NCBI GenBank assembly: GCA_028284905.1
Contig: JANQQU010000082.1
Location: 62,001-126,000 of the forward strand
Direction of reading: 5' to 3'
Origin: Calditrichia bacterium
GTDB lineage: Bacteria > Calditrichota > Calditrichia > RBG-13-44-9 > J075
DNA: 64,000 nt
Below, one piece after another: positions 1 through 64,000 of this stretch. Within the stretch, counting starts at the first letter, position 1, and the number at the start of each line of letters is the position of its first letter. The notes beneath the pieces were generated by a model. The model had not been told where the DNA came from and searched no databases. It saw only the letters and a list, made by a program, of their open reading frames with translations. The translations under genes were made by a program, and so were the position numbers.

Positions 1-1
1 G

Positions 2-1651
2 GGAGATGTTGTAATGGGCCTGATCGTCAACCGTTATCTCGCCCGGCAAAATGAACGGGTGATTTTTCCGGATATTTCCCCGGAATGGTCTTCCGCCCAA
101 TTTAAACCATCGAAAGCGCAGGATGTATTGCTGCAAGGCATCTACCCCCAGAAGCCGGTTTATATTACCCCCTATTTATTAGGAGGGGCTTCACAAATTG
201 CTTTTGAAACCAGCGGTCCCAGCGGCTTTGTAACAACGACTGATGTGACCCAGGAAGTCGGCCTGGATCTGAAATATAACATCAACAGCAACCTCACGCT
301 CGATCTAACCGCGAATACAGATTTCGCCCAGGTCGAAGCCGATGAGCAACAGGTGAATTTTACCCGCTTTTCCCTCTTTTTTCCGGAAAAGCGGCAATTT
401 TTTCAGGAGCGATCCAGCCTCTTCGATTTTAATACCGGAGGTCCCAGTCGCTTATTCCACAGCCGGCGTATCGGCATTAATGAAAATGGCACGCCAGTGC
501 GCATCCTCGGGGGCGCTCGCCTTGTCGGACGACTCGGTGCATGGGATCTGGGCATTCTCGATATGCAAACCGATAAAAAAGGTGATCTTGATTCCGAAAA
601 CTTCGGCGTACTCCGCTTAAGGCGGCAGGCCTTCAATCCGTATTCTTACATTGGGGTAATTGCCACGAACCGGATTACTGTTAATGGCGACTACAATACC
701 GCTTATGGCCTGGATGGCATTATCAAAATGTATAAGGATCATTACCTGACTTTACGTTATTCGCAATCGTTTGAGAATGATCAGGATACTGATTTTTTCG
801 ATACTGCCCGAATGTTATTACTCTGGGAACATCGCCGCAACCAGGGGTTGGATACCCGCCTGGGCTTTACCCATTCCGGACCGTCTTACAATCCCGGTAT
901 GGGATTTTTCCGCAGGAATGATTTTACGCTTCTGGAAGGAGATATTTTCTACGGTTGGTTTCCTGGAAAAGCATCGCCATTTCGCATTATGCGCCCGGGC
1001 ATTGTTACCGAAACGTTTTTACGCAATAGCGATGGCACCCTGGAATCAGCCTTTTTCGGTACCCCATTTCGAATGGAGTTAAAATCCGGCGCTATTTTAT
1101 TTGTTGGCTCTCGTACCTGGCACGAGGACCTGCGCGAATCTTTTTCCCTTTCGGATTCGGTAGATGTACCGGTCGGCAGTTACACTTTCTGGATGCCGGA
1201 TTTCAATATTTCCACGCCGGAAGGGAATCTTTTCCGCCCAAGTATTTTTGCTGCTTACGGCAAATTTTACGATGGCACCCGCGGCTCCCTGGGCTTAGGG
1301 GTCGACTGGTATCCTTCCCGTTTCCTCGAGCTGGGCGCGGATTATGACATCGACTGGATTCGTTTCCCCGATCGCGATCAGTCACTGAATGTTCACCTGC
1401 TTGGCATCCGGATCCGCGGGGCACTGAATACACAATTCTCCGTCAACGCATTTATGCAGTATAACAGCGTTCGGGATGGCCATCCCTTAAATACCAATTT
1501 GCGTATCCGCTACAATTTTCGTGAAGGCAGCGATCTCTACATCGTTTATAATGATGACCTGAATACCGACCGCGGTAATTTTTACCCGCGCCGTCCTGCC
1601 AGCAACAACCGGGCGGTTCTCCTCAAATACACATACACGCTTATTCGCTAA
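2..1651 (+). CDS. DUF5916 domain outer-membrane protein, C-terminal part (5' end cut by window)
   Basis: The frame is open to the left edge, so the first ATG at 14 is internal and the N-terminus is missing. The visible ~550 residues match the C-terminal DUF5916 region found in FCB bacteria: a conserved opening (GLIVNRYLARQNE), then PYLLGG, FPEKRQFFQERSSLFDF and GxRLVGR-type segments, then many alternating aromatic/polar stretches typical of an outer-membrane beta-barrel, ending with LLKYTYTL. Full-length relatives also carry an N-terminal family-9-like carbohydrate-binding domain, which would lie upstream of the window. Its molecular function is not established; an outer-membrane role is inferred from the strand pattern. 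A hairpin and then nfuA follow, so it probably ends its own transcript. Confidence 0.8.
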   Translation, partial: GDVVMGLIVNRYLARQNERVIFPDISPEWSSAQFKPSKAQDVLLQGIYPQKPVYITPYLLGGASQIAFETSGPSGFVTTTDVTQEVGLDLKYNINSNLTLDLTANTDFAQVEADEQQVNFTRFSLFFPEKRQFFQERSSLFDFNTGGPSRLFHSRRIGINENGTPVRILGGARLVGRLGAWDLGILDMQTDKKGDLDSENFGVLRLRRQAFNPYSYIGVIATNRITVNGDYNTAYGLDGIIKMYKDHYLTLRYSQSFENDQDTDFFDTARMLLLWEHRRNQGLDTRLGFTHSGPSYNPGMGFFRRNDFTLLEGDIFYGWFPGKASPFRIMRPGIVTETFLRNSDGTLESAFFGTPFRMELKSGAILFVGSRTWHEDLRESFSLSDSVDVPVGSYTFWMPDFNISTPEGNLFRPSIFAAYGKFYDGTRGSLGLGVDWYPSRFLELGADYDIDWIRFPDRDQSLNVHLLGIRIRGALNTQFSVNAFMQYNSVRDGHPLNTNLRIRYNFREGSDLYIVYNDDLNTDRGNFYPRRPASNNRAVLLKYTYTLIR

Positions 1652-1698
1652 AAATTTCACGAAAGAAAAGTGCATAAAAGCATTACTTTTTCCAGTGT

Positions 1699-1720
1699 CA
1701 GGCGGCGCAAAAACCGCCTG
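1699..1720 (+). terminator. Hairpin after the DUF5916 gene, possible terminator
   Basis: Perfect 7-bp inverted repeat CAGGCGG/CCGCCTG with an 8-base A-rich loop, 48 bases after the stop codon. No T-run follows, so termination is uncertain. Confidence 0.35.
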
Positions 1721-1776
1721 AAAGGCGCTTATTTCCGGGAAAACAGCTAAAAAATGCACTTTTTCAAAAAAAATAT

Positions 1777-1805
1777 TTGCGGTCATCATTACGGCTTCGT
1801 AATAT
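1777..1805 (+). promoter_or_regulatory. Predicted sigma-70-type promoter of nfuA
   Basis: TTGCGG, 17-base spacer, TAATAT, ending 53 bases before the nfuA ATG. An AGGAAG ribosome site sits 8 bases before that ATG. Confidence 0.4.
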
Positions 1806-1858
1806 GCGCATATTGTATTAAAATTGTAGCAAAGTATTAAAGACAGGAAGAACCCCCG

Positions 1859-2533
1859 ATGGCCGCCTGGTTTGGCTCTCCGAAAGACAAAGATTCCAAA
1901 GATAGCGATAAGAATAACCAAAACGCTCCGGATAATAATGATGAGAAAACACCATTATTAACCATAACGGATATCGCCCGCGAAAAGGTTACACAGTTAA
2001 TCAGTGGTGCAGAATCCCCGGTGTTGGGCATTAGGGTTTTGGCAGAAGCAACATCTCCGGTAAATCCGGAATATAGCTTAGCCTTTGTTCAGGAAGGTGA
2101 AGCATTCGAAGACGATGAAATAATCGATTTTGACGATTTCAAAGTGTACATTGATTCCGATAGTCTCCCACTGGTAGAGAATGTCCGGCTGGACTTTATC
2201 ACAACCGGCATGGGAGGTGGATTCAGAATTGACAAAGTTGTTCAGCGCAATAAGGTAGAAGGCCCGGTTGCCGAAAAGCTCCAGCAGGTCATTGATGAAC
2301 AAATCAATCCGGCATTGGCGCTTCATGGTGGCTTCGTTGAGTTATTAGATGTTAAAGGCAGTACTGCCTATATTGAGCTGGGGGGTGGCTGCAAAGGGTG
2401 TGGCATGGTAGACGTCACGCTTAAGCAGGGGATTGAAGTGATGATCAAACAGAATATTCCGGAAATTACCGAAATTCTGGATGCAACCGATCACGCCAGT
2501 GGTAATAATCCCTATTATCAGCCCTCAAAGTAG
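1859..2533 (+). CDS. nfuA: NfuA-type Fe-S cluster carrier (degenerate A-type domain + NifU C-terminal domain)
   Basis: 224 aa. After a charged, low-complexity N-terminus (about residues 8-30) comes an IscA/HesB-like fold (about 33-128) that lacks the cluster-binding cysteines of true A-type proteins. A NifU C-terminal domain (about 136-212) follows, with the cluster ligands C178 and C181 in GGGCKGCGMVDVTL. This two-domain order is that of E. coli NfuA, which carries [4Fe-4S] clusters to apoproteins and helps under oxidative or iron stress. The AGGAAG ribosome site fixes the ATG at 1859. The next gene encodes a radical SAM enzyme, a plausible client, but that link is inference. The acidic/basic N-terminal tail is longer than in E. 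coli NfuA. Confidence 0.85.
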   Translation: MAAWFGSPKDKDSKDSDKNNQNAPDNNDEKTPLLTITDIAREKVTQLISGAESPVLGIRVLAEATSPVNPEYSLAFVQEGEAFEDDEIIDFDDFKVYIDSDSLPLVENVRLDFITTGMGGGFRIDKVVQRNKVEGPVAEKLQQVIDEQINPALALHGGFVELLDVKGSTAYIELGGGCKGCGMVDVTLKQGIEVMIKQNIPEITEILDATDHASGNNPYYQPSK

Positions 2534-2650
2534 TAAGTTCGAATGTTTTACTAGAAGTATTGAGGTATTGTCAGACTGCTGCATCCGAGTAACACATACG
2601 TTAGCTTTTTTGGCGAAGTTAACGGAGAACGGCTGTCCGATAGAATCTTT

Positions 2651-4051
2651 ATGAATGTTTCCCCAGTGAAGATTTTACTCCTTTCGTTTTACGAGTTAGG
2701 TCGACAGCCATTTGGTATAGCCTCCCCCGCTGCTTGGTTACGTGCTGATGGGCACCTTGTTAGCGTAACGGACTGTTCGATTGAGCCGTTGCCTTTACAA
2801 GCCGTCCGTGAAGCAGACCTGATCGCATGTTATGTCCCTATGCATACTGCTACCCGCCTGGCAATCGAATCCCTGCAGGAAATCAAGACCGTTAATCCCA
2901 ACGCCCACCTCTGTTTCTATGGCCTCTACGCCCCTGTCAATGAAGAGTATCTGCGCAATAATGGTGTTCATACCATTCTCGGCGGAGAGTTTGAAGCCGG
3001 TTTGGCGCAATTGGCAAAACGGCTGGAGCAACAGTCTGCCACACAACCGCAGCAGGAATCTGTTATTTCCCTGGAGCGCCAGCAATTTGTAATGCCGGAC
3101 CGCGCCGATATGCCCGACCTGGACAACTATGCCCGTTTATGTGCCGGCAATGGTCAGGATAAAATTACCGGTTACGTCGAAGCAACCCGCGGATGCAAGC
3201 ATCTTTGCCGCCACTGCCCAATTGTTCCCGTATATAATGGCCGCTTTCGCATTGTGCAACAGTCAGTTGTCTTAGCCGATATTCGTCAGCAAATAGCAAA
3301 GGGTGCAACGCATATTACCTTTGGCGACCCGGACTTCCTGAATGGACCGGGCCATGTATTGCCGATTGTTGAAACTCTTCACCAGGAGTTTCCGGAAATC
3401 ACCTATGATGTTACCATCAAAGTGGAACATCTTCTCAAATATAGCCGGCATTTGCCAACACTGCGGGATACCGGCTGCCTGTTTATTACCAGCGCCGTAG
3501 AATCGGTTGATGACCAGGTCTTGCAAATTCTCGATAAGGGTCATACCCGGGCAGATTTCATTGAGGCCGTTCGTATTGTCCGGGAGACCGGAATTCATCT
3601 CAATCCGACCCTGGTTGCCTTTACTCCATGGTTATCCCTGGAGGGCTATTTTACAACGCTGCAATTGATGGCCGAGCTTGATCTTGTCGAGAGCATCTCC
3701 CCGGTACAATGGGCAATTCGTTTGTTGATTCCCAGCGGCTCTCGCCTGTTATCGCTGCCGGAAACCCAACAATACCTTGGAAAATTTGATGCGCATGCTC
3801 TCGGCTACGAATGGACACACCCTGATCCACGAATGGATCTCCTCTATGAAAATGTGCGAAAAATTGCTGCCGGAAAAGCCTCGCGCAAGAATGTATTTAA
3901 AGAGATTTGGGCGCAAACGACAAAACTTTTAGGCATCTACGCCGAGATTCCTGAAAACAGTTATGATTATGAACGGACCGCCGTGCCATACCTTAATGAA
4001 CCCTGGTATTGTTGAGCGGAACCGACTGAAGAGCAGTTGGCTCGTATATAA
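2651..4051 (+). CDS. CUAEP-tail radical SAM selenoprotein (B12-binding-like N-terminus), UGA at 4013-4015 read as selenocysteine
   Basis: A standard reading stops at TGA 4013-4015 after 454 residues ending EPWYC. Reading on gives Cys-Sec-Ala-Glu-Pro-Thr-Glu-Glu-Gln-Leu-Ala-Arg-Ile and a TAA at 4049-4051 (466 aa). CUAEP/CCAEP is the C-terminal signature of a known radical SAM (seleno)protein family, recalled by name and not searched. Residues 1-125 form a Rossmann-like domain resembling B12-binding domains but without DxHxxG. The radical SAM core starts at C182-x3-C186-x2-C189 (TRGCKHLCRHCP), the [4Fe-4S]/SAM site. A stem-loop just past the UGA fits a bacterial SECIS. The reaction is unknown. 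The start is weakly defined, since no strong Shine-Dalgarno precedes ATG 2651. Selenocysteine use needs selA, selB, selC and selD elsewhere in the genome. Upstream neighbour: nfuA. Confidence 0.85.
4013..4045 (+). promoter_or_regulatory. Candidate bacterial SECIS element
   Basis: In RNA, the UGA is followed by a hairpin with stem CCGACUG/CAGUUGG (4022-4028 with 4034-4040, one G-U pair) and loop AAGAG (4029-4033). A lower GAG/CUC helix (4014-4016 with 4041-4043) is separated from it by a bulge. A stem starting at the UGA with a short, G-containing loop some 13-16 bases downstream is close to the bacterial SECIS model. It is also part of the coding sequence, as bacterial SECIS elements are. Confidence 0.6.
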
Positions 4052-4204
4052 TTTTGAAAAAAAGAAGTAAAAACGAATGACAGATATACAATTAAACAAG
4101 GGCAGTCGTCTACCCGATTTTCTTACTGTTTTACGGATGATGGTTACGGACATCTGCCTGATTTTTCCCCAATTTTTAATTGCGCTTGAAAGGAGGTGAA
4201 GAGT

Positions 4205-4435
4205 ATGGCAGATCGCGAAAGAGGTAAAGTAAAATGGTTTAACAATACTAAAGGATTCGGTTTTATCGTTCGTGAACAGGGTGGAGAAATTTTTGTGCAC
4301 TATTCTGCAATCAAATCAGAAGGTTACAAATCTCTGGAAGAAGGACAAGATGTATCTTTTACTGTTGTTGAAAGCGATAAAGGATTACAAGCTCAGGACG
4401 TAATGGCTGAAGCTGGTGATGCTGACGCTGAGTGA
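4205..4435 (+). CDS. Cold-shock protein, CspA family
   Basis: 76 aa single cold-shock domain that binds single-stranded nucleic acid as an RNA chaperone. RNP1 is visible as KGFGFI and RNP2 as [15 protein letters not shown] is the usual N-terminal strand. The chosen ATG at 4205 lies 9 bases after a near-perfect AAAGGAGGTGA Shine-Dalgarno (4190-4200). An in-frame GTG at 4196 lies inside that ribosome site and is rejected. The 153 bases between the selenoprotein TAA and the ribosome site hold no clear gene and may be a structured 5' leader, as is common for csp genes. A strong terminator follows, so the gene is probably monocistronic. The acidic C-terminal tail (EAGDADAE) is slightly longer than in CspA. 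Confidence 0.93.
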
Positions 4436-4463
4436 GCGACTGAAAAGACCATTGACTACTAGA

Positions 4464-4499
4464 AGCGGCGTACTGTTTTCAGTGCGCCGCTTTCTTTTT
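4464..4499 (+). terminator. Rho-independent terminator of the cold-shock gene
   Basis: 12-bp stem (4464-4475 with 4480-4491, one G-T pair) with a TTTT loop, followed by TTCTTTTT. It sits 29 bases after the csp stop. Confidence 0.9.
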
Positions 4500-4503
4500 G
4501 GGG

Positions 4504-4532
4504 TTGACCTTAATAGCTGCATATCGTACACT
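4504..4532 (+). promoter_or_regulatory. Predicted sigma-70 promoter of kmo
   Basis: TTGACC, 17-base spacer, TACACT, directly after the csp terminator and about 24 bases before the kmo start. Confidence 0.6.
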
Positions 4533-4556
4533 CATTGAAACCGAAAGGATATGACT

Positions 4557-5927
4557 ATGAAAAAGCAGCATGTTATTCTGGTGGGTGCAGGACTGGCCGG
4601 CTCTCTGCTGGCAATTTATCTGGCGAAACGCGGTTTTCAGGTAGACATTTATGAACGGCGGCCGGACATGCGCCAGGCGTCCATCAGCGCGGGCCGATCA
4701 ATCAACCTTGCGCTCTCTGTACGGGGCATTCATGCACTATCCCGGGTCAATCTCGATCAGCGAGTACTCGCAGATGCGCTCCCGATGACCGGACGAATGA
4801 TGCACGCAGTCGATGGTCAATTAACGTATCAGCCCTATGGTAAAAACGAAAACGAAGTTATCAACTCCATCTCCCGGCGCGGCTTAAACTGCTTGTTAAT
4901 GGATACAGCCGAGTCGGAAAACAATGTTCGAATATTTTTTAATCAGCGTTGCCTGGGCGGTGATCTCGAAGCAGGGCAATTGATTTTCCGGGACGAAGCC
5001 CGGGGGGAAACGCGCACTGTTTCCGGAGATACGATTATTGCCACCGATGGCGCGACCTCCGCTGTTCGCATGGAAATGCAAAAGATCGGCCGCTTTAACC
5101 TCTCCCAAATGTATCTTGAACACGGCTATAAAGAACTAACCATTCCACCTGGCGCAGGCGGCAGCTTTCAGATCGACAAAAATATGCTGCACATCTGGCC
5201 ACGCGGTGATTATATGCTGATCGCGCTCCCGAACCCGGACGGCAGCTTCACCTGCACACTTTTCCTCGGCTACGCCAGCACACCCGGGTTCGATGGTTTA
5301 AAGACCCCGGCAGATGTTCTGCAATTTTTTCAGGAAATTTTCCCGGATACAATTCCCCTTATCCCGGAATTAAGCGAAGATTTTTTTAGTAACCCGACCG
5401 GAAATCTCATCACCATCAAATGTTTACCCTGGCATATTGACGGTAAAGTGCTCCTACTGGGAGACGCTGCGCACGCCATCGTCCCCTTTTACGGCCAGGG
5501 AATGAATTGCGCCTTCGAAGACTGTGCGATTCTTGATGATTGCATTTCCGAATATGGCACGGATTGGGCGCGGGTTTACCAGGCTTACCAGGAAAAACGA
5601 AAGGCCGATGCGGATGCCATTGCCGATCTTGCCCTGGAGAATTTTATTGAAATGCGCGACAGCGTGGCCAATCCGACATTTCTACTCAAGCGGAAAGCGG
5701 AGCTCCTTCTCGAGGAGAAGTATCCCGGCAAATTTCTTTCCAAGTACAGCATGGTTTCTTTTCATCGCACCGCTTATGCCGCGGCTATGAAGAAGGGCCG
5801 TATTCAGGATTCGGTTTTGATGGAAATGTGTGAAGGGCTTACAGATATTGATCAGCTGGACCTGGACCTAGCCTTCAACAATATTCAGCAGCGGCTAAGC
5901 GCGGAAGCCGAGAGCAATGACAGTTGA
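4557..5927 (+). CDS. kmo: Kynurenine 3-monooxygenase (FAD-dependent)
   Basis: 456 aa from ATG 4557. It hydroxylates L-kynurenine to 3-hydroxykynurenine with NADPH and O2 in tryptophan breakdown or de novo NAD synthesis. The N-terminal Rossmann motif is VGAGLAGSLLA (about residues 8-18). SAGRSINLALSVRG is the family-specific stretch, and the second FAD motif GDAAHAIVPFYGQGMNCAFEDC lies near residue 300. A hydrophobic C-terminal extension as in fungal and mammalian KMO is not obvious. AAAGGA lies 7 bases before ATG 4557; an upstream in-frame ATG at 4551 is only 1 base from it and is less likely. The gene overlaps the next one by 11 bases. No kynureninase or tryptophan dioxygenase gene is in the window. 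Confidence 0.9.
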   Translation: MKKQHVILVGAGLAGSLLAIYLAKRGFQVDIYERRPDMRQASISAGRSINLALSVRGIHALSRVNLDQRVLADALPMTGRMMHAVDGQLTYQPYGKNENEVINSISRRGLNCLLMDTAESENNVRIFFNQRCLGGDLEAGQLIFRDEARGETRTVSGDTIIATDGATSAVRMEMQKIGRFNLSQMYLEHGYKELTIPPGAGGSFQIDKNMLHIWPRGDYMLIALPNPDGSFTCTLFLGYASTPGFDGLKTPADVLQFFQEIFPDTIPLIPELSEDFFSNPTGNLITIKCLPWHIDGKVLLLGDAAHAIVPFYGQGMNCAFEDCAILDDCISEYGTDWARVYQAYQEKRKADADAIADLALENFIEMRDSVANPTFLLKRKAELLLEEKYPGKFLSKYSMVSFHRTAYAAAMKKGRIQDSVLMEMCEGLTDIDQLDLDLAFNNIQQRLSAEAESNDS

Positions 5928-6531
5928 TCCCAGCCATTTCAGCAATAGGCCGCTGTCCCGGGATTTTTATCAGCGTCCGACGCTGGAGGTCGCCCGGGAT
6001 CTATTAGGCAAACATCTCGTGTATCAGGATGAAAATGGCCCTTTGCGCGGCATGATCGTGGAAACGGAAGCGTATATCGGTCAGAATGATCCGGCCTGCC
6101 ATGCCGCCGCCGGCAAAACAGCGCGCACCGCATTAATGTTCGGAAAACCGGGCATTGCTTACATCTATTTCATTTACGGCATGTATTATTGCCTTAATGC
6201 GGTTACAGAGGCGGTCGATTTTCCGGCAGCAGTGCTCATTCGGGCCGTAGCACCACTGGACGGCGAAAGGTTTATGCAGGAGCGCCGCCCCCGGGCAAAG
6301 GGAAAGAACTTAACCAATGGCCCCGGAAAACTCTGCCAGGCTTTCGGGCTGGATAAAGCAATGAATGGGGCAGATCTCTGCGCTTCCCCGCTATTTATCA
6401 GTGAAGGCATGGCAATAAATTCGGCAATGATTCGCACGACGACGCGCATTGGCATTAGCAGCGGGAAATCCTTTCCCTGGCGTTTTTGCCTGAAGGATAA
6501 TCCTTATGTATCTAAGCCGAATCATCGATAA
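5917..6531 (+). CDS. mpg: 3-methyladenine DNA glycosylase (AAG/MPG family)
   Basis: 204 aa, the usual length for bacterial AAG-fold glycosylases. It removes alkylated or deaminated purines (3-methyladenine, hypoxanthine) in base-excision repair. Family marks: ARDLLGKHLV, IVETEAYIG with the catalytic glutamate, a YIYFIYGMYYCLN segment that lines the damaged-base pocket, AVLIRAVAP, and NGPGKLCQAFG near residue 135. Its ATG lies inside the last codons of kmo (11-base overlap, different frame), so translation is probably coupled and the two share a promoter. No functional link between kynurenine oxidation and this repair enzyme is obvious. Confidence 0.9.
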   Translation: MTVDPSHFSNRPLSRDFYQRPTLEVARDLLGKHLVYQDENGPLRGMIVETEAYIGQNDPACHAAAGKTARTALMFGKPGIAYIYFIYGMYYCLNAVTEAVDFPAAVLIRAVAPLDGERFMQERRPRAKGKNLTNGPGKLCQAFGLDKAMNGADLCASPLFISEGMAINSAMIRTTTRIGISSGKSFPWRFCLKDNPYVSKPNHR

Positions 6532-6614
6532 ATATCAAAAAGATGTTTTCTTCGAAGCCAAGTTCCGCTATATTCTAGATGTAAAAATATGTTTATTTTA
6601 AGAACTTAGGTACT

Positions 6615-6644
6615 TTGACAGATACTGTCACACCAGGATATAGA
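6615..6644 (+). promoter_or_regulatory. Predicted sigma-70 promoter of rny
   Basis: TTGACA, 18-base spacer, TATAGA, ending 71 bases before the RNase Y start. The consensus -35 makes it the best promoter match in this part of the window. Confidence 0.6.
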
Positions 6645-6715
6645 ATCGTACCAACGAATTAGACCAACGAAAGAATTGAGTGCCAGAAAAGGCACATCGA
6701 CAGGGGTAATTTAAA

Positions 6716-8320
6716 ATGGAAATGATCATAGGTGGCGTTGGGCTCATCCTTGGCGTGGTTATTGGCGCAGTTATTATCAACCTTATCAATAAACAAAAAG
6801 CCGCAAATGCAAAAATAACCGCTCAGGGCATTATCGAGCAAGCCGAAAGAGACGCAAAAAGAATTACAAAAGAAACCGCAATTAAAGCAAAAGAAAACGT
6901 CCAGCGGGAACGCTCCCAGATGCAGAAGAAACTTAAGCAGCGGGAGTTTGAAATGGGCAAAAGTGAAGATCGGATGCGCAAGCGGGAAAAAGATCTCCGC
7001 CGCCAGGAAAACAGCGTTCGCGACAAGGAAAGTTCTCTGAATCATCAGCGGAAAAAATTGCAACAGGCAGAATCGACCATACAAGACAGACAGCGTAAGG
7101 TCGAGGAACTTGTTCAGTCGCAAATTGAAAAACTTGAAGGACTGAGCGGGTTAAATCGGGAAGATGCCAAAAAGCAATTGACTAAAACCCTGATGAACCA
7201 GGTGAAGTCGGAAGCCGCGCAGGAAATTATCGACATCCGTAAAGATGCGCAGACCCGGGCCCGCTGGGAAGCCATCGAGATCATGGCCCATGCCATCGAA
7301 AAGATGGCCACCGAATACACCATGGAATCTACGCTCGTTTCGGTGTCATTACCGAATGACAATTGGAAGGGGCTGATTATCGGCCGGGAAGGCAGAAACA
7401 TCAAAGCCTTCGAAGCAACGACCGGTGTGAAGGTTATCGTTGATGACACTCCGGAAACTGTGGTAATGTCCTGCTTCGATCCGATCAAACGGGAAGTAGC
7501 CCGTCTTTCCATGGAAGCGCTTATCGCCAAGAAGAATATTAATCCCAAGGCCATCGACATTGAAGTTGGCAAAGCACAAAAAGTGGTGGACGCCAGCATT
7601 CAGAAGGCCGCTGATGCCACTTTACGGGAATTAAACATCCGCAATGTTCACCCCGAAATGAAAACCTATCTGGGCCGTTTAAAGTATCGCACCAGCTATG
7701 GCCAGAACATTCTCGATCACTCCAAGGAAGTGGCCTGGCTGGCCGGCAACATGGCTGCAGAGCTGGGATTGGACGTACAACTGGCCCGACGCGCCGGCCT
7801 GTTCCATGATATCGGAAAAGCGGTCAGCAGCGACTCCGAAGGCAGCCACGTTACTATTGGTGTGGAAATCACCGAAAAATATAAAGAACATGCTGTGGTC
7901 ATTAATTCCGTTCTGGCGCATCACGAAGAAGCCGATCCGATTTCTCCCATCTCCGTTCTGGTGACAGCAGCAGACCGCATTAGCGGCGCACGGCCCGGTG
8001 CACGACGGGAATCTCTCGAAGCCTATGCCCAACGCATTGCCAAACTGGAAGAGCTGGCGAATTCGTTCGAAGGCGTGGCAAAAACTTATGCCCTCTCCGC
8101 TGGCCGGGAAATTCGGGTAATGATTCTACCGGAAAAGCTAACCGACCAGGAAGCGGATATGCTTTCTGCAGATATTGCCCGGAAGATCAAGGAATCGATG
8201 GAATATCCCGGACAAATCAAGGTTACCGTTATCCGTCACCTGGTGGCTTCCAGCTCTACGGACGAGCATTTAACTGGTAATGGTTCACCCAACCAGCACC
8301 ACAAACATCGCCGCCGCTAG
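6716..8320 (+). CDS. rny: Ribonuclease Y
   Basis: 534 aa, typical for the family. This membrane-anchored endoribonuclease starts mRNA decay in bacteria that rely on it. Residues 2-24 form the N-terminal membrane anchor (IIGGVGLILGVVIGAVIINLI). About 30-150 is a long charged coiled coil for oligomerisation. The KH RNA-binding domain lies near 215-280 (GLIIGREGRNIKAFEATTGV). The HD phosphohydrolase domain includes H364-D365 in LFHDIGKAV and a second conserved SVLAHHEEAD. An AGGGG ribosome site precedes the ATG. It has its own promoter and is followed by a hairpin, so it is likely a single-gene transcript. Confidence 0.95.
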   Translation: MEMIIGGVGLILGVVIGAVIINLINKQKAANAKITAQGIIEQAERDAKRITKETAIKAKENVQRERSQMQKKLKQREFEMGKSEDRMRKREKDLRRQENSVRDKESSLNHQRKKLQQAESTIQDRQRKVEELVQSQIEKLEGLSGLNREDAKKQLTKTLMNQVKSEAAQEIIDIRKDAQTRARWEAIEIMAHAIEKMATEYTMESTLVSVSLPNDNWKGLIIGREGRNIKAFEATTGVKVIVDDTPETVVMSCFDPIKREVARLSMEALIAKKNINPKAIDIEVGKAQKVVDASIQKAADATLRELNIRNVHPEMKTYLGRLKYRTSYGQNILDHSKEVAWLAGNMAAELGLDVQLARRAGLFHDIGKAVSSDSEGSHVTIGVEITEKYKEHAVVINSVLAHHEEADPISPISVLVTAADRISGARPGARRESLEAYAQRIAKLEELANSFEGVAKTYALSAGREIRVMILPEKLTDQEADMLSADIARKIKESMEYPGQIKVTVIRHLVASSSTDEHLTGNGSPNQHHKHRRR

Positions 8321-8345
8321 AAGCGTCCAGCAGCGATTAAATATT

Positions 8346-8377
8346 GGCTGTATATTTACAATTGCGAATATACAGCC
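8346..8377 (+). terminator. Inverted repeat after rny, possible terminator
   Basis: Perfect 11-bp stem GGCTGTATATT/AATATACAGCC with a 10-base loop, 25 bases after the rny stop. There is no T-run, so it may stabilise the 3' end instead of terminating. Confidence 0.45.
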
Positions 8378-8468
8378 GCTGTAACTACTGAGTCTGGCCC
8401 ACGTAAACTGTTTATCTGTTTTAAAGAACCTTATCCCGGATTTGGTCATTTTAAGAAGGATCGTGTAA

Positions 8469-9299
8469 ATGATCGAGCATAAAGACATTCGGCCGGCAGG
8501 CGCTGCAGGCGTGCTTTATCCTGCAGACCGGCTCATTCTGGAACGGGATATCAGTCTGCTTTTAGAAAACTCCCCCCTCTATTCTTTTCCCAGTCCCATA
8601 CGCGGTATGTTAGTGCCGCATGCAGCACTGGAATTTTCCGGTGGAGTGGCAGCGCGTGCCTATCGGCAAATTATCTGGAAGAAATATGACGTTACGGTCA
8701 TCCTCTCCGCCAGCTTTGGGGAAAGCTATGACTTTGCCTCTATCTATCCCGGAAATGCTATGCAAACACCGTTGGGCGAAATTGCTATTCAGCAGGAAAT
8801 TGCCGGAGAGTTAGTTCATTTTGTATCAAAAATCCGCTATTCGGATCTCGGCTATGCCTCGAACGAACATGGCGTCGAAGTGCATCTCCCATTTCTGAAA
8901 TGGATGCAATACACCTCCCCGGTCTTGCCGATCATGATGGGCACGCAAAGTGCCGAGATGATCGAAACAATTATTCAGGCCTTGTCGATTGTGCTGGCGA
9001 ATCGCAATTACCTGATTATTGCCAGTGCCAATCTCTCTCAGCACCGCCCGGAAGAAGAAGCCCGCATGCTCGATTACGCCGCAACCGATTGCATCAAAAA
9101 ATTCTCCCCGGAACGATTATGGGAAGACATCCAGAATGACCGCTGTGAAATGAGCGGCTACGGCCCGGCCATCGCCATGATGAAAACTGTGCGGAAAGGC
9201 GGCGCTAAAAACTCCCGGTTTCTCCTTTATCGTAATTCCGGCGATATTAATGGGAGTAAGGAGAAGGTTGTTGGGTATGCTTCCGGGGTTTTTTATTAA
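8469..9299 (+). CDS. MEMO1-family protein (AmmeMemoRadiSam system protein B-like)
   Basis: 276 aa. The MEMO family has a fold related to class III extradiol dioxygenases and often occurs with AMMECR1 and a radical SAM partner; neither partner is nearby here. Visible marks: the RPAGAAGVLYPAD opening, GMLVPHAALEFSGGVAARAY (first metal-site histidine), VILSASFGES, NEHGVEVHLPFLKW (second conserved histidine), and VLPIMMG. The ATG at 8469 follows AGAAGGA with 9 bases between. The final segment (SGYGPAIAMM, then VVGYASGVFY) is standard. The biochemical role of bacterial members is unsettled. Confidence 0.85.
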   Translation: MIEHKDIRPAGAAGVLYPADRLILERDISLLLENSPLYSFPSPIRGMLVPHAALEFSGGVAARAYRQIIWKKYDVTVILSASFGESYDFASIYPGNAMQTPLGEIAIQQEIAGELVHFVSKIRYSDLGYASNEHGVEVHLPFLKWMQYTSPVLPIMMGTQSAEMIETIIQALSIVLANRNYLIIASANLSQHRPEEEARMLDYAATDCIKKFSPERLWEDIQNDRCEMSGYGPAIAMMKTVRKGGAKNSRFLLYRNSGDINGSKEKVVGYASGVFY

Positions 9300-9316
9300 C
9301 GCATTAGTCGCCGGAG

Positions 9317-9442
9317 AATGCCTTTGGCAATCTCTGGCTGGGTTGTGTAATGCCTTCGGCATATAACGTAGAATGATAAATGGATTCTACATAATGCCCT
9401 TGGCAATCTCTGGCTGGGTTGTGTAATGCCTTCGGCATATAA
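9317..9442. repeat. Two 50-bp direct repeats, 76 bp apart, in a 301-bp gap
   Basis: Copies at 9317-9366 and 9393-9442 differ at one base. Each ends in a mini-hairpin ATGCC-TTC-GGCAT. Between them lies a 7-bp inverted repeat GTAGAAT/ATTCTAC. The rest of 9300-9600 shows no gene. It looks like a REP-type intergenic repeat; a related ACGCC-TTC-GGCGT hairpin occurs at 41841-41853. Confidence 0.8.
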
Positions 9443-9600
9443 TGAAGAGCGATCAACAAATACTACGGCAACATTTCCTGCGAATCCACGCCCCCCTCTT
9501 GCTAAAATCCTTTTAAATGTATATCTTCACAAGTTCCCATATGTTCAACTGTTTAGTTAACCTGTAAATCGAAGATTACAAGCAACAAAGGAATTATTAT

Positions 9601-10983
9601 ATGAGCGCGCAAAGAGGTGAATTTGGCTCCAGACTGGGTTTTGTACTCGCCGCGGCGGGATCAGCTGTTGGTCTGGGAAATATTTGGAAATTTCCTTATG
9701 AAGTAGGCAATGGTGGCGGGGCAGCATTTGTGGTGCTCTATCTCTTCTTTTGCTTTTTGCTCTGCTTTCCGGTGATGGTCGCGGAAATCAGCATCGGCCG
9801 AAAAACGAATCGTAATCCCGCCGGCGCTTTTGAAGCCCTCGGCTATAAAAAATGGTCGATTGTTGGTAAACTGGGGATTTTTTGCGGCGTGCTTATTCTC
9901 TCCTATTACAATGTTGTCGCCGGCTGGGCGTTCGGTTATTTCTTCGAAATGGTCAGCGGTAATTTTGCCATTGCCGAAAACTTTGGCGCCTATGTCTCCG
10001 ATGTTACCAAAGTCGGTTTATATGGCTTAATATTCATGAGTGTTACCGCATTTATCGTTTCCGGCGGCGTGCAGCAAGGGATCGAAAAAGCGGCAAAGAT
10101 TCTCATGCCGTCACTGCTAACCATTATATTCTTCCTGGTTATTTATGCCATGACGCTTCCCAACGCGATGGAGGGCCTGAAATTCTATTTGGTCCCGGAT
10201 TTTAGTAAGATGAATCTGCAGGTCATTTACGGTGCCCTGGGGCAGGCATTTTTCTCCCTCTCTCTCGGGATGGGCGCATTAATCACCTATGGCAGTTATG
10301 TTTCCAAGAAAGAAAACATTGTGCAATCCGCAGCCTTGATTACCCTGACAGATGTCGGTATTGCGGTTGTCGCCGGTTTGATGATTTTCCCCTTTGTATT
10401 TTACCAGGGACTTGGCCCACAGCAAGGTCCCGGACTGGTATTCGTTGCTTTACCGGGCGTTTTCGAAACGCTTGGCCCGGTCCTTGGGGTAGTTATCGGT
10501 TCTCTCTTTTTTATGCTGCTTTCTTTTGCGGCTTTAACCTCAACGGTATCGCTATTGGAAGTGCCGGTTTCCTATCTTGTCGACGAAAAAAATATGGCCC
10601 GTAAAAAAGCAGTATGGTTAACTGCAGGGGTAATCTTCCTCGTTGGTATTCCCTCCCTGCTTGCGAATGGCGCTTCAGATTTCTTCTCCCAATTTACCGG
10701 GTTCCTCGGTTCGGATACACCAACTGATTTTATGACCCTGGTTGGATACATCGCCAACGACTCCTTCCTCCCACTCGGGGGTCTGTTGATCTCTGTCTTC
10801 GCAGCTTACATCTGGAAGAAGGAAAACCTTAGCAAAGAAATTTCGATCGGCTATGAAGGGTATGAAGGTTCCTTCGTACAAACTTTTATCAACTTTGTTA
10901 TCAGTTATCTTGCGCCGGTTGTTCTGGGGATTGTCGCGCTGTTAACTATTCTCAACCGCTTCCTCGGTATCACCTTGATCTAA
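9601..10983 (+). CDS. Na+-dependent transporter, neurotransmitter:sodium symporter (SNF/NSS) family
   Basis: 460 aa integral inner-membrane protein with about 11-12 hydrophobic segments. Bacterial NSS members (LeuT, MhsT, TnaT) import amino acids with Na+. The N-terminal signature GFVLAAAGSAVGLGNIWKFPY forms the broken helix 1 that binds Na+ and substrate. PVMVAEISIGRKTNRNP and AFFSLSLGMGALITYGSY (helix 6 region) are also diagnostic. The substrate cannot be read, but an amino acid fits the neighbouring kynurenine and glutamate enzymes. A terminator follows at 11077. Confidence 0.93.
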   Translation: MSAQRGEFGSRLGFVLAAAGSAVGLGNIWKFPYEVGNGGGAAFVVLYLFFCFLLCFPVMVAEISIGRKTNRNPAGAFEALGYKKWSIVGKLGIFCGVLILSYYNVVAGWAFGYFFEMVSGNFAIAENFGAYVSDVTKVGLYGLIFMSVTAFIVSGGVQQGIEKAAKILMPSLLTIIFFLVIYAMTLPNAMEGLKFYLVPDFSKMNLQVIYGALGQAFFSLSLGMGALITYGSYVSKKENIVQSAALITLTDVGIAVVAGLMIFPFVFYQGLGPQQGPGLVFVALPGVFETLGPVLGVVIGSLFFMLLSFAALTSTVSLLEVPVSYLVDEKNMARKKAVWLTAGVIFLVGIPSLLANGASDFFSQFTGFLGSDTPTDFMTLVGYIANDSFLPLGGLLISVFAAYIWKKENLSKEISIGYEGYEGSFVQTFINFVISYLAPVVLGIVALLTILNRFLGITLI

Positions 10984-11076
10984 AGGAAGCAGCGCCCCGG
11001 GCATCTTTGGAATAAATTTTTATTTCGTTGAAATTTACAACTCAGCGATTATAAATTGGTGGCTCGACGAAAGTTG

Positions 11077-11112
11077 AAGGCATGCCGGTCATTGGCATGC
11101 CTTTATTTTTTC
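11077..11112 (+). terminator. Rho-independent terminator of the NSS transporter
   Basis: 10-bp perfect stem AAGGCATGCC/GGCATGCCTT, 7-base loop, followed by TATTTTTTC. It lies 93 bases after the transporter stop and just before the thioesterase gene. Confidence 0.85.
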
Positions 11113-11132
11113 GAAAATGCAAGGGGTAGTAT

Positions 11133-11618
11133 ATGACACCGAGAAAATCCGAGATCGTTCGCAGTTGGGAGCTGGTCTTTCCGAACGACACCAATCCACA
11201 CGGCACAATGTTTGGCGGTAAAATGATGGCGATAATGGATAAAATCGCCTCGATTGCCGCTGCCCGCTATTCTGAGCGTAGTGTTGTTACTGCCTCGACG
11301 GAATCAATTATTTTTAAGCGCCCGGTTCGGGTGGGAGATCGCATTAACATCCAGGCGCGGGTTGTCTGGGTGGGACGCAGTTCCATGGTCGTTAAAGTTG
11401 ATGTTTTTTCCGAGAGCCCCCTTTCCTGCCAGCAGGTACATTGCACCACAGCCCGTTTTAATTTTGTCGCACTGGATGAAAACGATCACCCTACCCCGGT
11501 GCCGCCCTTGCTCGTCGAAACAGATGAAGAAAAGCAGGAATATGAACTGGCGGAGTTTGTTATTAACCAGGCGCTGGAAAGGAAAAAAAAGGCGTTGGCG
11601 AATAAGCGAACAACGTAG
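11133..11618 (+). CDS. Acyl-CoA thioesterase, hotdog fold (YciA/BACH type)
   Basis: 161 aa single hotdog domain. It hydrolyses acyl-CoA to free acid and CoA; the chain-length preference is not readable. Motifs: NPHGTMFGGKMMAIMDKIASIAAARYS, with the conserved HG and the catalytic aspartate in the following helix, then VTASTESIIFKRPVRVGDRI and TTARFNFVALDEN. The C-terminal charged helix (EEKQEYELAEFVINQALERKKK) is typical of this subfamily. A GGGGTAG-like ribosome site precedes ATG 11133. Confidence 0.9.
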   Translation: MTPRKSEIVRSWELVFPNDTNPHGTMFGGKMMAIMDKIASIAAARYSERSVVTASTESIIFKRPVRVGDRINIQARVVWVGRSSMVVKVDVFSESPLSCQQVHCTTARFNFVALDENDHPTPVPPLLVETDEEKQEYELAEFVINQALERKKKALANKRTT

Positions 11619-11630
11619 CGATGAATTAAA

Positions 11631-11746
11631 TATCCAATGGCCAATATTCAATTTTGAATGTAGAAGTATGGGCAGGTGATTGTTTGGAGGATTTACCGTT
11701 TTTCACTTCGACATTGGACATTTTAAATTGAACATTGGACATTCAA
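11631..11746. repeat. Heptameric repeat, ACATTGG type, with inverted halves
   Basis: 11711-11746 reads as consecutive 7-mers (ACATTGG, ACATTTT, AAATTGA, ACATTGG, ACATTCA). 11631-11660 carries similar words in the opposite orientation (TATCCAATGGCCAATATTCA), so the pair can fold back. The rest of 11619-11800 shows no gene. Confidence 0.65.
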
Positions 11747-11800
11747 ATTTTTTGATAAATAAAAGGTAGCAGACAACACCTTGGGGTAGTGGCCAAACGC

Positions 11801-11830
11801 TTGTCGAAAACCTGTAAATAATTTTAGAAT
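11801..11830 (+). promoter_or_regulatory. Possible promoter of the glutamate dehydrogenase gene
   Basis: TTGTCG, 18-base spacer, TAGAAT, 36 bases before the gdhA start. The -35 is imperfect. Confidence 0.35.
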
Positions 11831-11866
11831 TGGATTATTCATTCGTTAAGCGGAAAGGATATGGAG

Positions 11867-13156
11867 ATGAAGGATAGTGGGTTTAATCCTTTCGAAATGG
11901 CGCAAAGTCAGTTCGATAATGTTGCAGATATTCTGGATCTCAATGATGGTACCAGAGAATTGTTAAGAAATCCCATGCGGGAATATCATTTTAATATACC
12001 GGTGAAGATGGACGACGGTAGCACGAAAGTCTTTCGCGGCTTCCGGGTTCAGCATAACGATGCGCGGGGCCCCGGCAAGGGTGGCATTCGTTTTCACCCG
12101 CAGGAAACCGTAGATACAGTACGGGCCTTATCCATGTGGATGACCTGGAAATGTGCCGTGGTAGATATTCCGCTCGGTGGTAGCAAGGGTGGGGTCATTT
12201 GCGACCCGCATAACCTTAGCGCCCGAGAGCAGGAGCAGATTTGCCGCGGGTGGGTTCGGCAGATTGCCCGGGATGTTGGCCCTTTTGCAGACGTGCCGGC
12301 ACCGGATGTGATGACCAATGCCCAGCACATGCTTTGGATGCTCGATGAATTCGAAGCGATTGCCGGCGGCCGTTTCCCCGGGTTCATTACCGGCAAACCG
12401 GTCGGCATGGGCGGCTCCCTCGGCCGCAAAGAGGCCACCGGATACGGCGTTATGTACACCGTTCGCGAAGCGTTGAAGGAATTAGATCTCGCCCCGGAAG
12501 ATACCACCGCCAGCGTGCAGGGATTTGGTAATGTTGCCCAGCATGCTATCGAAGCATTTCACCTGATGGGTGGGAAAACCATCTGTGTATCCTGCTGGGA
12601 TCAACAGGATCAAACCGCTTATTCCTTCCGGAAAAACGATGGTATTGATCTGGATGAATTGAGAAATATGACCGACCATTTCGGAGGCATCGATAAAGAG
12701 AAAGCAAAAGCCGCTGGCTATGAAGTTATTCATGCTGACGACTGGCTAAAGCAGGAAGTTGATATTCTTGTGCCGGCCGCATTGGAAAATCAAATCAGCA
12801 AGGAAACCGTTTCCCGGATCAGTGAAAAAGTAAAAATCATTGCGGAAGGCGCTAACGGGCCGACCACGCCGGAAGCAGATGCCGTTATCAAGGATCGCGG
12901 TATTTTCATGATTCCGGACTTCCTCGCCAATGCCGGCGGCGTTACCTGTAGCTACTTTGAGCAGGTGCAGTGTAACATGAACTACTTCTGGGGTAAAGAA
13001 GAAGTGCTGGAGAAACTCGATATGAAAATGACCGATGCTTTCCATGCGGTTAGCGAAATGGCCCGGAAGTATAAGCTCTACATGCGGGATGCCGCTTACG
13101 TAATCGCAGTAAACCGGGTAGCGGAAGCCTGCCGGGATCGTGGCTGGGTTTCCTAA
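11867..13156 (+). CDS. gdhA: Glutamate dehydrogenase
   Basis: 429 aa. It interconverts glutamate and 2-oxoglutarate plus ammonia, linking amino-acid breakdown to the TCA cycle. The substrate domain shows GFRVQHNDARGPGKGGIRFHP with its glycine-rich loop and conserved lysines, then the family stretch WKCAVVDIPLGGSKGGV with the catalytic lysine region. DVPAPDVMTN and TGKPVGMGGSLGRKEATGYGV follow. The nucleotide-binding motif is VQGFGNVAQHA; an aspartate after the second strand (SCWD) may favour NAD+, which is a guess. AAAGGA sits 7 bases before ATG 11867; an in-frame ATG at 11861 lies only 1 base from it, the same arrangement as at kmo. Confidence 0.93.
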   Translation: MKDSGFNPFEMAQSQFDNVADILDLNDGTRELLRNPMREYHFNIPVKMDDGSTKVFRGFRVQHNDARGPGKGGIRFHPQETVDTVRALSMWMTWKCAVVDIPLGGSKGGVICDPHNLSAREQEQICRGWVRQIARDVGPFADVPAPDVMTNAQHMLWMLDEFEAIAGGRFPGFITGKPVGMGGSLGRKEATGYGVMYTVREALKELDLAPEDTTASVQGFGNVAQHAIEAFHLMGGKTICVSCWDQQDQTAYSFRKNDGIDLDELRNMTDHFGGIDKEKAKAAGYEVIHADDWLKQEVDILVPAALENQISKETVSRISEKVKIIAEGANGPTTPEADAVIKDRGIFMIPDFLANAGGVTCSYFEQVQCNMNYFWGKEEVLEKLDMKMTDAFHAVSEMARKYKLYMRDAAYVIAVNRVAEACRDRGWVS

Positions 13157-13196
13157 AAGTTGCTATTGAAACTATTGATGAATGATGCAGCACTTT

Positions 13197-13234
13197 TTGC
13201 CCATTTGTAGATTTGCAAATTTACAAATGGGCAA
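13197..13234. repeat. 38-bp near-perfect palindrome of the TTGCAAAT octamer family
   Basis: Octamers TTGCCCAT, TTGTAGAT, TTGCAAAT, TTACAAAT, then GGGCAA. The whole reads the same on both strands except for one base pair. It lies 40 bases after the gdhA stop. Related arrays lie at 21122-21159 and 36441-36512. The remaining bases to 13394 show only an AT-rich leader. Confidence 0.85.
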
Positions 13235-13394
13235 GCAAGACCTGATTTCACAGCATTATTGATATTTTAGTTTTACCTTTTACCAATATTTTTTTGCCGC
13301 ACTACATAAAAAATTTTTAGTGGGTTTGGCGGAAAAAGCAGTTCATATTCCCAAAAGGAAAACTGGAACTATTTAAAAATACAGAGGAAACATC

Positions 13395-16300
13395 ATGGGC
13401 GGTGGCAGCAGTCGCAGTAATAAGCTACTTGACAAACTGAAGGATCAGGAAAAAACGATCAACTGCCTCTTTGAGATTGAGGAGCTGATCAAAAACGCCG
13501 ATGATGAAGATATCCTCTTTCAGGATGTCATTCGGGCAATCCCCAAAGGCTGGCAATATCCGGACAAATGTCTGGTGAAAATTGTCTATGAAGATGATGT
13601 CTATTATTCGGATAATTTTCGGGAAACTCCCTGGGAAATTCGGGCTGGCATTTCCGTGCAGATAGAAACCGTCGGGATGATCCATGTCTATTACACCGAG
13701 CAACTACCGGTAGCCGACGAAGGTCCTTTTCTTAATCGTGAACGTAAACTGCTGAATACTATCGCCGATCGCCTCGGGCACTTCATTCTTCATCTGAGCA
13801 TGGGCCACATCATGAAGAAGAAGCAGGAGCCGGTGCCGCAGAAGAAGGCAGAGTGGTGGATTATTCTGGAATTGCTCGAACGCACCGATCCCAAACTCCT
13901 CCTGCGCATCTGCCGGAAAATGACCAATTTTCTCTGCTGGAGCGGTATTAAAGATGCCGAGCGCCTGCTCGAGTATTTTGCACCGACCTATGAGTCGACG
14001 GATGATCCTCAGGAAGAAGATATGAACCGCCCGAAGCAAAAGCGGGCAATGCAGTCGATAATGAGCATTACGGAAGAGATTTTCAAATTTGCCAGTACCC
14101 ACCTCAGCGAACAGGATATTCTCAACAATATTCAACGCTGGATGAAAGAAGATCGTTCGAATTTTCTTGCCAATATCCTGGAGAATCCTGGTTCTTCCCT
14201 GGCGAAAATTACCGATGCGATTGAACGTTATCACAATCTTTCCCCGGATCAGGGAGAACTGTCCGAGCCCCGGGAAAAAGGATTTCGGGTATCCCTCATT
14301 CGCCGTCTTTTGACCGATCAGGCGGATTTTATCGACATCGCTAAACGCTTCGTTTCCGTCAACGATTTCAATGATTTATTACGCCGGGTCATTTTTCCCG
14401 TGGGCAGCCAGGGGAAGCTCGGTGGGAAAAGCGCCGGACTCTTTCTCGCGACCCGCGTGTTAAAGCAAGCAGCGGAAAAGAATGATATGCTCCAAAATGT
14501 AAAGATGCCGAAAACCTGGTATTTAACTTCCGACGGCATTCTCTACTTTATGAAGTATAACAACCTTGAAGACGTTATGGAGCAGAAGTACAAGGAAATC
14601 TGGCAAATCCGCCAGGAATTTCCTTATGTGGAGCAAGTCTTCAAAAATTCTCCTTTTGCCCCGGAAATCATCAAGGGACTGTCCATGGCGCTGGACGATT
14701 TTGGCGATCGTCCATTAATCGTGCGCAGCTCCAGTTTGCTGGAGGATCGCTTCGGAACTGCCTTTGCCGGGAAATACAAAAGTCTTTTTATCGCCAACCA
14801 GGGCCCGAAAGAAAAACGGTTGGCGGAATTAACTGATGCCATCGCGGAAGTTTACGCCTCTATTTTTGGCCCGGACCCGATTGAATACCGTATGGAGCGC
14901 GGGCTGCAAGATTTCCATGAAGAGATGGGAATTATGATTCAGGAAGTGGTTGGGCAAAAGATCGGCGATTACTATCTGCCCGCCTTTGCCGGCGTTGCCT
15001 TTAGCCGCAACGAGTTCCGCTGGTCCGGCCGTATCAAGGTTTCCGATGGATTACTACGTCTCGTTCCCGGCCTCGGCACCCGGGCGGTCGATCGGGTCAG
15101 CGACGATTATCCGATAATGCTGGCCCCGGGCCAACCCGGTCTGCGCGTCAACATTACCGTGGATGAAAATGTCCGCTATTCTCCCTCTAAAATCGACGTT
15201 ATTAATTTACGCAACAACACTTTTGAAACAGTTGAGATCGAAGAACTCTTAAAGCATCATGGCCATGAATATGAAGGGATCAATTCGATTGTCTCCGTGC
15301 TAAAAGACGGCCTGTTGCGCCTGCCCGGTGGCCTCGGCCCGGATTTTGACAACGACAAACTGGTCGTTACCTTTGAAGGTTTAAATACCCGCACAGACTT
15401 CCTGAAACAGATACACGCAATATTAACCGAGCTGGAAGAGAAACTGGAAACGCCGGTAGATATCGAGTTTGCCCACGATGGTAAACAGTTCTACCTGCTG
15501 CAATGCCGGCCGCAAAGCTATAATTTGGATAACAAACCGGCGGAGATTCCAGGCGATATTCCTGACGATCGATTACTTTTTTCCGCCAACCGCTATATTT
15601 CCAACGGCACTGTGTCGAACATTAGTCACATTGTTTATGTCGATCCGCAGAGCTATAGCGAAATTGCTACCCGGGAAGATTTACTTTCCGTCGGGAGAGC
15701 AGTAAGCAAACTCAACCAGGTGCTCCCAAAGCGCAAATTCATTCTTATGGGACCGGGACGCTGGGGCAGCCGGGGCGATATTAAACTCGGTGTTAGCGTC
15801 ACCTACTCCGATATCAACAATACTGCAATGCTCATCGAGATTGCCCGGCAGAAAGGCAATTATACTCCGGATGTATCTTTCGGCACCCACTTCTTTCTGG
15901 ATTTGGTCGAGAGTCAGATTCGCTATCTCCCCTTGTATCCGGATAATGATGAAGTTGCTTTTAACGAAACGTTTTTCAGTGATTCCCCCAATTTGCTCGG
16001 CGAGCTTCTCCCGGCTTATGCCTATTTGTCCGATACAATTCGGGTGATCGATGTAAAAAAGATATCCGGTGATCTCAACCTGCAGATTTTAATGAATGGT
16101 GATCTGGATCGGGCCGTGGGAATGCTTGGCGCACCAATCCAGGTTGTGGAATCCGCTCCGACGGTAGCGAAGAAATCGATCGAGAAGCAGCCTCCCCCGG
16201 CAGACGACTGGCGCTGGCGATTGCAAATCAGCGAAAAGATTGCCGCCCACCTCGATCCGGAAGTCTTTGGCGTGGAGGCCTTTTACATTTACGGCAGCAC

Positions 16301-16613
16301 TAAAAATGCGACCGCGACCGCCGAAAGCGATATCAACATCCTCATCCATTTCAAGGGAAGCCCAATTCAGAAAAGCGCCCTGATTCACTGGCTGGATGGC
16401 TGGAGCCTGGCGCTGGATGAAATCAATTATTCCCGCACCGGGCACCGTCACGATGGTCTGCTCGATTACCGCCTGGTAACCGATGCGGATATCGAACGCG
16501 GCACCAATTATGCCGATAAGATTAATGCCGTTACCGATCGCGCTCGTCAATTAGCGGTTGGTACTTTCAAGGCAAATCAGGAAAAAGGAAATGCCACCCC
16601 TAAACTAAGCTAG
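13395..16613 (+). CDS. PEP/pyruvate-binding (PPDK N-terminal) protein fused to a nucleotidyltransferase domain
   Basis: 1072 aa. About residues 15-135 resemble a GAF-like sensory domain (LFEIEELIKNADDEDILFQDV, then ERKLLNTIADRLGHFI). About 333-710 form the ATP-grasp-like PEP-synthase/PPDK N-terminal domain (GKLGGKSAGLFLA, RSSSLLEDRFGTAFAGKYKS, IEFAHDGKQFYLLQCRPQS). About 765-890 is a conserved block with GPGRWGSRGDIKLGV. The last ~110 residues contain an NTase-like GS-x(9)-SDINILI motif (about 964-985), as in polymerase-beta-like nucleotidyltransferases. The phosphohistidine swivel domain and TIM-barrel of PPDK/PpsA are absent, so it is not a PEP synthase. A regulatory or nucleotide-transfer role is inference. 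The ATG at 13395 follows AGAGGAAACATC. Confidence 0.75.
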   Translation: MGGGSSRSNKLLDKLKDQEKTINCLFEIEELIKNADDEDILFQDVIRAIPKGWQYPDKCLVKIVYEDDVYYSDNFRETPWEIRAGISVQIETVGMIHVYYTEQLPVADEGPFLNRERKLLNTIADRLGHFILHLSMGHIMKKKQEPVPQKKAEWWIILELLERTDPKLLLRICRKMTNFLCWSGIKDAERLLEYFAPTYESTDDPQEEDMNRPKQKRAMQSIMSITEEIFKFASTHLSEQDILNNIQRWMKEDRSNFLANILENPGSSLAKITDAIERYHNLSPDQGELSEPREKGFRVSLIRRLLTDQADFIDIAKRFVSVNDFNDLLRRVIFPVGSQGKLGGKSAGLFLATRVLKQAAEKNDMLQNVKMPKTWYLTSDGILYFMKYNNLEDVMEQKYKEIWQIRQEFPYVEQVFKNSPFAPEIIKGLSMALDDFGDRPLIVRSSSLLEDRFGTAFAGKYKSLFIANQGPKEKRLAELTDAIAEVYASIFGPDPIEYRMERGLQDFHEEMGIMIQEVVGQKIGDYYLPAFAGVAFSRNEFRWSGRIKVSDGLLRLVPGLGTRAVDRVSDDYPIMLAPGQPGLRVNITVDENVRYSPSKIDVINLRNNTFETVEIEELLKHHGHEYEGINSIVSVLKDGLLRLPGGLGPDFDNDKLVVTFEGLNTRTDFLKQIHAILTELEEKLETPVDIEFAHDGKQFYLLQCRPQSYNLDNKPAEIPGDIPDDRLLFSANRYISNGTVSNISHIVYVDPQSYSEIATREDLLSVGRAVSKLNQVLPKRKFILMGPGRWGSRGDIKLGVSVTYSDINNTAMLIEIARQKGNYTPDVSFGTHFFLDLVESQIRYLPLYPDNDEVAFNETFFSDSPNLLGELLPAYAYLSDTIRVIDVKKISGDLNLQILMNGDLDRAVGMLGAPIQVVESAPTVAKKSIEKQPPPADDWRWRLQISEKIAAHLDPEVFGVEAFYIYGSTKNATATAESDINILIHFKGSPIQKSALIHWLDGWSLALDEINYSRTGHRHDGLLDYRLVTDADIERGTNYADKINAVTDRARQLAVGTFKANQEKGNATPKLS

Positions 16614-16718
16614 GGAACAATATTTTGCCGTATCAGGGGCCAGCTGTTCCTATTTGTAATTGTATTAAACGACCGCTCAAATTGACTGATGAATTTTAGG
16701 GATTTCGCAAAAAAACCT

Positions 16719-16739
16719 TACCGTCTCTTGAGATCGGTA
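16719..16739. promoter_or_regulatory. Inverted repeat before the AraC-type gene, possible operator
   Basis: TACCG-t-CTC-tt-GAG-at-CGGTA, 13 bases before ATG 16753. It could be a regulator site or a leader hairpin; no further support is visible. Confidence 0.3.
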
Positions 16740-16752
16740 TTTTTAGGTGATT

Positions 16753-17886
16753 ATGGAAAACTCATTCAATCTGGTGGCAATCATTCTGCTGCTTGGCACG
16801 ACTCAGGGTTTATTCCTTACCTTATTGTTATTAAACAGACCCGTTAACAAAAAGGCTAACAGACTACTGGCCTTGTTAATAATTTCTTATTCAGCTTTTC
16901 TTGTACAGTTTGCAATACAGGGCCTGCAAATTACCAAAGAATTTCCACATATTCTCGGATTAGCCAGCGGCGTTGTTTATTTGATCGGGCCGTTACACTA
17001 TTTTTATGCCAGATCATTAATATCTGCCGATATGTCCTTTTCCAAAAAGTATCTCCTCCATTTAATCCCCTTTGTTATCTTTTACTTGTATATGCTGTTC
17101 CCTTTTTATCTTCGCAGCGGCGCCTACAAAATCGCATTTTTTGAAATGCTTGAGCAATCAGGCCCAACCCCGGCTTTAAGTTTTTTCAGCTGGGTAGTCC
17201 TGTTCCAGGGCATAATCTACATGGGGTTAACTTTTAATCTCTTGAAGAAACATTCGGCTAACATCAAGGAAGAATTTTCATCTCTGGAACAAATCAACCT
17301 TGACTGGTTGAGAAGAATTACCGTCATAACCATGATCGTCTATATCGTGGGGGTAGTGATCGAGTTGGTGCAAACTTTCGACCCGACCACCCCCTTTCAG
17401 GGCCTGGTTCCGATCGCTATTGCCACCCTTATATATGTCATGGGTTATCTGGGGTTAAGGCAACCGGAGATATTTTCCGGCGCGGCCAGTGCCGAAACAA
17501 AAGAATTGAAAAAATATGAACGCTCCGGTTTAACAAAAGAAAAATCCCAACAGATCCATCAAAGACTACGCGATTTAATGGAAAAAAAGAAAGTGTATAC
17601 CGATAGCACCTTAAAACTCAGTCAACTGGCACGAATGGTTTCTACGAGCCCAAATTACTTATCACAAGTAATCAATGAAGAACGTGATCAGAATTTTTAT
17701 GACTTTGTTAATTGGTTTCGAATTGAAGAAACCAAGCGGCTGATCGTAGATCCAGCCCATCAAGAGGAAACCTTGCTATCGATTGCCTATAGTGTCGGAT
17801 TTAATTCAAAATCGGCCTTTAACAGCGCTTTCAAAAAAAATACAGGCATGACCCCGTCTCAATTCAAAAAGGGCATAAAGCGCTAG
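16753..17886 (+). CDS. Membrane-anchored AraC-family transcription regulator
   Basis: 377 aa from ATG 16753 (AGGTG lies 3-7 bases upstream; the in-frame GTG at 16747 overlaps it). About residues 5-245 hold seven hydrophobic segments. A ~45-residue linker and a C-terminal AraC DNA-binding domain (about 285-375) follow, with two helix-turn-helix motifs (LKLSQLARMVSTSPNYLSQVIN and LSIAYSVGFNSKSAFNSAFKK) and the TGMTPSQFK ending. This architecture is common in FCB bacteria and couples a membrane signal directly to transcription. It faces the MipA/OmpV and CPBP-beta-lactamase genes 310 bases downstream on the same strand, which are its likely targets (inference). Confidence 0.88.
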   Translation: MENSFNLVAIILLLGTTQGLFLTLLLLNRPVNKKANRLLALLIISYSAFLVQFAIQGLQITKEFPHILGLASGVVYLIGPLHYFYARSLISADMSFSKKYLLHLIPFVIFYLYMLFPFYLRSGAYKIAFFEMLEQSGPTPALSFFSWVVLFQGIIYMGLTFNLLKKHSANIKEEFSSLEQINLDWLRRITVITMIVYIVGVVIELVQTFDPTTPFQGLVPIAIATLIYVMGYLGLRQPEIFSGAASAETKELKKYERSGLTKEKSQQIHQRLRDLMEKKKVYTDSTLKLSQLARMVSTSPNYLSQVINEERDQNFYDFVNWFRIEETKRLIVDPAHQEETLLSIAYSVGFNSKSAFNSAFKKNTGMTPSQFKKGIKR

Positions 17887-18196
17887 CTATTTTCTTCGGT
17901 TAAGCAATATTTTGAATTTGAGTTATATTTTTTTTGCAACCTGCCATGGATCACCCGCTTTTTTAAAATCTCCATATTTCCATATATAACAGAAACTTAC
18001 AGCTCTCTCATTTTTCTTCCAAAGGTCCTATCCTATAGGTTACGCTCCGTAATACGTTCGGGCTTATAGGACAGGTCGCTAATTTCTCGCCAAGTGTATA
18101 TACTTCTTCAAAATTAATTGAGTCGAATCTTTTTAACCGCTGCCTTATGAAAAAGTATTGGATAAAAGACGACTCACTAACAGAAGGAGATTTACC
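17887..18196. other. 310-bp gap between the AraC regulator and mipA-like gene
   Basis: No gene is recognisable. It contains a nested inverted repeat around 18028-18085 (CCTATA...TATAGG, with inner TTACG-CTC-CGTAA), which could be an operator or leader structure for the downstream pair. An AGAAGGAGA ribosome site ends the gap. Confidence 0.4.
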
Positions 18197-19033
18197 ATGA
18201 AACACATCAAAGCACTTATTGTCGGCGTTATTGTTGTAATTGCTGCTCAAGCGTTATCTGCCCAAGACGCCGGTTGGACCTTTACCCTGAGTGGAGGTAT
18301 TGCCGGTGAAAATGTCTACCTGGGTTCGGATGATTATTACCTTACCCCTTTACCAAACTTTAGAGCTTCATACGCCAAGGGAAAATTTAACGGCTCATTC
18401 TCTTTATTGGATGGACTGGGGCTTAGTTATAGAATCCCCAGTTTAGGACTACTCGCAAGTTTGAGTGTAAAATCCGGTGGCACCCGAAACGCGAAAGAAT
18501 ACACCCTGATTGGCTTTCCGGTGAAACACAGCGCCAAAACGCAAAAATTGCTGGAAGGGACGCCGAACCTAGATACGCCGCTGGAGGGGAATATCATGCT
18601 GGCCTATCTATCCCCGGTCGGATTATTTGGCGCCTCCCTCGCCTATCATCCCACAAAAGTGGAATACAACCAGGCAAACTTAAAAAATGAGACTCGGCAA
18701 GGATATGTTTATTCCCTCCAGTACATGATCGAGTTACCGGCTGCGAAACGATTGACCGTATCGGGCCTGGCCAACGTGGACTTTATGGATCGAAATTATG
18801 CCGACACCTGGTACAGCGTTGATCGGGAGACGAATTCACTTAATACTTTTAAGGCCAATGCCGGACTGCACAGCAGTACAGTTGCCGTAGAAATTAAATA
18901 TCAGCTCTCTAAACGCATCAACTTTTCATTCTTAGGGGCCAGTACTATTCTTCTTGAAGATGCCAGGAACAGCCCCTTCACGATTGAGCCAGTCCAACGG
19001 ACGATGATGTTACAAACCTTATATCACTTTTAA
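18197..19033 (+). CDS. MipA/OmpV-family outer-membrane protein
   Basis: 278 aa from ATG 18197, which lies 6 bases after a strong AGAAGGAGA ribosome site; the upstream in-frame start adds only a charged stretch. Residues 1-22 are a signal peptide ending ALSA|Q. The mature part shows MipA/OmpV traits: GENVYLGSDDYYLTPLPNFRASY near the start, an RNAKEY-type segment, alternating beta-strand patterns, and a C-terminal YHF as in barrel proteins. MipA scaffolds peptidoglycan enzymes in E. coli; many relatives are barrel proteins linked to antimicrobial response. It is separated from the next gene by 33 bases, so they form an operon. Confidence 0.75.
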   Translation: MKHIKALIVGVIVVIAAQALSAQDAGWTFTLSGGIAGENVYLGSDDYYLTPLPNFRASYAKGKFNGSFSLLDGLGLSYRIPSLGLLASLSVKSGGTRNAKEYTLIGFPVKHSAKTQKLLEGTPNLDTPLEGNIMLAYLSPVGLFGASLAYHPTKVEYNQANLKNETRQGYVYSLQYMIELPAAKRLTVSGLANVDFMDRNYADTWYSVDRETNSLNTFKANAGLHSSTVAVEIKYQLSKRINFSFLGASTILLEDARNSPFTIEPVQRTMMLQTLYHF

Positions 19034-19066
19034 CCGGACAATCGAATAAAAAAGAGGAACGAACTC

Positions 19067-21094
19067 ATGAAATCGCATGAAAAAACATTCATGAAAAGCC
19101 CCTGGATCTATTTTTTGGCGACCTTTATTTTGACTTGGGGCTTGTGCGGGATTTTGATTTTCAAAGATATGAGCGGCTCCCCGGTATTCTCATTTGGTGT
19201 GCTGGTCCTGGCGATGTTGTCGCCAGGAATAACCGGGATTATATTTACCCATTTAACCAAAACAGACGAAGAAATCCGGGATTATTGGCAGCGTACCATC
19301 GATTTGACGCGCCTGTCGTTTTCCTGGCTGGTAATTGTCATCAGCTTGCCGTTCCTTTTGCAAATCCTGGCTGGAACCATTGATGGACTGACTGGTGGCA
19401 AAGGCCTAAGTTGGGCAGATACGGCAACGGCATTTATCTCTGAGCCGGCAACTCAATTACTCTCGCTCTTCGCAATCAGCGCAGTTCCTTTTTTCGAAGA
19501 ACTGGGCTGGCGGGGGTATGCCCAGGACCTCCTCCAGAAGAAACATAGTGCAATAACTGCCAGCTTAATTCTGGGCGGCATTTGGTCGTTCTGGCATCTA
19601 CCGGCCTCATTTATCCCTTCTACATATCAAGCAGGACTTGGCATCGGAACACTTGAGTTCTGGCTGCACTTTATCGGTATCGTGTTTTTAAGCATTACCA
19701 TTTCCTGGATCTATATCAACACGAACCGCAGTATTCTGATAATGGTGGTTTTTCATGCCACGATCAATCTTGCCGGTGAAATCATCAAATTATCAGAAAC
19801 AGGAGAAATCATTTACACCCTTTGCTGGTTCTCCGCAGCTATTGCAATATTGTTCGGTTTTGGTAAAGAAATGACGCTGCATCCGAAAACCCGACAGGAA
19901 GTTCGCTTCGGTCATGACAAAATACTTTCGCTTATTGTAATTGGTTTCTTATCGGCATTGGCATTCGCTCAACCTGTTTCGGCAGACACTCAAGCTCTCA
20001 AATCCCAATTTCAGATGGAGTTGGATAATATTCATCTCGAATATGGTTTCCCCGGCGCAACCGCGGCCTACATCCTGCCGGATGGCACCGTCGAAGTGGT
20101 TGCGACCGGCCTCGCTGACAAACACCACGAAATACCGATGACACCAGAGTCTCGCATGCTGGCCGCAAGTATTGGTAAAACGTTTGTAGCGGCCACAGTC
20201 CTCGCCTTAGTGCAGGAGGGGCATTTGAGCCTCGATGCCCCTATTTCAAAATGGCTTGGTGAACGCCCCTGGTTTCGCCGGCTTGCCAATCATGGCACAA
20301 TTTCTCTACGCCACCTTCTCAATCACACTTCGGGGCTGGCCAATCATGTCGAAAATGAAAAGTTCGTCCTGGATTTCGCAGACAAATGGCGTTTTGGCAA
20401 AAATCCTTATTCGCCGGAAGATTTAATCACCTTCATCCTGGATCAACCTCCCCTGTTCTTCCCGGGAGAAGGATGGTCCTATAGCGATACCGGCTACTTG
20501 CTTGTCGGCCTGATCATTGAAGAGGTAACGGGGAAAAGCTACTATGACGAAGTGGAAGAACGGTTTTTGAAACCTTTGCAGCTAACCTTGACAACGCCTG
20601 CGAATCAAACCGAACTGCCGAACCTGGCCACTGGCTATCTGACTACGGAGAACAAGTTCAGACTACCACAGCAAACGACTGTCCAACCAGGTATAATGTC
20701 CTGGCATCCCGGTCTCGAGTGGACCGGGGGTGGCCTGGTGAGCAATCCGCGAGATCTGGTGATTTGGGGTAAAGCCCTTTTTGATGGCCAGGTAATAGTT
20801 GGGAATTATCTAAGAGCGCTTCTTCAATCAGAGCCCGTCAACAAGAACAGTGCGGAATTGCGGTATGGACTGGCAGTGGCGGTTCGCGAGAACGACCACT
20901 TTGGGACAACCTATGGTCATGGTGGATGGATACCTGGCTACTGTTCCAGTCTGCGCTATTATCCCCATTCCGGCACTGCTATAGCCTTCCAGATCAACAC
21001 TGATATTGGAATTATAGATAGCTCAACACCGCTAATCGAAGAAATGGAAATGCGATTGGCTGCGGTCGTTATGGCCTCAATTTCGGTCAAGTAA
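19067..21094 (+). CDS. Fusion of a CPBP (Abi-type) membrane protease and a beta-lactamase-like serine hydrolase
   Basis: 675 aa. About residues 10-275 are a multi-spanning CPBP/CAAX-type glutamic protease: EELGWRGYAQ near 143 (EExxxR), SFWHLPAS, and VFHATIN with the last histidine. Near 285-308 a hydrophobic stretch ending ALAFAQPVSA looks like a former signal peptide at the junction. About 310-670 are a class-C beta-lactamase/penicillin-binding-like domain: SIGK (S near 368), YSDTGY near 471, and YGHGGW near 615 in place of KTG. The serine hydrolase half should face the periplasm. Peptide or peptidoglycan substrates are guesses. It is co-transcribed with the MipA-like gene. Confidence 0.88.
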   Translation: MKSHEKTFMKSPWIYFLATFILTWGLCGILIFKDMSGSPVFSFGVLVLAMLSPGITGIIFTHLTKTDEEIRDYWQRTIDLTRLSFSWLVIVISLPFLLQILAGTIDGLTGGKGLSWADTATAFISEPATQLLSLFAISAVPFFEELGWRGYAQDLLQKKHSAITASLILGGIWSFWHLPASFIPSTYQAGLGIGTLEFWLHFIGIVFLSITISWIYINTNRSILIMVVFHATINLAGEIIKLSETGEIIYTLCWFSAAIAILFGFGKEMTLHPKTRQEVRFGHDKILSLIVIGFLSALAFAQPVSADTQALKSQFQMELDNIHLEYGFPGATAAYILPDGTVEVVATGLADKHHEIPMTPESRMLAASIGKTFVAATVLALVQEGHLSLDAPISKWLGERPWFRRLANHGTISLRHLLNHTSGLANHVENEKFVLDFADKWRFGKNPYSPEDLITFILDQPPLFFPGEGWSYSDTGYLLVGLIIEEVTGKSYYDEVEERFLKPLQLTLTTPANQTELPNLATGYLTTENKFRLPQQTTVQPGIMSWHPGLEWTGGGLVSNPRDLVIWGKALFDGQVIVGNYLRALLQSEPVNKNSAELRYGLAVAVRENDHFGTTYGHGGWIPGYCSSLRYYPHSGTAIAFQINTDIGIIDSSTPLIEEMEMRLAAVVMASISVK

Positions 21095-21121
21095 TAACCA
21101 GATCGCCAGTTTTTCACCGAA

Positions 21122-21159
21122 CCCTTTGCCCATTTGTAAATTTGCAAATGGGCAAAGGG
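21122..21159. repeat. Octamer-family inverted repeat (15-bp perfect arms)
   Basis: Arms CCCTTTGCCCATTTG (21122-21136) and its exact complement (21145-21159) flank TAAATTTG. It lies 27 bases after the fusion gene's stop, and carries the same words as 13197-13234. It may act as a transcript end; no T-run follows. Confidence 0.85.
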
Positions 21160-21360
21160 AGGCTGATTGTTCAGTCTTGATATTTTGAGTGCTACCCTTT
21201 TTAGCAAAATATTTTTGTTTGCCATTTATTAACAATTGAGTTATGCAAAAAGGACATCCTAATAAAACATCCTCGCCATACTAAATATACAGTCATCTTC
21301 CTTCTGTTAATCATCATCGTAGTTTGACAGGCCGGTCTTTAGAAGAGCGAACACTGAAAA

Positions 21361-21570
21361 ATGATCATCAATTTTCGGGTTTGCATAGTGACGCTTGGGG
21401 CGGCAATAATAACTGGGGGGCAGAAGATTACTTTCGGGCTGTACCTCTACCAATTACAGGTTGGCGAGAAAATCCAAACAAGAAAAATGAAAATGAGAAA
21501 AGAACATAAAGTTAAGTGGGGGATTATTGCCTTAACTGTTGCAGCTTGGGCAATTTCCCGTTGGTTTTAA
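21361..21570 (+). CDS. Possible small membrane protein or gene remnant
   Basis: 69 codons in a 562-bp gap (21095-21656) with no other gene candidate. The C-terminal 27 residues, which could start separately at ATG 21487, read as a basic head plus one hydrophobic helix (KWGIIALTVAAWAISRWF). There is no good ribosome site before 21361. An overlapping frame (21324-21509) is also open. No family is recognised; it may be decayed sequence. Confidence 0.25.
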   Translation: MIINFRVCIVTLGAAIITGGQKITFGLYLYQLQVGEKIQTRKMKMRKEHKVKWGIIALTVAAWAISRWF

Positions 21571-21656
21571 TATTTAGCATCGTCAGGACTGAAATATTTT
21601 GGGGAATGAAGCCACCTGTCCAGTGAAAAAGGTGACAATTTGCTGAAGCGATTTGA

Positions 21657-22358
21657 CTATTCTTTCTGAGCATTCTTTTCGAGCAGACGATTCAATTCCT
21701 GTTCAATATCAAACATGATATCCTTGTAAACACCTTCCTTAAGGATTTTGATCTTTCCGGACTGAACAATTTTGTGCAGGCTCTGTAAAACCTTGCTGAT
21801 AAATTCCACAGTATCTTTCGCAATCACGCGGATCCGTTCAGTATCCTCTTTCTGATCGTCTTCCATAATCTGAATCGCAAAGTACAGCGGCGTCAAGGCA
21901 TTGTTGATGTAATGGTTCAAGGTAACCATTATCCGCTGAATATTCTTCAGGTTCTCCAGCTGGGCATCTTTCTGCTGAATCTGGTTCTGAAGATCGATGA
22001 TACGCTGGATAGATCGCATTTTCAGCTGCATTTCCAGGGCATTATATGGCACGAAGATAAAATCGTCCGCGCCCATCTCGAACGCCAGCAATTGATCAAC
22101 AAAACGATTTTTATCCATGATGCAAACGAGGGGAAGAAATTTAAAGGTGGGGTTTTTCTTGATCTTGTCGCAGATATCGAACACGTCATGCTTGGAGTAT
22201 TCAAAATCCAGCAGGATCATTTTATAATCCGGCTGATTATTGAGTTGCATAAATGCCCGGGTGAAATCATCCAATACGTCAACCTCAAATCCCTCCTTGG
22301 AGAGGTCGGTCTGAATCGTTTTGGCTGTGTTCTGGTTATCTGAAAGTAGTAGTATCAT
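21657..22358 (-). CDS. Receiver-domain protein with a degenerate switch and a HisKA-like helical tail
   Basis: 233 aa from the ATG at 22358-22356, where the receiver domain begins (ILLLSDN); a TTG at 22379 would add seven residues without a better ribosome site. The receiver domain (1-120) keeps the phospho-acceptor D51 in ILLDF, but V103 replaces the conserved switch lysine (FIFVPYN) and the usual Thr/Ser is missing. About 120-140 are a coiled coil. Then a helix with H149 (RIMVTLNHYINNALTPL) resembles a histidine-kinase dimerisation helix, without an ATPase domain. It may receive or pass phosphate in a relay, or act as a scaffold. No kinase gene is adjacent. Confidence 0.75.
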   Translation of the reverse strand: MILLLSDNQNTAKTIQTDLSKEGFEVDVLDDFTRAFMQLNNQPDYKMILLDFEYSKHDVFDICDKIKKNPTFKFLPLVCIMDKNRFVDQLLAFEMGADDFIFVPYNALEMQLKMRSIQRIIDLQNQIQQKDAQLENLKNIQRIMVTLNHYINNALTPLYFAIQIMEDDQKEDTERIRVIAKDTVEFISKVLQSLHKIVQSGKIKILKEGVYKDIMFDIEQELNRLLEKNAQKE

Positions 22359-22599
22359 CCCCGGGTATCCGTCAAGCAAACAGTTATTTTCATATTAGCG
22401 AAATTATTATGTAAAACCAAGCAGGTTATTGTTATAACAAAAATGCCCTTGCGATCTTGATGAAGGTCTAATGTTTTCATATAAAAAAAATCAGCAGTAA
22501 AAAAACAAACAAAATAGCAGATCTTTCGTTATTGTTGCAATCCATCCGGCAGTATTTGGTGTCCAAAAGAAAATGCCAATTAAAGAAAAGAGGTCGCCT

Positions 22600-25005
22600 A
22601 TGTTTCGCAACTATATCAAGATTACTTTGCGCAATCTTCGCAAATATAAAGGGTATTCCTTTATCAATATTGCCGGTCTGGCAATTGGCCTGGCTTGCTG
22701 CGTAATGATTCTTCTCTTTGTGCAGCACGAATTAAGCTATGATAATTTCCATGAAAATGCTGACGACATTTACCGGGTAAGCCGGGAATGGAAAAATGCG
22801 GATGGAGAAACCAGTCTGCATCTTGGTCATGTGGCACCTCCGATTGGCCCATTGCTCGCCAGTGATTTCAGCGATATTCAGGAGATGACCCGCATGATGG
22901 GTTTTTCCGCCCTGGTGAGCCACAAAGACAATTTTTTTCAGGAAGACAACGTTTTCTTTGCGGAAGAAAATTTTTTCAAAGTGTTTACATTTCCCTTACT
23001 AAAAGGAAATCCGGAAACTGCACTTAGCGAACCGGGCACAGTGGTTATTACCGAGTCCATCGCCGAAAAATTTTTCCCCGATGGTGATGCCTATAATCAA
23101 ACTTTACGCTTTTTTGTCCGGGGGATTGAAGCAGATTTCAAGATTACCGGAATTACCGCAGACGTGCCGGTTAATGCCCATTTTCATTACGATCTTCTCG
23201 CTTCTTTTAAAACCTACGAAACCTTTGCTACCGACCTGGATAGCTGGGGCAGCAATAACTATTCGACCTTCCTCTTAATGCCCGAGAATTACAATATTGA
23301 AAATCTGGCAGCCCAGGTCGATGGTTTTATTGGCCGCCATCATCCTAACGGGGAACAGGCAGTTGGCCGTACAACATTACACTTTATGCCGCTAAGGGAC
23401 ATTCATTTGCACTCCAATCTCGATTCAGAAATCGAAGCGAATGGCGACATCAACAATGTCTACATCTTCTCGGCAATTGCTGTTTTGATTTTACTGATTG
23501 CCTGCATCAATTTTATGAATCTGGCTACCGCCCGTTCTGCCCGGCGCGCCAAGGAAGTGGGGATGCGCAAAGTCGTTGGCGCCAAACGCAGCCAGCTGAT
23601 TTCTCAGTTTTTGGGAGAATCGATTTTACTGGCCTTGCTCTCCCTCGGGCTGGCTTTTATTCTTGTCGCGGCCTTTCTGCCCACATATGAAGAATTCCTC
23701 GGTTATTCCTTGGCGATGAGTGCTCAGAAGAACCTTATGCTCGCCGCCAGTATGTTCGGCATCGCCCTCTTTGTCGGCCTGCTTTCCGGCAGTTACCCGG
23801 CATTTTTCCTTTCTTCCTTCAAGCCGGTTAGCGTTTTGAAAAAATCCGGGAAGGTGTCCGGCGGCGCTGCGGCGACCTTACGCAAAACGCTGGTCGTTTT
23901 ACAATTTTCGATATCGCTGGTATTAATGATCGCTGTTGGTATGGTTTATAAACAGCTTGATTATGTGCACAACAAAGATCTCGGCTTTAGCAAGGATCAG
24001 GTTGTTGTGCTGCCCTCCAGCCAGGAAATTATCAATCGCTTTGAGTCGGTGCAAAGCCGCCTGTTGCAGCATCCGAAAATTGAGCAGGTATCGATTGCCA
24101 AGCGGGTACCGACCGGACGTCTGCTGGATTCCTGGGGCACGAACATCAACTATGTTGGCACTGATGATCCGATTAATTTCCGGATTGCCGCATTGGTTGT
24201 CGACCATGATTATATCGACGCCTATGGAATAGAGCTGACCGCCGGCCGAAATTTTGACCGCGACCTGGCCAGCGATTCTAGCGAAGCGTTCATCCTCAAC
24301 GAAGCGGCGATTAAGCGCATTGGCTGGGATAGTGCTGACGAAGCGATCGGTCAACCAATGGGTTATGGGAGTCGCAATGGCTTCATCATCGGCGTAGTGA
24401 AAGATTTTCATTTTGAATCGCTCCGTAATAAAATTTCCCCGATTTGCCTGCTTATTTCTAATCGCAGCCTCAATCAGGTATCGATCAAAATGAATGCAAA
24501 TGATACCGCCGGCACCCTGGCATTTCTCAAGGATGAGTGGGCAACGCTGCGGCCGAACTTCCCCTTCGAATATGAATTCATCGACGAGCGGTTTAATCAA
24601 CTTTACGCCTCGGAAGAACGACTGATGGAAATTTTCGGTTTCTTCTCGATCCTGGCGATTCTTATTGCCTGTTTGGGACTTTTTGGCCTTGCCTCGTTTT
24701 CTGCTGAACAGCGCACCAAGGAAATTGGCATTCGGAAAGTACTGGGCGCATCGGTGGGCAAATTAATATTGATGCTCTCCCAGGAATTCACCAAGTTCGT
24801 ATTGATCGCGAATCTTATCGCCTGGCCGATCGCCTATTATGCCATGGATAGTTGGTTGCAGGAATTTGCCTATCATACCGAGATTGCCTTTAGTATATTT
24901 ATATTTGCCACGATTGCCGCGTTTCTCATCGCGGTATTAACGGTCGGTTATCAGGCGATTAAGGCATCGCTGGCGAATCCGGTGCGGGCCTTGCGTTATG
25001 AATAA
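22600..25005 (+). CDS. FtsX/MacB-type ABC transporter permease
   Basis: 801 aa from ATG 22600 (AGAGG 7 bases upstream; the ATG at 22573 lacks a ribosome site and adds a charged stretch). The architecture is MacB-PCD periplasmic domain, FtsX domain, second periplasmic domain, FtsX domain. The typical start MFRNYIKITLRNLRKYKGYSFINI with a first membrane helix leads to the first FtsX domain near residues 285-400 (ARRAKEVGMRKVVGAKRSQLI) and the second near 675-795 (RTKEIGIRKVLGASVGKLI), which ends NPVRALRYE. Such permeases move lipoproteins, peptides or antibiotics across the envelope with a separate ATPase. No ATPase gene is adjacent, which is common in FCB genomes. It lies 18 bases before the next gene. 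Confidence 0.92.
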   Translation: MFRNYIKITLRNLRKYKGYSFINIAGLAIGLACCVMILLFVQHELSYDNFHENADDIYRVSREWKNADGETSLHLGHVAPPIGPLLASDFSDIQEMTRMMGFSALVSHKDNFFQEDNVFFAEENFFKVFTFPLLKGNPETALSEPGTVVITESIAEKFFPDGDAYNQTLRFFVRGIEADFKITGITADVPVNAHFHYDLLASFKTYETFATDLDSWGSNNYSTFLLMPENYNIENLAAQVDGFIGRHHPNGEQAVGRTTLHFMPLRDIHLHSNLDSEIEANGDINNVYIFSAIAVLILLIACINFMNLATARSARRAKEVGMRKVVGAKRSQLISQFLGESILLALLSLGLAFILVAAFLPTYEEFLGYSLAMSAQKNLMLAASMFGIALFVGLLSGSYPAFFLSSFKPVSVLKKSGKVSGGAAATLRKTLVVLQFSISLVLMIAVGMVYKQLDYVHNKDLGFSKDQVVVLPSSQEIINRFESVQSRLLQHPKIEQVSIAKRVPTGRLLDSWGTNINYVGTDDPINFRIAALVVDHDYIDAYGIELTAGRNFDRDLASDSSEAFILNEAAIKRIGWDSADEAIGQPMGYGSRNGFIIGVVKDFHFESLRNKISPICLLISNRSLNQVSIKMNANDTAGTLAFLKDEWATLRPNFPFEYEFIDERFNQLYASEERLMEIFGFFSILAILIACLGLFGLASFSAEQRTKEIGIRKVLGASVGKLILMLSQEFTKFVLIANLIAWPIAYYAMDSWLQEFAYHTEIAFSIFIFATIAAFLIAVLTVGYQAIKASLANPVRALRYE

Positions 25006-25023
25006 GCATTGAAGGAAAGATTG

Positions 25024-25842
25024 ATGACAACTGCGGTGCTGCAGGAAAGAGATAGACGAGTAACAGTTGCAGGGTATCAATTGGCAGTGCGGCAGTTGCA
25101 TCATCCGGAAAAAACAAACGAATCCCGGCCGGTGTTAGTATTCCTTCACGAAGCGCTGGGCTGTATTACCCAGTGGCGGGATTTTCCCGAAGCCCTGGCA
25201 ATTGCCACCGGCTGTGATGCACTGATCTATGATCGCCCGGGACATGGGCGGTCTGCGCCTCTGAAATCTCCCCGAAAGCCCGACTATCTTTCCCGGGAAG
25301 CGCTGGACATTCTTCCTGCGCTACTTCAGGAATTAAACATCTCCCAAATTATTCCGGTTGGGCACAGTGACGGTGGATCCATTGCATTAATTTTTGCCGC
25401 CGCTTTTCCAAAAATGACCACGGCTGCGGTTTGCGAAGCGGCGCATGTATTTGTGGAAGAAATTACTTTAAAAGGCATCCGCGCCGCCGTTGAAAATTAT
25501 TACCAATCCGATGTCCCGAAAAAATTAGCCCGCCATCATGGTAAGAATACCGAGCCGATGGTGAAAGCGTGGTACGAAACCTGGCTCTCCGCAGCTTTCC
25601 GGAACTGGGATATTACCGATGTTCTGCCGCAAATCATCACACCGCTCCTGCTGCTACAGGGCAGCGATGATGAGTACGGCACCACCGCTCAACTAAATGC
25701 GATTGTCAATGGCACGCAAGGACCGGCGGAAGTTCATCTTTTAGCGGAATGCGGTCACACACCGCATCGCCAGCAACGGGAAGCGACACTGGCAAAAATG
25801 GCGCGCTTCATTTCCAGTTTATTGTCTAATAATGCTTATTAA
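25024..25842 (+). CDS. Alpha/beta-hydrolase fold protein
   Basis: 272 aa from ATG 25024 (AAGGA 7 bases upstream; an in-frame TTG at 25009 precedes the ribosome site). Oxyanion-hole region VFLHEALG; nucleophile elbow GHSDGGS; acid in GSDDEYG; catalytic histidine in ECGHTPHRQ. The sequence RPGHGRS after strand 4 is typical of small esterases, haloperoxidase-like and ester- or lactone-hydrolysing enzymes. The substrate is unknown. It starts 18 bases after the permease stop, so they are probably co-transcribed. Confidence 0.88.
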   Translation: MTTAVLQERDRRVTVAGYQLAVRQLHHPEKTNESRPVLVFLHEALGCITQWRDFPEALAIATGCDALIYDRPGHGRSAPLKSPRKPDYLSREALDILPALLQELNISQIIPVGHSDGGSIALIFAAAFPKMTTAAVCEAAHVFVEEITLKGIRAAVENYYQSDVPKKLARHHGKNTEPMVKAWYETWLSAAFRNWDITDVLPQIITPLLLLQGSDDEYGTTAQLNAIVNGTQGPAEVHLLAECGHTPHRQQREATLAKMARFISSLLSNNAY

Positions 25843-25881
25843 CTCGTGATAAACGGATAATCTAAACGCCTTGAGAAGAAT

Positions 25882-26176
25882 CCCGCGAAACACACGAATA
25901 ACGCGAAAACTTCTAATATCAGTACATGAGAGCAATTCGTTTGAAAACATGTTACTTTTCAAAGAAATAATACTGAAAATTATTTTTGATGTCATTGCGA
26001 GGCGTTTTTTGCCGAAGCAATCTCAGAAGGTGCATGTAATGAAGGGATCGCTTCGGCAAAAAACGCCTCGCGATGACAGAGCTGATAGCATTACATGTTT
26101 AACACTCTCTTCTAACTTAGTATTATCCATATAGGTAAGAATCAATCCATTTTGCGTTTTTTGCGTGTTTCGTGGG
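25882..26176. repeat. Nested inverted repeat: TGTCATTGCGAG-type element inside a CACGAAACAC-type repeat
   Basis: The inner element (25990-26078) has near-complementary 35-base arms, TGTCATTGCGAGG...GAAGCAATCTC and GGGATCGCTTC...CGCGATGACA. The outer imperfect arms are 25882-25909 (CCCGCGAAACACACGAATAA) and 26151-26176 in reverse. The 412-bp gap 25843-26254 otherwise holds no gene. Related inner elements occur at 48549-48660 and 51037-51125. Such repeats are widespread and non-coding; no transposase is present. Confidence 0.85.
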
Positions 26177-26254
26177 TAGAAAAGGTTCATTAGTTAGTAG
26201 TATAAAATATGCTGTACGCGCGTAACATCCGTCAATAAAACCAGGGACCTCCAA

Positions 26255-26665
26255 ATGTCATCAGGTTACTCCGGTACACCATTGCAGAAAAAACTTGGTA
26301 TTAAACCGCTTTGCCGCTTGTATATTTTCCATCCTCCGGACGATTACGCGGCCACACTCGGCGCCCTTCCGGAGGATTGTCAGGTTTATCCGGATCTCGC
26401 TGAGTCGCTTGATTTCATCCAGGGATTTTTTACCGAAGCTGCTGTTCTTCATCAACATTTATCAAATTTCAAAGCGGCCTTAAAGCCCAATGGTATGCTC
26501 TGGATTTGCTGGCCGAAGAAAACCGCGAAAATCCCCAGTGATTTAAGCCGGGATATTATTCGGGAAATTGGCCTGGCAGCGGGTCTGGTCGATGTAAAAG
26601 TTTGTGCAATTGACGAGCGCTGGTCCGGATTAAAATTTGTTTACCGCTTAAAAGACCGGACTTAA
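26255..26665 (+). CDS. DUF3052 family protein
   Basis: 136 aa. The opening SGYSGTPLQKKLGIKP and the later GMLWICWPKK segment and GLVDVKVCAIDERWSGLKFVYR ending are the pattern of the DUF3052 family, whose function is unknown. No signal peptide or membrane segment. An AGGGA ribosome site precedes ATG 26255. It stands alone between a repeat element and rpsT. Confidence 0.85.
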   Translation: MSSGYSGTPLQKKLGIKPLCRLYIFHPPDDYAATLGALPEDCQVYPDLAESLDFIQGFFTEAAVLHQHLSNFKAALKPNGMLWICWPKKTAKIPSDLSRDIIREIGLAAGLVDVKVCAIDERWSGLKFVYRLKDRT

Positions 26666-26730
26666 AAGGCGGAACGGTTTTGCAGCTTAGCTATTCCTCA
26701 GCAAAAATTGCCTATTTTTTCAATTTGCAA

Positions 26731-26759
26731 TTGACATCATAGCGAAAAGCCTTTATCTT
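26731..26759 (+). promoter_or_regulatory. Predicted sigma-70 promoter of rpsT
   Basis: TTGACA, 17-base spacer, TATCTT, 49 bases before the rpsT start. The full-consensus -35 fits a highly expressed ribosomal gene. Confidence 0.7.
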
Positions 26760-26808
26760 AGGCGGTTGATTGATAAAAACGCACTTATTAATAAAAGGTA
26801 TTCATAGT

Positions 26809-27063
26809 ATGGCACATCATAAGTCAGCGCTTAAGCGAATTAAACTCTCGGAAATCAGCCGGGTGAAAAACCGTGCATACAAAGCACGTATGAAGACAGC
26901 CGAAAAGAACGTGTTGGCAACGGACTCGAAAGAAAATGGCGCCAAAGCTTTGGTAACAGCATATTCTATCATTGACAAATTGGCAATCAAGGGAATTATT
27001 CCCAAGAATAGAGCAGCGAACAAGAAGGCTCGCCTTGCTCGCCATGTAAACGCTTTAGGGTAA
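26809..27063 (+). CDS. rpsT: 30S ribosomal protein S20
   Basis: 84 aa, standard length. It binds 16S rRNA in the small subunit. Marks: MAHHKSALKRIKLSEISRVKNR, a basic helical start, and GIIPKNRAANKKARLARHVNAL at the C-terminus. The ATG at 26809 follows AAAAGG; an upstream in-frame ATG at 26770 adds 13 residues and is rejected. It has its own promoter and terminator, so it is monocistronic. Confidence 0.97.
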   Translation: MAHHKSALKRIKLSEISRVKNRAYKARMKTAEKNVLATDSKENGAKALVTAYSIIDKLAIKGIIPKNRAANKKARLARHVNALG

Positions 27064-27086
27064 GCTTCTTTCTTATCGCCCAACTC

Positions 27087-27130
27087 ACAAGAAGCCGCAT
27101 TAAGACAGTTTAATGCGGCTTCTTGTTTGT
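27087..27130 (+). terminator. Rho-independent terminator of rpsT
   Basis: Perfect 17-bp stem (27087-27103 with 27110-27126), 6-base loop, then a short T-rich tail (TTGT). Confidence 0.85.
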
Positions 27131-27171
27131 ACTTTCCAAACAACTTACTTTACCTCTCCACGAAAAAAGCG

Positions 27172-28113
27172 ATGCGACATCCGATAATCCAATTATTAAT
27201 CCCCATATTTCTCTTACTGGCTTTTATCCTGCCGAAGGATGTCTTTGCTGAAAACAGTATTAAACGAACCCTTGACTTTGCCGGCCTGGAACGTAGTTAC
27301 CTGTTACATATTCCGTCGTCCTACCGCAGTGATATGCCAACTGAACTGGTATTCGTTTTCCACGGGGGAAAGGGCGATGGCCATCAGGCGGAAGAATTCA
27401 GCGGCTTTAGTGCCCTGGCCGATGCGCAAGGATTTCTTGTCGTTTATCCCGATGCTGTCAAGGGTCAGTGGAATGATGGAAGAGGCGTACGGCGATTTCA
27501 CTCCCATAAAAAGAAGATTGATGATGTCGGCTTTGTACTGGCGTTAATCGACACTTTGCAAGCCGAGTACAATATCAATCCTCAAGGCATTTTTATCACC
27601 GGTGCTTCCAACGGCGCCATGTTTTGCAACCGCCTGGCCGCTGAGGCGCCAGAACGGTTTTCGGCGATGGCCGCGGTTATCGGCAGCATGGCAAAGCCAA
27701 TCGCGAAAGATTTTAATCCCACCCAGCCAATTCCCGTATTGATTATGAATGGTACAGAAGATCCACTGGTCCCCTTTAAAGGTGGCGGGGTTGGCTTCTT
27801 AGGTTTCCGCGGAAAGGTGATTGGCGTAGAAGCATGCGTCAAAACGTGGGTAACACACAATCGCTGCAATGAGCAAGCGGAGATTAGCGAACTGCCGGAT
27901 ATTGATCCCGACGATGACACACGAGTAATAAAAGCAGTTTATAGCAGTGAAGTTAACGATGCGGAAGTCGTATATTATAAAATCGTCAACGGTGGGCATA
28001 CCTGGCCAGGTGGTAAGAAGTATGCATCGGAAAGAATTGTCGGTAAACATTGTAAAGATATTGATGCGACCGGGGTTATTTGGGAGTTTTTCAGGCAGCA
28101 CAGTGGGCGTTGA
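27172..28113 (+). CDS. Secreted PHB-depolymerase/feruloyl-esterase-like hydrolase
   Basis: 313 aa from ATG 27172, chosen because it gives a proper signal peptide (basic MRHP, hydrophobic core, cut near VFA|E); the upstream ATG at 27127 overlaps the rpsT terminator. This is the alpha/beta-hydrolase fold of the polyhydroxybutyrate depolymerase (LpqC-like) family: FHGGKGDG oxyanion region, nucleophile elbow GASNGA, acid in GTEDPLVPF, and histidine in NGGHTWPGG. It probably cleaves esters outside the cytoplasm; polyester, feruloyl or acetyl esters cannot be told apart. It converges with the sensor kinase gene; a heptamer array lies between them. Confidence 0.88.
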   Translation: MRHPIIQLLIPIFLLLAFILPKDVFAENSIKRTLDFAGLERSYLLHIPSSYRSDMPTELVFVFHGGKGDGHQAEEFSGFSALADAQGFLVVYPDAVKGQWNDGRGVRRFHSHKKKIDDVGFVLALIDTLQAEYNINPQGIFITGASNGAMFCNRLAAEAPERFSAMAAVIGSMAKPIAKDFNPTQPIPVLIMNGTEDPLVPFKGGGVGFLGFRGKVIGVEACVKTWVTHNRCNEQAEISELPDIDPDDDTRVIKAVYSSEVNDAEVVYYKIVNGGHTWPGGKKYASERIVGKHCKDIDATGVIWEFFRQHSGR

Positions 28114-28232
28114 CAGTTGTCAGTTATCAGTGGACAGTTATCAGTGGACAGTTATCAGTTAACGAATATCAGTTAATGGTGAAGACTTTACTGATTACTA
28201 CTGCTACTACCGACAGTCACTGACCACTGACG
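28112..28232. repeat. Heptameric tandem repeat, CAGTTAT/CAGTGGA type, between convergent genes
   Basis: From 28112 the words GACAGTT, GTCAGTT, ATCAGTG, GACAGTT, ATCAGTG, GACAGTT, ATCAGTT follow every 7 bases. Near 28213-28232 related words occur in reverse (CACTGACCACTGAC), allowing a fold-back. It overlaps the esterase TGA and abuts the kinase stop. Confidence 0.85.
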
Positions 28233-31200
28233 CTACACTCCTTTTACTACCAGTTCGACTTCTACGCCACTACCATTGCGCAGCACTAACTCGCCGCCAA
28301 TTCGCCGGGCGCGCATTTCCATGTTCATTAGGCCATGTCCGCTTTTACCGGTGGCATCCGGCAGACCCTGTCCATTATCGCGAATTGTCATCACTAGCTT
28401 GCCGTTCAGGCGGTTGATGTTCACACGCACCTGCGATGCACCAGCATGTTTGGCAATATTGTTAACTGCCTCCTTAAAAATTAAATAGATATTCTGACGC
28501 AGAGATATTGGCAGCTTTTTATGCATCTCCAATCCTTCGCACTGGAAGGTATAATCAATATTCTTTGCGGAGAATAATGTCGAGGCAAAATCGCGCATAC
28601 GATCGATCAAGTCCTGCAGACTATCATTCCGGGCATCTATGGACCAGACAATATCGCTCATATTCACGACCATTTCCCGGCTCATACTGCCAATTCTTTC
28701 CAGCAAACGATTCTGTTCGTTGCTATCAGCACCACTGCGGATCAGGTCGGAATAGAGGGCAATTTTCGTTAATGTAGAGCCGACATCGTCATGAAGATCG
28801 CTGGCGATGCGCACCCGCACCCGTTCGATTTCCAGCAGTTTCGAAATGCGATAGCGGTGCAACGCCCAGAGAATTGCCGCCACGATCAGTACGACCAATA
28901 AACGAAACCACCAGGTCTCCCAAAATGGCGGTGAAATTCGCAGGGGAATGGAAATACCGGCTTCATTCCAAACACCATCATTGTTGGCCGCTTTTACCCG
29001 GAATGCATAATCACCGGGATCCAGGTTGGTATAGTTTGCGAAACGGCGATTACCGGTAAAAATCCAATCCTTATCGAATCCTTCCATTTTATAGGCATAC
29101 CGATTTTTTTCCGGGTTGGTAAAATCCAGGGCAACAAACTCAAAACCGAAGAAGCGGTCTTCGTGAGTGAGTTGAATTTCCTCCCGAATTTGTAAGGGGC
29201 GGCCGAGCAAATCAATTTCATCGAAGCGGCGAAAGGCGGTAAAAGCAATTGGAGGCGGGGAAGGATTATCCTGCACATTGGCCGGGAAAAAGCGATTCAA
29301 TCCATTGACGCCGCCAAAAAACAGTTCGCCGTTAGCGCTGCGAAAGCCAGCACTGACGTTAAACTCGTTGCTTTGCAGACCATCGCCGGCATCATAATTA
29401 CGAAATTGCTCGCCGGGTGGGGCATCAGGCGTAAAGCGGGAAAGCCCCCGGTAAGTGGCAATCCAAAGATTACCGTTATCATCTCCCTGGATAGCTACCA
29501 CGGTATTATTCGATAAGCCGTCTCGCTCCAGAAATCGAGTAAATTTACCGGTCATACGGTTCACCGGCGTTAACAGGGCAAACCCATGTTCGGTGCCGAC
29601 CCAAAGATTACCATCTGCCGTTTCATACAAACATTTAACCACGTTCGCGTTCAGGGAAGTATTATCATTGGGATCATGCAAATAACGAACACATCTCCCG
29701 GTTTCCGGATCAAAATGGTTTAATCCGTTGGCAGTGCCAACCCAGAGAAATCCGTCCCGGCTTTCCAACAATTGGGTGATGCTATTATCTGATAAGGAAG
29801 CAGAATCTTCGGGGTTATGCAGATATTTGGCGAATGATTCCTGTCGACGATCAAAAAGATTCAGGCCCCCGGCAGTTGTCGCCACCCACAGATTTCCCTG
29901 GCTATCATCAAGAATGTCATTGACACGGCTACCACCGAGACTATTATCATCTGCCGGATCATGGGTAAATTGGGTAAATTTTTCATCCCGGAAATCGAAG
30001 CGGTAAAGTCCTCCCCCAAAAGTACCGGCCCACATTGTAGTGGTATGATCATAGCATAACGAGTAAGCGAAGCCGTCCGGGCCACGGGGATTATTATGTT
30101 CCAGCAAATAAGTCTGATACTCCCCGGTGTGCTGATCCAGGCGATCAATCCCTTCATTGTGCCCGATCCACAACTCCACACGATCCTTATCGTTTACTTC
30201 CCATACACTTAAAACATTATTGTGAGAAAGCGTATTGCTATTATGCGGATTATTACGATAATGGACGAACTTCCGGGATTTCAGGTCAATCATATTGATA
30301 CCACCATTGGTGGTTACCCAAAGATTCCGGGATTGATCCTGATAAACCTTCCGGACAAAATCATCGCTAAGACTTTCCTCATCTGTCGAGACATATTTAA
30401 AATGATAGAACTTCCCGGTTTTTGGATCGAAGCGATTTAATCCGCCACCAAATGTGCCAATCCAGAGAAAATGGTCGTCATCCTCGGTAATACCAAAAAC
30501 CCGCTTTTCGCTGATGCTGAATGGGTCTGAAGGATCGGGCAAAAAAGATTGGAAGGTTTCTGCTTTCCGGTCGAAACGGATCAGCCCACGTCCATAAGTG
30601 CCCAGCCAGAAAGTACCGGCATGATCCTCAAAAACCGTCATAACGAAATTACTCGGCAGGCTCCCCGGATCATCTTTATCGTTCCGAAAACGCTTCAGTT
30701 CATCAGTTATCGGATTTAAGCGCCCCAGTCCACCACCAATGGAACTAAACCAAAGGAAGCCATCTTCATCCTCAATAATAGCTGTAATCCGATTGGGCGG
30801 AACGCTATTGGGGTTCCCCTTATCATTCACATATCTGCGAAAACGAATGTTATTCGTGGCAAGATCTTCAGCTGTAACAACGTTTAAACCGTTTTCGGTG
30901 CCAACCCAAAGGTTGCCAGCCGCGTCCTGCATCATGGACCAAACGTCGCTATTACTGATGCTGGTGCTATCATCTGTTTGATGACGAAAATGCTCGAAAA
31001 CGGCGCGGGGACGTCCGTTTTCTCCAACTTCCGTACGAATCAAACGATTTAATCCATCCGGCGTGCCGACCCATAAATACTGATCCCGATCTTCAAAAAT
31101 CACCCGGATATGGCTATTCGACAGCGAAGTGCTGTCTCCCGGAATCTGCTTAAAAATTTGAAAACTATGGCCGTTAAATTTATTCAGGCCGCTGCCGCTG

Positions 31201-31367
31201 CCGAACCAGAGGAATCCTTCGGAATCCTGCAGTACACTAAAAACGACTGTCTGGGAAAGACCTTCCTCAATTGTAATGCGTTTGATTTTCAGATTAGGTT
31301 GCTGGCCGAAGGTAAGTTCGCTTGCCAGAAATGCTATGAGTAGAATCAAACAGTAAAGTTTTTTCAT
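28233..31367 (-). CDS. Two-component-regulator-propeller sensor histidine kinase
   Basis: 1044 aa. Signal peptide (1-21), then about 13-14 Reg_prop blade motifs of the form LWxGTxxGLNRFD (to about residue 720), making periplasmic propellers. A Y_Y_Y domain follows (FGFEFVALDFTNPEKNRYAYKMEGFDKDW). One membrane helix lies near 823-842. The cytoplasmic HisKA_3 domain has H859 (ASDLHDDVGSTL) and a HATPase domain (RDNGQGL, GHGLMNM). This type senses extracellular cues, often polysaccharides in Bacteroidetes, and phosphorylates LuxR/NarL-type regulators. No regulator gene is adjacent; the nearest is at 35741-36409, next to a paralogous kinase. It starts 121 bases downstream of the DsbD-like gene on the same strand. 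Confidence 0.93.
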   Translation of the reverse strand: MKKLYCLILLIAFLASELTFGQQPNLKIKRITIEEGLSQTVVFSVLQDSEGFLWFGSGSGLNKFNGHSFQIFKQIPGDSTSLSNSHIRVIFEDRDQYLWVGTPDGLNRLIRTEVGENGRPRAVFEHFRHQTDDSTSISNSDVWSMMQDAAGNLWVGTENGLNVVTAEDLATNNIRFRRYVNDKGNPNSVPPNRITAIIEDEDGFLWFSSIGGGLGRLNPITDELKRFRNDKDDPGSLPSNFVMTVFEDHAGTFWLGTYGRGLIRFDRKAETFQSFLPDPSDPFSISEKRVFGITEDDDHFLWIGTFGGGLNRFDPKTGKFYHFKYVSTDEESLSDDFVRKVYQDQSRNLWVTTNGGINMIDLKSRKFVHYRNNPHNSNTLSHNNVLSVWEVNDKDRVELWIGHNEGIDRLDQHTGEYQTYLLEHNNPRGPDGFAYSLCYDHTTTMWAGTFGGGLYRFDFRDEKFTQFTHDPADDNSLGGSRVNDILDDSQGNLWVATTAGGLNLFDRRQESFAKYLHNPEDSASLSDNSITQLLESRDGFLWVGTANGLNHFDPETGRCVRYLHDPNDNTSLNANVVKCLYETADGNLWVGTEHGFALLTPVNRMTGKFTRFLERDGLSNNTVVAIQGDDNGNLWIATYRGLSRFTPDAPPGEQFRNYDAGDGLQSNEFNVSAGFRSANGELFFGGVNGLNRFFPANVQDNPSPPPIAFTAFRRFDEIDLLGRPLQIREEIQLTHEDRFFGFEFVALDFTNPEKNRYAYKMEGFDKDWIFTGNRRFANYTNLDPGDYAFRVKAANNDGVWNEAGISIPLRISPPFWETWWFRLLVVLIVAAILWALHRYRISKLLEIERVRVRIASDLHDDVGSTLTKIALYSDLIRSGADSNEQNRLLERIGSMSREMVVNMSDIVWSIDARNDSLQDLIDRMRDFASTLFSAKNIDYTFQCEGLEMHKKLPISLRQNIYLIFKEAVNNIAKHAGASQVRVNINRLNGKLVMTIRDNGQGLPDATGKSGHGLMNMEMRARRIGGELVLRNGSGVEVELVVKGV

Positions 31368-31488
31368 AAACGATCGCTGTTTCAGTCGTGTTTAACATTT
31401 AAGCGAATTGCTATGTCATTCCCCAATGGGACTTTTCGGAGTGATGACAGGTAAAACAGTGTTTAGCATTGCGCGTTTAACACTACTG

Positions 31489-32013
31489 CTATTTGCTGCC
31501 AAAAATTGCTGTATTGATGCGAACATTTTTTTCATTGTTTTTAGCAATACTAATTGCCAACTCAAAAGGTTGACTTTTCGGTGGCAGACAGGATTGATCG
31601 TTGCAGGCCTGATAATAAACGGCTCCTTTGAGAACCATTTCCGTTCCGGAAAAAGTTTTCGGAACAATCACGCTGCCGTAGACAACAACGGTTTCTTCGT
31701 AGACCCGCATCGGTTCTTCCGAGAAATCGAACATCTTTTCATCCGCTTCCGGATAGTCGAAAGCGCCAAAGCTTATCTCCGCCAGACTGTCCATAAAAAC
31801 TTCGGTAGGGATCAAATATTCGCTCAGCGGCTGATTGCCGTTTATGTGCCAGGGTGTGTGGACAACAATTTCCACAGCAATTTTGTTTTCTGCACCGGGC
31901 ACCAGTTTTTCATTCGCACTCAGCAAACGGACATCCAGCACCTTCGGTTGGGCTAACAGGGGCAGCAGGCCAAAACATACGCCCCAGAGAATAAAAATTT
32001 TACGAATCATCAC
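31489..32013 (-). CDS. Secreted DsbD N-terminal-domain-like protein
   Basis: 174 aa from GTG 32013 (AAGGA 9 bases upstream; ATG 32010 is the alternative). Signal peptide to about LLA|Q. The mature part resembles the periplasmic alpha domain of DsbD (thiol:disulfide interchange): TPWHINGNQPL, PTEVFMDSL, and the conserved cysteine pair in YQACNDQSCLPP. The membrane and thioredoxin domains of DsbD are absent, so it is a free-standing thiol carrier. It lies 28 bases downstream of hutI in the same direction, so it is probably in one transcript. Confidence 0.8.
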   Translation of the reverse strand: MMIRKIFILWGVCFGLLPLLAQPKVLDVRLLSANEKLVPGAENKIAVEIVVHTPWHINGNQPLSEYLIPTEVFMDSLAEISFGAFDYPEADEKMFDFSEEPMRVYEETVVVYGSVIVPKTFSGTEMVLKGAVYYQACNDQSCLPPKSQPFELAISIAKNNEKNVRINTAIFGSK

Positions 32014-32041
32014 AAATACAATTCCTTACAAATCAGTTTTA

Positions 32042-33265
32042 CTAGTTCAATGTACTAACGACGGTACCATGGCGAATCACTTTCCGCACATGATTAACGC
32101 CATAATGGTATGGTAGATAATTATAGCCGGGAATATCCATCAAGGTAATATCAGCTTTCTTCCCGACAGTTAAAGATCCCACTGTTTCCGCCATGCCGAT
32201 GGCTCGGGCAGAATGCAGCGTTGACGCGGTGATCACTTCTTCCGGCGTCATTCCCATATATAATGCCGACAGCGTTAAAATCAGCTGCATATTCTGGGTC
32301 ATGCTGCTACCAGGATTAAAATCGGTGGCAATAGCAACCGGCATTCCACTTTCAATCATTTTTCGCGCCGGAGCATAATCCGGTTTCCGCAAAAAGAAGG
32401 CTGTTCCCGGTAGTAGTACCGGCACTACGCCCGCTTCTTTCATATCGGTAATTCCCTGATCGGACACTTTCAGTAAATGATCCGCGGAAATCGCCCCGAC
32501 TTTTGCGGCCAATTCCGCTGCACCGGTGTGGAACAACTCATCCGCATGTAGCTTAGGTGCCATCCCGTAATCCTTCGCTGCCAGTAAAATACGCTCGCTT
32601 TCCGGAACAGTAAATACATTTTTTTCGCAGAAGACATCGCAGAAAACCGCCAGTTTTTCTTCGGCCACCTGCGGAATCATCTCTTCTACGAGCAAATCGA
32701 TATATTTCTCCCGGTTCGATTGATACTCATCCGGCACTTCGTGCGCACCAAGAAAAGTAGGCACGATCGTAATTGGCAGCAGTTTCTCCACCTTCTTTAA
32801 CACGCGCAAGCTTTTTAGCTCATCTTCAACAGACAAACCGTAGCCGCTTTTTGCTTCGATGGTGGTGGTACCGTACTCCAGAAAACGTCGAATGCGGCTG
32901 GCGGCTAATATTGCAAGTTCTTCGAAAGATGCCTGCCGTAACACCCGCACGCTATTTCGAATGCCGCCTCCGGCCGCAGCAATCTCTTCGTAGGACTTTC
33001 CCTGGATGCGCATTTCAAATTCTTTTTCCCGGGTTTTATAGAACACCGGATGGGTATGCGGGTCGACAAATCCCGGGAAAGCCCAACACTGCTCGCCATC
33101 GATACGCTCGGCTTGCGGAAACTGTTTCTGCAAATTTTCCAGGCTGTTGATGGCAGCAATTTCATCGTCCTGAATAGCCAGAGCAACATTTTCCCGGACA
33201 ATCAAAGACCATTGTTTTTCCGGGTCCGGCGTCACTATTCCTTTGAGATTCTCGAGAATCTGCAT
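32042..33265 (-). CDS. hutI: Imidazolonepropionase
   Basis: 407 aa from ATG 33265 (AGAGGTG ribosome site; an upstream in-frame start would run 68 residues back through the fusA-side terminator). It is an amidohydrolase that opens 4-imidazolone-5-propionate in histidine breakdown. Metal ligands H70 and H72 are in DPHTHP; GGGIRNSVRVLR, TTTIEAKSGYGL, HADELFHTG, DHLLKVSD and ATDFNPGSS are family motifs. HutH, HutU and HutG are not in the window, so the pathway must be completed elsewhere. It is followed by the DsbD-like gene. Confidence 0.95.
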   Translation of the reverse strand: MQILENLKGIVTPDPEKQWSLIVRENVALAIQDDEIAAINSLENLQKQFPQAERIDGEQCWAFPGFVDPHTHPVFYKTREKEFEMRIQGKSYEEIAAAGGGIRNSVRVLRQASFEELAILAASRIRRFLEYGTTTIEAKSGYGLSVEDELKSLRVLKKVEKLLPITIVPTFLGAHEVPDEYQSNREKYIDLLVEEMIPQVAEEKLAVFCDVFCEKNVFTVPESERILLAAKDYGMAPKLHADELFHTGAAELAAKVGAISADHLLKVSDQGITDMKEAGVVPVLLPGTAFFLRKPDYAPARKMIESGMPVAIATDFNPGSSMTQNMQLILTLSALYMGMTPEEVITASTLHSARAIGMAETVGSLTVGKKADITLMDIPGYNYLPYHYGVNHVRKVIRHGTVVSTLN

Positions 33266-33296
33266 CTTTACACCTCTTATCTTTTTCGCAAGTGCT

Positions 33297-33335
33297 GAAA
33301 ACAAAAGCCCTGTGAAATGAATTCCACAGGGCTTT
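33297..33335 (-). terminator. Rho-independent terminator of the EF-G-like gene
   Basis: Perfect 11-bp stem AAAGCCCTGTG/CACAGGGCTTT, 10-base loop, then TGTTTTC on the minus strand. It lies between the EF-G-like gene and hutI. Confidence 0.85.
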
Positions 33336-33362
33336 GCAAATATAAAAACCTGCCAGCACGAT

Positions 33363-35432
33363 TTACTCGTCGTCGTCCTTTTTCTTCGCTGCTTCGATAA
33401 TTTTGCTTGCTTCCTCGCGCGGCACTTCTTCATAGTGAGAAAACTCAATATGAAAGATGCCCTGTCCACCGGTCATGGAACGCAGTACATTGGAATACTT
33501 GTATAGTTCCGCCAGCGGCACCTTCGCATTAATCACCTGGAAACGGCCTTCCGCATCCATACCGGAAATTTTACCGCGGCGCCCGGAGATATCACCCATA
33601 ACGTCGCCCATGTAACTTTCCGGTACTTTCACCTGAAGATCGTAGATCGGTTCCAGCAGAATCGGACTGGCTTCCATAAATGCTTTCTTAAACGCCATCG
33701 AAGAGGCAACCTTAAACGCCTGCTCGGAAGAGTCCACATTGTGGTAGGAGCCAAAGAATACGGCAACTTTCACGTCGACCACCTGGCAACCGGCCAAAAC
33801 ACCTCTCTGGCAAGTCTCAATCGCACCTTTTTCTACGGCAGGAATGAATTTACCGGGAATAACCCCACCGGTAATTTCGTCGACAAACTCAAAACCTTCA
33901 CCCCGTTTTTGTGGTTCCAGGCGCAGATGGGCATCACCATACTGCCCACGCCCTCCGGATTGCTTCTTGAATTTGCCCTGTGCTTCGGCTTTTTTCTTGA
34001 TGGTTTCCCGGTAAGGAATGCGCGGTTTTTCGGTTTCAACTTCGACATTATAGCGTTGTTTTAAGCGCTTGAAGATATTATTGAGGTGTAACTCTCCCTG
34101 CCCCAGGGCAATAGTTTGTTTCAACTCGCCATCGAAACGAATAATAAATGTCGGGTCTTCCTGATGGAGGGCATTGAGTCCCGCGCCAACCTTATCTTCA
34201 TCGCCTTTAGACTTTGGCACAACAGCAACACTAATCAGCGGCTCGGGGAAATCGATCGGATCCAGCGTAAATTCTTTGCTCTTCGCACAGAGCGTATCGC
34301 CAACATGGGTTGACTTCAGCTTCACCAATGCGCCAACATCACCGGCATGGAGCTGGTCGACATTCTTTTTGTTTTTACCATTCAATAAAAAGATCTGCCC
34401 GATTCTTTCCGATTTGCTGCTCACCGGGTTATACACTTCTTCACCGGATTTTAAAACGCCGGAAAAGACCTTCACCAGAGAAAGTTCTCCGACATGGGCT
34501 TCGGAAACAGTTTTGAACACCTGGGCCGCCAACGGTTCGCTGTCGTCAATTTTGCGAGTGCCATGCTCGTTTTCGATTGCGGGGCGGCTGACTGGCGACG
34601 GTAAATAATCTACCATAAAATCCAGCAGGTTGGTCATACCAATATTTTGGGTCGCGGAGGCACAAACGACCGGTACGAGGGTCATATTGTTAATCGCATT
34701 GCGCACACCGCTCATCAATTGTTCTTCGGTTAGTTCACCAGCTTCAAAGTAAGTTTCCAGTAAATCATCATCACTTTCCGCAACAGATTCCACCAGCTCA
34801 TTACGGATATCGGCAACCTTGGCGGCGATGTCATCCGGAATGTCTTCCACGGTTACTTTACCGCTTTGGTCATTGCTGTAACGATAAATTTTTTGTTTGA
34901 GAATATCGACTACTTCGGTGAAGTTTGGGCCAGACTGCAACGGAATCTGCGCAATTACCAGCTTCTTGCCAAAAGATTCCCGCAGTTCATTATAAATTTT
35001 CATGTACTCGACGTTTTCGCGATCAAGTTTGTTTACCACGTAAAAGCGGGGCAGGTTATATTTGTCGGCCAGTTCCCGGAATCGCTCCGTGCCGACTTCA
35101 ACGCCATTGGCTGCAGAAACGACGATCATCGCAACGTCGGCAGCACGCAGGCCGCTGACCGTATCCCCGTAAAAGTCACTAAAGCCCGGAGTATCGATCA
35201 TATTAATCTTTGAATTTTTCCATTCGCCATGCATCAGAGAGGCACTAATAGAAACCTGGCGTTCGATTTCGTCTTCATTAAAGTCCGAAACAGTATTCCC
35301 CGCTTCGATAGATCCGATACGGTTGGTTTCTCCCAAAGTAAAAAGTAAAGACTCAATTAAAGAAGTTTTTCCAGAACCACTATGGCCACCTAATCCGATA
35401 TTGCGAATCTGCTCACTGTTAAATACTTTCAA
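33363..35432 (-). CDS. Elongation factor G-like GTPase, second-type (EF-G2/spdEFG2-like)
   Basis: 689 aa with all five EF-G domains by length. The G1 loop is GGHSGSGKT (residues 15-23), not the AHIDAGKT form of the main EF-G. G3 reads DTPGFSDF, so F84 stands where housekeeping EF-G has its catalytic histidine (DTPGH). G4 is NKLD (134-137). Domain IV motifs (GGRGQYGDAHLRLEP, FVDEITGGVIPGKFIPAVEKG) are present. This points to a paralogue that may act in ribosome recycling or under stress, as described for some spdEFG2 proteins; the exact role is inference. The start codon is TTG, 8 bases after a strong AGGAGG; no ATG is usable. Confidence 0.85.
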   Translation of the reverse strand: MKVFNSEQIRNIGLGGHSGSGKTSLIESLLFTLGETNRIGSIEAGNTVSDFNEDEIERQVSISASLMHGEWKNSKINMIDTPGFSDFYGDTVSGLRAADVAMIVVSAANGVEVGTERFRELADKYNLPRFYVVNKLDRENVEYMKIYNELRESFGKKLVIAQIPLQSGPNFTEVVDILKQKIYRYSNDQSGKVTVEDIPDDIAAKVADIRNELVESVAESDDDLLETYFEAGELTEEQLMSGVRNAINNMTLVPVVCASATQNIGMTNLLDFMVDYLPSPVSRPAIENEHGTRKIDDSEPLAAQVFKTVSEAHVGELSLVKVFSGVLKSGEEVYNPVSSKSERIGQIFLLNGKNKKNVDQLHAGDVGALVKLKSTHVGDTLCAKSKEFTLDPIDFPEPLISVAVVPKSKGDEDKVGAGLNALHQEDPTFIIRFDGELKQTIALGQGELHLNNIFKRLKQRYNVEVETEKPRIPYRETIKKKAEAQGKFKKQSGGRGQYGDAHLRLEPQKRGEGFEFVDEITGGVIPGKFIPAVEKGAIETCQRGVLAGCQVVDVKVAVFFGSYHNVDSSEQAFKVASSMAFKKAFMEASPILLEPIYDLQVKVPESYMGDVMGDISGRRGKISGMDAEGRFQVINAKVPLAELYKYSNVLRSMTGGQGIFHIEFSHYEEVPREEASKIIEAAKKKDDDE

Positions 35433-35740
35433 AAGGAGGTCCTCCTGTCAGTTTGGCACGTTTTATATTTAGGATATCATCATAGTCAGGTAAAAAAGCT
35501 AACAGCAAAACTCATTTTGAAGACCGAATGTAACGTGGGATTTATATTCAAAACGAGAGCTATTGAATTCGCAGTATAGATGGTGAAAAGCGCCCATTAT
35601 GGGTTCAGCGAATATAATAAACCCCCGGGAGGCAGTCAAGGAGTTTGTACGCCGTCAGGGAAGAAATTGACACATTTTTTTAACCGGGAAGACAGAGGAA
35701 AGCACTAAGGCGGAAATCCTTAGCAGAAAGGGGGTTGGCT
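35433..35740. other. 308-bp gap upstream of the EF-G-like gene
   Basis: No gene is seen. It holds the EF-G-like gene's leader, including AGGAGGACCTCCT, where the Shine-Dalgarno is followed by its own complement, and AT-rich sequence. Near 35680-35730 are words of a dispersed-repeat look (GAGGAAAGCACTAAGGCGGA). Confidence 0.4.
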
Positions 35741-36409
35741 TTACTTTTTTGGGGGACGGATCAGTCGATTTTGATGCCCCTTTGCAATAGCTTCTGCCCG
35801 GGAGTGTACCTGTAGTTTTTCATAGATATTGCGGATGTGATAACGCACTCCATCCACCGATAAAAACATTTCCCCGGCAATGTTGCTATAGGATTTTCCC
35901 GCGGCGAGATGATAGAGCACTTCGCTTTCCCGTTCACTAAGATCCGTAGCGCTGTTTTGAACGGCGGGCACTTGCATGGAAGCGATCACTTTCCGGGCAA
36001 TATTCGGGGTCATCGGAGACCCTCCGGCAACGGCATCGCGAATCGCCTTGATCAATTCTACCGGGGTAATCTTTTTCAGCAAATATCCCATCGCACCGGC
36101 ACAGATCGCATCGAACACTTTTTCATCTTCATCGTGGACGGTACAAATGACAATGATCAGCTCCGGATAGCGTTCCAGCAAATGTTTGACGCCTTCGATA
36201 CCGGACATTCCCGGCAGGCCAATATCCATCAAAACGACATCGGACTGGCCAATCTCTTCGGAAGCAAGCGCATCCTCACAGGAAGGATATGCCGACAGCA
36301 CGATGAAATCCGGCACATCTCCCAACACCGCTTCCCATCCCGCGCGCACAAATTTGTTATCTTCCACGATCGATATGCTGATAAACTTTTCCGGTATCTT
36401 GCTGCTCAT
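35741..36409 (-). CDS. LuxR/NarL-family response regulator
   Basis: 222 aa from ATG 36409 (GGAG 7 bases upstream). Receiver domain with acidic pocket near E16-D17 and phospho-acceptor D62 (VVLMDIGLPG), switch threonine (VICTVHD), and the conserved lysine in YLLKKITP. C-terminal LuxR helix-turn-helix (LSERESEVLYHLAAGKSYSNIAGEM, VRYHIRNIYEKL). It lies 102 bases downstream of the second propeller kinase in the same direction and is its likely partner. It may also serve the first propeller kinase, which has no regulator beside it. Confidence 0.92.
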   Translation of the reverse strand: MSSKIPEKFISISIVEDNKFVRAGWEAVLGDVPDFIVLSAYPSCEDALASEEIGQSDVVLMDIGLPGMSGIEGVKHLLERYPELIIVICTVHDEDEKVFDAICAGAMGYLLKKITPVELIKAIRDAVAGGSPMTPNIARKVIASMQVPAVQNSATDLSERESEVLYHLAAGKSYSNIAGEMFLSVDGVRYHIRNIYEKLQVHSRAEAIAKGHQNRLIRPPKK

Positions 36410-36440
36410 GGTGTTACTCCAAGGATAATTTTTGAAAATA

Positions 36441-36512
36441 TACAAATGGGCAAATGGGCAAATGTACAGATTTGCTCATCTGCTCATCTGCTCATCTGCT
36501 CATTTGCTCACC
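36441..36512. repeat. Nine-unit octamer array between kinase and regulator
   Basis: Reads as nine consecutive 8-mers: TACAAATG, GGCAAATG, GGCAAATG, TACAGATT, TGCTCATC three times, TGCTCATT, TGCTCACC. The last base overlaps the kinase stop codon. The words match the octamer family at 13197 and 21122. It would be transcribed between the kinase and regulator genes. Confidence 0.9.
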
Positions 36513-39500
36513 TACAACCGAAATGACAAATCCCAGCGCGTGCCCGCTCCCGGGGCAGTGTCTAGTTTTAAATCCCCGGCAAGCATCTCCGCCCGGGCAG
36601 CGATATTCTTCAGGCCATTGCGATCGCTCGGCGTTTCCGCCTGAAAGCCACAGCCATCATCCGCAACAATCAGGCGTAGCAGCGGCCCTTCGAAAGTAAG
36701 AGAAATTGCCAGCTTTTCGCAGTTGGAGTGGCGGGCCGCATTCGTTACCATCTCCTTGAACAATAGCCAGAATGTCCGGCGCCGCTCCATTCCCAGCGTC
36801 TTGGCCGGGAAAGTCTCCGGTATGGTCATTTGATATTCGATATTTCGGCTTTCCAGCAGATCGGAGGCGTAGCGACGCAGTTTTGCGACGAGTTTATCCC
36901 ATTGATCGTTTTGCGGATTGATCGACCAAATAATATCGTTCATCGCATCCTGCGCTTCACCGGCACTTTCGGTAATTAACCCGAGGAAACGCCGGGGCGA
37001 AGATGGCAGATCATCCGGCATAGCGTTGTGTATCGCCTGGGCAAAATAAGAGATACTGCTGAGCGTCGCGGAAACTTCATCGTGCAGATCCCGGGAAATA
37101 CGCAGACGGGTGCGCTCCATTGCCAGCAGTTTTTCCACCCGGTTGCGATATAGTGAATACAGCAATCCCAACACCAAAAAAACGCTCAGGAGGCGGAACC
37201 ACCAGGTCTTCCAAAATGGCGGATTGATACGGATTCGCAGGGCAATACCGGCCTCGTTCCAAATGCGGTCGCTATTGCTGCCTTTCACGCGAAAAATGTA
37301 GTTTCCCCCATCGAGGTTGGTGTAGCTGGCATAACGACGGTTTCCGCTGTAAATCCAGTCCCGGTCAAATCCTTCGAGCATGTAAGCATATTGATTTTTC
37401 GTCGGATTGGTGTAATCCAGCGCCGCAAACTCGAAGGAGAAGACATTTTCGTCGTATGCCAGAATAATCTCTTCCGCATCTTCTCCATGGGAAGTTAGCT
37501 GGAGCGTGTTGCTCAAACTCCGACTTTGAATTTTCGCCAGTTCACTGTCGTTTTCGGTATCACTGGCATTTTCGATGCTCACCGGTACCGATTCATAGAA
37601 TAACTTGAAATCGGTAAAAACCAGCGGTGGCACCCGGGGATTATCGCGGATGGTTTGCGGATCAAAAACATTTAATCCATTAATGCCACCGAAATACATG
37701 CGCCCGCTCTTCCCCTGAAAGTAGGCACCCTGGTTAAACTCCGTATGCTGTAGTCCGTCATCAACATCGTAGTTCCGGAAAGCGGCGGTTCCGCGGCGGG
37801 AAGGATCGAAGCGTGTGAGGCCGTTATTAGTGCTGAGCCACAAGCTGCCCGTGTCATCTTCCAGAATGCCATAAACAACATTATTCGGTAAACCGTCTCT
37901 CTCGGTGAAATGGCTGAATGTTTCCTGCCGGGGATCGAAACGATTCAACCCGCCACCATCGGTACCGATCCACAGGATGCCATCATTTGTCCGGTGAATG
38001 GCAAATATCCGATTGCTGCTGATGCTTTCCGGATTGTTAATATCATTTTGGTAGGCATGAAATAACGCCTGCTTTTTTTCGCTGTCCCAGGTTAGCTTAT
38101 TTAAACCACCGCCGAAAGTACCGATCCAGATCAGGCTGTCGTTTTCCGGATAAATCGCCCGAATCGTGTTGTGACTGATAGCAGCGGCATTTGCAGGATT
38201 ATGGGTCCAGCGCAGAAAGTTATCGTTTTCTTCCTGATAACGGTGCAACCCGCCACCATCGGTACCAACCCATAATTCCCCCTGTATGTCGCGTGCCAGG
38301 GACCATATCCGACCGCTGCCCAGACTAGTGCTATCTCCAGGTTTTGGCAGATAACGGGCAATTTTCTGCCGTGCCGGGTCAATACGATTTAACCCGCGCA
38401 GTGTGCCGACCCAGAGATTTTCCCGGCCATCTTCACAGATCGTCCATACTCTATTTTCTGTTAAAGAAGTGGATTTCCCCGGTTGATGCTTGTAATGCCG
38501 AACCTCACTAATCACTGGTAAAGATTGCAGAGCACTATTCCCGGCGGGAGGATAAAGCAGGGTAAGGCGATTCAGGCCGCCGAATGTACCAACCCATACA
38601 TCACCGGCACGATCTTCATAAATTGACATCACCACACTATGGGAAAGCCCCTTTTCCGCCGAGGGATTTCTCTTGAAGTGAGCGAACTTGGCCTGATTGG
38701 GATTGAGCTTGCTAATCCCCCCAAAAGCGGCTATCCAGAGAATACCGGTGCGGTCCTGGAAAAGGGAGATGATAATATTATTGATCAAACTTTTCGGATC
38801 GGCGGGGTCGTAGCGATACCATTGAAAGCGCACTTTGCCGTCAGGTTCGCGGATCATTTGGCAAAGACCGCCATCCCGGGTAGCTAACCAGATATTCCCG
38901 CTATTGTCCTCCAGGATATCCCAGATGAAACCACTGGAAACGCCATCCTTATTGGCCGGGTGATAAAAATAATGGGTGAAAACCGCTTTACCTTCGCTGG
39001 CGCTTTCCATGCGGGAAAAGCCCCGGCCGTCGGTGCCAATCCATAGAGTGCCGGCCCGGTCCCAGTGAATACTACGCAGCATATCGCTGCTAAGGCTTTC
39101 CGGCTGGCGGGGGTTATGGCGATAATGGACAAAACGGCCTTCGTTGCGAAGAAACTGATTCAAGCCACCGCCATTGGTTGCCACCCAAAGATCCCCCTGC
39201 GGACACTCCGATATAGACCACACCCGGTCATTGCTAATGCTGTTTTTGTCCTGTGGATCGTGCAGAAAACGGATTATCTCGCCAGTACTTATCTCAAAAC
39301 GAACCAATCCCCCACCAGAGGTGCCCAGCCATAAATAGCGGCCATTTTCCCGGCGGTCTTCATGAATGGTGCGAATCGCGCTGCCCGCCAGGCGATAGCG
39401 GGTAAAGGTGCCATTGGCGGGATTAAATTTGTTTAACACGCCGCCGAATGTGCCGATCCACAAGTCCCCGGTTTTATCATGCAAAATTGAAGTGATGTAA

Positions 39501-39745
39501 TTGTCGGAAAGAGAAGTACTATCAAACGGATCGTTTTTATAGATAAGGAAATTGTAGCCGTCGTAACGATTGAGCCCATCTTGGGTGCCAATCCAAATAA
39601 ATCCCTGATCGTCCTGGGTAATGCAATAAACGGTGCTTTGGGAGAGGCCATCACTGAGAGAGATGCGATCAAATTTGATTTCTCCCAAAAGCAGCGATGT
39701 GCTACAAATCATCAGTAAAAGCATCAGGTAAAAATGATGTTTCAT
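36512..39745 (-). CDS. Two-component-regulator-propeller sensor histidine kinase (second copy)
   Basis: 1077 aa from ATG 39745, which gives a clean signal peptide (MKHHFYLMLLLMICSTSLLLG); the upstream in-frame ATG adds 24 charged residues. About 14 Reg_prop blade motifs (LWIGTxGGGLNRFD type) follow, then a Y_Y_Y domain, one membrane helix (WFRLLSVFLVLGLLYSLY), and HisKA_3 with H888 (RDLHDEVSATL). The ATPase domain is more diverged than in the 28233 copy (VADDGCGF, RNGLKNI). Same architecture as that kinase, but only moderately similar, so an old duplication or separate acquisition. Probably forms an operon with the LuxR-type regulator downstream. Confidence 0.93.
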   Translation of the reverse strand: MKHHFYLMLLLMICSTSLLLGEIKFDRISLSDGLSQSTVYCITQDDQGFIWIGTQDGLNRYDGYNFLIYKNDPFDSTSLSDNYITSILHDKTGDLWIGTFGGVLNKFNPANGTFTRYRLAGSAIRTIHEDRRENGRYLWLGTSGGGLVRFEISTGEIIRFLHDPQDKNSISNDRVWSISECPQGDLWVATNGGGLNQFLRNEGRFVHYRHNPRQPESLSSDMLRSIHWDRAGTLWIGTDGRGFSRMESASEGKAVFTHYFYHPANKDGVSSGFIWDILEDNSGNIWLATRDGGLCQMIREPDGKVRFQWYRYDPADPKSLINNIIISLFQDRTGILWIAAFGGISKLNPNQAKFAHFKRNPSAEKGLSHSVVMSIYEDRAGDVWVGTFGGLNRLTLLYPPAGNSALQSLPVISEVRHYKHQPGKSTSLTENRVWTICEDGRENLWVGTLRGLNRIDPARQKIARYLPKPGDSTSLGSGRIWSLARDIQGELWVGTDGGGLHRYQEENDNFLRWTHNPANAAAISHNTIRAIYPENDSLIWIGTFGGGLNKLTWDSEKKQALFHAYQNDINNPESISSNRIFAIHRTNDGILWIGTDGGGLNRFDPRQETFSHFTERDGLPNNVVYGILEDDTGSLWLSTNNGLTRFDPSRRGTAAFRNYDVDDGLQHTEFNQGAYFQGKSGRMYFGGINGLNVFDPQTIRDNPRVPPLVFTDFKLFYESVPVSIENASDTENDSELAKIQSRSLSNTLQLTSHGEDAEEIILAYDENVFSFEFAALDYTNPTKNQYAYMLEGFDRDWIYSGNRRYASYTNLDGGNYIFRVKGSNSDRIWNEAGIALRIRINPPFWKTWWFRLLSVFLVLGLLYSLYRNRVEKLLAMERTRLRISRDLHDEVSATLSSISYFAQAIHNAMPDDLPSSPRRFLGLITESAGEAQDAMNDIIWSINPQNDQWDKLVAKLRRYASDLLESRNIEYQMTIPETFPAKTLGMERRRTFWLLFKEMVTNAARHSNCEKLAISLTFEGPLLRLIVADDGCGFQAETPSDRNGLKNIAARAEMLAGDLKLDTAPGAGTRWDLSFRL

Positions 39746-39790
39746 ATTCCTCAACCACACTTTACTTGCAGAGCACTCAGTTGCGTTTTT

Positions 39791-39822
39791 TAACCACTGA
39801 TTTTCACTGATAAACACGGATC
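39791..39822. repeat. CACTGATTTTCACTGAT-type dispersed repeat word
   Basis: AACCACTGATTTTCACTGAT followed by AAACACGGATC, with internal CACTGA duplication, upstream of the second propeller kinase. This word resembles short intergenic repeats known from many bacterial genomes. The rest of 39746-39948 shows no gene. Confidence 0.4.
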
Positions 39823-39948
39823 CATCTTCAATAGATTGTTGCCGAGTTAACCCCGTAAAAATCAGTACAAATTTGCAGTTTACACTTTTAAAAAGATAAT
39901 ATAATAAGTGCAGGAAAAAAAGTCGGTGACGTTAGTGACAGAAGGTTA

Positions 39949-40812
39949 TTACAGTCGCCGGGAAATGGCATCGGCAAAATTTTGAGCGGCACGGGGATCT
40001 TCATCCAGGAACAAAAACGGTTCGATCAGTTCTAATTCCATTAAGGTGAAGCCGGACGGGCTATCGATACCATCGACCCGGGCATAGAGCGGAACAGCGG
40101 GCAGCAGGGCGAGAATTTCCGCAGCGCGTTCGACCAACGCCGTTGCCGGCTGGCGGGAGGCGATGGTACCGCCATACTCCGACTGGCTACGGAACTCCCC
40201 GGCTTTCGGCCGTTTCAGGACGCCGTGGGAGAATTTTCCTCCGAAGAAAAGCAAAGACCATTCGCCATTGTCGGTCACTTCCCGGGCAAAGCGCTGAATC
40301 ATATATTCACCTTCTGCAGAAAGCGCGCTCCAGCGTTGCTGCAATGCCGGCAGCTCATCATTTTGCGCAATCGTAAAGGTTTGATAAGCACTGGCGGAAA
40401 TCAACGGTTTAATGACCGCCTTCTCCCAGTTCTTCTCTTTCAGGAGCGCCGCCAGATCGACTGCTTCGCCGGGCGCCGGCCAATAAGTATCCGGAATGGC
40501 GACGCCCTGTTCCTGCAATAAGCGCAAGTAGCCCTTGTCCATATTCCAGCGAATGGTCTCTACGGGGTTCCACACAGATACGCCGGCTGCATGAAGCGCT
40601 GAGAGCCAGCTCCGGAAAGCCTCCGGCTTAAGATGATAATCCCAGCAACTGCGGATGACAACGCTATCAAATGCGGACCAGTCAATCGCAGCATCGTCCC
40701 ATACGGCCGCGCTAACCTGATGCCCACTGTTAATGAGAATATCCGCTGCCAGTTGATCATCTGGAGTAATGTTCGTTTTCTTTGCGAAGGTAACAAAAGC
40801 AATTTTTGCCAT
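39949..40812 (-). CDS. ATP-grasp domain protein (RimK/glutathione-synthetase-like)
   Basis: 287 aa. N-terminal Rossmann-like domain (MAKIAFVTFAKKTNITPDDQLAADIL) with SVVIRSCWDYHLKPEAFRSWL, a stretch typical of the DcsG/RimK-like ligases. The ATP-grasp core follows, with KAVIKPLISASAYQTF, MIQRFAREVTDNGEWSLLFFGGKFSHGVLK and a C-terminal LMELELIEPFLFLD Mg-ATP site. These enzymes join a carboxylate to an amine or thiol through an acyl phosphate. The substrate is unknown. It is separated from the HAD gene by 98 bases that hold a heptamer array. Confidence 0.8.
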   Translation of the reverse strand: MAKIAFVTFAKKTNITPDDQLAADILINSGHQVSAAVWDDAAIDWSAFDSVVIRSCWDYHLKPEAFRSWLSALHAAGVSVWNPVETIRWNMDKGYLRLLQEQGVAIPDTYWPAPGEAVDLAALLKEKNWEKAVIKPLISASAYQTFTIAQNDELPALQQRWSALSAEGEYMIQRFAREVTDNGEWSLLFFGGKFSHGVLKRPKAGEFRSQSEYGGTIASRQPATALVERAAEILALLPAVPLYARVDGIDSPSGFTLMELELIEPFLFLDEDPRAAQNFADAISRRL

Positions 40813-40871
40813 AATTTTTCAATCCGTCCGGGCTAAAGAACAGTATAAATAGAAAGTAACTTCTTCGGAAG

Positions 40872-40914
40872 TCGTTGATCGTTGATCGTTGTTCGTTGTT
40901 CGATGAACGATCAG
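40872..40914. repeat. Heptameric tandem repeat, TCGTTGA type, overlapping a stop codon
   Basis: Six consecutive 7-mers: TCGTTGA twice, TCGTTGT twice, TCGATGA, ACGATCA. The last is partly complementary to the first, allowing a fold-back. The array runs into the HAD gene's TGA (40913-40911 on the minus strand). Confidence 0.85.
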
Positions 40915-41636
40915 CCTGCAACGGCACTTTCGAAATTTTCGGCGATCAATGCCGGGAAATCTCCCATGGAGGCAAGCTCGTAATAGTGCTCACTTTCTTT
41001 TTCCGCGTCGCTAACCTGCTCGTGCACCCAGGTCGTTTTATAGGGAATATGCACCGCCTGGCAGCCGAGTTTTACCAGCGGGAGAATATCGGACTTCAGA
41101 GAATTGCCCACCATCAGAAATCTTTCCGGGGAGAATTCATATCTCCCCAAAAGGCGGCGGTAAGTTTCCTCATCTTTTTCAGAAACGATTTCCACATCGT
41201 CGAAATAATCCGCCAATCCGGAACGGGCGATTTTACTCTCCTGGTCGAACAGATCTCCCTTGGTCAGCAACATCAAGCGAAACTGTTGCGTTAATGCCGG
41301 AATTACTTTAGCAACATGGGGAAGCAAGTCGATCGGATTGTTCATTACCGTTTTCCCCAGCTCGATAATTTGTTGAATTTCCCCCGCCGATATTTTTTCA
41401 CCGCTAATTTCTATCGCAGTTTCGATCATGGAAATTGTAAACCCTTTTGCCCCATAGCCGAACAGGGAAAGATTCTTTTTTTCAGTATCATAGAGAATCT
41501 CTGTAATCGACTGGGCATCAACATACTTGCGAAGCATATCTTCCAGTTTTTTTTCAGCATCCTGATAAAAGGGCTCATTGACCCACAATGTATCATCGGC
41601 ATCAAAGGCTATTACGTCGAGGATCGTTTTGCTCAT
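40911..41636 (-). CDS. HAD-superfamily hydrolase
   Basis: 241 aa. Motif I DADDTLW with nucleophile and acid/base aspartates (about 11-13), motif II LLTKGD, motif III lysine near 146, motif IV MVGNSLKSDILP. The C1 cap is helical (phosphoglycolate-phosphatase-like subfamily). It dephosphorylates an unknown small substrate. GGAAGTGAG precedes ATG 41636. On the same strand as the ATP-grasp gene and probably transcribed with it. Confidence 0.9.
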   Translation of the reverse strand: MSKTILDVIAFDADDTLWVNEPFYQDAEKKLEDMLRKYVDAQSITEILYDTEKKNLSLFGYGAKGFTISMIETAIEISGEKISAGEIQQIIELGKTVMNNPIDLLPHVAKVIPALTQQFRLMLLTKGDLFDQESKIARSGLADYFDDVEIVSEKDEETYRRLLGRYEFSPERFLMVGNSLKSDILPLVKLGCQAVHIPYKTTWVHEQVSDAEKESEHYYELASMGDFPALIAENFESAVAG

Positions 41637-41766
41637 TGCTCACTTCCATTTTTATATCTGTATTAACCATATTCGAAAATTTTTCAATCGCCTGGGAAAA
41701 CAATTACGTTCTTTGACAAATTTGGGGAAAATGTACTCACTGGCAACATTTAACATAAAAAATTCT

Positions 41767-41914
41767 GTAACCCCTTCAGGGTTTGTAAAAAAGCTATCTC
41801 AAGCGGGGGGCGCAGATATGCCCCCCGCTTGAGATATGCAACGCCTTCGGCGTATCTTTACCGCAAAGCCCCGAAGGGGGAGCCGGTTACAGGTTTTAAC
41901 CCTGAAAGGGTTAC
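41767..41914. repeat. 148-bp element with nested inverted repeats
   Basis: Outer 17-base arms (41767-41783, starting GTAACCCC, and 41898-41914) pair at 16 of 17 positions. Inside lies a perfect 17-bp inverted repeat (41795-41811 with 41820-41836; arm TATCTCAAGCGGGGGGC) and two mini-hairpins, ACGCC-TTC-GGCGT and CCCC-GAA-GGGG. Further imperfect pairing (AACAT..TAACAT words) extends outward. It lies in the 333-bp gap 41637-41969, with no gene and no transposase. It looks like a non-autonomous palindromic element. Confidence 0.85.
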
Positions 41915-41969
41915 ATGTTAAGATGTTACTAATAATGCTTGATCACAAAATATATCAGAGAATCAAAAT

Positions 41970-43391
41970 TTATTGCAGTAATATCATTTTTTTGACTACT
42001 TCAATTTGCTGTTTACCAGCCGCAGTCAACTTGTAAAAATAAGTACCGCTTGGCACCTTTTCGCCGCTATCCAGGCGTCCATCCCACCGCACTGCATGCA
42101 TTCCGGAAGGCATAACGCTGTTTACCAATGTACGAACCTGTTGACCGGCAACGTTATAAATTTTTAGCTGAACAGCCGCGTTTTCCGGCAGTTGATATTC
42201 AATCGTAGTTTCCGGATTAAACGGATTTGGATAGTTCTGGAAAAGGGTCAGTTTGTCCGGCAAAACGGTTTCCTGCGGTTCGGTACCGACGGGAAATTCC
42301 ACCAGTTTTAAGAGGGTCAGTTTCCCGCTGACATCACTGGCATATACATAGCCATTATTCGTATAAGGGTAGGCCCCCCAGTTGCCGTAGAATCCTCCGG
42401 CATTGTTCAAGGGGTAGGTGTCATAATGATCTAGCTCTTCCGGAAAGGCCGGATCGCTGATATCCAGGAGAACAACGCCATAGGCATAATGTGAAATTAT
42501 CGCGAGATCTCCCATGGTATGAACATTGTGGGCAAGATTATTAGACCCGAGATAATCACCCACTTTGTTAATATTGCCCATATCCTGAATGTCCCAGATT
42601 TTCACCGTCTTTCCAACCGTTTCCTCCGTAGTCAAAAGGTACTTGCCATCATCCGTCGGCCAGGCGTTGTGGGCATAGCCACCGCCGGAAACATTGATGC
42701 GCGAGATCAGCTGTGGACTGGTTTTGTCCGCCACATCCCAAATGGAGAATGTTCTTAAAGATCCTTCGGAAACATACATCGTATCGTTATGGGTATAAAC
42801 ATCGTGCACAAATCCGATGATCAGGTTATAAACATCCTGGGGATTTTCCGGGTCGGCCAGATCGATGAAACGAATGCCGTTACGGGCGCTGTTAGTGACG
42901 TAAGCAAATCCGCTGGTTGTATCGATACTGAGGTTGTGAGAAGTGATCTCTGCGCCGTTCACGTAGGAACCGACGTAGCGGACGCTATCCGGCAAGGTTG
43001 ATAAATCGAAAATCATGAGGCCCTCATTGGTGCCAATCATTTGCGAGATCATGTAGGCATAGTGCCCATAGGTTTTAATATCGCGATGCCAGTAACAACC
43101 GGGCGTTTGCGGACCGGGGATAACATCAATAACCGTCAGGTCCGGAATGCGAACAGCTGCGAAGCCATCCATCACCCCCATTAACGCGTAATCGGTACCG
43201 TCCAGACCAACATATCCCCAGACATCCGTCCCCCCGGTAGTGTCCGCGCTGCCGCAACCGGCGGCGCTGGCCGGAAAATTAATATGCCCGACATAGTCGA
43301 AACGAAAACTGCTCGATTGGCCCCATATGGGCAATATCCACAAGATGTTAATCAATAACACAAGCTGACGAAATTGACGCGATTTTTTCAT
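41970..43391 (-). CDS. Secreted LVIVD-repeat (choice-of-anchor B) protein with FlgD/T9SS-type sorting tail
   Basis: 473 aa from ATG 43391 (AAGGAG 6 bases upstream). Signal peptide near 1-25. About 30-370 form a beta-propeller of LVIVD-type repeats with phrases such as LMIFDLSTLPDSVRYVGSY, IRFIDLADPENPQDVYN and VVLLDISDPAFPEELDHY. The C-terminal ~90 residues are a FlgD-Ig/Por-type sorting domain with QNYPNPFNPETTIEYQLPE and SGTYFYKL. The tail targets proteins to the type IX secretion system or cell surface in FCB bacteria. Ligand unknown. Confidence 0.9.
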   Translation of the reverse strand: MKKSRQFRQLVLLINILWILPIWGQSSSFRFDYVGHINFPASAAGCGSADTTGGTDVWGYVGLDGTDYALMGVMDGFAAVRIPDLTVIDVIPGPQTPGCYWHRDIKTYGHYAYMISQMIGTNEGLMIFDLSTLPDSVRYVGSYVNGAEITSHNLSIDTTSGFAYVTNSARNGIRFIDLADPENPQDVYNLIIGFVHDVYTHNDTMYVSEGSLRTFSIWDVADKTSPQLISRINVSGGGYAHNAWPTDDGKYLLTTEETVGKTVKIWDIQDMGNINKVGDYLGSNNLAHNVHTMGDLAIISHYAYGVVLLDISDPAFPEELDHYDTYPLNNAGGFYGNWGAYPYTNNGYVYASDVSGKLTLLKLVEFPVGTEPQETVLPDKLTLFQNYPNPFNPETTIEYQLPENAAVQLKIYNVAGQQVRTLVNSVMPSGMHAVRWDGRLDSGEKVPSGTYFYKLTAAGKQQIEVVKKMILLQ

Positions 43392-43666
43392 CAAACACTC
43401 CTTCAGTTAAAATCAAAGCCCGCATAATTTACCATATATCGTTAATGATACTATCATCGCGTGGAATTTGTTTGGATTGTTATAAACAGTCTTTTGGAAT
43501 CGATGCGCTTTGTCAAGAATATTGTGATGGTGCGCAAATATATTATACGCGTTATCACTGGTTAATCCCGATATTAAAAATAAATTTTTTTACAAACGTT
43601 ATTCGTGCCGAGCAGACGAGTAGCGGTAATGGATACAGGGGCCATTTGGCATCCAAGGAGTATAGC

Positions 43667-43882
43667 ATGGCAGACCTTTTGGAGTTTGACCGATTACTGA
43701 GTTTTGGGAGAAAGGTAGTTCTGGAAGTACCGGAAATTGTCCATGAGACCAACACAAGCATATTGATTGAATGGAACCGGCAAAACGCCTGGGTCCAGAA
43801 GAAGAAAGTTTCAATCGAAAGAAAAGAGACCGGATTTGTGGTAAGAATGCCGAAATGGTTATTTGAGCGCAAATTCTCTTAA
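43667..43882 (+). CDS. Small hypothetical protein
   Basis: 71 aa from ATG 43667, which follows AAGGAG with 6 bases between. The open frame extends upstream to 43445, but that part is cysteine-rich with no ribosome site and is rejected. The protein is mixed charged with a beta-rich pattern (KVVLEVPEIVHETNTSILIEW, KKKVSIERKETGFVVRMPKW). No family is recognised. The 275-bp gap before it shows AT-rich sequence only, and its gene is followed by 300 bases without a gene. Confidence 0.6.
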   Translation: MADLLEFDRLLSFGRKVVLEVPEIVHETNTSILIEWNRQNAWVQKKKVSIERKETGFVVRMPKWLFERKFS

Positions 43883-44182
43883 TTGTTTCAACATCCCCGG
43901 GGAAGACATTTTCATTCGCTGTTATCAAACAATACTGCTGAGAAATTATTCGACCAACACTGCTGGATAACACCCGGTATAATTTGCTATTAAGTTGTAC
44001 CCGGTGCTATTCTCTACATTTATACTCATTTGTTTGCCTGTCAAATTTTACCTGCGACTTTTCGGAATTGGAGCGTTCCGAATTCATCAGCCGTCTAGAC
44101 GCCCCTGCAGCGTATCTGTAGATCGCAGAAATTCCACCACCCTATTCTTCCCATTCGGCACCAAGCTGAAAGAGGTAGCATT
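43883..44182. other. 300-bp gap before the pentapeptide-repeat gene
   Basis: No gene. A 7-bp inverted repeat TTCGGAA/TTCCGAA (44061-44082) could be a leader hairpin or operator. An AGAGG ribosome site ends it. Confidence 0.35.
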
Positions 44183-47100
44183 GTGGCAAATCAAAAACAC
44201 CTGGATATTTTGCTTTCCGGAATGGAAGCATGGAATAGCTGGCGAAAAGAAAATCCGGATATCACACCGGACCTTTCCGGTATCCATTCCCCTTCTTCAG
44301 ACTTTTCCGGTTACGACCTGAGTAACAGTGACCTGACTCAGGCGAACCTTTCCGAAGCATCCCTTCAGAACGCCAACCTACAAGGCGCATTGCTGATGCG
44401 CATCGATTTAACTGCTGCAGATTTAAGCGGCGCCAATATCACCCAGGCCGACTTGCGTTATGCCATTTTAAACAACATCAATTTAAGTGATGCGAATCTT
44501 AATGAAGCGGACCTGGAGTCTGCCCAATTGAGTGCAGCGATTCTGGAAAATGCAAAACTGGACGGTGTCAATTTGCATCGCTCGGATCTCCAGGATGCAA
44601 ATTTTCAAAATGCCAGCCTGAACCGGTCTGTTATTAGCAAATCCAATCTTAGCAATGTCAATTTTCAGGAAGCTTTGCTCAGCGAAACGAATCTGCAAAA
44701 CTCCGATCTTACTGCCGCAAATTTCCAGAGTGCCAACCTTTCCCAGGCAGACTTGCAGAAATGTTATTTCCAAAAAAACAACCTGAAAAATGCTTTCTTT
44801 AATGACGCGAACTTTTCAAAAGCCAATTTCGAAGCAGTCAGCTTTGCCGATGGCAATTTCAGCCGTTCCGATTTTAGCAGCGCCAATCTGTATGGCAGTG
44901 ATTTGCGGGATGCGGTCTTTTTCGAAGCAGACTTTACCGATGCCAATCTCAGTCAGACCAATATGGCAAGCGGCATATTCCATAATGTCAATTTTCGCGA
45001 TAGTAATTTAAGCAACGCGCTGGCGGGTGCTGCAGATTTTCGCGGCTCGCAATTTCGCGAAACAATATTTTTTAAATGCGATTTGAAAAAGGCAAATTTC
45101 AGCGAATGCTTTTTGCATCGCCCCGCCTTAAAAGAGGCATTGCTGGAAGGCAGCATCCAGGAAGACCTGCAGATAATGCAGTACAATGACTGTCAGCTCA
45201 CCGTCGATGGGTTGCCCTCGGTACATGCCTTGCAAGCTTTGCTGGAAGACAGTGAAACGGAAACGATTGAGCAGGATTGGGGAAAGTTGATTTTAATTGT
45301 CGGAGATTTTCCGGCAGAACGGCACGCTATGTTGGACGCACTGCTCGGAGTTGTCCGCAAGCAGGAGATTGTACCGGTTGTGTTGAATGGCGCCCCGGAA
45401 CAAATCTCCCAGCGTGCCGATCTCCTCTCTGCACTCGCCTCACACATGCCGTTGATTGTTATCGACCTGACCACTTCCCCGGATATTCCCGGCAGTTTTC
45501 AGGAAATTGCCGATCGACTACCGAATGGCTGCGTACTGCCGCTTATTCATGCTGCCCATTATCGTTATGAAATGACCAGCGAGCTGGCTCAATACGCCTG
45601 GGCGATGCCACTGAAGCAATATAAAAGCGAAAAAAGCCTGCAAACAATCATTCGCATGCAATTAAAAGCGCTTAAAGACCGGCTGCTTTCCGAGGACACC
45701 CGGGCAGATCAAATCACCGAAGAAGCGACGCCTGCTGAACCAGAAGCAGTAGAAATAAGTGAAACTCCTGAAGCCGAAGCAGTTGTTGACGATACACTGG
45801 AAGTGCTGGATGAAATCAGCCTAAGCAATGATGAAGCAACTCTGGAAACCACTGAAGAAGATTCCCCTCCGACGGAAGCAGATGCCGATGAGACCAAAGA
45901 AGTTCCCCCACCGGCAGAGTCGGATGACGATGACACCAAGGAAATTTCTCCGTCGGCTGAAGCGGATGATGACGCCGAAGAAATTCTCCCACTAGCGGAA
46001 GCAGATGACGATGCGCCGGACAAAACATCCCCTGTTCAACCGCTGGTTGAAGCAGAGAACAAAAATGACGCTGAAGATGAAGCGGAATATTTAAGCACTT
46101 CATCAGATGCGGAAAAGAAAAAAGGCGGTGGCGGATTTTTCATAAACATCATGCTCACTATGCTTTTCTTGTTTGGCGCCTACTGGGGCTGGACGCATCT
46201 TTACAAAGATGTGCTTATTGTGGTTCCCGGCGAAACCCGCGCCTATCTTTATTTTAACGGCGAGGAAATAACGCCGTCCGATTATCAGGATACTCATACC
46301 AGCTATCGCCTTGAACGCAAGTTAATTGGCAGTCATGAACTGGTAATCTTGCCAACCCAGTTGGAAGATATTAAAACCCATGAGTTTGTTCGCTATCAGC
46401 GCTATCAAAGAACGATAGAAGTACCGTTTGCCGCAGATAGTGTGCTACATGAAGTCGTTTTTGATACACTTTACAGCGTCAGGAAAATTCTGGAGGGACG
46501 TTATCCAACCATCAACAGCGCCGGCGACAAGGTTATCTATTCCACCGCCGAGCCGCAGACCGGACTGAATAAGCAGCTGCTAATTTATAACCTGCAAGAC
46601 AATTCAGAGATGGAAATCAAATTGGACGATCCCTGGCTTTATTTACCCGGCTGGGAATGGGATCGGGCATATCTGCTTGATGATAATGAAAGCATTTACC
46701 TCAGTGCTTTCAACTTTAAAAAAGATCAGGCGATCCCTTTTCACATTTCCGCCAACAATGGGGCTACCCGGAAAATTGCCCTTGATGTCAAAAAGAAATG
46801 GTTGAAATATGTGCCGCTGCAGGAGAACAAAGGCATTGCCCTGGAAAACAAGCTTTACTCACTTGATGGCGAACCACTGAAGAATTTTACCAGCAATCGT
46901 CCCTTCAAGGAAGCACTGTATTCTGCCGGCAATAGTGGACTGCTCTATTTTACCGAAGCGACAGGGCGTAGCAAGGGAATGTTTAGCCTGCAGTGCCAGT
47001 TCGTTAGTGCGGAGACCTCGCAAAGCAAGCCACTCTTTAACCTTATTCAACATCGAATACCGTTCTTATCTGCAGCGCGTAATGGTGAGCGGGTTGTCAT

Positions 47101-47377
47101 GACGGAATATTCCGGTGTCTCAATCGAATTTCTCTCGACGATCCGGATTTGGGAAGACGGCGAATGGGCCGATCTCACCCAGAAAATGATTGATGGAGAC
47201 AGAAGAGATGGTGAGAATTATTTCTTTCATAAAACCGAAGCAATCTGCGACGGCGACGCCCGGAAAATCGTCTATGAATATGATCGAAATATTTATTTGA
47301 TAGAGATTCCCGAAGACATTTCAGTTCAGGATATAAAAGCCGCCGAAGTCAGCAAACGGTTTCAGCGGCGTTCTTAG
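44183..47377 (+). CDS. Pentapeptide-repeat protein with membrane helix and C-terminal propeller-like domain
   Basis: 1064 aa, GTG start 7 bases after AGAGG. About residues 39-312 are some 50 pentapeptide repeats of the A(D/N)LxX kind, which fold as a square beta-helix. About 365-510 are an alpha/beta domain (LILIVGDFPAERHAMLDALL, PLIVIDLTTSPDIPGSFQEIADRLP) like the TIR-related domain seen in other pentapeptide proteins. About 515-635 are an acidic linker with repeated E-A-D-D words. One membrane helix lies near 648-668. The last ~390 residues, probably outside the cytoplasm, carry a PEGA-like segment and WD/propeller-like repeats (YPTINSAGDKVIYSTAEP). No enzyme motif is seen. It converges with the DUF4097 gene. 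Confidence 0.85.
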   Translation: MANQKHLDILLSGMEAWNSWRKENPDITPDLSGIHSPSSDFSGYDLSNSDLTQANLSEASLQNANLQGALLMRIDLTAADLSGANITQADLRYAILNNINLSDANLNEADLESAQLSAAILENAKLDGVNLHRSDLQDANFQNASLNRSVISKSNLSNVNFQEALLSETNLQNSDLTAANFQSANLSQADLQKCYFQKNNLKNAFFNDANFSKANFEAVSFADGNFSRSDFSSANLYGSDLRDAVFFEADFTDANLSQTNMASGIFHNVNFRDSNLSNALAGAADFRGSQFRETIFFKCDLKKANFSECFLHRPALKEALLEGSIQEDLQIMQYNDCQLTVDGLPSVHALQALLEDSETETIEQDWGKLILIVGDFPAERHAMLDALLGVVRKQEIVPVVLNGAPEQISQRADLLSALASHMPLIVIDLTTSPDIPGSFQEIADRLPNGCVLPLIHAAHYRYEMTSELAQYAWAMPLKQYKSEKSLQTIIRMQLKALKDRLLSEDTRADQITEEATPAEPEAVEISETPEAEAVVDDTLEVLDEISLSNDEATLETTEEDSPPTEADADETKEVPPPAESDDDDTKEISPSAEADDDAEEILPLAEADDDAPDKTSPVQPLVEAENKNDAEDEAEYLSTSSDAEKKKGGGGFFINIMLTMLFLFGAYWGWTHLYKDVLIVVPGETRAYLYFNGEEITPSDYQDTHTSYRLERKLIGSHELVILPTQLEDIKTHEFVRYQRYQRTIEVPFAADSVLHEVVFDTLYSVRKILEGRYPTINSAGDKVIYSTAEPQTGLNKQLLIYNLQDNSEMEIKLDDPWLYLPGWEWDRAYLLDDNESIYLSAFNFKKDQAIPFHISANNGATRKIALDVKKKWLKYVPLQENKGIALENKLYSLDGEPLKNFTSNRPFKEALYSAGNSGLLYFTEATGRSKGMFSLQCQFVSAETSQSKPLFNLIQHRIPFLSAARNGERVVMTEYSGVSIEFLSTIRIWEDGEWADLTQKMIDGDRRDGENYFFHKTEAICDGDARKIVYEYDRNIYLIEIPEDISVQDIKAAEVSKRFQRRS

Positions 47378-47473
47378 CCTTCAGGCTTTAGGCCTAGGGC
47401 TTTAGGCTATTAGGCAACCATAATTTCTGCCTAACAGCCTAAAGCCTAAACACCTAATCCCCTAGTATTTCCC
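47375..47473. repeat. Heptameric fold-back repeat, TTAGGCT/AGCCTAA type, between convergent genes
   Basis: 7-mers TTAGGCT-like run from 47375 to about 47415, and AGCCTAA-like ones from about 47428 to 47458, so the two halves pair as a long hairpin. At the right end CCCTAGTATTTC is duplicated in tandem (47460-47483), copying the stop codon and last codons of the DUF4097 gene. It may work as a two-way terminator. Confidence 0.85.
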
Positions 47474-48478
47474 CTAGTATTTCCGCACTTTTACTTTGCC
47501 GCTGGAGGTCCGCAGGTAAAGACGCGGTCCGCCGCCATTAATCTTACCTTTCAACATCGACTCATCTTCCCGGGATACTTTATCCGTCATGGAAAAATCG
47601 CAATCGATTCTGCCCCAGCTGGCTTTCGCATCCAGGTTAACACCAATGTCGTCTTTCAGATAAACTGTGACACCGCCGGCAGAAGTTGTCAGGCGGCAAT
47701 CATCCGAGGGCTGCTTGGTAATTGTCGCGGTAACCGACCCACCGGAAGTCGCGGCATCGATGTAGCCCATTACTTCCTCGACGCGAATGCTGCCACCGGA
47801 CGTTTCCGCTTCAACATTTCCCTTTGCCTGGTCGATACTAATCGATCCACCGGCAGTTCTTGCCTTCACATTTCCGTCAACATCGCCAATGCTAATGCTA
47901 CCACCAGCAGTGCGAATATCGGCGTCCCCCACGCTGCTACGCAAGGTGATGCTGCCACCGGCGGTCGTCCCGGTTACCGGTCCGTTGATGTTGCCAAAAC
48001 GCAGACTGCCACCGGCGGTTTCCGCTTCAACGGTGCCGTCCAGGTCGCCAACCTCAATGCTGCCACCGGCGGTATTGAGACGCACATTATAGTTCTCCGG
48101 TACTACAACCCGGTACTCTACATTCAGGTTATCCCGGCGGCGCCAGCGGCGGCGATTACCGTCATACTCGCCAACAATTTCCACATCATTGCCGGTCTGG
48201 TTGAAGGTCAGCTTAAATTCTTCCAGCATTCTTTCCGCATCTTCCCGGTTCCGGGTATCAGGGTCGCGAATCACCCGTACATCAACGACATTGCTGCTAT
48301 GGGTTGTCACGTCGATCGAACCAAGGTCACTGTCGATTGTCAGTGTGCCACCAGCACCAACCTTAAAGGTTTTTTCCACTTCCAAATCGAGGCTTTGCCC
48401 GGAAAGGGGCAGCATCACAAACATCAGGAAAAAGGCCAGGATGAATCCCGGATACTGTAATTTTTTCTGCATTTTCAT
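47474..48478 (-). CDS. DUF4097 secreted repeat protein
   Basis: 334 aa from ATG 48478 (AAGGAG 5 bases upstream). Signal peptide (to about LSGQS). The body is a run of about eight ~18-20-residue units built around xTAGGSIxxxxxxGxVxA, the DUF4097/DUF4098 beta-solenoid pattern seen in putative adhesins. Residues 100-130 are basic (NRRRWRRRDN). Function is unknown. It is the last gene of the sigma/anti-sigma operon and a paralogue of the next gene. Confidence 0.85.
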   Translation of the reverse strand: MKMQKKLQYPGFILAFFLMFVMLPLSGQSLDLEVEKTFKVGAGGTLTIDSDLGSIDVTTHSSNVVDVRVIRDPDTRNREDAERMLEEFKLTFNQTGNDVEIVGEYDGNRRRWRRRDNLNVEYRVVVPENYNVRLNTAGGSIEVGDLDGTVEAETAGGSLRFGNINGPVTGTTAGGSITLRSSVGDADIRTAGGSISIGDVDGNVKARTAGGSISIDQAKGNVEAETSGGSIRVEEVMGYIDAATSGGSVTATITKQPSDDCRLTTSAGGVTVYLKDDIGVNLDAKASWGRIDCDFSMTDKVSREDESMLKGKINGGGPRLYLRTSSGKVKVRKY

Positions 48479-48548
48479 TTTGTCTCCTTCTAAGCGCCTG
48501 TTATCAGGCAGTTTTTTTTTGTTGTTAAACATCTAATGTTATCAGTGC

Positions 48549-48660
48549 TGTCATTGCGATCCCGGCTGCCGGGAGAAGCAATCTCATACGGTGTATCTAC
48601 AAAGGGATCGCTTCGTCGCTGCCCCGCAGGGATCCCTTTGGGGCACTTCTCGCGATGACA
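48549..48660. repeat. TGTCATTGCGA-type inverted repeat element
   Basis: Starts TGTCATTGCGATCCCGG and ends CTCGCGATGACA, with internal GAAGCAATCTC and GGGATCGCTTC. It lies between the two DUF4097 genes and is related to the elements at 25990-26078 and 51037-51125. Confidence 0.85.
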
Positions 48661-48731
48661 AATAAAACGTTGTTCAACATTACTTCTTTAACACTATCTT
48701 TTTTTACTCAAGCAGGCGATCTCCGCCCGGT

Positions 48732-49967
48732 TTATTTATTTTTACGGATATCGATATCCCCACCGGAGGTTTCCAGCAGAATTTCGTCACCACCACCGTT
48801 AATTTCGCCAGTCTTACGAAGGGTACGGCGACTGCCTTCAGAGGATTTACTGAGGGGAAAGTCGCTGGTAATTTCGTAACGGTTCCAACGGCTGTTATTC
48901 CGAATTTCCGCGGTAATATTTGCCGGCATGTTTTCCGGAATGGCCAGATCGATACTGCCGGAACTGGTCGCGAGATAGATGCGATGATCTTCACTGAAAT
49001 CTTCCAGGGTCACTTCCACATCAATGTCGCCGGCCGAAGTGGTGGCACGCACTGCGCCGCGAATATCGAGCAGTTCCACATCGCCGCCGCTGGTGCGGGC
49101 AATTACCCGTCCATTGATGGACATGCCTTCCACATCACCACCGCTGGTTTGCGCATCCAGGCTGCCATTGACATTCTCTACGGTGATGTCGCCACCGGAT
49201 GTATTCAATTCCGCATTACCGTTACAATCCAACAACTCGATGCTGCCACCGCTGGTGTAAGCTTCAATCGGTCCGGCAACATTTTTCACATCGATTTCAC
49301 CACCGGAAGTTTTCAAAACCACTGCTTTTTTCGCATCAACCACAAGGATACTGCCACCGGAGGTATTCAAGTCGGCAGTGCCACTAATGTTTTTCAAGCG
49401 AATATCGCCACCGCTGGTGCGGGCTTCCAGGTCTCCGTCCAGATTCTCGATGCGTAAATCTCCGGCGGAAGTTTGAACATCCAAATCGCCTCCGGCATTC
49501 ATTGCTTCAATATCACCATTGGATGATTGCAGCAAGCTGAGGCCATTAACGCCGCTCAGGAAAACATCCCCCTGGGAAACGCGCACTTCCAGATCAAACT
49601 TTTCCGGCACCTTAATTTCCAGCTGGCGGCGAATCCAGCGCTCGCTGCCCCGCCCGGAAATCCGCACGTGATTGCTGGTGTGGGAATAGTTGCTTGCCGC
49701 ACGATCAAGCACTTCTTCTGCTTCCTCTTTCGTAAAGACATTAATTCTCATCAACTCCCGTACTTCCACCACGTTTTTATCCCAGCTTTGAATATCGACG
49801 TCGCCGGAAATTCCCCGGACAGTCAAACTGCCGCCGGATTTCACATCAAACGATTTATTGTGCTCGACGTTGTAAAATCCGTCCCGTTCAACGATTTTCT
49901 GTGCCGGCAAAGTCATTGTCATCAAAAGCAAAGCCAGCAGGCATGATACAATATGTAAGTGTTTCAT
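48732..49967 (-). CDS. DUF4097 secreted repeat protein (second copy)
   Basis: 411 aa from ATG 49967 (AGGAG 8 bases upstream). Signal peptide ending LPA|Q. About nine repeats of the xTSGGDIxxxNxxGxxxA kind in tandem (about 140-320) form a predicted beta-solenoid. The C-terminus again ends with a TSGGDIDIRKNK unit. Same family as the gene downstream. The 13-base spacing to the anti-sigma gene indicates co-transcription. A surface or envelope role is likely but unproven. Confidence 0.87.
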   Translation of the reverse strand: MKHLHIVSCLLALLLMTMTLPAQKIVERDGFYNVEHNKSFDVKSGGSLTVRGISGDVDIQSWDKNVVEVRELMRINVFTKEEAEEVLDRAASNYSHTSNHVRISGRGSERWIRRQLEIKVPEKFDLEVRVSQGDVFLSGVNGLSLLQSSNGDIEAMNAGGDLDVQTSAGDLRIENLDGDLEARTSGGDIRLKNISGTADLNTSGGSILVVDAKKAVVLKTSGGEIDVKNVAGPIEAYTSGGSIELLDCNGNAELNTSGGDITVENVNGSLDAQTSGGDVEGMSINGRVIARTSGGDVELLDIRGAVRATTSAGDIDVEVTLEDFSEDHRIYLATSSGSIDLAIPENMPANITAEIRNNSRWNRYEITSDFPLSKSSEGSRRTLRKTGEINGGGDEILLETSGGDIDIRKNK

Positions 49968-49980
49968 AATTCGAACTCCT

Positions 49981-50997
49981 CTATTCATTCACGGATTCAT
50001 CGGTTCTTCCGGAACCGGGAATCGACTGATTATCATATTCATCCAACATTTTATGCGCCCGGTTGCGTATGTAATTATTGGAATCCTGACGGGCGACTTT
50101 GCGGAAGAGATTCACATCATCAACCGATATTTCATTCTCCATCAGGGCGCTCAATGCTTCGATGCGCAGGGCCGGGTTGGGGTCGTCCAGCAGAATTTTC
50201 ACCAGCATTACCTTCACGGATTCATCCGGCAGCGATGCTTTCAGGGCCTGGACAACTTTCAAGCGCACACCGGGGTTTTCCTCTTTTTTCAACACATAAG
50301 TCAGTGCATCAAGAATTTCCGGGGCCATCTTGTTTTGTTCAACAGCCATCGACTTCACCGCTTTAACCGCATGCAGACGAACAGCGAGATTCTCTTCCTC
50401 AAGAATCGCCTCCCGCAACATTTGCTGAACGGCAGGGTTTTTCATATCCCCCTTTAAATGAATGTCATTAACCGTCGTGTAAAAAATTTCCATTTCCCCC
50501 GTATCCGGGTTGTATTTGATGCGCTCGACACTCGCCAGCAACGGATTGATCGCGCTGCCGCCGGACTGCACAAGATTGTTCGCGGTAAAAAGCGCTTCCA
50601 TTGCGTCTTTATTCAGATCATTGGCGACAGGCGTTTCCGTGGGACCTTGCCGCCCGAAAAAAAAACCGACCAGGAACAATAAGGCTGCCATCCCAATCCG
50701 CAACGCCGGCGCTGGCTGAAGCAGTTCCCAAAAATTGGCAAAGCCCCGCTGTTCCGACTGCTGCCCCTGTCGAAGTTTTTGGGAGAGGGAATTGCGCAGT
50801 TGAATCAAGGTTGCTTCATCTGCCGGCAACGGTGGCTGCGGAGGTAACACTTCCTGCAATGCCTGTAACCGCTCAACTTCCCGCGAACAGTCCGGACAAC
50901 TTTCCAGATGCGCACGAACCGTATCCTGCTCGGCACCGCTCAGGTCGCCATATACAAACAGGGCTAGTTTTTCCTGGGTCTGCTTACAAATATTCAT
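49981..50997 (-). CDS. Anti-sigma factor with zinc-finger motif and HEAT repeats
   Basis: 338 aa from ATG 50997 (AGGA 6 bases upstream); longer frame extensions run through the repeat element and are rejected. Residues 4-37 are a ZAS-type anti-sigma domain with C4, H30, C34 and C37 (AHLESCPDC). A single membrane helix lies near 100-116. The outer part carries HEAT-like helical repeats (AVKSMAVEQNKMAPEILDALTYVLK, VVQALKASLPDESVKVMLVKIL, RIEALSALMENEISVDDVNLF). It should hold the ECF factor encoded just upstream, with the HEAT domain as the signal receiver. Confidence 0.87.
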   Translation of the reverse strand: MNICKQTQEKLALFVYGDLSGAEQDTVRAHLESCPDCSREVERLQALQEVLPPQPPLPADEATLIQLRNSLSQKLRQGQQSEQRGFANFWELLQPAPALRIGMAALLFLVGFFFGRQGPTETPVANDLNKDAMEALFTANNLVQSGGSAINPLLASVERIKYNPDTGEMEIFYTTVNDIHLKGDMKNPAVQQMLREAILEEENLAVRLHAVKAVKSMAVEQNKMAPEILDALTYVLKKEENPGVRLKVVQALKASLPDESVKVMLVKILLDDPNPALRIEALSALMENEISVDDVNLFRKVARQDSNNYIRNRAHKMLDEYDNQSIPGSGRTDESVNE

Positions 50998-51036
50998 CTT
51001 ATATCCTGAATTCTGATTGTTTGCGTTTCTTATCTC

Positions 51037-51125
51037 GTCATTGCGAGACGGGCCTCTTTTGCCCGGCGTGGCAATCTCCAGCCAAACAAGGAGATTGCTT
51101 CGTCGCTTCACTCCTCGCAATGACA
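51037..51125. repeat. GTCATTGCGAG-type inverted repeat between sigma and anti-sigma genes
   Basis: Ends GTCATTGCGAG and CTCGCAATGAC are perfect complements; the inside carries GGCAATCTCC and GGAGATTGCTTCG. It is the third copy of the family in this window. Confidence 0.88.
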
Positions 51126-51138
51126 GTTAGAACATTCG

Positions 51139-51720
51139 TCATTTGTCAATTCGATAATACACTTTCAGCACCTTCTGCAACTTTTGGGTCGCCCGGAACA
51201 AGTGATTTTTAACAGTGCCTTCGGCGATGTCGATCATGTCCGCTATTTCTCTGATTTTATAGCCATGATAATGCTTCAGCACAAAAACTACCCGCTGTTG
51301 TTCCGGTAATGTATTCAAACCCTTTTTTACTTCACGCTGCAATTCCTTATCCAGCATGCTGCTTTCGATACCTGCTTCCTGTAAAAACAATGCTTCGGAT
51401 GGTGCAGGCTCTCCGCGTTCTTTTCTGGCATCGAGAGAAAACCAGGTACGGCGCCGCTGTTTTTTCCGCCAGTTGATAGAAAGATTGATAGCAATGCGGC
51501 CCAGCCAGGTACTCAGTTCACTTTCGAAACGGAAGGAAGATATTTTTGCGAACGCCCGGATAAAGGTGTCCTGGTAAACATCGTAGGCATCATGCTGATT
51601 ACCCACGATGCTACAGATCATCTGCAGAATCTGCCGATCGTGTAAACGAACCAGGGCATCGAAGGCATCGACACTACCCTGCTGCGCGCGTTTGATTAAT
51701 TCTATCTCTCTGCTATCCAT
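51139..51720 (-). CDS. ECF sigma-70 factor (RpoE/SigW-like)
   Basis: 193 aa, usual ECF length. Region 2 (about 20-90): AFDALVRLHDRQILQMICSIVGNQHDAYDVYQDTFIRAF and TWLGRIAINLSINWRKKQRRR. Region 4 (about 130-185): LPEQQRVVFVLKHYHGYKIREIADMIDIAEGTVKNHLFRATQKLQ. It begins an operon with the anti-sigma and two DUF4097 genes. A candidate ECF-type promoter sits just before it (51743-51773), suggesting self-activation. Confidence 0.93.
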   Translation of the reverse strand: MDSREIELIKRAQQGSVDAFDALVRLHDRQILQMICSIVGNQHDAYDVYQDTFIRAFAKISSFRFESELSTWLGRIAINLSINWRKKQRRRTWFSLDARKERGEPAPSEALFLQEAGIESSMLDKELQREVKKGLNTLPEQQRVVFVLKHYHGYKIREIADMIDIAEGTVKNHLFRATQKLQKVLKVYYRIDK

Positions 51721-51742
51721 ATCTTCCTATCTGTTTCGAATC

Positions 51743-51773
51743 TTAGACAGCGGCCTTTTTAAAAAGGTTGGCA
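51743..51773 (-). promoter_or_regulatory. Candidate ECF-type self-regulated promoter
   Basis: On the minus strand TGCCAACC, 17-base spacer, GTCTAA, starting a leader of only about 16 bases before the sigma-factor ATG. The AAC/GTC core with this spacing matches ECF promoters in general. Confidence 0.5.
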
Positions 51774-51905
51774 AAAATTTTTTATTTTTCAATGGTTGTG
51801 ATTTGCTTTGAAAACAAACACATAAAGTACGTCTATTATTTATAATGGGTATAGCAGGTCCATTAAAAATGCCCATAACAGGAAGAACATAATTATTATC
51901 GGGAG

Positions 51906-54900
51906 ATGTTAGAGGAGATGCAAACAAAAACACGTTCTATGGAGAGTACAGATGCGATCCGGGAGAGATCAATTCGTCTGTATAATTTTCTGCAAGCACT
52001 TGTCCAGCTTCGCAGTAAATCTGTTCGGCAGATAGAGAATTATGAGCAAACACTCTGGCTGGCCGACGTACCGGAGACTATCGGTTGTTATTCAATTTTC
52101 CGCGCGCACATCGATGAGCAGGTTGAAACCGATACCTGGCTGGAGATCATCAAACCGGATATTGAACCGGCACCGGCGCCGCCGGCCCAATTACAATCCT
52201 GGCTAAAGCCTTCCCAGCTCAACAATCCTGCGCTCGATGCACCGGAATTGCTGAAACGAATTCCCAATCCAGCCTTAAAGAATATGGCCAATCGCTATGA
52301 TGCGCCGGAATTCCTCTATCTTGATGAGCAGCGGGAAGAGATTTTACCTGTCTGGAAAACTTACGTTAGCAAAACCTGGCAACCCTGGGCACGGAGAAAC
52401 CGCACCGGGAAGCAGGTTGAAAAAATATATAATGATCTTTATTCGATTTATCAGCGCCAGCAAAAGCTGGGTGAATCCTATGAAGTTGTGCTGGGATTGG
52501 GCTGCCTTGTCTGGCGCACCCCCGGCGGCGACGACATTAAACGGCACGTTTTAACGGCGACCGCCAATATCGCTTTCGATACGCAGCGCGGCGCTATCAG
52601 CATTGGTCCATCGGGTGAAGGCCGCGGACTGCAGCTGGAGCAGGATATGCTCGATATTGCCGATCGCCCCGATCCTCGCGATCAATCCCGGGTGGAAACA
52701 AGCCTGGCAGAACTCGATGAAAAAGTTACCGACATTGAGCAGATCGGCAACATTCTCCAGGATTGGTTACTTAGCCTGCGCTCCGAAGGAAAATATCAGC
52801 CGTCGTTGAAAGTGGATGTCGAAGCAGGCAATTTTCCCCAGATAGTCCTGGCGCCAGCCCTGCTTTTACGCAAACGCACCGACCAGAGCATGCTGCATAT
52901 TTTCAACGAAATCGTCGAACAACTGTCGAATGGTGGTGATATTCCCGCCAGCGTCGCTAACCTGGTGGAAATCCCGGAAACCCTGGCACAGGATGAAATT
53001 TCCTTCCCGGCCAATGATTATGACCCATTGATTGACGGAGAAATTTTCTTTCCCTTACCGGCCAATGAAGAGCAAAAACATATTATTACTGCCTTGAACC
53101 GCCAGAAAGGCGTTGTTGTGCAAGGCCCTCCCGGCACCGGTAAATCTCATACGATTGCCAATGTCGTTTCCCATTTACTGGCAAAAGGGCAGCGAGTACT
53201 GGTTACCTCCCACACCACCCGGGCATTACGGGTGCTGGAAAACATGCTGCCGCCCTCGCTGGCCGCACTGGCGATTGTCGCATTGGATGACGATGCCGCT
53301 TCCGTGGCCAAGCTGGAAGCCTCCGCAACCGGTATTATTGAGCAGTACAACCATTGGGATCCGCTGCGCAGCCGGAAACGAATTAAGGCATTGCGCGCAA
53401 AGCTGGGAGAAGCCCGGCGCACCGAAGCGCGCATTCTGCGAGACATGCGGGCCATCCGGGAAAGTGAAACCTACGAGTATTTGCTGGAAGGCGGTGAATA
53501 TAACGGCACCCAGGAAGAAATTGCCGGTAAAATTCGCGAACAGGCCCATCTCTATGAGTGGTTTCTTGATCGTCCGGAAAAAGAAGGTCCACCGCCCTTG
53601 ACCGATGACGAAGCAGTCGAAATGGTGAAATTGCTTCGCAAGGTCGGCCCGGAAGAAGAAAAGATTTTGCGCTACAAAGTGATTGCTTCCGAAGCGTTAT
53701 TACCGGTTCACAAATTTGCCCGGGCGCTGGAAAGCACCAAGATCGCCAATCAGCAATTTGATCGTTTCGGGGAAATTCGCAGCAGTGAAAAATATCCGGG
53801 ATTTTCTCAGCAACCGGATCATATCCGGCAGCGATTCCTGGATTTGATTGACAAAATTCTCGACACCTACAATTCGCTCGATCATCATGCCTATGGTTGG
53901 GTGAAGAAAGCCTGCTCGGAAATTCTTGCCGGACGGGTATCCTCCTGGCAAACATTGTTAGGGCTGACCGAAAAACATCTGGAATTTTTGAAAACCAACA
54001 TCGGCACTATTAATGACACACGTATTTCCGGACTGAGCGGTCGGGATTTATTAACCGTAAAAGAACATGCCAATCGTCTCTATGAGCACCTTATTCAACA
54101 AGGTACTATCGGGCTTGGCCCCTTCCGTCCGCGGGTGGTGCGCGATTCCCTTTACCTGATCAAGTCTGTAACAATCGACGGTGCCCCCTGCGATTCGGTG
54201 GACAGCCTGCGTACATTGCTCGATTATATCGAGATCGCCGATAAGCTGGAAGTGCTTTCCAACCATTGGTCTCAGCATACCGAGCTGCCGAAAAAAGCGC
54301 CGTTTAGCATTCAGGTCGCAGAGTTTGAAAGTCTTTTCGAGCCGCTGCAGCGCGTGCTGGAACTGCACGAGTTTGCCTTGGAACTGCGGGAAATCATCAA
54401 TGAGAACCCCGGCGTTTTCGAACCAAACTGGCACGACATCGAATCGATCCGTTATGCCAAGAAGGTAATCATAGCGAACGAAACCGAATCGGTTATCCAA
54501 TCCGCAGAAAAGCCCTTCATCGAACTGGAACAGAAGATTAATGAGATTGCCTTCGACGATCAGGCCCATCCGGTCATGGAGCGCCTGCTCAATGCCGTGC
54601 GGGAACGGAACCTCGATCAGTATCAGGCGGCTCTCCGCGAGATCGCCATGCTTGGCAAGCTGCGCGAACTTTACAAACGACGCAATGTCGCCCTGAACAA
54701 GCTGGTGAACCGCACGCCGAAACTGCTGAAAAGTATTCTTCTCACTTACCATGAGTCCAGCTGGGACGAGCGTTTGCAACACTTTAGCGATGCCTGGCAC
54801 TGGGCTTGCGCGGAATCCTGGCTGCGCCGGGTGCGCGAGAAACGCAACCAGGAATACCTCGCATTGGAATACGAAACTATCGAAGAACAAATTCGCGACC

Positions 54901-56456
54901 TGATTACCAAGCTGTCAGTAGAGCAAGCCTGGGATCATTGTTTCTCCCAGATGAGCGAGCTAGAGCGCCAACACTTGCTGGCCTGGACGAAAGCGATTCA
55001 GCGCCTTGGAAAAGGCACCGGGAAATATGCCGCGCAACACCGCCAGAATGCCCGGGAGCATATGGAAGCCTGTAAAACTGCCATTCCCGCCTGGATTATG
55101 CCGGTCTATCGCGTCGCGGAAACCGTCAATCCAGCACCGGGCATCTTTGATGTGGCAATTATCGACGAAGCGAGCCAATCCGGCCCGGAAGCGCTTTTCC
55201 TGATGTATATTGCAAAAAAAATCATCGTGGTAGGCGATAACAACCAGATTAGTCCGGATTTCATTGGCATCAACCGGGAAGATATCGACGTGCTGCGCGA
55301 GCAATATCTCAGCGATATTCCGCATAACGATTTAATTGGTCTGGATAACAGCTTTTTCGACCAGGCAGAGGTGCGATTCGGTAATCCGATTCGCTTGCGG
55401 GAGCATTTCCGCAGCATGCCGGAGATTATCGAATTTTCCAATCAACTTTGTTACCAAACCGAACCGCTGATTCCCCTGCGGCAATTTCATCAGAATCTAC
55501 TTACGCCGGCGATCGTATCGGAGTTTATCGCCAATGGTAACACCAAGGGTTCCGGCAGCAAAATTGTCAACCCGGAAGAAGCTGATGGCATTGTCACTGC
55601 CATCAAGAATTGCTGTGAGGATCCGCGCTATGATGACAAAACGTTTGGCGTCATCAGCTTACAGGGTACCGCACAGGCACGGTTGATTGAAAAGAAACTA
55701 TTGAAAGTGCTTGGCGCGGAAACAATGGAAAAACGCAACATCGTTTGTGGTGATGCCTATGCTTTCCAGGGAGATGAGCGCGATGTCATGTTCCTGAGCA
55801 TGGTAGTAGCGCCAGGGCGGCGAATTGGACCGCTGGCAAACCCGAAGGACAAGCGCCGTTTTAATGTCGCCGTCAGCCGGGCCCGTGATCAGGTTTGGCT
55901 CTTCCACTCTATCAAGCTAAACGAGCTGAGCGAAAACGACTTGCGCTATTCCTTGCTGGAATATTTCAAATCCCCAGCGCCAAAGCTGCAGTATTTTGAG
56001 ATCAACGATGTCAGCAAGCTGCGCATCCTAGCCGGTGCTCCGGAAAGAAGTGAAGGACTCCCTCCAGCCCCCTTCGATAACTGGTTTGAGGTAGACATCT
56101 TCTTAAAGCTGAAAGAAAAAGGCTATCGGGTAATTCCGAAATATACGGTGGATAGTTACACCATCGATTTGGTGATTGAAGGACAGGACAATCGTCTGGG
56201 CATTGAATGCTACGGTGCTTCCTGGAAAAACAGTGAAGAATTCGAAGAGAACATGACGCGGCAACGGATGCTTCGGAATTGCGGCTGGGATTTCCAGGGC
56301 ATTTACAGCAGCGAGTATTATCGCTATCCGGAAAAAATCTTCGAGGCTTTATTGACAAAGCTGACCGAGATGGACATCAAACCGATCAGCCATGAAAATG
56401 GCACAGTTAAAAACGGTGCTGTGGAGCCGATTTCGCTGTTGACTGAATTGAATTAA
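51906..56456 (+). CDS. Superfamily 1 DNA/RNA helicase fused to a C-terminal PD-(D/E)xK-like nuclease domain
   Basis: 1516 aa. N-terminal ~390 residues of unknown fold. SF1 helicase: Walker A GPPGTGKSHTIAN near residue 404, a long helical insertion (about 470-1060), Walker B VAIIDEASQ near 1082, and motif VI FNVAVSRARDQV near 1318. The C-terminal ~130 residues (from FDNWFEVDIFLKLKEKGYRVIP near 1387, then YTIDLVIEGQDNRLGIECYG) match the DUF559/MTES_1575-type restriction-endonuclease-like domain. Relatives (AAA_11/AAA_12 with REase) occur often in defence islands. ATG 51906, 51918 and 51939 are all in frame with poor spacing; the first is kept. It diverges from the sigma gene. Confidence 0.82.
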   Translation: MLEEMQTKTRSMESTDAIRERSIRLYNFLQALVQLRSKSVRQIENYEQTLWLADVPETIGCYSIFRAHIDEQVETDTWLEIIKPDIEPAPAPPAQLQSWLKPSQLNNPALDAPELLKRIPNPALKNMANRYDAPEFLYLDEQREEILPVWKTYVSKTWQPWARRNRTGKQVEKIYNDLYSIYQRQQKLGESYEVVLGLGCLVWRTPGGDDIKRHVLTATANIAFDTQRGAISIGPSGEGRGLQLEQDMLDIADRPDPRDQSRVETSLAELDEKVTDIEQIGNILQDWLLSLRSEGKYQPSLKVDVEAGNFPQIVLAPALLLRKRTDQSMLHIFNEIVEQLSNGGDIPASVANLVEIPETLAQDEISFPANDYDPLIDGEIFFPLPANEEQKHIITALNRQKGVVVQGPPGTGKSHTIANVVSHLLAKGQRVLVTSHTTRALRVLENMLPPSLAALAIVALDDDAASVAKLEASATGIIEQYNHWDPLRSRKRIKALRAKLGEARRTEARILRDMRAIRESETYEYLLEGGEYNGTQEEIAGKIREQAHLYEWFLDRPEKEGPPPLTDDEAVEMVKLLRKVGPEEEKILRYKVIASEALLPVHKFARALESTKIANQQFDRFGEIRSSEKYPGFSQQPDHIRQRFLDLIDKILDTYNSLDHHAYGWVKKACSEILAGRVSSWQTLLGLTEKHLEFLKTNIGTINDTRISGLSGRDLLTVKEHANRLYEHLIQQGTIGLGPFRPRVVRDSLYLIKSVTIDGAPCDSVDSLRTLLDYIEIADKLEVLSNHWSQHTELPKKAPFSIQVAEFESLFEPLQRVLELHEFALELREIINENPGVFEPNWHDIESIRYAKKVIIANETESVIQSAEKPFIELEQKINEIAFDDQAHPVMERLLNAVRERNLDQYQAALREIAMLGKLRELYKRRNVALNKLVNRTPKLLKSILLTYHESSWDERLQHFSDAWHWACAESWLRRVREKRNQEYLALEYETIEEQIRDLITKLSVEQAWDHCFSQMSELERQHLLAWTKAIQRLGKGTGKYAAQHRQNAREHMEACKTAIPAWIMPVYRVAETVNPAPGIFDVAIIDEASQSGPEALFLMYIAKKIIVVGDNNQISPDFIGINREDIDVLREQYLSDIPHNDLIGLDNSFFDQAEVRFGNPIRLREHFRSMPEIIEFSNQLCYQTEPLIPLRQFHQNLLTPAIVSEFIANGNTKGSGSKIVNPEEADGIVTAIKNCCEDPRYDDKTFGVISLQGTAQARLIEKKLLKVLGAETMEKRNIVCGDAYAFQGDERDVMFLSMVVAPGRRIGPLANPKDKRRFNVAVSRARDQVWLFHSIKLNELSENDLRYSLLEYFKSPAPKLQYFEINDVSKLRILAGAPERSEGLPPAPFDNWFEVDIFLKLKEKGYRVIPKYTVDSYTIDLVIEGQDNRLGIECYGASWKNSEEFEENMTRQRMLRNCGWDFQGIYSSEYYRYPEKIFEALLTKLTEMDIKPISHENGTVKNGAVEPISLLTELN

Positions 56457-56461
56457 TACCC

Positions 56462-56520
56462 GCCCTGGACTGGCGTCCTGGGCTAATTTGGGGCCCCGGC
56501 TAAGCCGGTATTCTTTTTTT
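56462..56520 (+). terminator. Double hairpin and T-run after the helicase gene
   Basis: First hairpin GCCCTGGAC/GTCCTGGGC (one mismatch) at 56462-56483, then CCGGC-TAA-GCCGG (56496-56508) followed by TATTCTTTTTTT. The remaining bases to the pgm stop hold another 8-bp hairpin (CCCGGTGC/GCGCCGGG). Confidence 0.7.
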
Positions 56521-56585
56521 CGATGATTCGAAGGTCCGTAGGACCGTGACGAGCTTACCCCGGTGCGTGCAGCGCCGGGAGGTTT

Positions 56586-58238
56586 CTAAACCCCTGCTGC
56601 AGCCAATGCTGCGGATACAATACTCTGCGCTTCTTCCTTAATCTGCTGCAGATGATTTTTCCCCAGGAAGCTTTCCATGTAAATTTTGTAAATTTCTTCA
56701 GTGCCGGATGGCCGCGCGGCGAACCAGCCGTTTTTGGTGACGACTTTCAATCCTCCCAATGCTGCACCATTTCCCGGGGCATGGGTTAACTTGGCGGTAA
56801 TTTCTTCTCCGGCTAACTTTTCTGCGCTCACCATATCCGGAGAAAGGCTTTTCAGAACGCTTTTCTGGGCCAGATTCGCCGGTGCGTCGGTACGCTCGTA
56901 TACTGGACTGCCGAATGTGCCCTCTAGTGCCTGGTAATGATCACCGGGATCCCGGCCGGTTTTTGCGGTTATTTCCGCCGCGAGCAGATCCATAATAATG
57001 CCATCCTTATCCGTCGTCCAGACAGTGCCGTCTTTCCGGAGAAATGAAGCGCCGGCGCTTTCTTCGCCACCAAAACCATAACTACCATCTACCAAACCAT
57101 CAACAAACCACTTGAAGCCGACCGGCACTTCCGACAGTTTGCGATTCAACGATGCAGCTACCCGGTCGATCATTGAGCTGGACACCAGCGTTTTCCCAAT
57201 TGCTGCATCGCTCCGCCAACCTTCGCGATTCTGAAACAGGTAGGACACCGCTACGGCCAGGTAATGATTCGGATTGAGCAATCCACTCTTTCGGGTAACG
57301 ATGCCATGGCGATCGTAATCGGGGTCATTCCCGAAGGCGATATCGAACTTGTCTTTCAGGTGAATCAGACTGGCCATCGCATATGGCGAAGAGCAGTCCA
57401 TCCGAATTTTGCCATCGCGGTCTACCGTCATAAAGGAAAAGGTCGGATCAACTTTCGGATTTACCACTTCGATGTCCAGGCCGTACATCTCGGCAATCGG
57501 TGCCCAGTAGGCAATCCCGGCACCACCCATGGGATCGACCCCAATTTTTAATCCGGCGGCAGCAATGGCATCCATATCGATAATGTTTTTCAGGTCTTCC
57601 ACATATGGCGTAATGTAGTCATACTCATGGGTCGTTGATGCTTGCAATGCCTTTTCGAACACCATTCGTTTGACTTCCCGCAGGTTATTGCGAATAATTT
57701 CGTTGGCGCGATCCTGAATGACTTTTGTTAAGGCACTGTCCGCCGGGCCGCCATTGGGGGGATTGTATTTAAATCCACCATCGTTAGGCGGATTATGGGA
57801 AGGGGTAATCACCACGCCATCCGCCTGGTCGCCGTTTTTCGCGGCATTGTAGGTCAGGATTGCGTGGGAAATTACCGGCGTCGGTGTATATCCGCGTCCG
57901 GACTGGATCTTTACCGTTACGTCATTGGCAGCAAACACTTCCACCGCACTGATCAATGCAGCCTCCGAGAGCGCATGGGTATCCATCCCGAGAAATAACG
58001 GTCCACTGATTCCGTTTTTCTTACGCACTTCACAAATCGCCTGGCTAATGGCGAGGATATGGGTTTCCGTAAACTTTTTATTCAGGGAAGAGCCGCGATG
58101 CCCGGAAGTACCAAAAGAAACCACCTGGTTTTCATCGGAAGGGTCGGGCTTTTCTGTATAGTAAGCGGCAATCAGCCGGGGGATATTTACTAGCATTGAA
58201 TCTGGTGCCTGTTTTCCGGCGAGAGGATGGGTGCTCAT
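56586..58238 (-). CDS. pgm: Phosphoglucomutase (alpha-D-glucose-1,6-bisphosphate dependent)
   Basis: 550 aa, usual length. It interconverts glucose 1-phosphate and glucose 6-phosphate for glycogen and cell-wall sugar metabolism. The phospho-serine S147 is in TPSHNP; Mg2+ site D305-x-D307-x-D309 (DPDYDRHG); sugar-binding [15 protein letters not shown]; phosphate-binding [12 protein letters not shown] near the C-terminus. TSGHRGSSL near residue 44 marks the alpha-D-phosphohexomutase family. Convergent with the helicase gene. Upstream (58255-58700) are repeats, so its promoter must lie within or beyond them. Confidence 0.96.
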
Positions 58239-58254
58239 TGTTTATTCTCCGTTT

Positions 58255-58700
58255 TTGAATTCGGAACTTTTCGAATTCGAAACTTCGAATTCGGAATTCC
58301 GAATTATTGTTTATCTGTTTTCTAAAATTTCATTTTACTAACACCATGACATAATTACCTTCAGGTAAGGGTAGATCATATCCACCAAAGCAATCTTTTC
58401 AAATTCCGAATTCCAAATTCCGCATTTTCATAATCAAGAATCGATATCTCGTTATCACCACTAAACCATCAATCCCTGCAAATGGCGGCGGATCATATCC
58501 AACAAAGTAATCTTTTCAAATTCCGAAATCCGCATTCCAAATTCCGAATTTTCATAATCAAGAATCGATATCTCGTTATCACCACTAAACCACCAATCCC
58601 TGCAAATGGCGGCGGATCATATCCACCAAAGCAATCTTTTCAAATTCCGAATTCCGCATTCCAAATTCCGAATTTTCAAAATCGGTCTCTTATTGACACA
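58255..58700. repeat. Tandem repeats carrying copies of the cinA 3' end, plus ATTCCGA heptamers
   Basis: The marker (A/G)ATCATATCC occurs at 58374, 58491, 58615 and, inside cinA itself, at 58731 (spacing 117, 124 and 116). The unit includes CAATCCCTGCAAATGGCGGC, which is the complement of the cinA 3' codons, then heptamers (ATTCCGA, ATTCCGC, ATTCCAA), then AATCGATATCTCGTTATC. The 7-base length difference equals one heptamer. 58255-58310 holds palindromic words of the same kind (GAATTCGGAATTCCGAATT). No gene. Confidence 0.9.
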
Positions 58701-59927
58701 TCATATCGCCAGTCCCTGCAAATAGCGACGAATCATATCCAACAAAGCCGTGCTGCCTCGTTCTTTATTTATTTCCCTTATGGTGCTAAAATTGAATTTT
58801 TTGACAATCGTTGTTTCTGCTGTTGCCAATCCGGCGTAGATCAATCCGACTGGTTTTTCTTCGGTGGCGCCGCCTGGCCCGGCAATCCCGGTGGTGGAGA
58901 CGCCAATGTCCGTTCCCATCACTTTGCGGATGCCTTCCGCCATTTCGCCGGCAACCGTTTCGCTAACGGCACCATGCGCGATTAAAGACGCTTCCCGGAC
59001 GCCGAGGAGTCTCATTTTACTGGCGTTACTATAAGTGGTAATGCCTCCCATAAAATAACCGGAACTCCCCGCTAAATTGGTAAGGCGATGTTGCAGCAAA
59101 CCGCCGGTGCAACTCTCGGACACCGCGATCGTCTTTCCCTTCTCCAGCAGCAGTGCACCGACCATTCCTTCCAGGCTAATATCTTCCCTCGCATAAATAT
59201 ATTCACCGACTTTTCCATAGAAAGCATTTTCGAAAGTTTCGTAATCACCCGCTTCCTGCATACTGATGCGTACATCCACACAGCCAAAACTGGGCAGGTA
59301 AGCAATTTCAAAATCCGGGCGGGTCGCAAACAGTTCCCGGCAGGATTCATATATCAGCGACTCGCCAATACCGACCGTCCGGTATAGTTTGACAATGCGA
59401 TGTTCCGCACCGGGCATCTCCTGCAGAAAAGGCATGATGTAGCTTTCCATCATTCCTTTCATCTCGCGCGGAACGCCGGGCATGGTAAAAAAATGACAGC
59501 CATTTTCTTCAATATGTGCGCCGGGAGCCGAGCCGACCGGGTTGGGAATAATCGTCGCGCCTTCCGGGGTATAGGCCAGCTTTTGGTTAGATTCGGAAAC
59601 GCCCTGCCCACGACGGCGATAACGCTCTACCAGCATGGCCATCGCGGTTTCGCTAAAGACCATCGCTTTTCCGAAATAACCAGCCAGCGCTTCCAGGGTA
59701 ATGTCATCAGGCGTTGGTCCCAATCCACCGGTGACCAGCACAATGTCCCCATTTGCTGCCGCGTAACGCAGGTTTTCCTGAATTTCGGTTGTTTCGTCCC
59801 GGATAGTCAACACCAACCGGGTCGGAATACCAAGTTCCTGCAGGCGTTTACTGATAAAGGTCGCATTGCTGTTTAGCGTACGCCCGTTTAATAACTCATT
59901 GCCGATTGAGATAATAACTGCCTGCAT
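58701..59927 (-). CDS. cinA: CinA family protein (competence/damage-inducible, NMN/ADP-ribose pyrophosphatase type)
   Basis: 408 aa from ATG 59927 (AGGAG 6 bases upstream; upstream codons in frame run through a repeat). N-terminal MoaB/MoeA-like domain (1-170: AVIISIGNELLNGRTLNSN, VTGGLGPTPDDITLEAL, GVPREMKGMM). C-terminal CinA domain with nicotinamide-nucleotide amidase traits (about 250-400: IAVSESCTGGLLQHRLTNLAGSSGYFMGG, GVSTTGIAGPGGATEEKPVG). It salvages or repairs pyridine nucleotides in bacteria studied. The last codons (LLDMIRRYLQGLAI) are copied downstream as tandem repeats. Confidence 0.95.
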   Translation of the reverse strand: MQAVIISIGNELLNGRTLNSNATFISKRLQELGIPTRLVLTIRDETTEIQENLRYAAANGDIVLVTGGLGPTPDDITLEALAGYFGKAMVFSETAMAMLVERYRRRGQGVSESNQKLAYTPEGATIIPNPVGSAPGAHIEENGCHFFTMPGVPREMKGMMESYIMPFLQEMPGAEHRIVKLYRTVGIGESLIYESCRELFATRPDFEIAYLPSFGCVDVRISMQEAGDYETFENAFYGKVGEYIYAREDISLEGMVGALLLEKGKTIAVSESCTGGLLQHRLTNLAGSSGYFMGGITTYSNASKMRLLGVREASLIAHGAVSETVAGEMAEGIRKVMGTDIGVSTTGIAGPGGATEEKPVGLIYAGLATAETTIVKKFNFSTIREINKERGSTALLDMIRRYLQGLAI

Positions 59928-59957
59928 GTAGTTCTCCTGAGACCTCAATAATTTACC

Positions 59958-60049
59958 GCCCGTGAATAACGAAAAACACACGGAAAAGATAGAATAGTGG
60001 CCTATCAATAGCTATTAGGCTTTTGCGTTTTTTCGTGTATTTAGTGGGC
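59958..60049. repeat. CACGAAAAAACGC-type imperfect inverted repeat
   Basis: Left arm around 59958-59985 (GCCCGTGAATAACGAAAAAC) and right arm 60021-60049 (TTTTGCGTTTTTTCGTGT) are imperfect complements. The words resemble the outer arms at 25882-26176. No gene lies in 59928-60153. Confidence 0.6.
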
Positions 60050-60096
60050 AATATATGAGTAGTCAAAAATATTTTGGTAATACCCAATTCGCCTGA

Positions 60097-60126
60097 AACA
60101 AAAAAGGCCGGATAAATCCAGCCTTT
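60097..60126 (-). terminator. Rho-independent terminator of nuoI
   Basis: On the minus strand AAAGGCTGGA/TCCGGCCTTT (one G-T pair) with a 4-base loop, followed by TTTTTG. It lies just after the nuoI stop. Confidence 0.85.
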
Positions 60127-60153
60127 ATGTAACAATATCTATTGCGTTCCCGC

Positions 60154-60693
60154 CTAGCCGTTCGGGTTCATTTCCGAAGTTTTGATGACTTTCGAGACGC
60201 GCGTTTCGTAATAGTCATTATTTTTCGTCAGTTCAAATTGTTCCAGCAGCTTCTCTTTGTCCCAGACCAAATCTTCCCGAGAATAAGCGGCAAAATCGTA
60301 CACCTGGGTCAATTCGATCGCTTCCCGCGGACAAGCTTCTTCGCACATGCCGCAGTAGATGCAACGGAGCATGTCGATTTCAAAAACCACCGGATATTTT
60401 TCCCGGTCGTCCCACGGGGAAACACCACCGATAATGTGGATACATTTTGCCGGGCAGGCTGCCGAACACATCTCACAGGCGACGCACTTAATGCGTCCTT
60501 CTTCATCCTTGTTCAAACGATGCGCACCACGATATCCGGGCCTCGGCACCCATTTTTCTTCCGGATACTGGACGGTAAACTTCTTCTTGGGGATATGCGA
60601 GGCGGTAATTCCCATGCCTTTCAGTATATTGGGAATATATGCTTTTTCGCTCCAATTTAGATCCGGCGCTGTAAGCTTTTTTACTTTTGCCAT
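60154..60693 (-). CDS. nuoI: NADH-quinone oxidoreductase subunit I (2[4Fe-4S] ferredoxin)
   Basis: 179 aa from ATG 60693 (AGGA 5 bases upstream). Two [4Fe-4S] motifs, CVACEMCSAACP and CIYCGMCEEACP, separated as in complex I NuoI, with VPRPGYRGAHRLNKDE before the first and CPREAIEL after the second. The N-terminus has a GMGITASHIPKKKFTVQYPEE stretch as in NuoI proteins. It passes electrons towards the quinone site. No other nuo gene is next to it: cinA and phoD flank it. Its own terminator suggests a single-gene transcript. Confidence 0.9.
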   Translation of the reverse strand: MAKVKKLTAPDLNWSEKAYIPNILKGMGITASHIPKKKFTVQYPEEKWVPRPGYRGAHRLNKDEEGRIKCVACEMCSAACPAKCIHIIGGVSPWDDREKYPVVFEIDMLRCIYCGMCEEACPREAIELTQVYDFAAYSREDLVWDKEKLLEQFELTKNNDYYETRVSKVIKTSEMNPNG

Positions 60694-60901
60694 CTTTATC
60701 CTAACTGCGAGATATTTCGTCGAAAGATCTTGTGCTATTTTTATCAAAGCAAATATAATCATTCGGATATATTATGGAAACTGTTTTTTCGCAAAAATAA
60801 TCCTTCCACGCTTCAATTCCAGAAAGCGCTTGATTTTCCCAAAAAATAGCGTAAAATGCGGTGTCATTTTCGATATTTGTAACCAATGCAAGGAGCAGGT
60901 T

Positions 60902-62233
60902 GTGAAGATTTTTTTCCGGGCAATAACTATCGCCTTTTTGCTAACTCAAATGGGATTATCACAAGCCAAATATCTTCAATCCGGGCCGATGGCTGGCTAC
61001 TCGGAAATGCGGGAAGTGTTATTGTGGGTACAAACCAACGACGCTGCCGCAGTTAAGTTTGCTTATTTCCCGGATGACAATCCCAAAGAAAAACGATTCT
61101 CCCGCACTGTTAACACAACCCACGAACAAGCCTATACCGCAAAAATTGCCCTCGAAAGTCTGGAACCGGGCACACATTACACTTACGAATTATACATTAA
61201 TAATAAGCAGGTGAAGCGACCGTATCCGTTAAAGTTTCAAACCCAGGCGCTCTGGCAATGGCGCAACGACCCGCCCCCGTTTAAATTTCTTATCGGCAGC
61301 TGTAACTATATCAACGATACGCCATATGATCGTCCCGGTAAACCATATGGCGACGGATATGGCATTTTCGATACGATGGCAAAGCAGCAGGCAGATTTTA
61401 TGGTTTGGTTGGGAGACAATACTTATCTCCGGGAAGTCGACTGGTACAGCCGCAGCGGCATCATGTATCGCTACACCCACACCCGTTCTGTTGCGGAAAT
61501 GCAGCCACTGCTTGCCGCCATGCATCACTATGCGATTTGGGATGATCATGATTACGGCCCCAATAATAGTGACGCCAGCTTTCGCCAAAAAGCAGACGCA
61601 CTGGATGCATTTACCTACTTTTGGGGAAACCCCACCTTCGGCATAGATAATCAACCGGGTGCCACCACCATGTTCCAATGGGGCGACGTCGAGTTCTATT
61701 TGCTCGATAATCGCTACTATCGCTCGTCGAACAATCGCCTCAGCGGGCAGCACAGTATTTTAGGCGATCAGCAGATCGACTGGTTGATTAATGCGCTTGC
61801 CACCAGCACTGCACCATTCAAGTTTGTGGTTCTTGGTGGCCAGATTCTCAGCAACCTCGCCGTTTTCGAAAATCACGCGAACTATTCTGCTGAACGGGAA
61901 AAGATTCTCGATGCGATTGCCCAGAACAATATCTGGGGCGTTTTCTTCCTGAGCGGCGATCGCCATCATAGCGAGCTGAGTGAATTGCGCCGCCGCGGCC
62001 AGTATTCACTATATGATCTGACCGTCTCCCCGTTAACTGCCGGGCCAAATCCCCGGGCCGCCAACGAGGCCAATGCTCTGCGCATGGCAGACACTTTTGT
62101 CGGGGAAAGAAATTTTGCAGCGTTGGAAATTTCCGGCCCAAGACGGGAACGTGTACTAAAAATAAGCGTGAAAAACGCCAGTGGGGAAGATTTATGGACA
62201 AAAGAGATTGCTGCAAAAGATTTGCGCAATTGA
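60902..62233 (+). CDS. PhoD-family alkaline phosphatase/phosphodiesterase
   Basis: 443 aa from GTG 60902, 6 bases after AGGAG; the open frame extends further upstream but that part is antisense to nuoI. Signal peptide (KIFFRAITIAFLLTQMGLSQA). An N-terminal fibronectin-like/PhoD-N domain (about 25-115), then the metallophosphatase core: GSCNYIND, WLGDNTYLREVDW, IWDDHDYGPNN and FLSGDRHHSEL supply the metal ligands. It hydrolyses phosphate esters outside the cytoplasm, probably for phosphate supply; the exact substrate is unclear. Confidence 0.92.
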   Translation: MKIFFRAITIAFLLTQMGLSQAKYLQSGPMAGYSEMREVLLWVQTNDAAAVKFAYFPDDNPKEKRFSRTVNTTHEQAYTAKIALESLEPGTHYTYELYINNKQVKRPYPLKFQTQALWQWRNDPPPFKFLIGSCNYINDTPYDRPGKPYGDGYGIFDTMAKQQADFMVWLGDNTYLREVDWYSRSGIMYRYTHTRSVAEMQPLLAAMHHYAIWDDHDYGPNNSDASFRQKADALDAFTYFWGNPTFGIDNQPGATTMFQWGDVEFYLLDNRYYRSSNNRLSGQHSILGDQQIDWLINALATSTAPFKFVVLGGQILSNLAVFENHANYSAEREKILDAIAQNNIWGVFFLSGDRHHSELSELRRRGQYSLYDLTVSPLTAGPNPRAANEANALRMADTFVGERNFAALEISGPRRERVLKISVKNASGEDLWTKEIAAKDLRN

Positions 62234-62274
62234 TTCGTATACGCCCGAAATAGCGTCATAAAGGGATTTTTTAA

Positions 62275-62303
62275 TTGACTTTAGAGGGGCTGACCAGTAA
62301 ATT
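62275..62303 (+). promoter_or_regulatory. Predicted sigma-70 promoter of secD
   Basis: TTGACT, 17-base spacer, TAAATT, 90 bases before the secD ATG. A strong GGAGGAG precedes that ATG. Confidence 0.5.
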
Positions 62304-62393
62304 CGGAGTTCGTGAATTTTATCCTGTGATTTTTGCTAAGTAAAAGTATGATGATAGATTATAGTTGTTTTTTTATTGGAGGAGTAATTAGGA

Positions 62394-64000
62394 ATGTCTA
62401 GTAAACCGACCTACAAACTGGTTCTAATTGTTTTTCTCATCGCTCTGTTCGGATGGTCTTTGGTTCCGACGGTTAACTATCTTGGAATGAGTGTCGATGA
62501 GAGAGCACAGATGCGCCTGGAAGATCGTGAAGGCTTTGAAACGATGGTCAAGCAGGCGATTAAACTTGGTCTGGACTTACAGGGTGGTGTTCGCCTGGTA
62601 TTGGAAATCGACCTTAAAGACCTGCTAAGAGAACTGGCCAACGAAGGTACTGTTGACGGGCAATTTACCCGCCTGCTCAACGAAGCCAGTGATGAAGCCG
62701 GAATAGATGACGGCAATATTGTGGTCATTTTCGACAGAAAACTGCAGGATGCCGGTATCGATATTGCCAAGTACTATCGCAACCGTTCGCTCCGGGACCG
62801 CGAAGCAGTCTTACTTTATCTCACCGAGCAGAAAAATGATGCTGTGGATCGCGCACTGGAAGTTTTGCGTAACCGCGTGGATGAATTTGGTGTTTCCGAG
62901 CCGATTATTCAGAAGCAGGGCGCCAGCCGAATCATTGTAGAGCTGGCTGGCATTACCGATCCCAGACAAGCGCGTGAGTTGGTCGGTAAAACCGCTAAAC
63001 TGGAATTCAGCCTGTTGAAGGACGCGAATGTTGCCGAAAGAGCTGCCAAGCGGGTTAATGACTACCTGTTAAGTATGGCTGGCCCCGGCACTGTTGTAGA
63101 AGACAGCACCAGCGACGATAGTGATGCCGGCGAGAGCGATTCCACAACTGTTAGCGCTGAAGACCTCTTCGGCAGTACCGACACCACTAAAGTCAGCGGC
63201 GAAGAGCTGTTCAACACGGGTGACTCCTCCAACACCGCAGCTGCCAGTGACAATACGCTGTTCCAAATCCTCGGCCCCGGCTACATTTTCATTAAGGAAA
63301 ATGATGTGGACCGTTTCAAGGCGGCCATGCAGGATTCTGCCTTACTCAGCCAAATCGACCGCGAAGTGCTTGGCGCCAGATTTTTGCTCCACAGCAAGCG
63401 GATCCAAACCCAGGATACCGGTGAATCCCTGATTCAGGCTTACTTTGTCGATCGTAACGTCGCCGTTGATGGCTCGACGATTATCGACGCCAGCCATAAC
63501 CTCGTAGACCGCACCCAAATCGACAACGCCATGGGCGGCTACCAGGCCAATATTCGCTTTAATGATGACGGCAGCCGCAGATTTGCAGTGGTGACCGGTG
63601 CAAATGTTGGCAAACGCCTTGCGATCGTTCTTGATGACCGCGTTCAGTCCGCTCCAAATATTCAGGAAAGAATCAATGGCGGCCGTGCCCGTATTACCGG
63701 TCTGGAAACCAATGACGAAGCAAGAATCCTCTCCAGCGTTTTGAAGGCCGGCTCCCTGCCCGCCCCGCTGAAAATTATTGAAGAGCGTTCGGTTGGTGCA
63801 TCTCTCGGTGCAGACTCCGTTAACAAAGGTCTCTTCGCAACCCTGCTTGGCTTAGGCCTGGTTGCAATTTTTATGATTATTTATTACAAAACATCCGGTA
63901 TGCTGGCTAACATCGCGCTTTTCCTGAACATTATTTTCCTGATGGGCACCATGTCTACCATGCATGCCACGCTTACCCTGCCGGGTATTGCCGGAATTAT
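62394..64000 (+). CDS. secD: Protein translocase subunit SecD (3' end beyond the window)
   Basis: The frame is open from ATG 62394 to the window edge, about 535 codons. SecD with SecF drives the late stage of Sec export using the proton gradient. Seen: first membrane helix (LVLIVFLIALFGWSLVP), GLDLQGGVRLVLEID (P1 head start), VLRNRVDEFGVSEPIIQ, a P1 region ending GYQANIRFNDDGSRRFAV, then SVGASLGADSVNKGL and the start of the multi-helix export domain. Residues about 234-283 are a Ser/Thr/Asp-rich insertion (DSTSDDSDAGESDSTTVSAE) not usual in SecD. secF may follow outside the window. Confidence 0.93.
   Translation, partial: MSSKPTYKLVLIVFLIALFGWSLVPTVNYLGMSVDERAQMRLEDREGFETMVKQAIKLGLDLQGGVRLVLEIDLKDLLRELANEGTVDGQFTRLLNEASDEAGIDDGNIVVIFDRKLQDAGIDIAKYYRNRSLRDREAVLLYLTEQKNDAVDRALEVLRNRVDEFGVSEPIIQKQGASRIIVELAGITDPRQARELVGKTAKLEFSLLKDANVAERAAKRVNDYLLSMAGPGTVVEDSTSDDSDAGESDSTTVSAEDLFGSTDTTKVSGEELFNTGDSSNTAAASDNTLFQILGPGYIFIKENDVDRFKAAMQDSALLSQIDREVLGARFLLHSKRIQTQDTGESLIQAYFVDRNVAVDGSTIIDASHNLVDRTQIDNAMGGYQANIRFNDDGSRRFAVVTGANVGKRLAIVLDDRVQSAPNIQERINGGRARITGLETNDEARILSSVLKAGSLPAPLKIIEERSVGASLGADSVNKGLFATLLGLGLVAIFMIIYYKTSGMLANIALFLNIIFLMGTMSTMHATLTLPGIAGI

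Follow-up and report, generated by a model that had tools for sequence, protein, structure and literature searches.

A predicted CUAEP-tailed radical SAM selenoprotein from Calditrichota, its Sec/Cys exchange among relatives and its genomic association with an ATP-grasp enzyme

Introduction

Two radical SAM families of NCBIfam lie closest to the protein studied here. One is the CUAEP/CCAEP-tail radical SAM (seleno)protein family (NF040546), for which neither a use of the name nor a function was found in the searched literature, and which a 2026 review on the selenoproteins of prokaryotes does not mention in its main text (PMC13188914). The other is that of ArsL (NF040542), an enzyme of arsinothricin biosynthesis and the closest characterised relative, which transfers the 3-amino-3-carboxypropyl (ACP) group from SAM to As(III) (PMC8552651).

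Here we analyse a stretch of 64,000 nucleotides from a Calditrichia bacterium (contig JANQQU010000082.1; hereafter the window), part of a genome assembly of 8.55 Mb in 93 contigs, in which a radical SAM gene runs through an in-frame TGA into a CUAEP tail. Because NCBIfam already names NF040546, this gene adds one member to an existing family and is no discovery in itself; it is the UUAEP and UCAEP variants found among its relatives and the link to an ATP-grasp gene that go beyond the family name.

Results

The gene, its tail and its family

When TGA is translated as a residue, the gene yields 466 aa and contains exactly one such codon (residue 455, 4013-4015). A Cys codon (TGT 4010) stands before it, and behind it come AEP, TEEQLARI and the stop TAA 4049-4051 (Table 1). 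The initial annotation had described a frame that stops at TGA 4013 just after a cysteine and continues as Cys-Sec-Ala-Glu-Pro to TAA 4049, and retranslation reproduced all of these coordinates; it had also warned that ordinary annotation would cut the protein at 454 aa and lose the motif, which is precisely what translation table 11 gives. The radical SAM cysteines that it had pointed out, C182/C186/C189, are present and invariant in 39 homologues. Besides this CxxxCxxC motif, W452, C454, position 455, E457 and P458 are invariant in the same set, 454 and 455 being the only further invariant cysteine positions and C276 nearly so. Judged by sequence, the final 12 residues that standard annotation discards are part of the enzyme. 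At the other end of the protein, the true start may lie a few codons 3' of ATG 2651, since most relatives begin near residue 6.

Table 1. Features of the locus (positions in the window).
Feature	Position	Strand	Basis
NfuA-like Fe-S carrier (HesB/Fe-S_biosyn and NifU domains)	1859..2533	+	Pfam/NCBIfam; neighbourhood clusters
Radical SAM selenoprotein (predicted), CUAEP tail, 466 aa, Sec at residue 455	2651..4051	+	single in-frame TGA; NF040546, 640 bits (cut-off 500); Radical_SAM PF04055
CxxxCxxC motif C182/C186/C189, radical SAM [4Fe-4S] cluster ligands	3194..3217	+	sequence; invariant in 39 homologues
Tail codons TGT-TGA-GCG-GAA-CCG = Cys-Sec-Ala-Glu-Pro	4010..4024	+	sequence; TGA/TGC/TGT exchange in homologues
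UGA predicted to be read as selenocysteine	4013..4015	+	Sec/Cys exchange, SECIS covariation, Sec machinery
Putative SECIS-type hairpin with loop AGUUG between apical arms at 4031-4034 (GAGC) and 4040-4043 (GCTC)	4029..4045	+	register kept with compensatory changes in Sec forms

Against NF040546 the read-through protein scores above the curated cut-off, over residues 8-464, and it carries both the CxxxCxxC motif and the C(U/C)AEP tail of that family, in line with the membership originally proposed for it. Among Pfam domains only Radical_SAM is recovered with confidence; the B12-binding match scores 19.6, under its gathering score of 32.1, so that cobalamin binding is doubtful. An AlphaFold model built on a 39-sequence alignment (mean pLDDT 90.9) finds its best PDB fold matches among the B12-type radical SAM enzymes OxsB (TM 0.67-0.69) and AprD4 (TM 0.65), and also TsrM and MgmA.

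Two further accounts of the extended frame, chance and a genome-wide reassignment of UGA, were rejected. Of the 33 long open reading frames in the window, six terminate with TGA, and the continuations behind the five besides this gene (open reading frames of at least 200 aa) are unrelated.

Selenocysteine machinery

The expectation that this organism makes selenoproteins was borne out by the source genome, in which selA, selB, selC and selD are all present. The selB gene (349.5 bits) is found with its neighbours in the frame, and the tRNA-Sec (73 bits) has the anticodon UCA. The selA gene (532 bits) is split, its N-terminus and remainder lying at the ends of two contigs (C46 and C28), which suggests that the two are contiguous in the actual chromosome or replicon. 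The selD gene (389 bits; G000:C21:22816-23739) contains an in-frame TGA, so that in this organism SelD, too, is probably a selenoprotein.

Exchange of selenocysteine and cysteine among relatives

Within Calditrichota, WYC-x-AEP is kept in all six members with a readable C-terminus, the window included (a seventh copy ends at a contig end and its tail is unreadable); no close relative was thus seen to end at this codon without AEP behind it. Five of the six have TGA at the Sec codon and one, a genome of the same order as the window organism (G028), has TGC. This genome has no selA and its tRNA-Sec match reaches only 49 bits, near the family threshold, whereas its Sec-form relatives have both.

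A single-sequence query of the genome contigs gave no match, and an alignment query of the GTDB species genomes retrieved 80 loci from many phyla. The cysteine-codon homologues that had been anticipated are readily found there: the 75 readable tails comprise 52 TGA, 18 TGC and 5 TGT, the other five loci being one masked behind its TGA and four of a double or shifted form. Over 124 proteins the tail states are CC in 24, CU in 90, UC in 6 and UU in 4, which requires 15 changes on the tree; the CC state accounts for 13 changes, at least 8 of them forced by well supported branches. Gains and losses of Sec are indistinguishable on this tree because it is unrooted. Among 56 genomes checked, selA was found in all 32 with a Sec form, although G077 has only a fragment of it where a contig ends; of the 24 with a Cys form, 17 have the gene and 7 lack it (Fisher p = 0.0015).

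Several relatives deserve separate mention. On a plasmid of Thermomicrobium roseum DSM 5159 (L220:8944-10380), the RefSeq CDS of the CUAEP protein stops exactly at the TGA, and C-TGA-AEPLED lies beyond the annotated end. Two near-identical genes with the same TGA-TCC (USEP) tail (L137:2281-3693 and L142:2797-4209) occur in metagenome-assembled genomes labelled Verrucomicrobia and Acidobacteria, reflecting either recent transfer or a binning or labelling error. Two further loci (L156 and L157) have another sequence behind AEP (PLADPEGS), which suggests a variant SECIS spacing.

A SECIS-type hairpin behind the UGA codon

The hairpin of Table 1 is visible only by comparing relatives: folded alone, the window tail gives no significant hairpin (z -1.1), RNAfold on the window sequence prefers an alternative 7-bp hairpin with arms at 4022-4028 and 4034-4040, and Rfam at gathering thresholds reports no RNA family in the window. 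With the first base of TGA taken as position 1, bases 19-22 pair with 28-31 (or 27-30). Of 94 Sec forms, 81 have an apical stem that runs for 4 bp or more without a break, versus 7 of 24 CC forms (p = 1e-7; p-values are to be read as indicative, the sequences being related and not independent). The arms of Sec forms differ from one another yet remain complementary (GAGC/GCTC, GACC/GGTC, GGTC/GACC, GATC/GATC, GGCC/GGCC). Measured against variants that encode an identical peptide with synonymous codons, folding is better in Sec forms (mean z -1.78, n=55) and no better in Cys forms (mean z -0.17, n=24); the pairing therefore tracks UGA and not the protein sequence. Eroded in most Cys forms and covarying in Sec forms, the hairpin has the comparative signature expected of a bSECIS-type element.

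Double and shifted selenocysteine in Anaerolineae

Some Anaerolineae (Chloroflexota) read TGG-TAC-TGA-TGA-GCG-GAG-CCA at this site, with two adjacent UGA codons and a predicted Sec-Sec pair (UUAEP). This form occurs in four genomes (G040, G041, G042 and G398; loci L103, at about 9381-9386, L111, L115 and L201), and its genes have one SECIS-type hairpin behind both UGA codons. Six further genomes (L129, L180, L195, L199, L200 and L203) have UCAEP, encoded by TGA-TGT or TGA-TGC, with Sec first and Cys second. All four of these ten genomes that were checked have selA. In the tree the ten members form one group (SH-aLRT 93), in which the UU sequences branch around a supported UC clade (97), and the simplest reading of the order of tail states would be CU -> UU -> UC. 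No earlier description of UUAEP or UCAEP was found in the searched literature; one is possible in key papers on novel selenoproteins, which lie outside it.

Genomic neighbourhood

Clustering of the neighbourhoods of 79 loci revealed one dominant neighbour, an ATP-grasp protein present in 42 loci and encoded directly 3' on the same strand in 26. It is composed of an ATP-grasp_4 domain and an LAL_C2 (L-amino acid ligase C-terminal) domain. Over 80 genomes, 53 of which carry the radical SAM gene, its gene was found in 47 of these 53 versus 1 of the other 27 (p = 3e-14); in the six remaining carriers no ATP-grasp was detected. In another Calditrichota genome (G031) the two genes are convergent and 265 bp apart; in the source genome the ATP-grasp gene lies on contig 85, and its product is 66% identical to the G031 protein. 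This co-occurrence supports a pathway shared by the radical SAM enzyme and an ATP-grasp enzyme of the L-amino-acid-ligase type. The link may already have been described, as Haft's selenoprotein papers lie outside the searched literature.

A DUF169 protein is encoded by the next gene in seven loci (L067, L073, L089, L099, L102, L128 and L134); two of these are in genomes without a detected ATP-grasp gene, and in four the ATP-grasp gene comes next. The NfuA-like gene lies directly 5' of the radical SAM gene in the window and in 10 relatives, and its product is likely a functional neighbour. Aconitase, YggX-like and pentose-phosphate genes were dismissed as partners, since they recur as local synteny only, mostly in Acidobacteria. 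An arsenic-resistance setting was likewise discarded, no ars gene being among the conserved neighbours of the 79 loci.

Discussion

The sequence evidence identifies the window protein as a genuine NF040546 selenoprotein, with UGA 4013 predicted to be decoded as Sec. The converse reading, in which UGA is an ordinary stop and the AEP downstream a coincidence or a degraded remnant, is formally the standard one, and RefSeq does end the T. roseum homologue at the same TGA; it is nevertheless hardly credible against the retention of AEP behind TGA in many phyla, the cysteines at the same codon, the SECIS covariation and the occurrence of selA in all Sec-form genomes.

In the scheme that we favour, the organism's own SelA, SelB, SelC and SelD would decode UGA 4013, guided by the hairpin directly 3' of it, to give a radical SAM enzyme with a vicinal C-terminal Cys-Sec pair. 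Like its sister ArsL, the enzyme might cleave SAM non-canonically; a group derived from SAM (in ArsL, 3-amino-3-carboxypropyl) would pass to a soft acceptor that the Cys-Sec pair holds or activates, and the ATP-grasp ligase might then couple the amino acid so formed to a second one. As a whole, this combination of Sec recoding, an ATP-grasp pathway and ArsL-like chemistry is in our opinion very probably the best explanation of the data. The ArsL-like chemistry taken on its own, with its non-canonical SAM cleavage and transfer of a SAM-derived group to a soft acceptor, is advanced tentatively, by analogy, and the balance may well tip against it. Since no ars genes lie beside CUAEP genes, the acceptor need not be arsenic, which we do not favour. 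That the protein is ArsL itself is very improbable: NF040542 is its second-best NCBIfam match, but at 294 bits it falls under the cut-off of 450, and the protein has about 40 extra C-terminal residues, no RCCLKC tail and no adjoining ars genes.

For the Cys-Sec pair, the redox or metal role suggested in the initial annotation is plausible. An equally serious rival to acceptor binding, and one that we hold just as tentatively, is that the pair is a redox or adduct-resolving device: either a selenenylsulfide passing electrons, comparable to the Gly-Cys-Sec-Gly terminus in thioredoxin reductase, or a thiol/selenol at the C-terminus that makes and resolves a covalent intermediate in the manner of the mobile C-terminal Cys of RlmN/Cfr. 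Such a role would suit a vicinal pair 11 residues from the C-terminus whose positions 454 and 455 are the sole invariant cysteines outside CxxxCxxC (C276 nearly so), and the occurrence of Sec at either or both positions (CU, UC, UU, CC) fits a symmetric dithiol/diselenide couple; however, vicinal cysteines are found at the C-terminus of ArsL as well, whose acceptor, As(III), is thiophilic, and neighbourhood clustering revealed no conserved thioredoxin-like partner nearby. It is unlikely, in our view, that an auxiliary metal or Fe-S cluster is bound in part by C454/U455 together with C276. These are the sole other conserved cysteines, and a gene for an NfuA-like Fe-S carrier adjoins the radical SAM gene in the window and 10 other loci; yet they amount to only two or three candidate ligands, C276 is not invariant and Sec ligation of Fe-S clusters is rare.

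Returning to the ArsL-like scheme, we would extend it, with much reserve, to a widespread and hitherto unrecognised pathway that pairs a radical SAM enzyme bearing a vicinal Cys/Sec tail with an L-amino-acid-ligase-type ATP-grasp enzyme, and sometimes DUF169, its product possibly being a new SAM-derived, perhaps metalloid-containing, amino acid or dipeptide. In this pathway Sec may have shifted to the neighbouring residue by way of a double-Sec state (CU -> UU -> UC), and both positions of the pair would therefore be functionally equivalent selenium sites, the tandem UGA-UGA being decoded with one SECIS.

The window gene is a clean example of how standard annotation can cut a protein short exactly where it is conserved best, and the near-obligate ATP-grasp partner, together with the ArsL parallel, offers a concrete way into the reaction of the family. 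With CC, CU, UC and UU tails at one dyad, nature provides a series in which the contribution of selenium to a vicinal thiol site can be studied, and SelB-directed recoding gains a test case in the tandem UGA-UGA predicted to be read with one SECIS.

Comparison with known systems

No difference separates the window protein from NF040546, with which it shares a full-length match above the equivalog cut-off, the CxxxCxxC motif, the CUAEP tail and the Sec site; the family name itself omits the UUAEP and UCAEP tails that Anaerolineae relatives carry. The predicted fold resembles that of B12-type radical SAM proteins, the model being alike in fold to OxsB, AprD4, TsrM and MgmA at sequence identities of 15-18%. 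The partner shares its ATP-grasp_4 and LAL_C2 domains with the L-amino acid ligase/ATP-grasp enzymes BacD and dapdiamide synthase, but it scores only 57 bits against BacD and 51 bits against DdaF, far under their cut-offs.

The sister family ArsL likewise combines vicinal cysteines at the C-terminus with an ATP-grasp gene in its operons. ArsL-type plasmid proteins are 29-35% identical to the window protein over residues 6-417, with about 35% reached over residues 6-399; those examined end in RCCLKC and adjoin an ATP-grasp gene, with arsM beside two of the three. There are also differences: ArsL ends in RCCLKC about 40 residues earlier, has no Sec in the members seen and sits with arsM, ArsR and ArsN1 genes, whereas the window protein has the tail CUAEPTEEQLARI. 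As identity between the ATP-grasp protein in ArsL operons and the partner of the CUAEP enzymes is only about 24-28%, the likeness between the two systems is suggestive of a shared pathway logic and goes no further.

Follow-up and report, generated by a model that had tools for sequence, protein, structure and literature searches.

Closest described systems

Two described systems resemble the locus reported here. In the mlr pathway of Sphingopyxis, a single peptide is processed by MlrA, a CPBP protease of the inner membrane, and then by MlrB, a periplasmic hydrolase of the beta-lactamase fold; mlrA and mlrB are separate, divergent genes accompanied by mlrC and mlrD (PMC12474180, PMC11070527). 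The second is the polymyxin sensor MipA-MipB of P. aeruginosa, in which a MipA/OmpV barrel is co-encoded with a beta-lactamase-fold envelope protein under the control of a membrane sensor, the regulator being the ParR/ParS two-component system. MipB is described as a degenerate lipoprotein that lacks SxxK and carries two extra C-terminal domains, and in Achromobacter a shorter serine hydrolase adjoins mipA (PMC10936184). The term CAAX is absent from this paper (PMC10936184).

Organization of the locus

Within the window, i.e., the whole stretch of 64,000 nucleotides analysed, the initial annotation had recognized three genes, for an AraC regulator, a MipA/OmpV protein and a CPBP-hydrolase fusion. 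All are present and uninterrupted, with domains scoring over the Pfam cut-offs:

16747..17886, + strand: 7TM-AraC one-component regulator (379 aa; both HTH_18 and HTH_AraC exceed their cut-offs)
18027..18037, no strand: left half of an imperfect inverted repeat, CCTATCCTATA, which agrees with the candidate operator at 10/11 positions (script)
18065..18078, + strand: candidate operator, TATAGGACAGGTCG, a single exact copy in the 8.55 Mb genome
18197..19033, + strand: MipA/OmpV-family outer-membrane barrel (278 aa; PF06629; signal peptide; C-terminal Phe)
19067-21094, + strand: fusion protein (675 aa), CPBP (Rce1-like) plus beta-lactamase-fold serine hydrolase
19067..19921, + strand: N-terminal half of the fusion (residues 1-285), CPBP/Rce1-like intramembrane glutamate protease (PF02517, 4cad match, conservation)
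19922..19978, + strand: extra transmembrane segment of the fusion (residues 286-304; hydropathy scan)
19979..21094, + strand: C-terminal half of the fusion, S12-type serine hydrolase (PF00144; nearest structures D-stereospecific peptidases; conservation)

The regulator starts at GTG 16747 or, more likely, at ATG 16753, and belongs to the AraC family by its HTH_18 (E 5.5e-19) and HTH_AraC (E 7.8e-13) domains. Its predicted model (mean pLDDT 92.5) begins with seven long N-terminal helices. In a Foldseek search with this model, the DNA-binding domain gave the sole match at E <= 0.001, while a second structure comparison with the 7TM part placed GPCRs of several classes on top (Z 14.5-16 over about 230 residues); since helical bundles reach about 14 from their arrangement alone, no kinship with 7TM GPCRs is claimed. 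The mipA gene starts at ATG 18197, which is preceded by an AAGGAG ribosome-binding site, and not at 18158; its product scores 76.7 bits with PF06629 (E 3.7e-21; cut-off 24.2). A gap of 310 bp separates the regulator gene from mipA, and mipA and the fusion gene lie on the same strand with 33 bp between them. The component families are abundant in this genome, which encodes 13 7TM-AraC proteins, 6 Rce1-like proteins and at least 8 hydrolases.

An operator search upstream of 18197, as initially suggested, yielded the 14-bp candidate at 18065, which occurs as one exact copy each in the window's genome and in that of a KSB1 bacterium, both times between the AraC gene and the enzyme operon. With this one site common to two distant genomes, the regulator can be put to the test directly. 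The same search against a Spirochaete and a Fodinibius locus gave no excess over shuffled sequences, and one direct repeat was found in the AraC-mipA gap versus 1.8 expected. A promoter scan was uninformative, as its 8 sites match the 8.2 expected.

The two halves of the fusion

The CPBP half matches PF02517 at residues 131-235 (55.9 bits; cut-off 22.4) and contains the catalytic motifs EExxxR, His and HxxxN as E144, E145 and R149, H177, and H230 and N234, together with W148. Its nearest solved structure is MmRce1 (4cad; E 7.4e-27 over 260 residues), but it falls far from the MmRce1 equivalog, with 119 bits against an NCBIfam cut-off of 425. Judged from the published residues rather than from an alignment of the sequences, MlrA E172, W176, W201, H205, H260 and N264 correspond to E144, W148, W173, H177, H230 and N234 of the fusion, and the E-to-H spacing is 33 in both. 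In the alignment of relatives, the two Glu, the Trp and the two His are kept in 77/77 proteins. The position of N234, an active-site residue in MlrA, is Asn in 20/77 only (Ile in 47, Met in 10), which counts against the reading preferred below. The AlphaFold model of the fusion reaches a pLDDT above 90 for the hydrolase half and mostly stays below 60 for the CPBP half, whose row ends were misplaced in the input alignment. Nothing on CPBP was drawn from that low-confidence half, and for the eight membrane helices expected of a CPBP protease the hydropathy scan was the sole guide; by the same scan, segment 286-304 would put the hydrolase in the periplasm.

The hydrolase half matches PF00144 at residues 325-646 (196 bits; cut-off 27), with S368, K371, Y472, D474, E551 and H618 as key residues. 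The Ser and Lys of SxxK (S368-K371) are kept in 80/81 sequences, the remaining row being a gap, and the third motif, H/K-x-G, takes the form H618-G-G, with His in 79/81. In place of YxN, the second motif reads Y472-S-D474, and both Tyr and Asp are found in 81/81 members of the hydrolase clade. YxN is typical rather than universal, as it occurs in 39/68 control hydrolases, with Asp at the third position in 17/68, a set in which some genes from overlapping loci are counted twice and one KSB1 copy is a clade member. In sequence and fold, the hydrolase is matched best by alkaline D-peptidase, the D-stereospecific hydrolase dHy1, a D-stereospecific amidohydrolase, the R61 DD-peptidase and D-amino acid amidase, with the D-stereospecific S12 peptidases (alkaline D-peptidase, 4y7p; dHy1, 9s7k) nearest in both respects. 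The description as a beta-lactamase-like serine hydrolase thus holds for the PF00144 fold, but the protein lies much nearer to D-stereospecific peptidases and R61 than to beta-lactamases. Class C beta-lactamase was rejected (41 bits against an NCBIfam cut-off of 415; HGG where KTG is expected). As the solved D-peptidases have Y-S-N where this clade has Y-[ST]-D, its specificity may differ from theirs. In the NCBIfam ranking, the ester hydrolase AcmB comes close behind D-aminopeptidase. D-stereospecific resistance peptidases were reportedly treated by Li et al. in 2018, the BogQ-type enzymes being said to be resistance peptidases, and we know of no S12 D-stereospecific peptidase fused to a CPBP protease.

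The comparison with the described systems is accordingly one of partial likeness. S77, K80, Y171 and H307 of MlrB (59 kDa) have counterparts in the hydrolase, but its N173 corresponds to D474, Asp in 81/81 of the clade, so that the full set is not found. The two enzymes are fused here rather than encoded separately, and no M81 or MFS domain, as expected for MlrC or MlrD, was detected in a scan of six window proteins that included three neighbours. As compared with the MipB described, the fusion retains SxxK, ends about 30 residues past the Pfam domain and has a CPBP domain as its tether; the adjacent regulator is a 7TM-AraC protein instead of ParR/ParS. On the best reading of the sequences, the module appears to resemble both MlrA-MlrB and MipA-MipB while being a member of neither.

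Conservation of the CPBP-hydrolase pair

With the hydrolase of two loci as query, a scan of genome contigs returned 125 relatives; the analysis covers 80 of these, from 15 named phyla. The same kind of scan with the whole fusion as query found none. A CPBP gene lies adjacent to or near the hydrolase gene in 77/80 (76 by profile, plus locus L148, where a CPBP C-terminus truncated by the contig end was recognized by visual comparison with L193). Of the three remaining loci, two are truncated at contig ends. The third, L163, lacks a CPBP gene on either side of its hydrolase gene, over 733 bp upstream and 7 kb downstream, a true exception that also speaks against the preferred reading. As controls, a CPBP neighbour was found at 0/26 more distant hydrolase loci and for 1/13 other hydrolases within the 80 loci. 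CPBP comes first in 67 pairs and the hydrolase in 9, and the tree of relatives implies at least 4 changes of gene order and at least 19 of phylum; the link is therefore kept and not merely inherited. With starts chosen by the analyst, the two genes share a 4-bp stop-start overlap in 14/80 loci, and a conjugative plasmid of Acaryochloris also carries the pair with such an overlap.

Co-location in other genomes, proposed from the outset as a test of the module, is thus borne out, all four parts being present, in a different order, in Pseudohongiella (L161). That CPBP and hydrolase work together is well supported, and the parts are supported as a real, conserved unit, so that the initial hypothesis of a defence or repair response to a cell-wall-active compound is supported in part; the fusion further suggests that both enzymes operate as a single machine. 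An assembly artefact is an improbable origin for the fusion, since the Desulfobacteraceae locus L147, which belongs to another phylum and is the window's sister on the tree (99/91), shares MipA and the fusion and reads in frame through CPBP, the same linker and then the hydrolase, within which a frameshift occurs. At the KSB1 locus, where the AraC protein is 57% identical to that of the window, the two enzymes are separate genes. L137, L141, L147 and L161 likewise have a MipA homologue beside the two enzymes, that of L161 detected by Pfam after being missed by a custom MipA profile. Counting the window, candidate outer-membrane barrels stand by 19/81 pairs (MipA 5, DUF2860 4, DUF6268 5, an unnamed family 5), and adjoining regulators include TetR (16) and 7TM-AraC (7). 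The window's own 14-row clade has a barrel in 10, but most alphaproteobacterial pairs have neither a barrel nor an AraC neighbour by the profiles used, hence both are optional. Genes near the pair in Rhodobacteraceae encode alpha/beta hydrolases, a quinone-type oxidoreductase and an amidohydrolase.

Possible functions of the module

The leading reading, to which we give a probability of roughly 0.45, is that of an inducible envelope module in which the regulator, MipA and the fusion serve to cut unusual D-residue or cyclic (lipo)peptides, this substrate class being a reasoned guess. The 7TM-AraC protein, in the inner membrane, would sense the compound or its effect and, presumably by binding the site at 18065, turn on mipA and the fusion gene. 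By analogy with P. aeruginosa MipA, the barrel may bind or admit the compound at the outer membrane. The fusion would then act as two proteases on one chain in the inner membrane, with the S12 hydrolase tethered on the periplasmic side, an activity predicted from the families and catalytic residues observed. The two enzymes could open and trim the peptide, as MlrA and then MlrB do with microcystin, and cleavage would either destroy an antibiotic or release food.

A broader and more tentative proposal is that the pair belongs to an unnamed, horizontally spread system, in which a CPBP glutamate protease and an S12 D-peptidase-like hydrolase, with Y-[ST]-D and Glu551 as its invariant signature, would degrade peptide antibiotics at the envelope with interchangeable barrels and, here, a GPCR-arranged seven-helix receptor joined to a DNA-binding domain. 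A search of the open-licence PMC literature found no paper on the CPBP-hydrolase gene pair, which is weak evidence of absence. Phage defence was rejected as a reading, the three locus proteins giving no match to the PADLOC anti-phage profiles at E 0.01. To our knowledge, the job of most bacterial CPBP proteases is an open question; a partner enzyme kept in 77/80 relatives, in many phyla and in either order, offers a testable job for one CPBP branch. If D-residue or cyclic peptide antibiotics are the substrate, this would be a widespread, partly plasmid-borne peptide-degrading route, masked by annotation as 'CAAX endopeptidase' and 'serine hydrolase'.

Among the alternatives, all improbable, a sensing module fares best: the barrel and its beta-lactamase-fold partner would detect an envelope-active peptide, and CPBP would cut a membrane protein, perhaps the 7TM-AraC regulator, as a relay. 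MipA beside such a partner is the published MipBA arrangement (PMC10936184), and this locus does encode both an intramembrane protease and a transcription factor bound to the membrane. However, MipB has degenerate motifs and no SxxK, while the near-constant Ser and Lys here indicate that catalysis matters, and most pairs have no 7TM-AraC protein to cut.

Less probable still is a housekeeping role, in which the DD-peptidase-like hydrolase and CPBP would trim peptidoglycan or lipoproteins on a MipA scaffold. R61 is among the nearest solved relatives of the hydrolase, and the CPBP half weakly matches CPBP_SdpC, of a peptidoglycan-release complex; yet the very patchy distribution, with its many phylum changes, the copy on a conjugative plasmid and the dedicated regulators give the profile of an accessory system. 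We consider equally doubtful a catabolic or detoxifying enzyme pair acting on esters or other small non-peptide compounds. The hydrolase's family includes esterases, the profile of AcmB, a methyl acetate hydrolase, matches 19/54 rows (28 of the 54 with a hydrolase), and the Rhodobacteraceae neighbours would fit; but such genes are found chiefly in alpha- and gammaproteobacteria that are related, and it is not evident what an intramembrane protease, present as a partner almost throughout, would contribute to the breakdown of esters. Finally, that ordinary genes without functional tie lie together by chance, every component family being common in this genome, is highly improbable, as it is contradicted by the pairing counts (77/80 versus 0/26 in controls), the fusion and the shared single-copy site.

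Gene content of the window and layout of the fusion

The three genes proposed in the initial annotation were recovered at the same positions by domain and gene reading. The AraC protein is predicted, from a structural model, to carry seven long helices followed by a standard HTH; mipA starts at 18197; and the third gene is a single frame of 675 codons encoding a CPBP/Rce1-like protease (PF02517), a membrane segment and a beta-lactamase-fold serine hydrolase (PF00144). The extra membrane segment, located by hydropathy scan, spans residues 286-304, between protease and hydrolase. In Rce1 proteases the N- and C-terminal ends are both cytoplasmic; with one further membrane segment, the hydrolase half of the fusion would therefore be periplasmic. 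Two other genes of the window had their domains read as well:

13395-16613, 1072 aa, in which a PPDK_N (PEP-synthase ATP-binding) domain is combined with a nucleotidyltransferase (Polbeta) match, weak and below cut-off, close to the C-terminus; the arrangement is unusual
21657-22379 (-), a response-regulator receiver domain, then a stretch without a recognised output domain

The CPBP protease and the hydrolase form a unit

No match to the whole fusion was found in named genomes. A query for the hydrolase half, built from two loci, returned 125 relatives; 80 of them, at 44-66% identity, were retained. Only the hydrolase guided the choice of scan patterns, so this search was not biased toward CPBP neighbours. 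A same-strand CPBP gene was detected by profile in 76 of the 80, and a CPBP tail seen by eye at the contig start of locus L148 brings the total to 77/80, versus 0/26 (within up to 1.5 kb) for loci of more distant hydrolases (<40% identity). Co-location in relatives, the check put forward in the initial annotation, is borne out for the CPBP-hydrolase pair. Among 13 other hydrolases inside the same 80 loci, one has a CPBP neighbour. In two of the three loci where no CPBP gene was detected, the contig is cut close to the hydrolase, about 110 bp upstream in L164 and about 250 bp downstream, inside a 7TM-AraC gene, in L153; the third, L163, with no CPBP gene in 733 bp upstream or 7 kb downstream, is counted as an exception. 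The two genes adjoin directly everywhere except in L161, where AraC and MipA genes intervene.

The catalytic residues are conserved in both enzymes. In the hydrolase, S368 and K371 are kept in 80/81 rows (one gap), Y472, D474 and E551 in 81/81, and H618 in 79/81. Of 68 control rows, 39 have N at position 474 and 17 have D, with L073 among these 17 as a second copy of the KSB1 clade member; two have E at position 551. In solved relatives among the matches listed, the second motif is Y-S-N. In the CPBP protein, E144, E145, W148, H177 and H230 are invariant (77/77), and N234 is kept in 20/77. At this position, the Asn of HxxxN, 47 of the 77 CPBP partners (L135-L214) have Ile and 10 have Met, the other catalytic residues being kept.

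Barrels and regulators near the pair

The search for the gene set elsewhere found all four parts in Pseudohongiella (L161; order hydrolase, 7TM-AraC, MipA, CPBP), and MipA with the fusion in a Desulfobacteraceae locus (L147), the window's sister on the hydrolase tree (99/91). Counting the window, a barrel candidate lies within 2 kb of the pair in 19/81 loci. MipA alone is an established barrel family; signal peptides, C-termini and weak matches suggest that the others are barrels too. Ten of the 14 rows in the window's clade (support 93/94) have a barrel; two of the four barrel-less rows (L138, L139) are cut by contig ends. A TetR regulator stands beside 16 pairs and a 7TM-AraC regulator beside seven.

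Barrel candidates near the pair
MipA: window, L137, L141, L147, L161
Unnamed family (signal peptide, usually C-terminal Phe): L135, L166, L167, L172, L176
DUF2860: 4 loci
DUF6268: 5 loci

The association of 7TM-AraC regulators with hydrolases of this kind may extend beyond the module, as 12 of 50 other 7TM-AraC genes, sampled in stretches around regulator matches, have a PF00144-type hydrolase or CPBP gene within 2.5 kb, versus about one expected (a rough hand estimate from hydrolase counts). Two of the 12 belong to the KSB1 locus described below; the window's genome holds 13 matches to the window regulator, and none of its other copies is among the 12.

Other 7TM-AraC genes beside a PF00144-type hydrolase or CPBP gene (locus, genome)
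L087 (G005); L086 (G006); L103 and L118 (G021); L123 (G101); L089 and L097 (G003)

The predicted 7TM part (16753-17460) superposes over about 230 residues on GPCRs of several classes with Z-scores of 14.5-16, just slightly over the level that helical bundles attain by arrangement alone; microbial rhodopsin is absent among the 50 structure matches listed.

A KSB1 counterpart and a candidate operator

One contig of a KSB1 bacterium (L037 and L156) carries, in order, AraC, a 7TM protein without HTH, hydrolase, CPBP and a small membrane protein. Its AraC protein is 57% identical to that of the window over its length, and its hydrolase 52%. The operator search upstream of 18197 yielded a candidate site, TATAGGACAGGTCG, an exact match between the AraC-operon gaps of both loci, for which about 0.0006 matches are expected by chance between two such gaps (hand estimate; four region pairs were compared). 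The window copy lies at 18065, and position 18027 holds an inverted near-copy. Each genome holds one exact copy; at one mismatch, there are 3 and 2 sites, versus one in each genome for the reversed sequence used as control. The HTH-less protein is perhaps a decoy or a partner sensor:

L037:11771-12637 (-), located between AraC and hydrolase; a 7TM protein that belongs to the AraC-sensor family but has no DNA-binding domain

Nearest relatives and possible mechanism

The best match of the hydrolase half is alkaline D-peptidase, both in sequence (E 3.1e-43) and in fold (TM 0.86 on target). Further D-stereospecific enzymes come next, as does the R61 DD-peptidase, and class C beta-lactamases rank far below. 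The CPBP half resembles MmRce1. Functional precedents are the cutting of microcystin by MlrA, then MlrB (PMC12474180), and polymyxin sensing by MipA with the dead beta-lactamase-fold protein MipB (PMC10936184). Gramicidin A hydrolysis by a D-stereospecific peptidase activity has been reported (PMC9541196). By the features tested, the module falls outside both the mlr and the MipBA systems.

The module is real and conserved, each of its parts belongs to a known family, and it apparently has no existing name. Which genes are present, their pairing and fusion, the conservation of the catalytic residues and the shared site are directly observed. The module would plausibly work like a blend of barrel, membrane protease, D-peptidase and membrane regulator: a compound would be sensed by the 7TM part, AraC would activate from 18065, and the compound, bound or admitted by MipA, would be cut by CPBP and hydrolase in succession, which may serve protection, signalling or food.

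Spread and other fusions

The module moves between lineages and rearranges. On the hydrolase tree (81 sequences), at least 19 changes of phylum, four of gene order and five of AraC presence are required; some of the bins may be contaminated. The loci of a Marinobacter (L168) and a 'Rhodopirellula' MAG (L175) are nearly identical, which probably reflects binning contamination. A conjugative plasmid of Acaryochloris marina carries the pair with a 4-bp overlap, annotated solely as CAAX endopeptidase and serine hydrolase. In two Alteromonas loci, the hydrolase is joined to DUF6544/DUF6920 instead, as seen by domain scan (L154) and profile (L146):

L154:6920-9052, hydrolase-DUF6544/DUF6920 fusion
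L146:2613-4745, hydrolase-DUF6544/DUF6920 fusion

DUF6544 genes also lie near other CPBP-hydrolase pairs.
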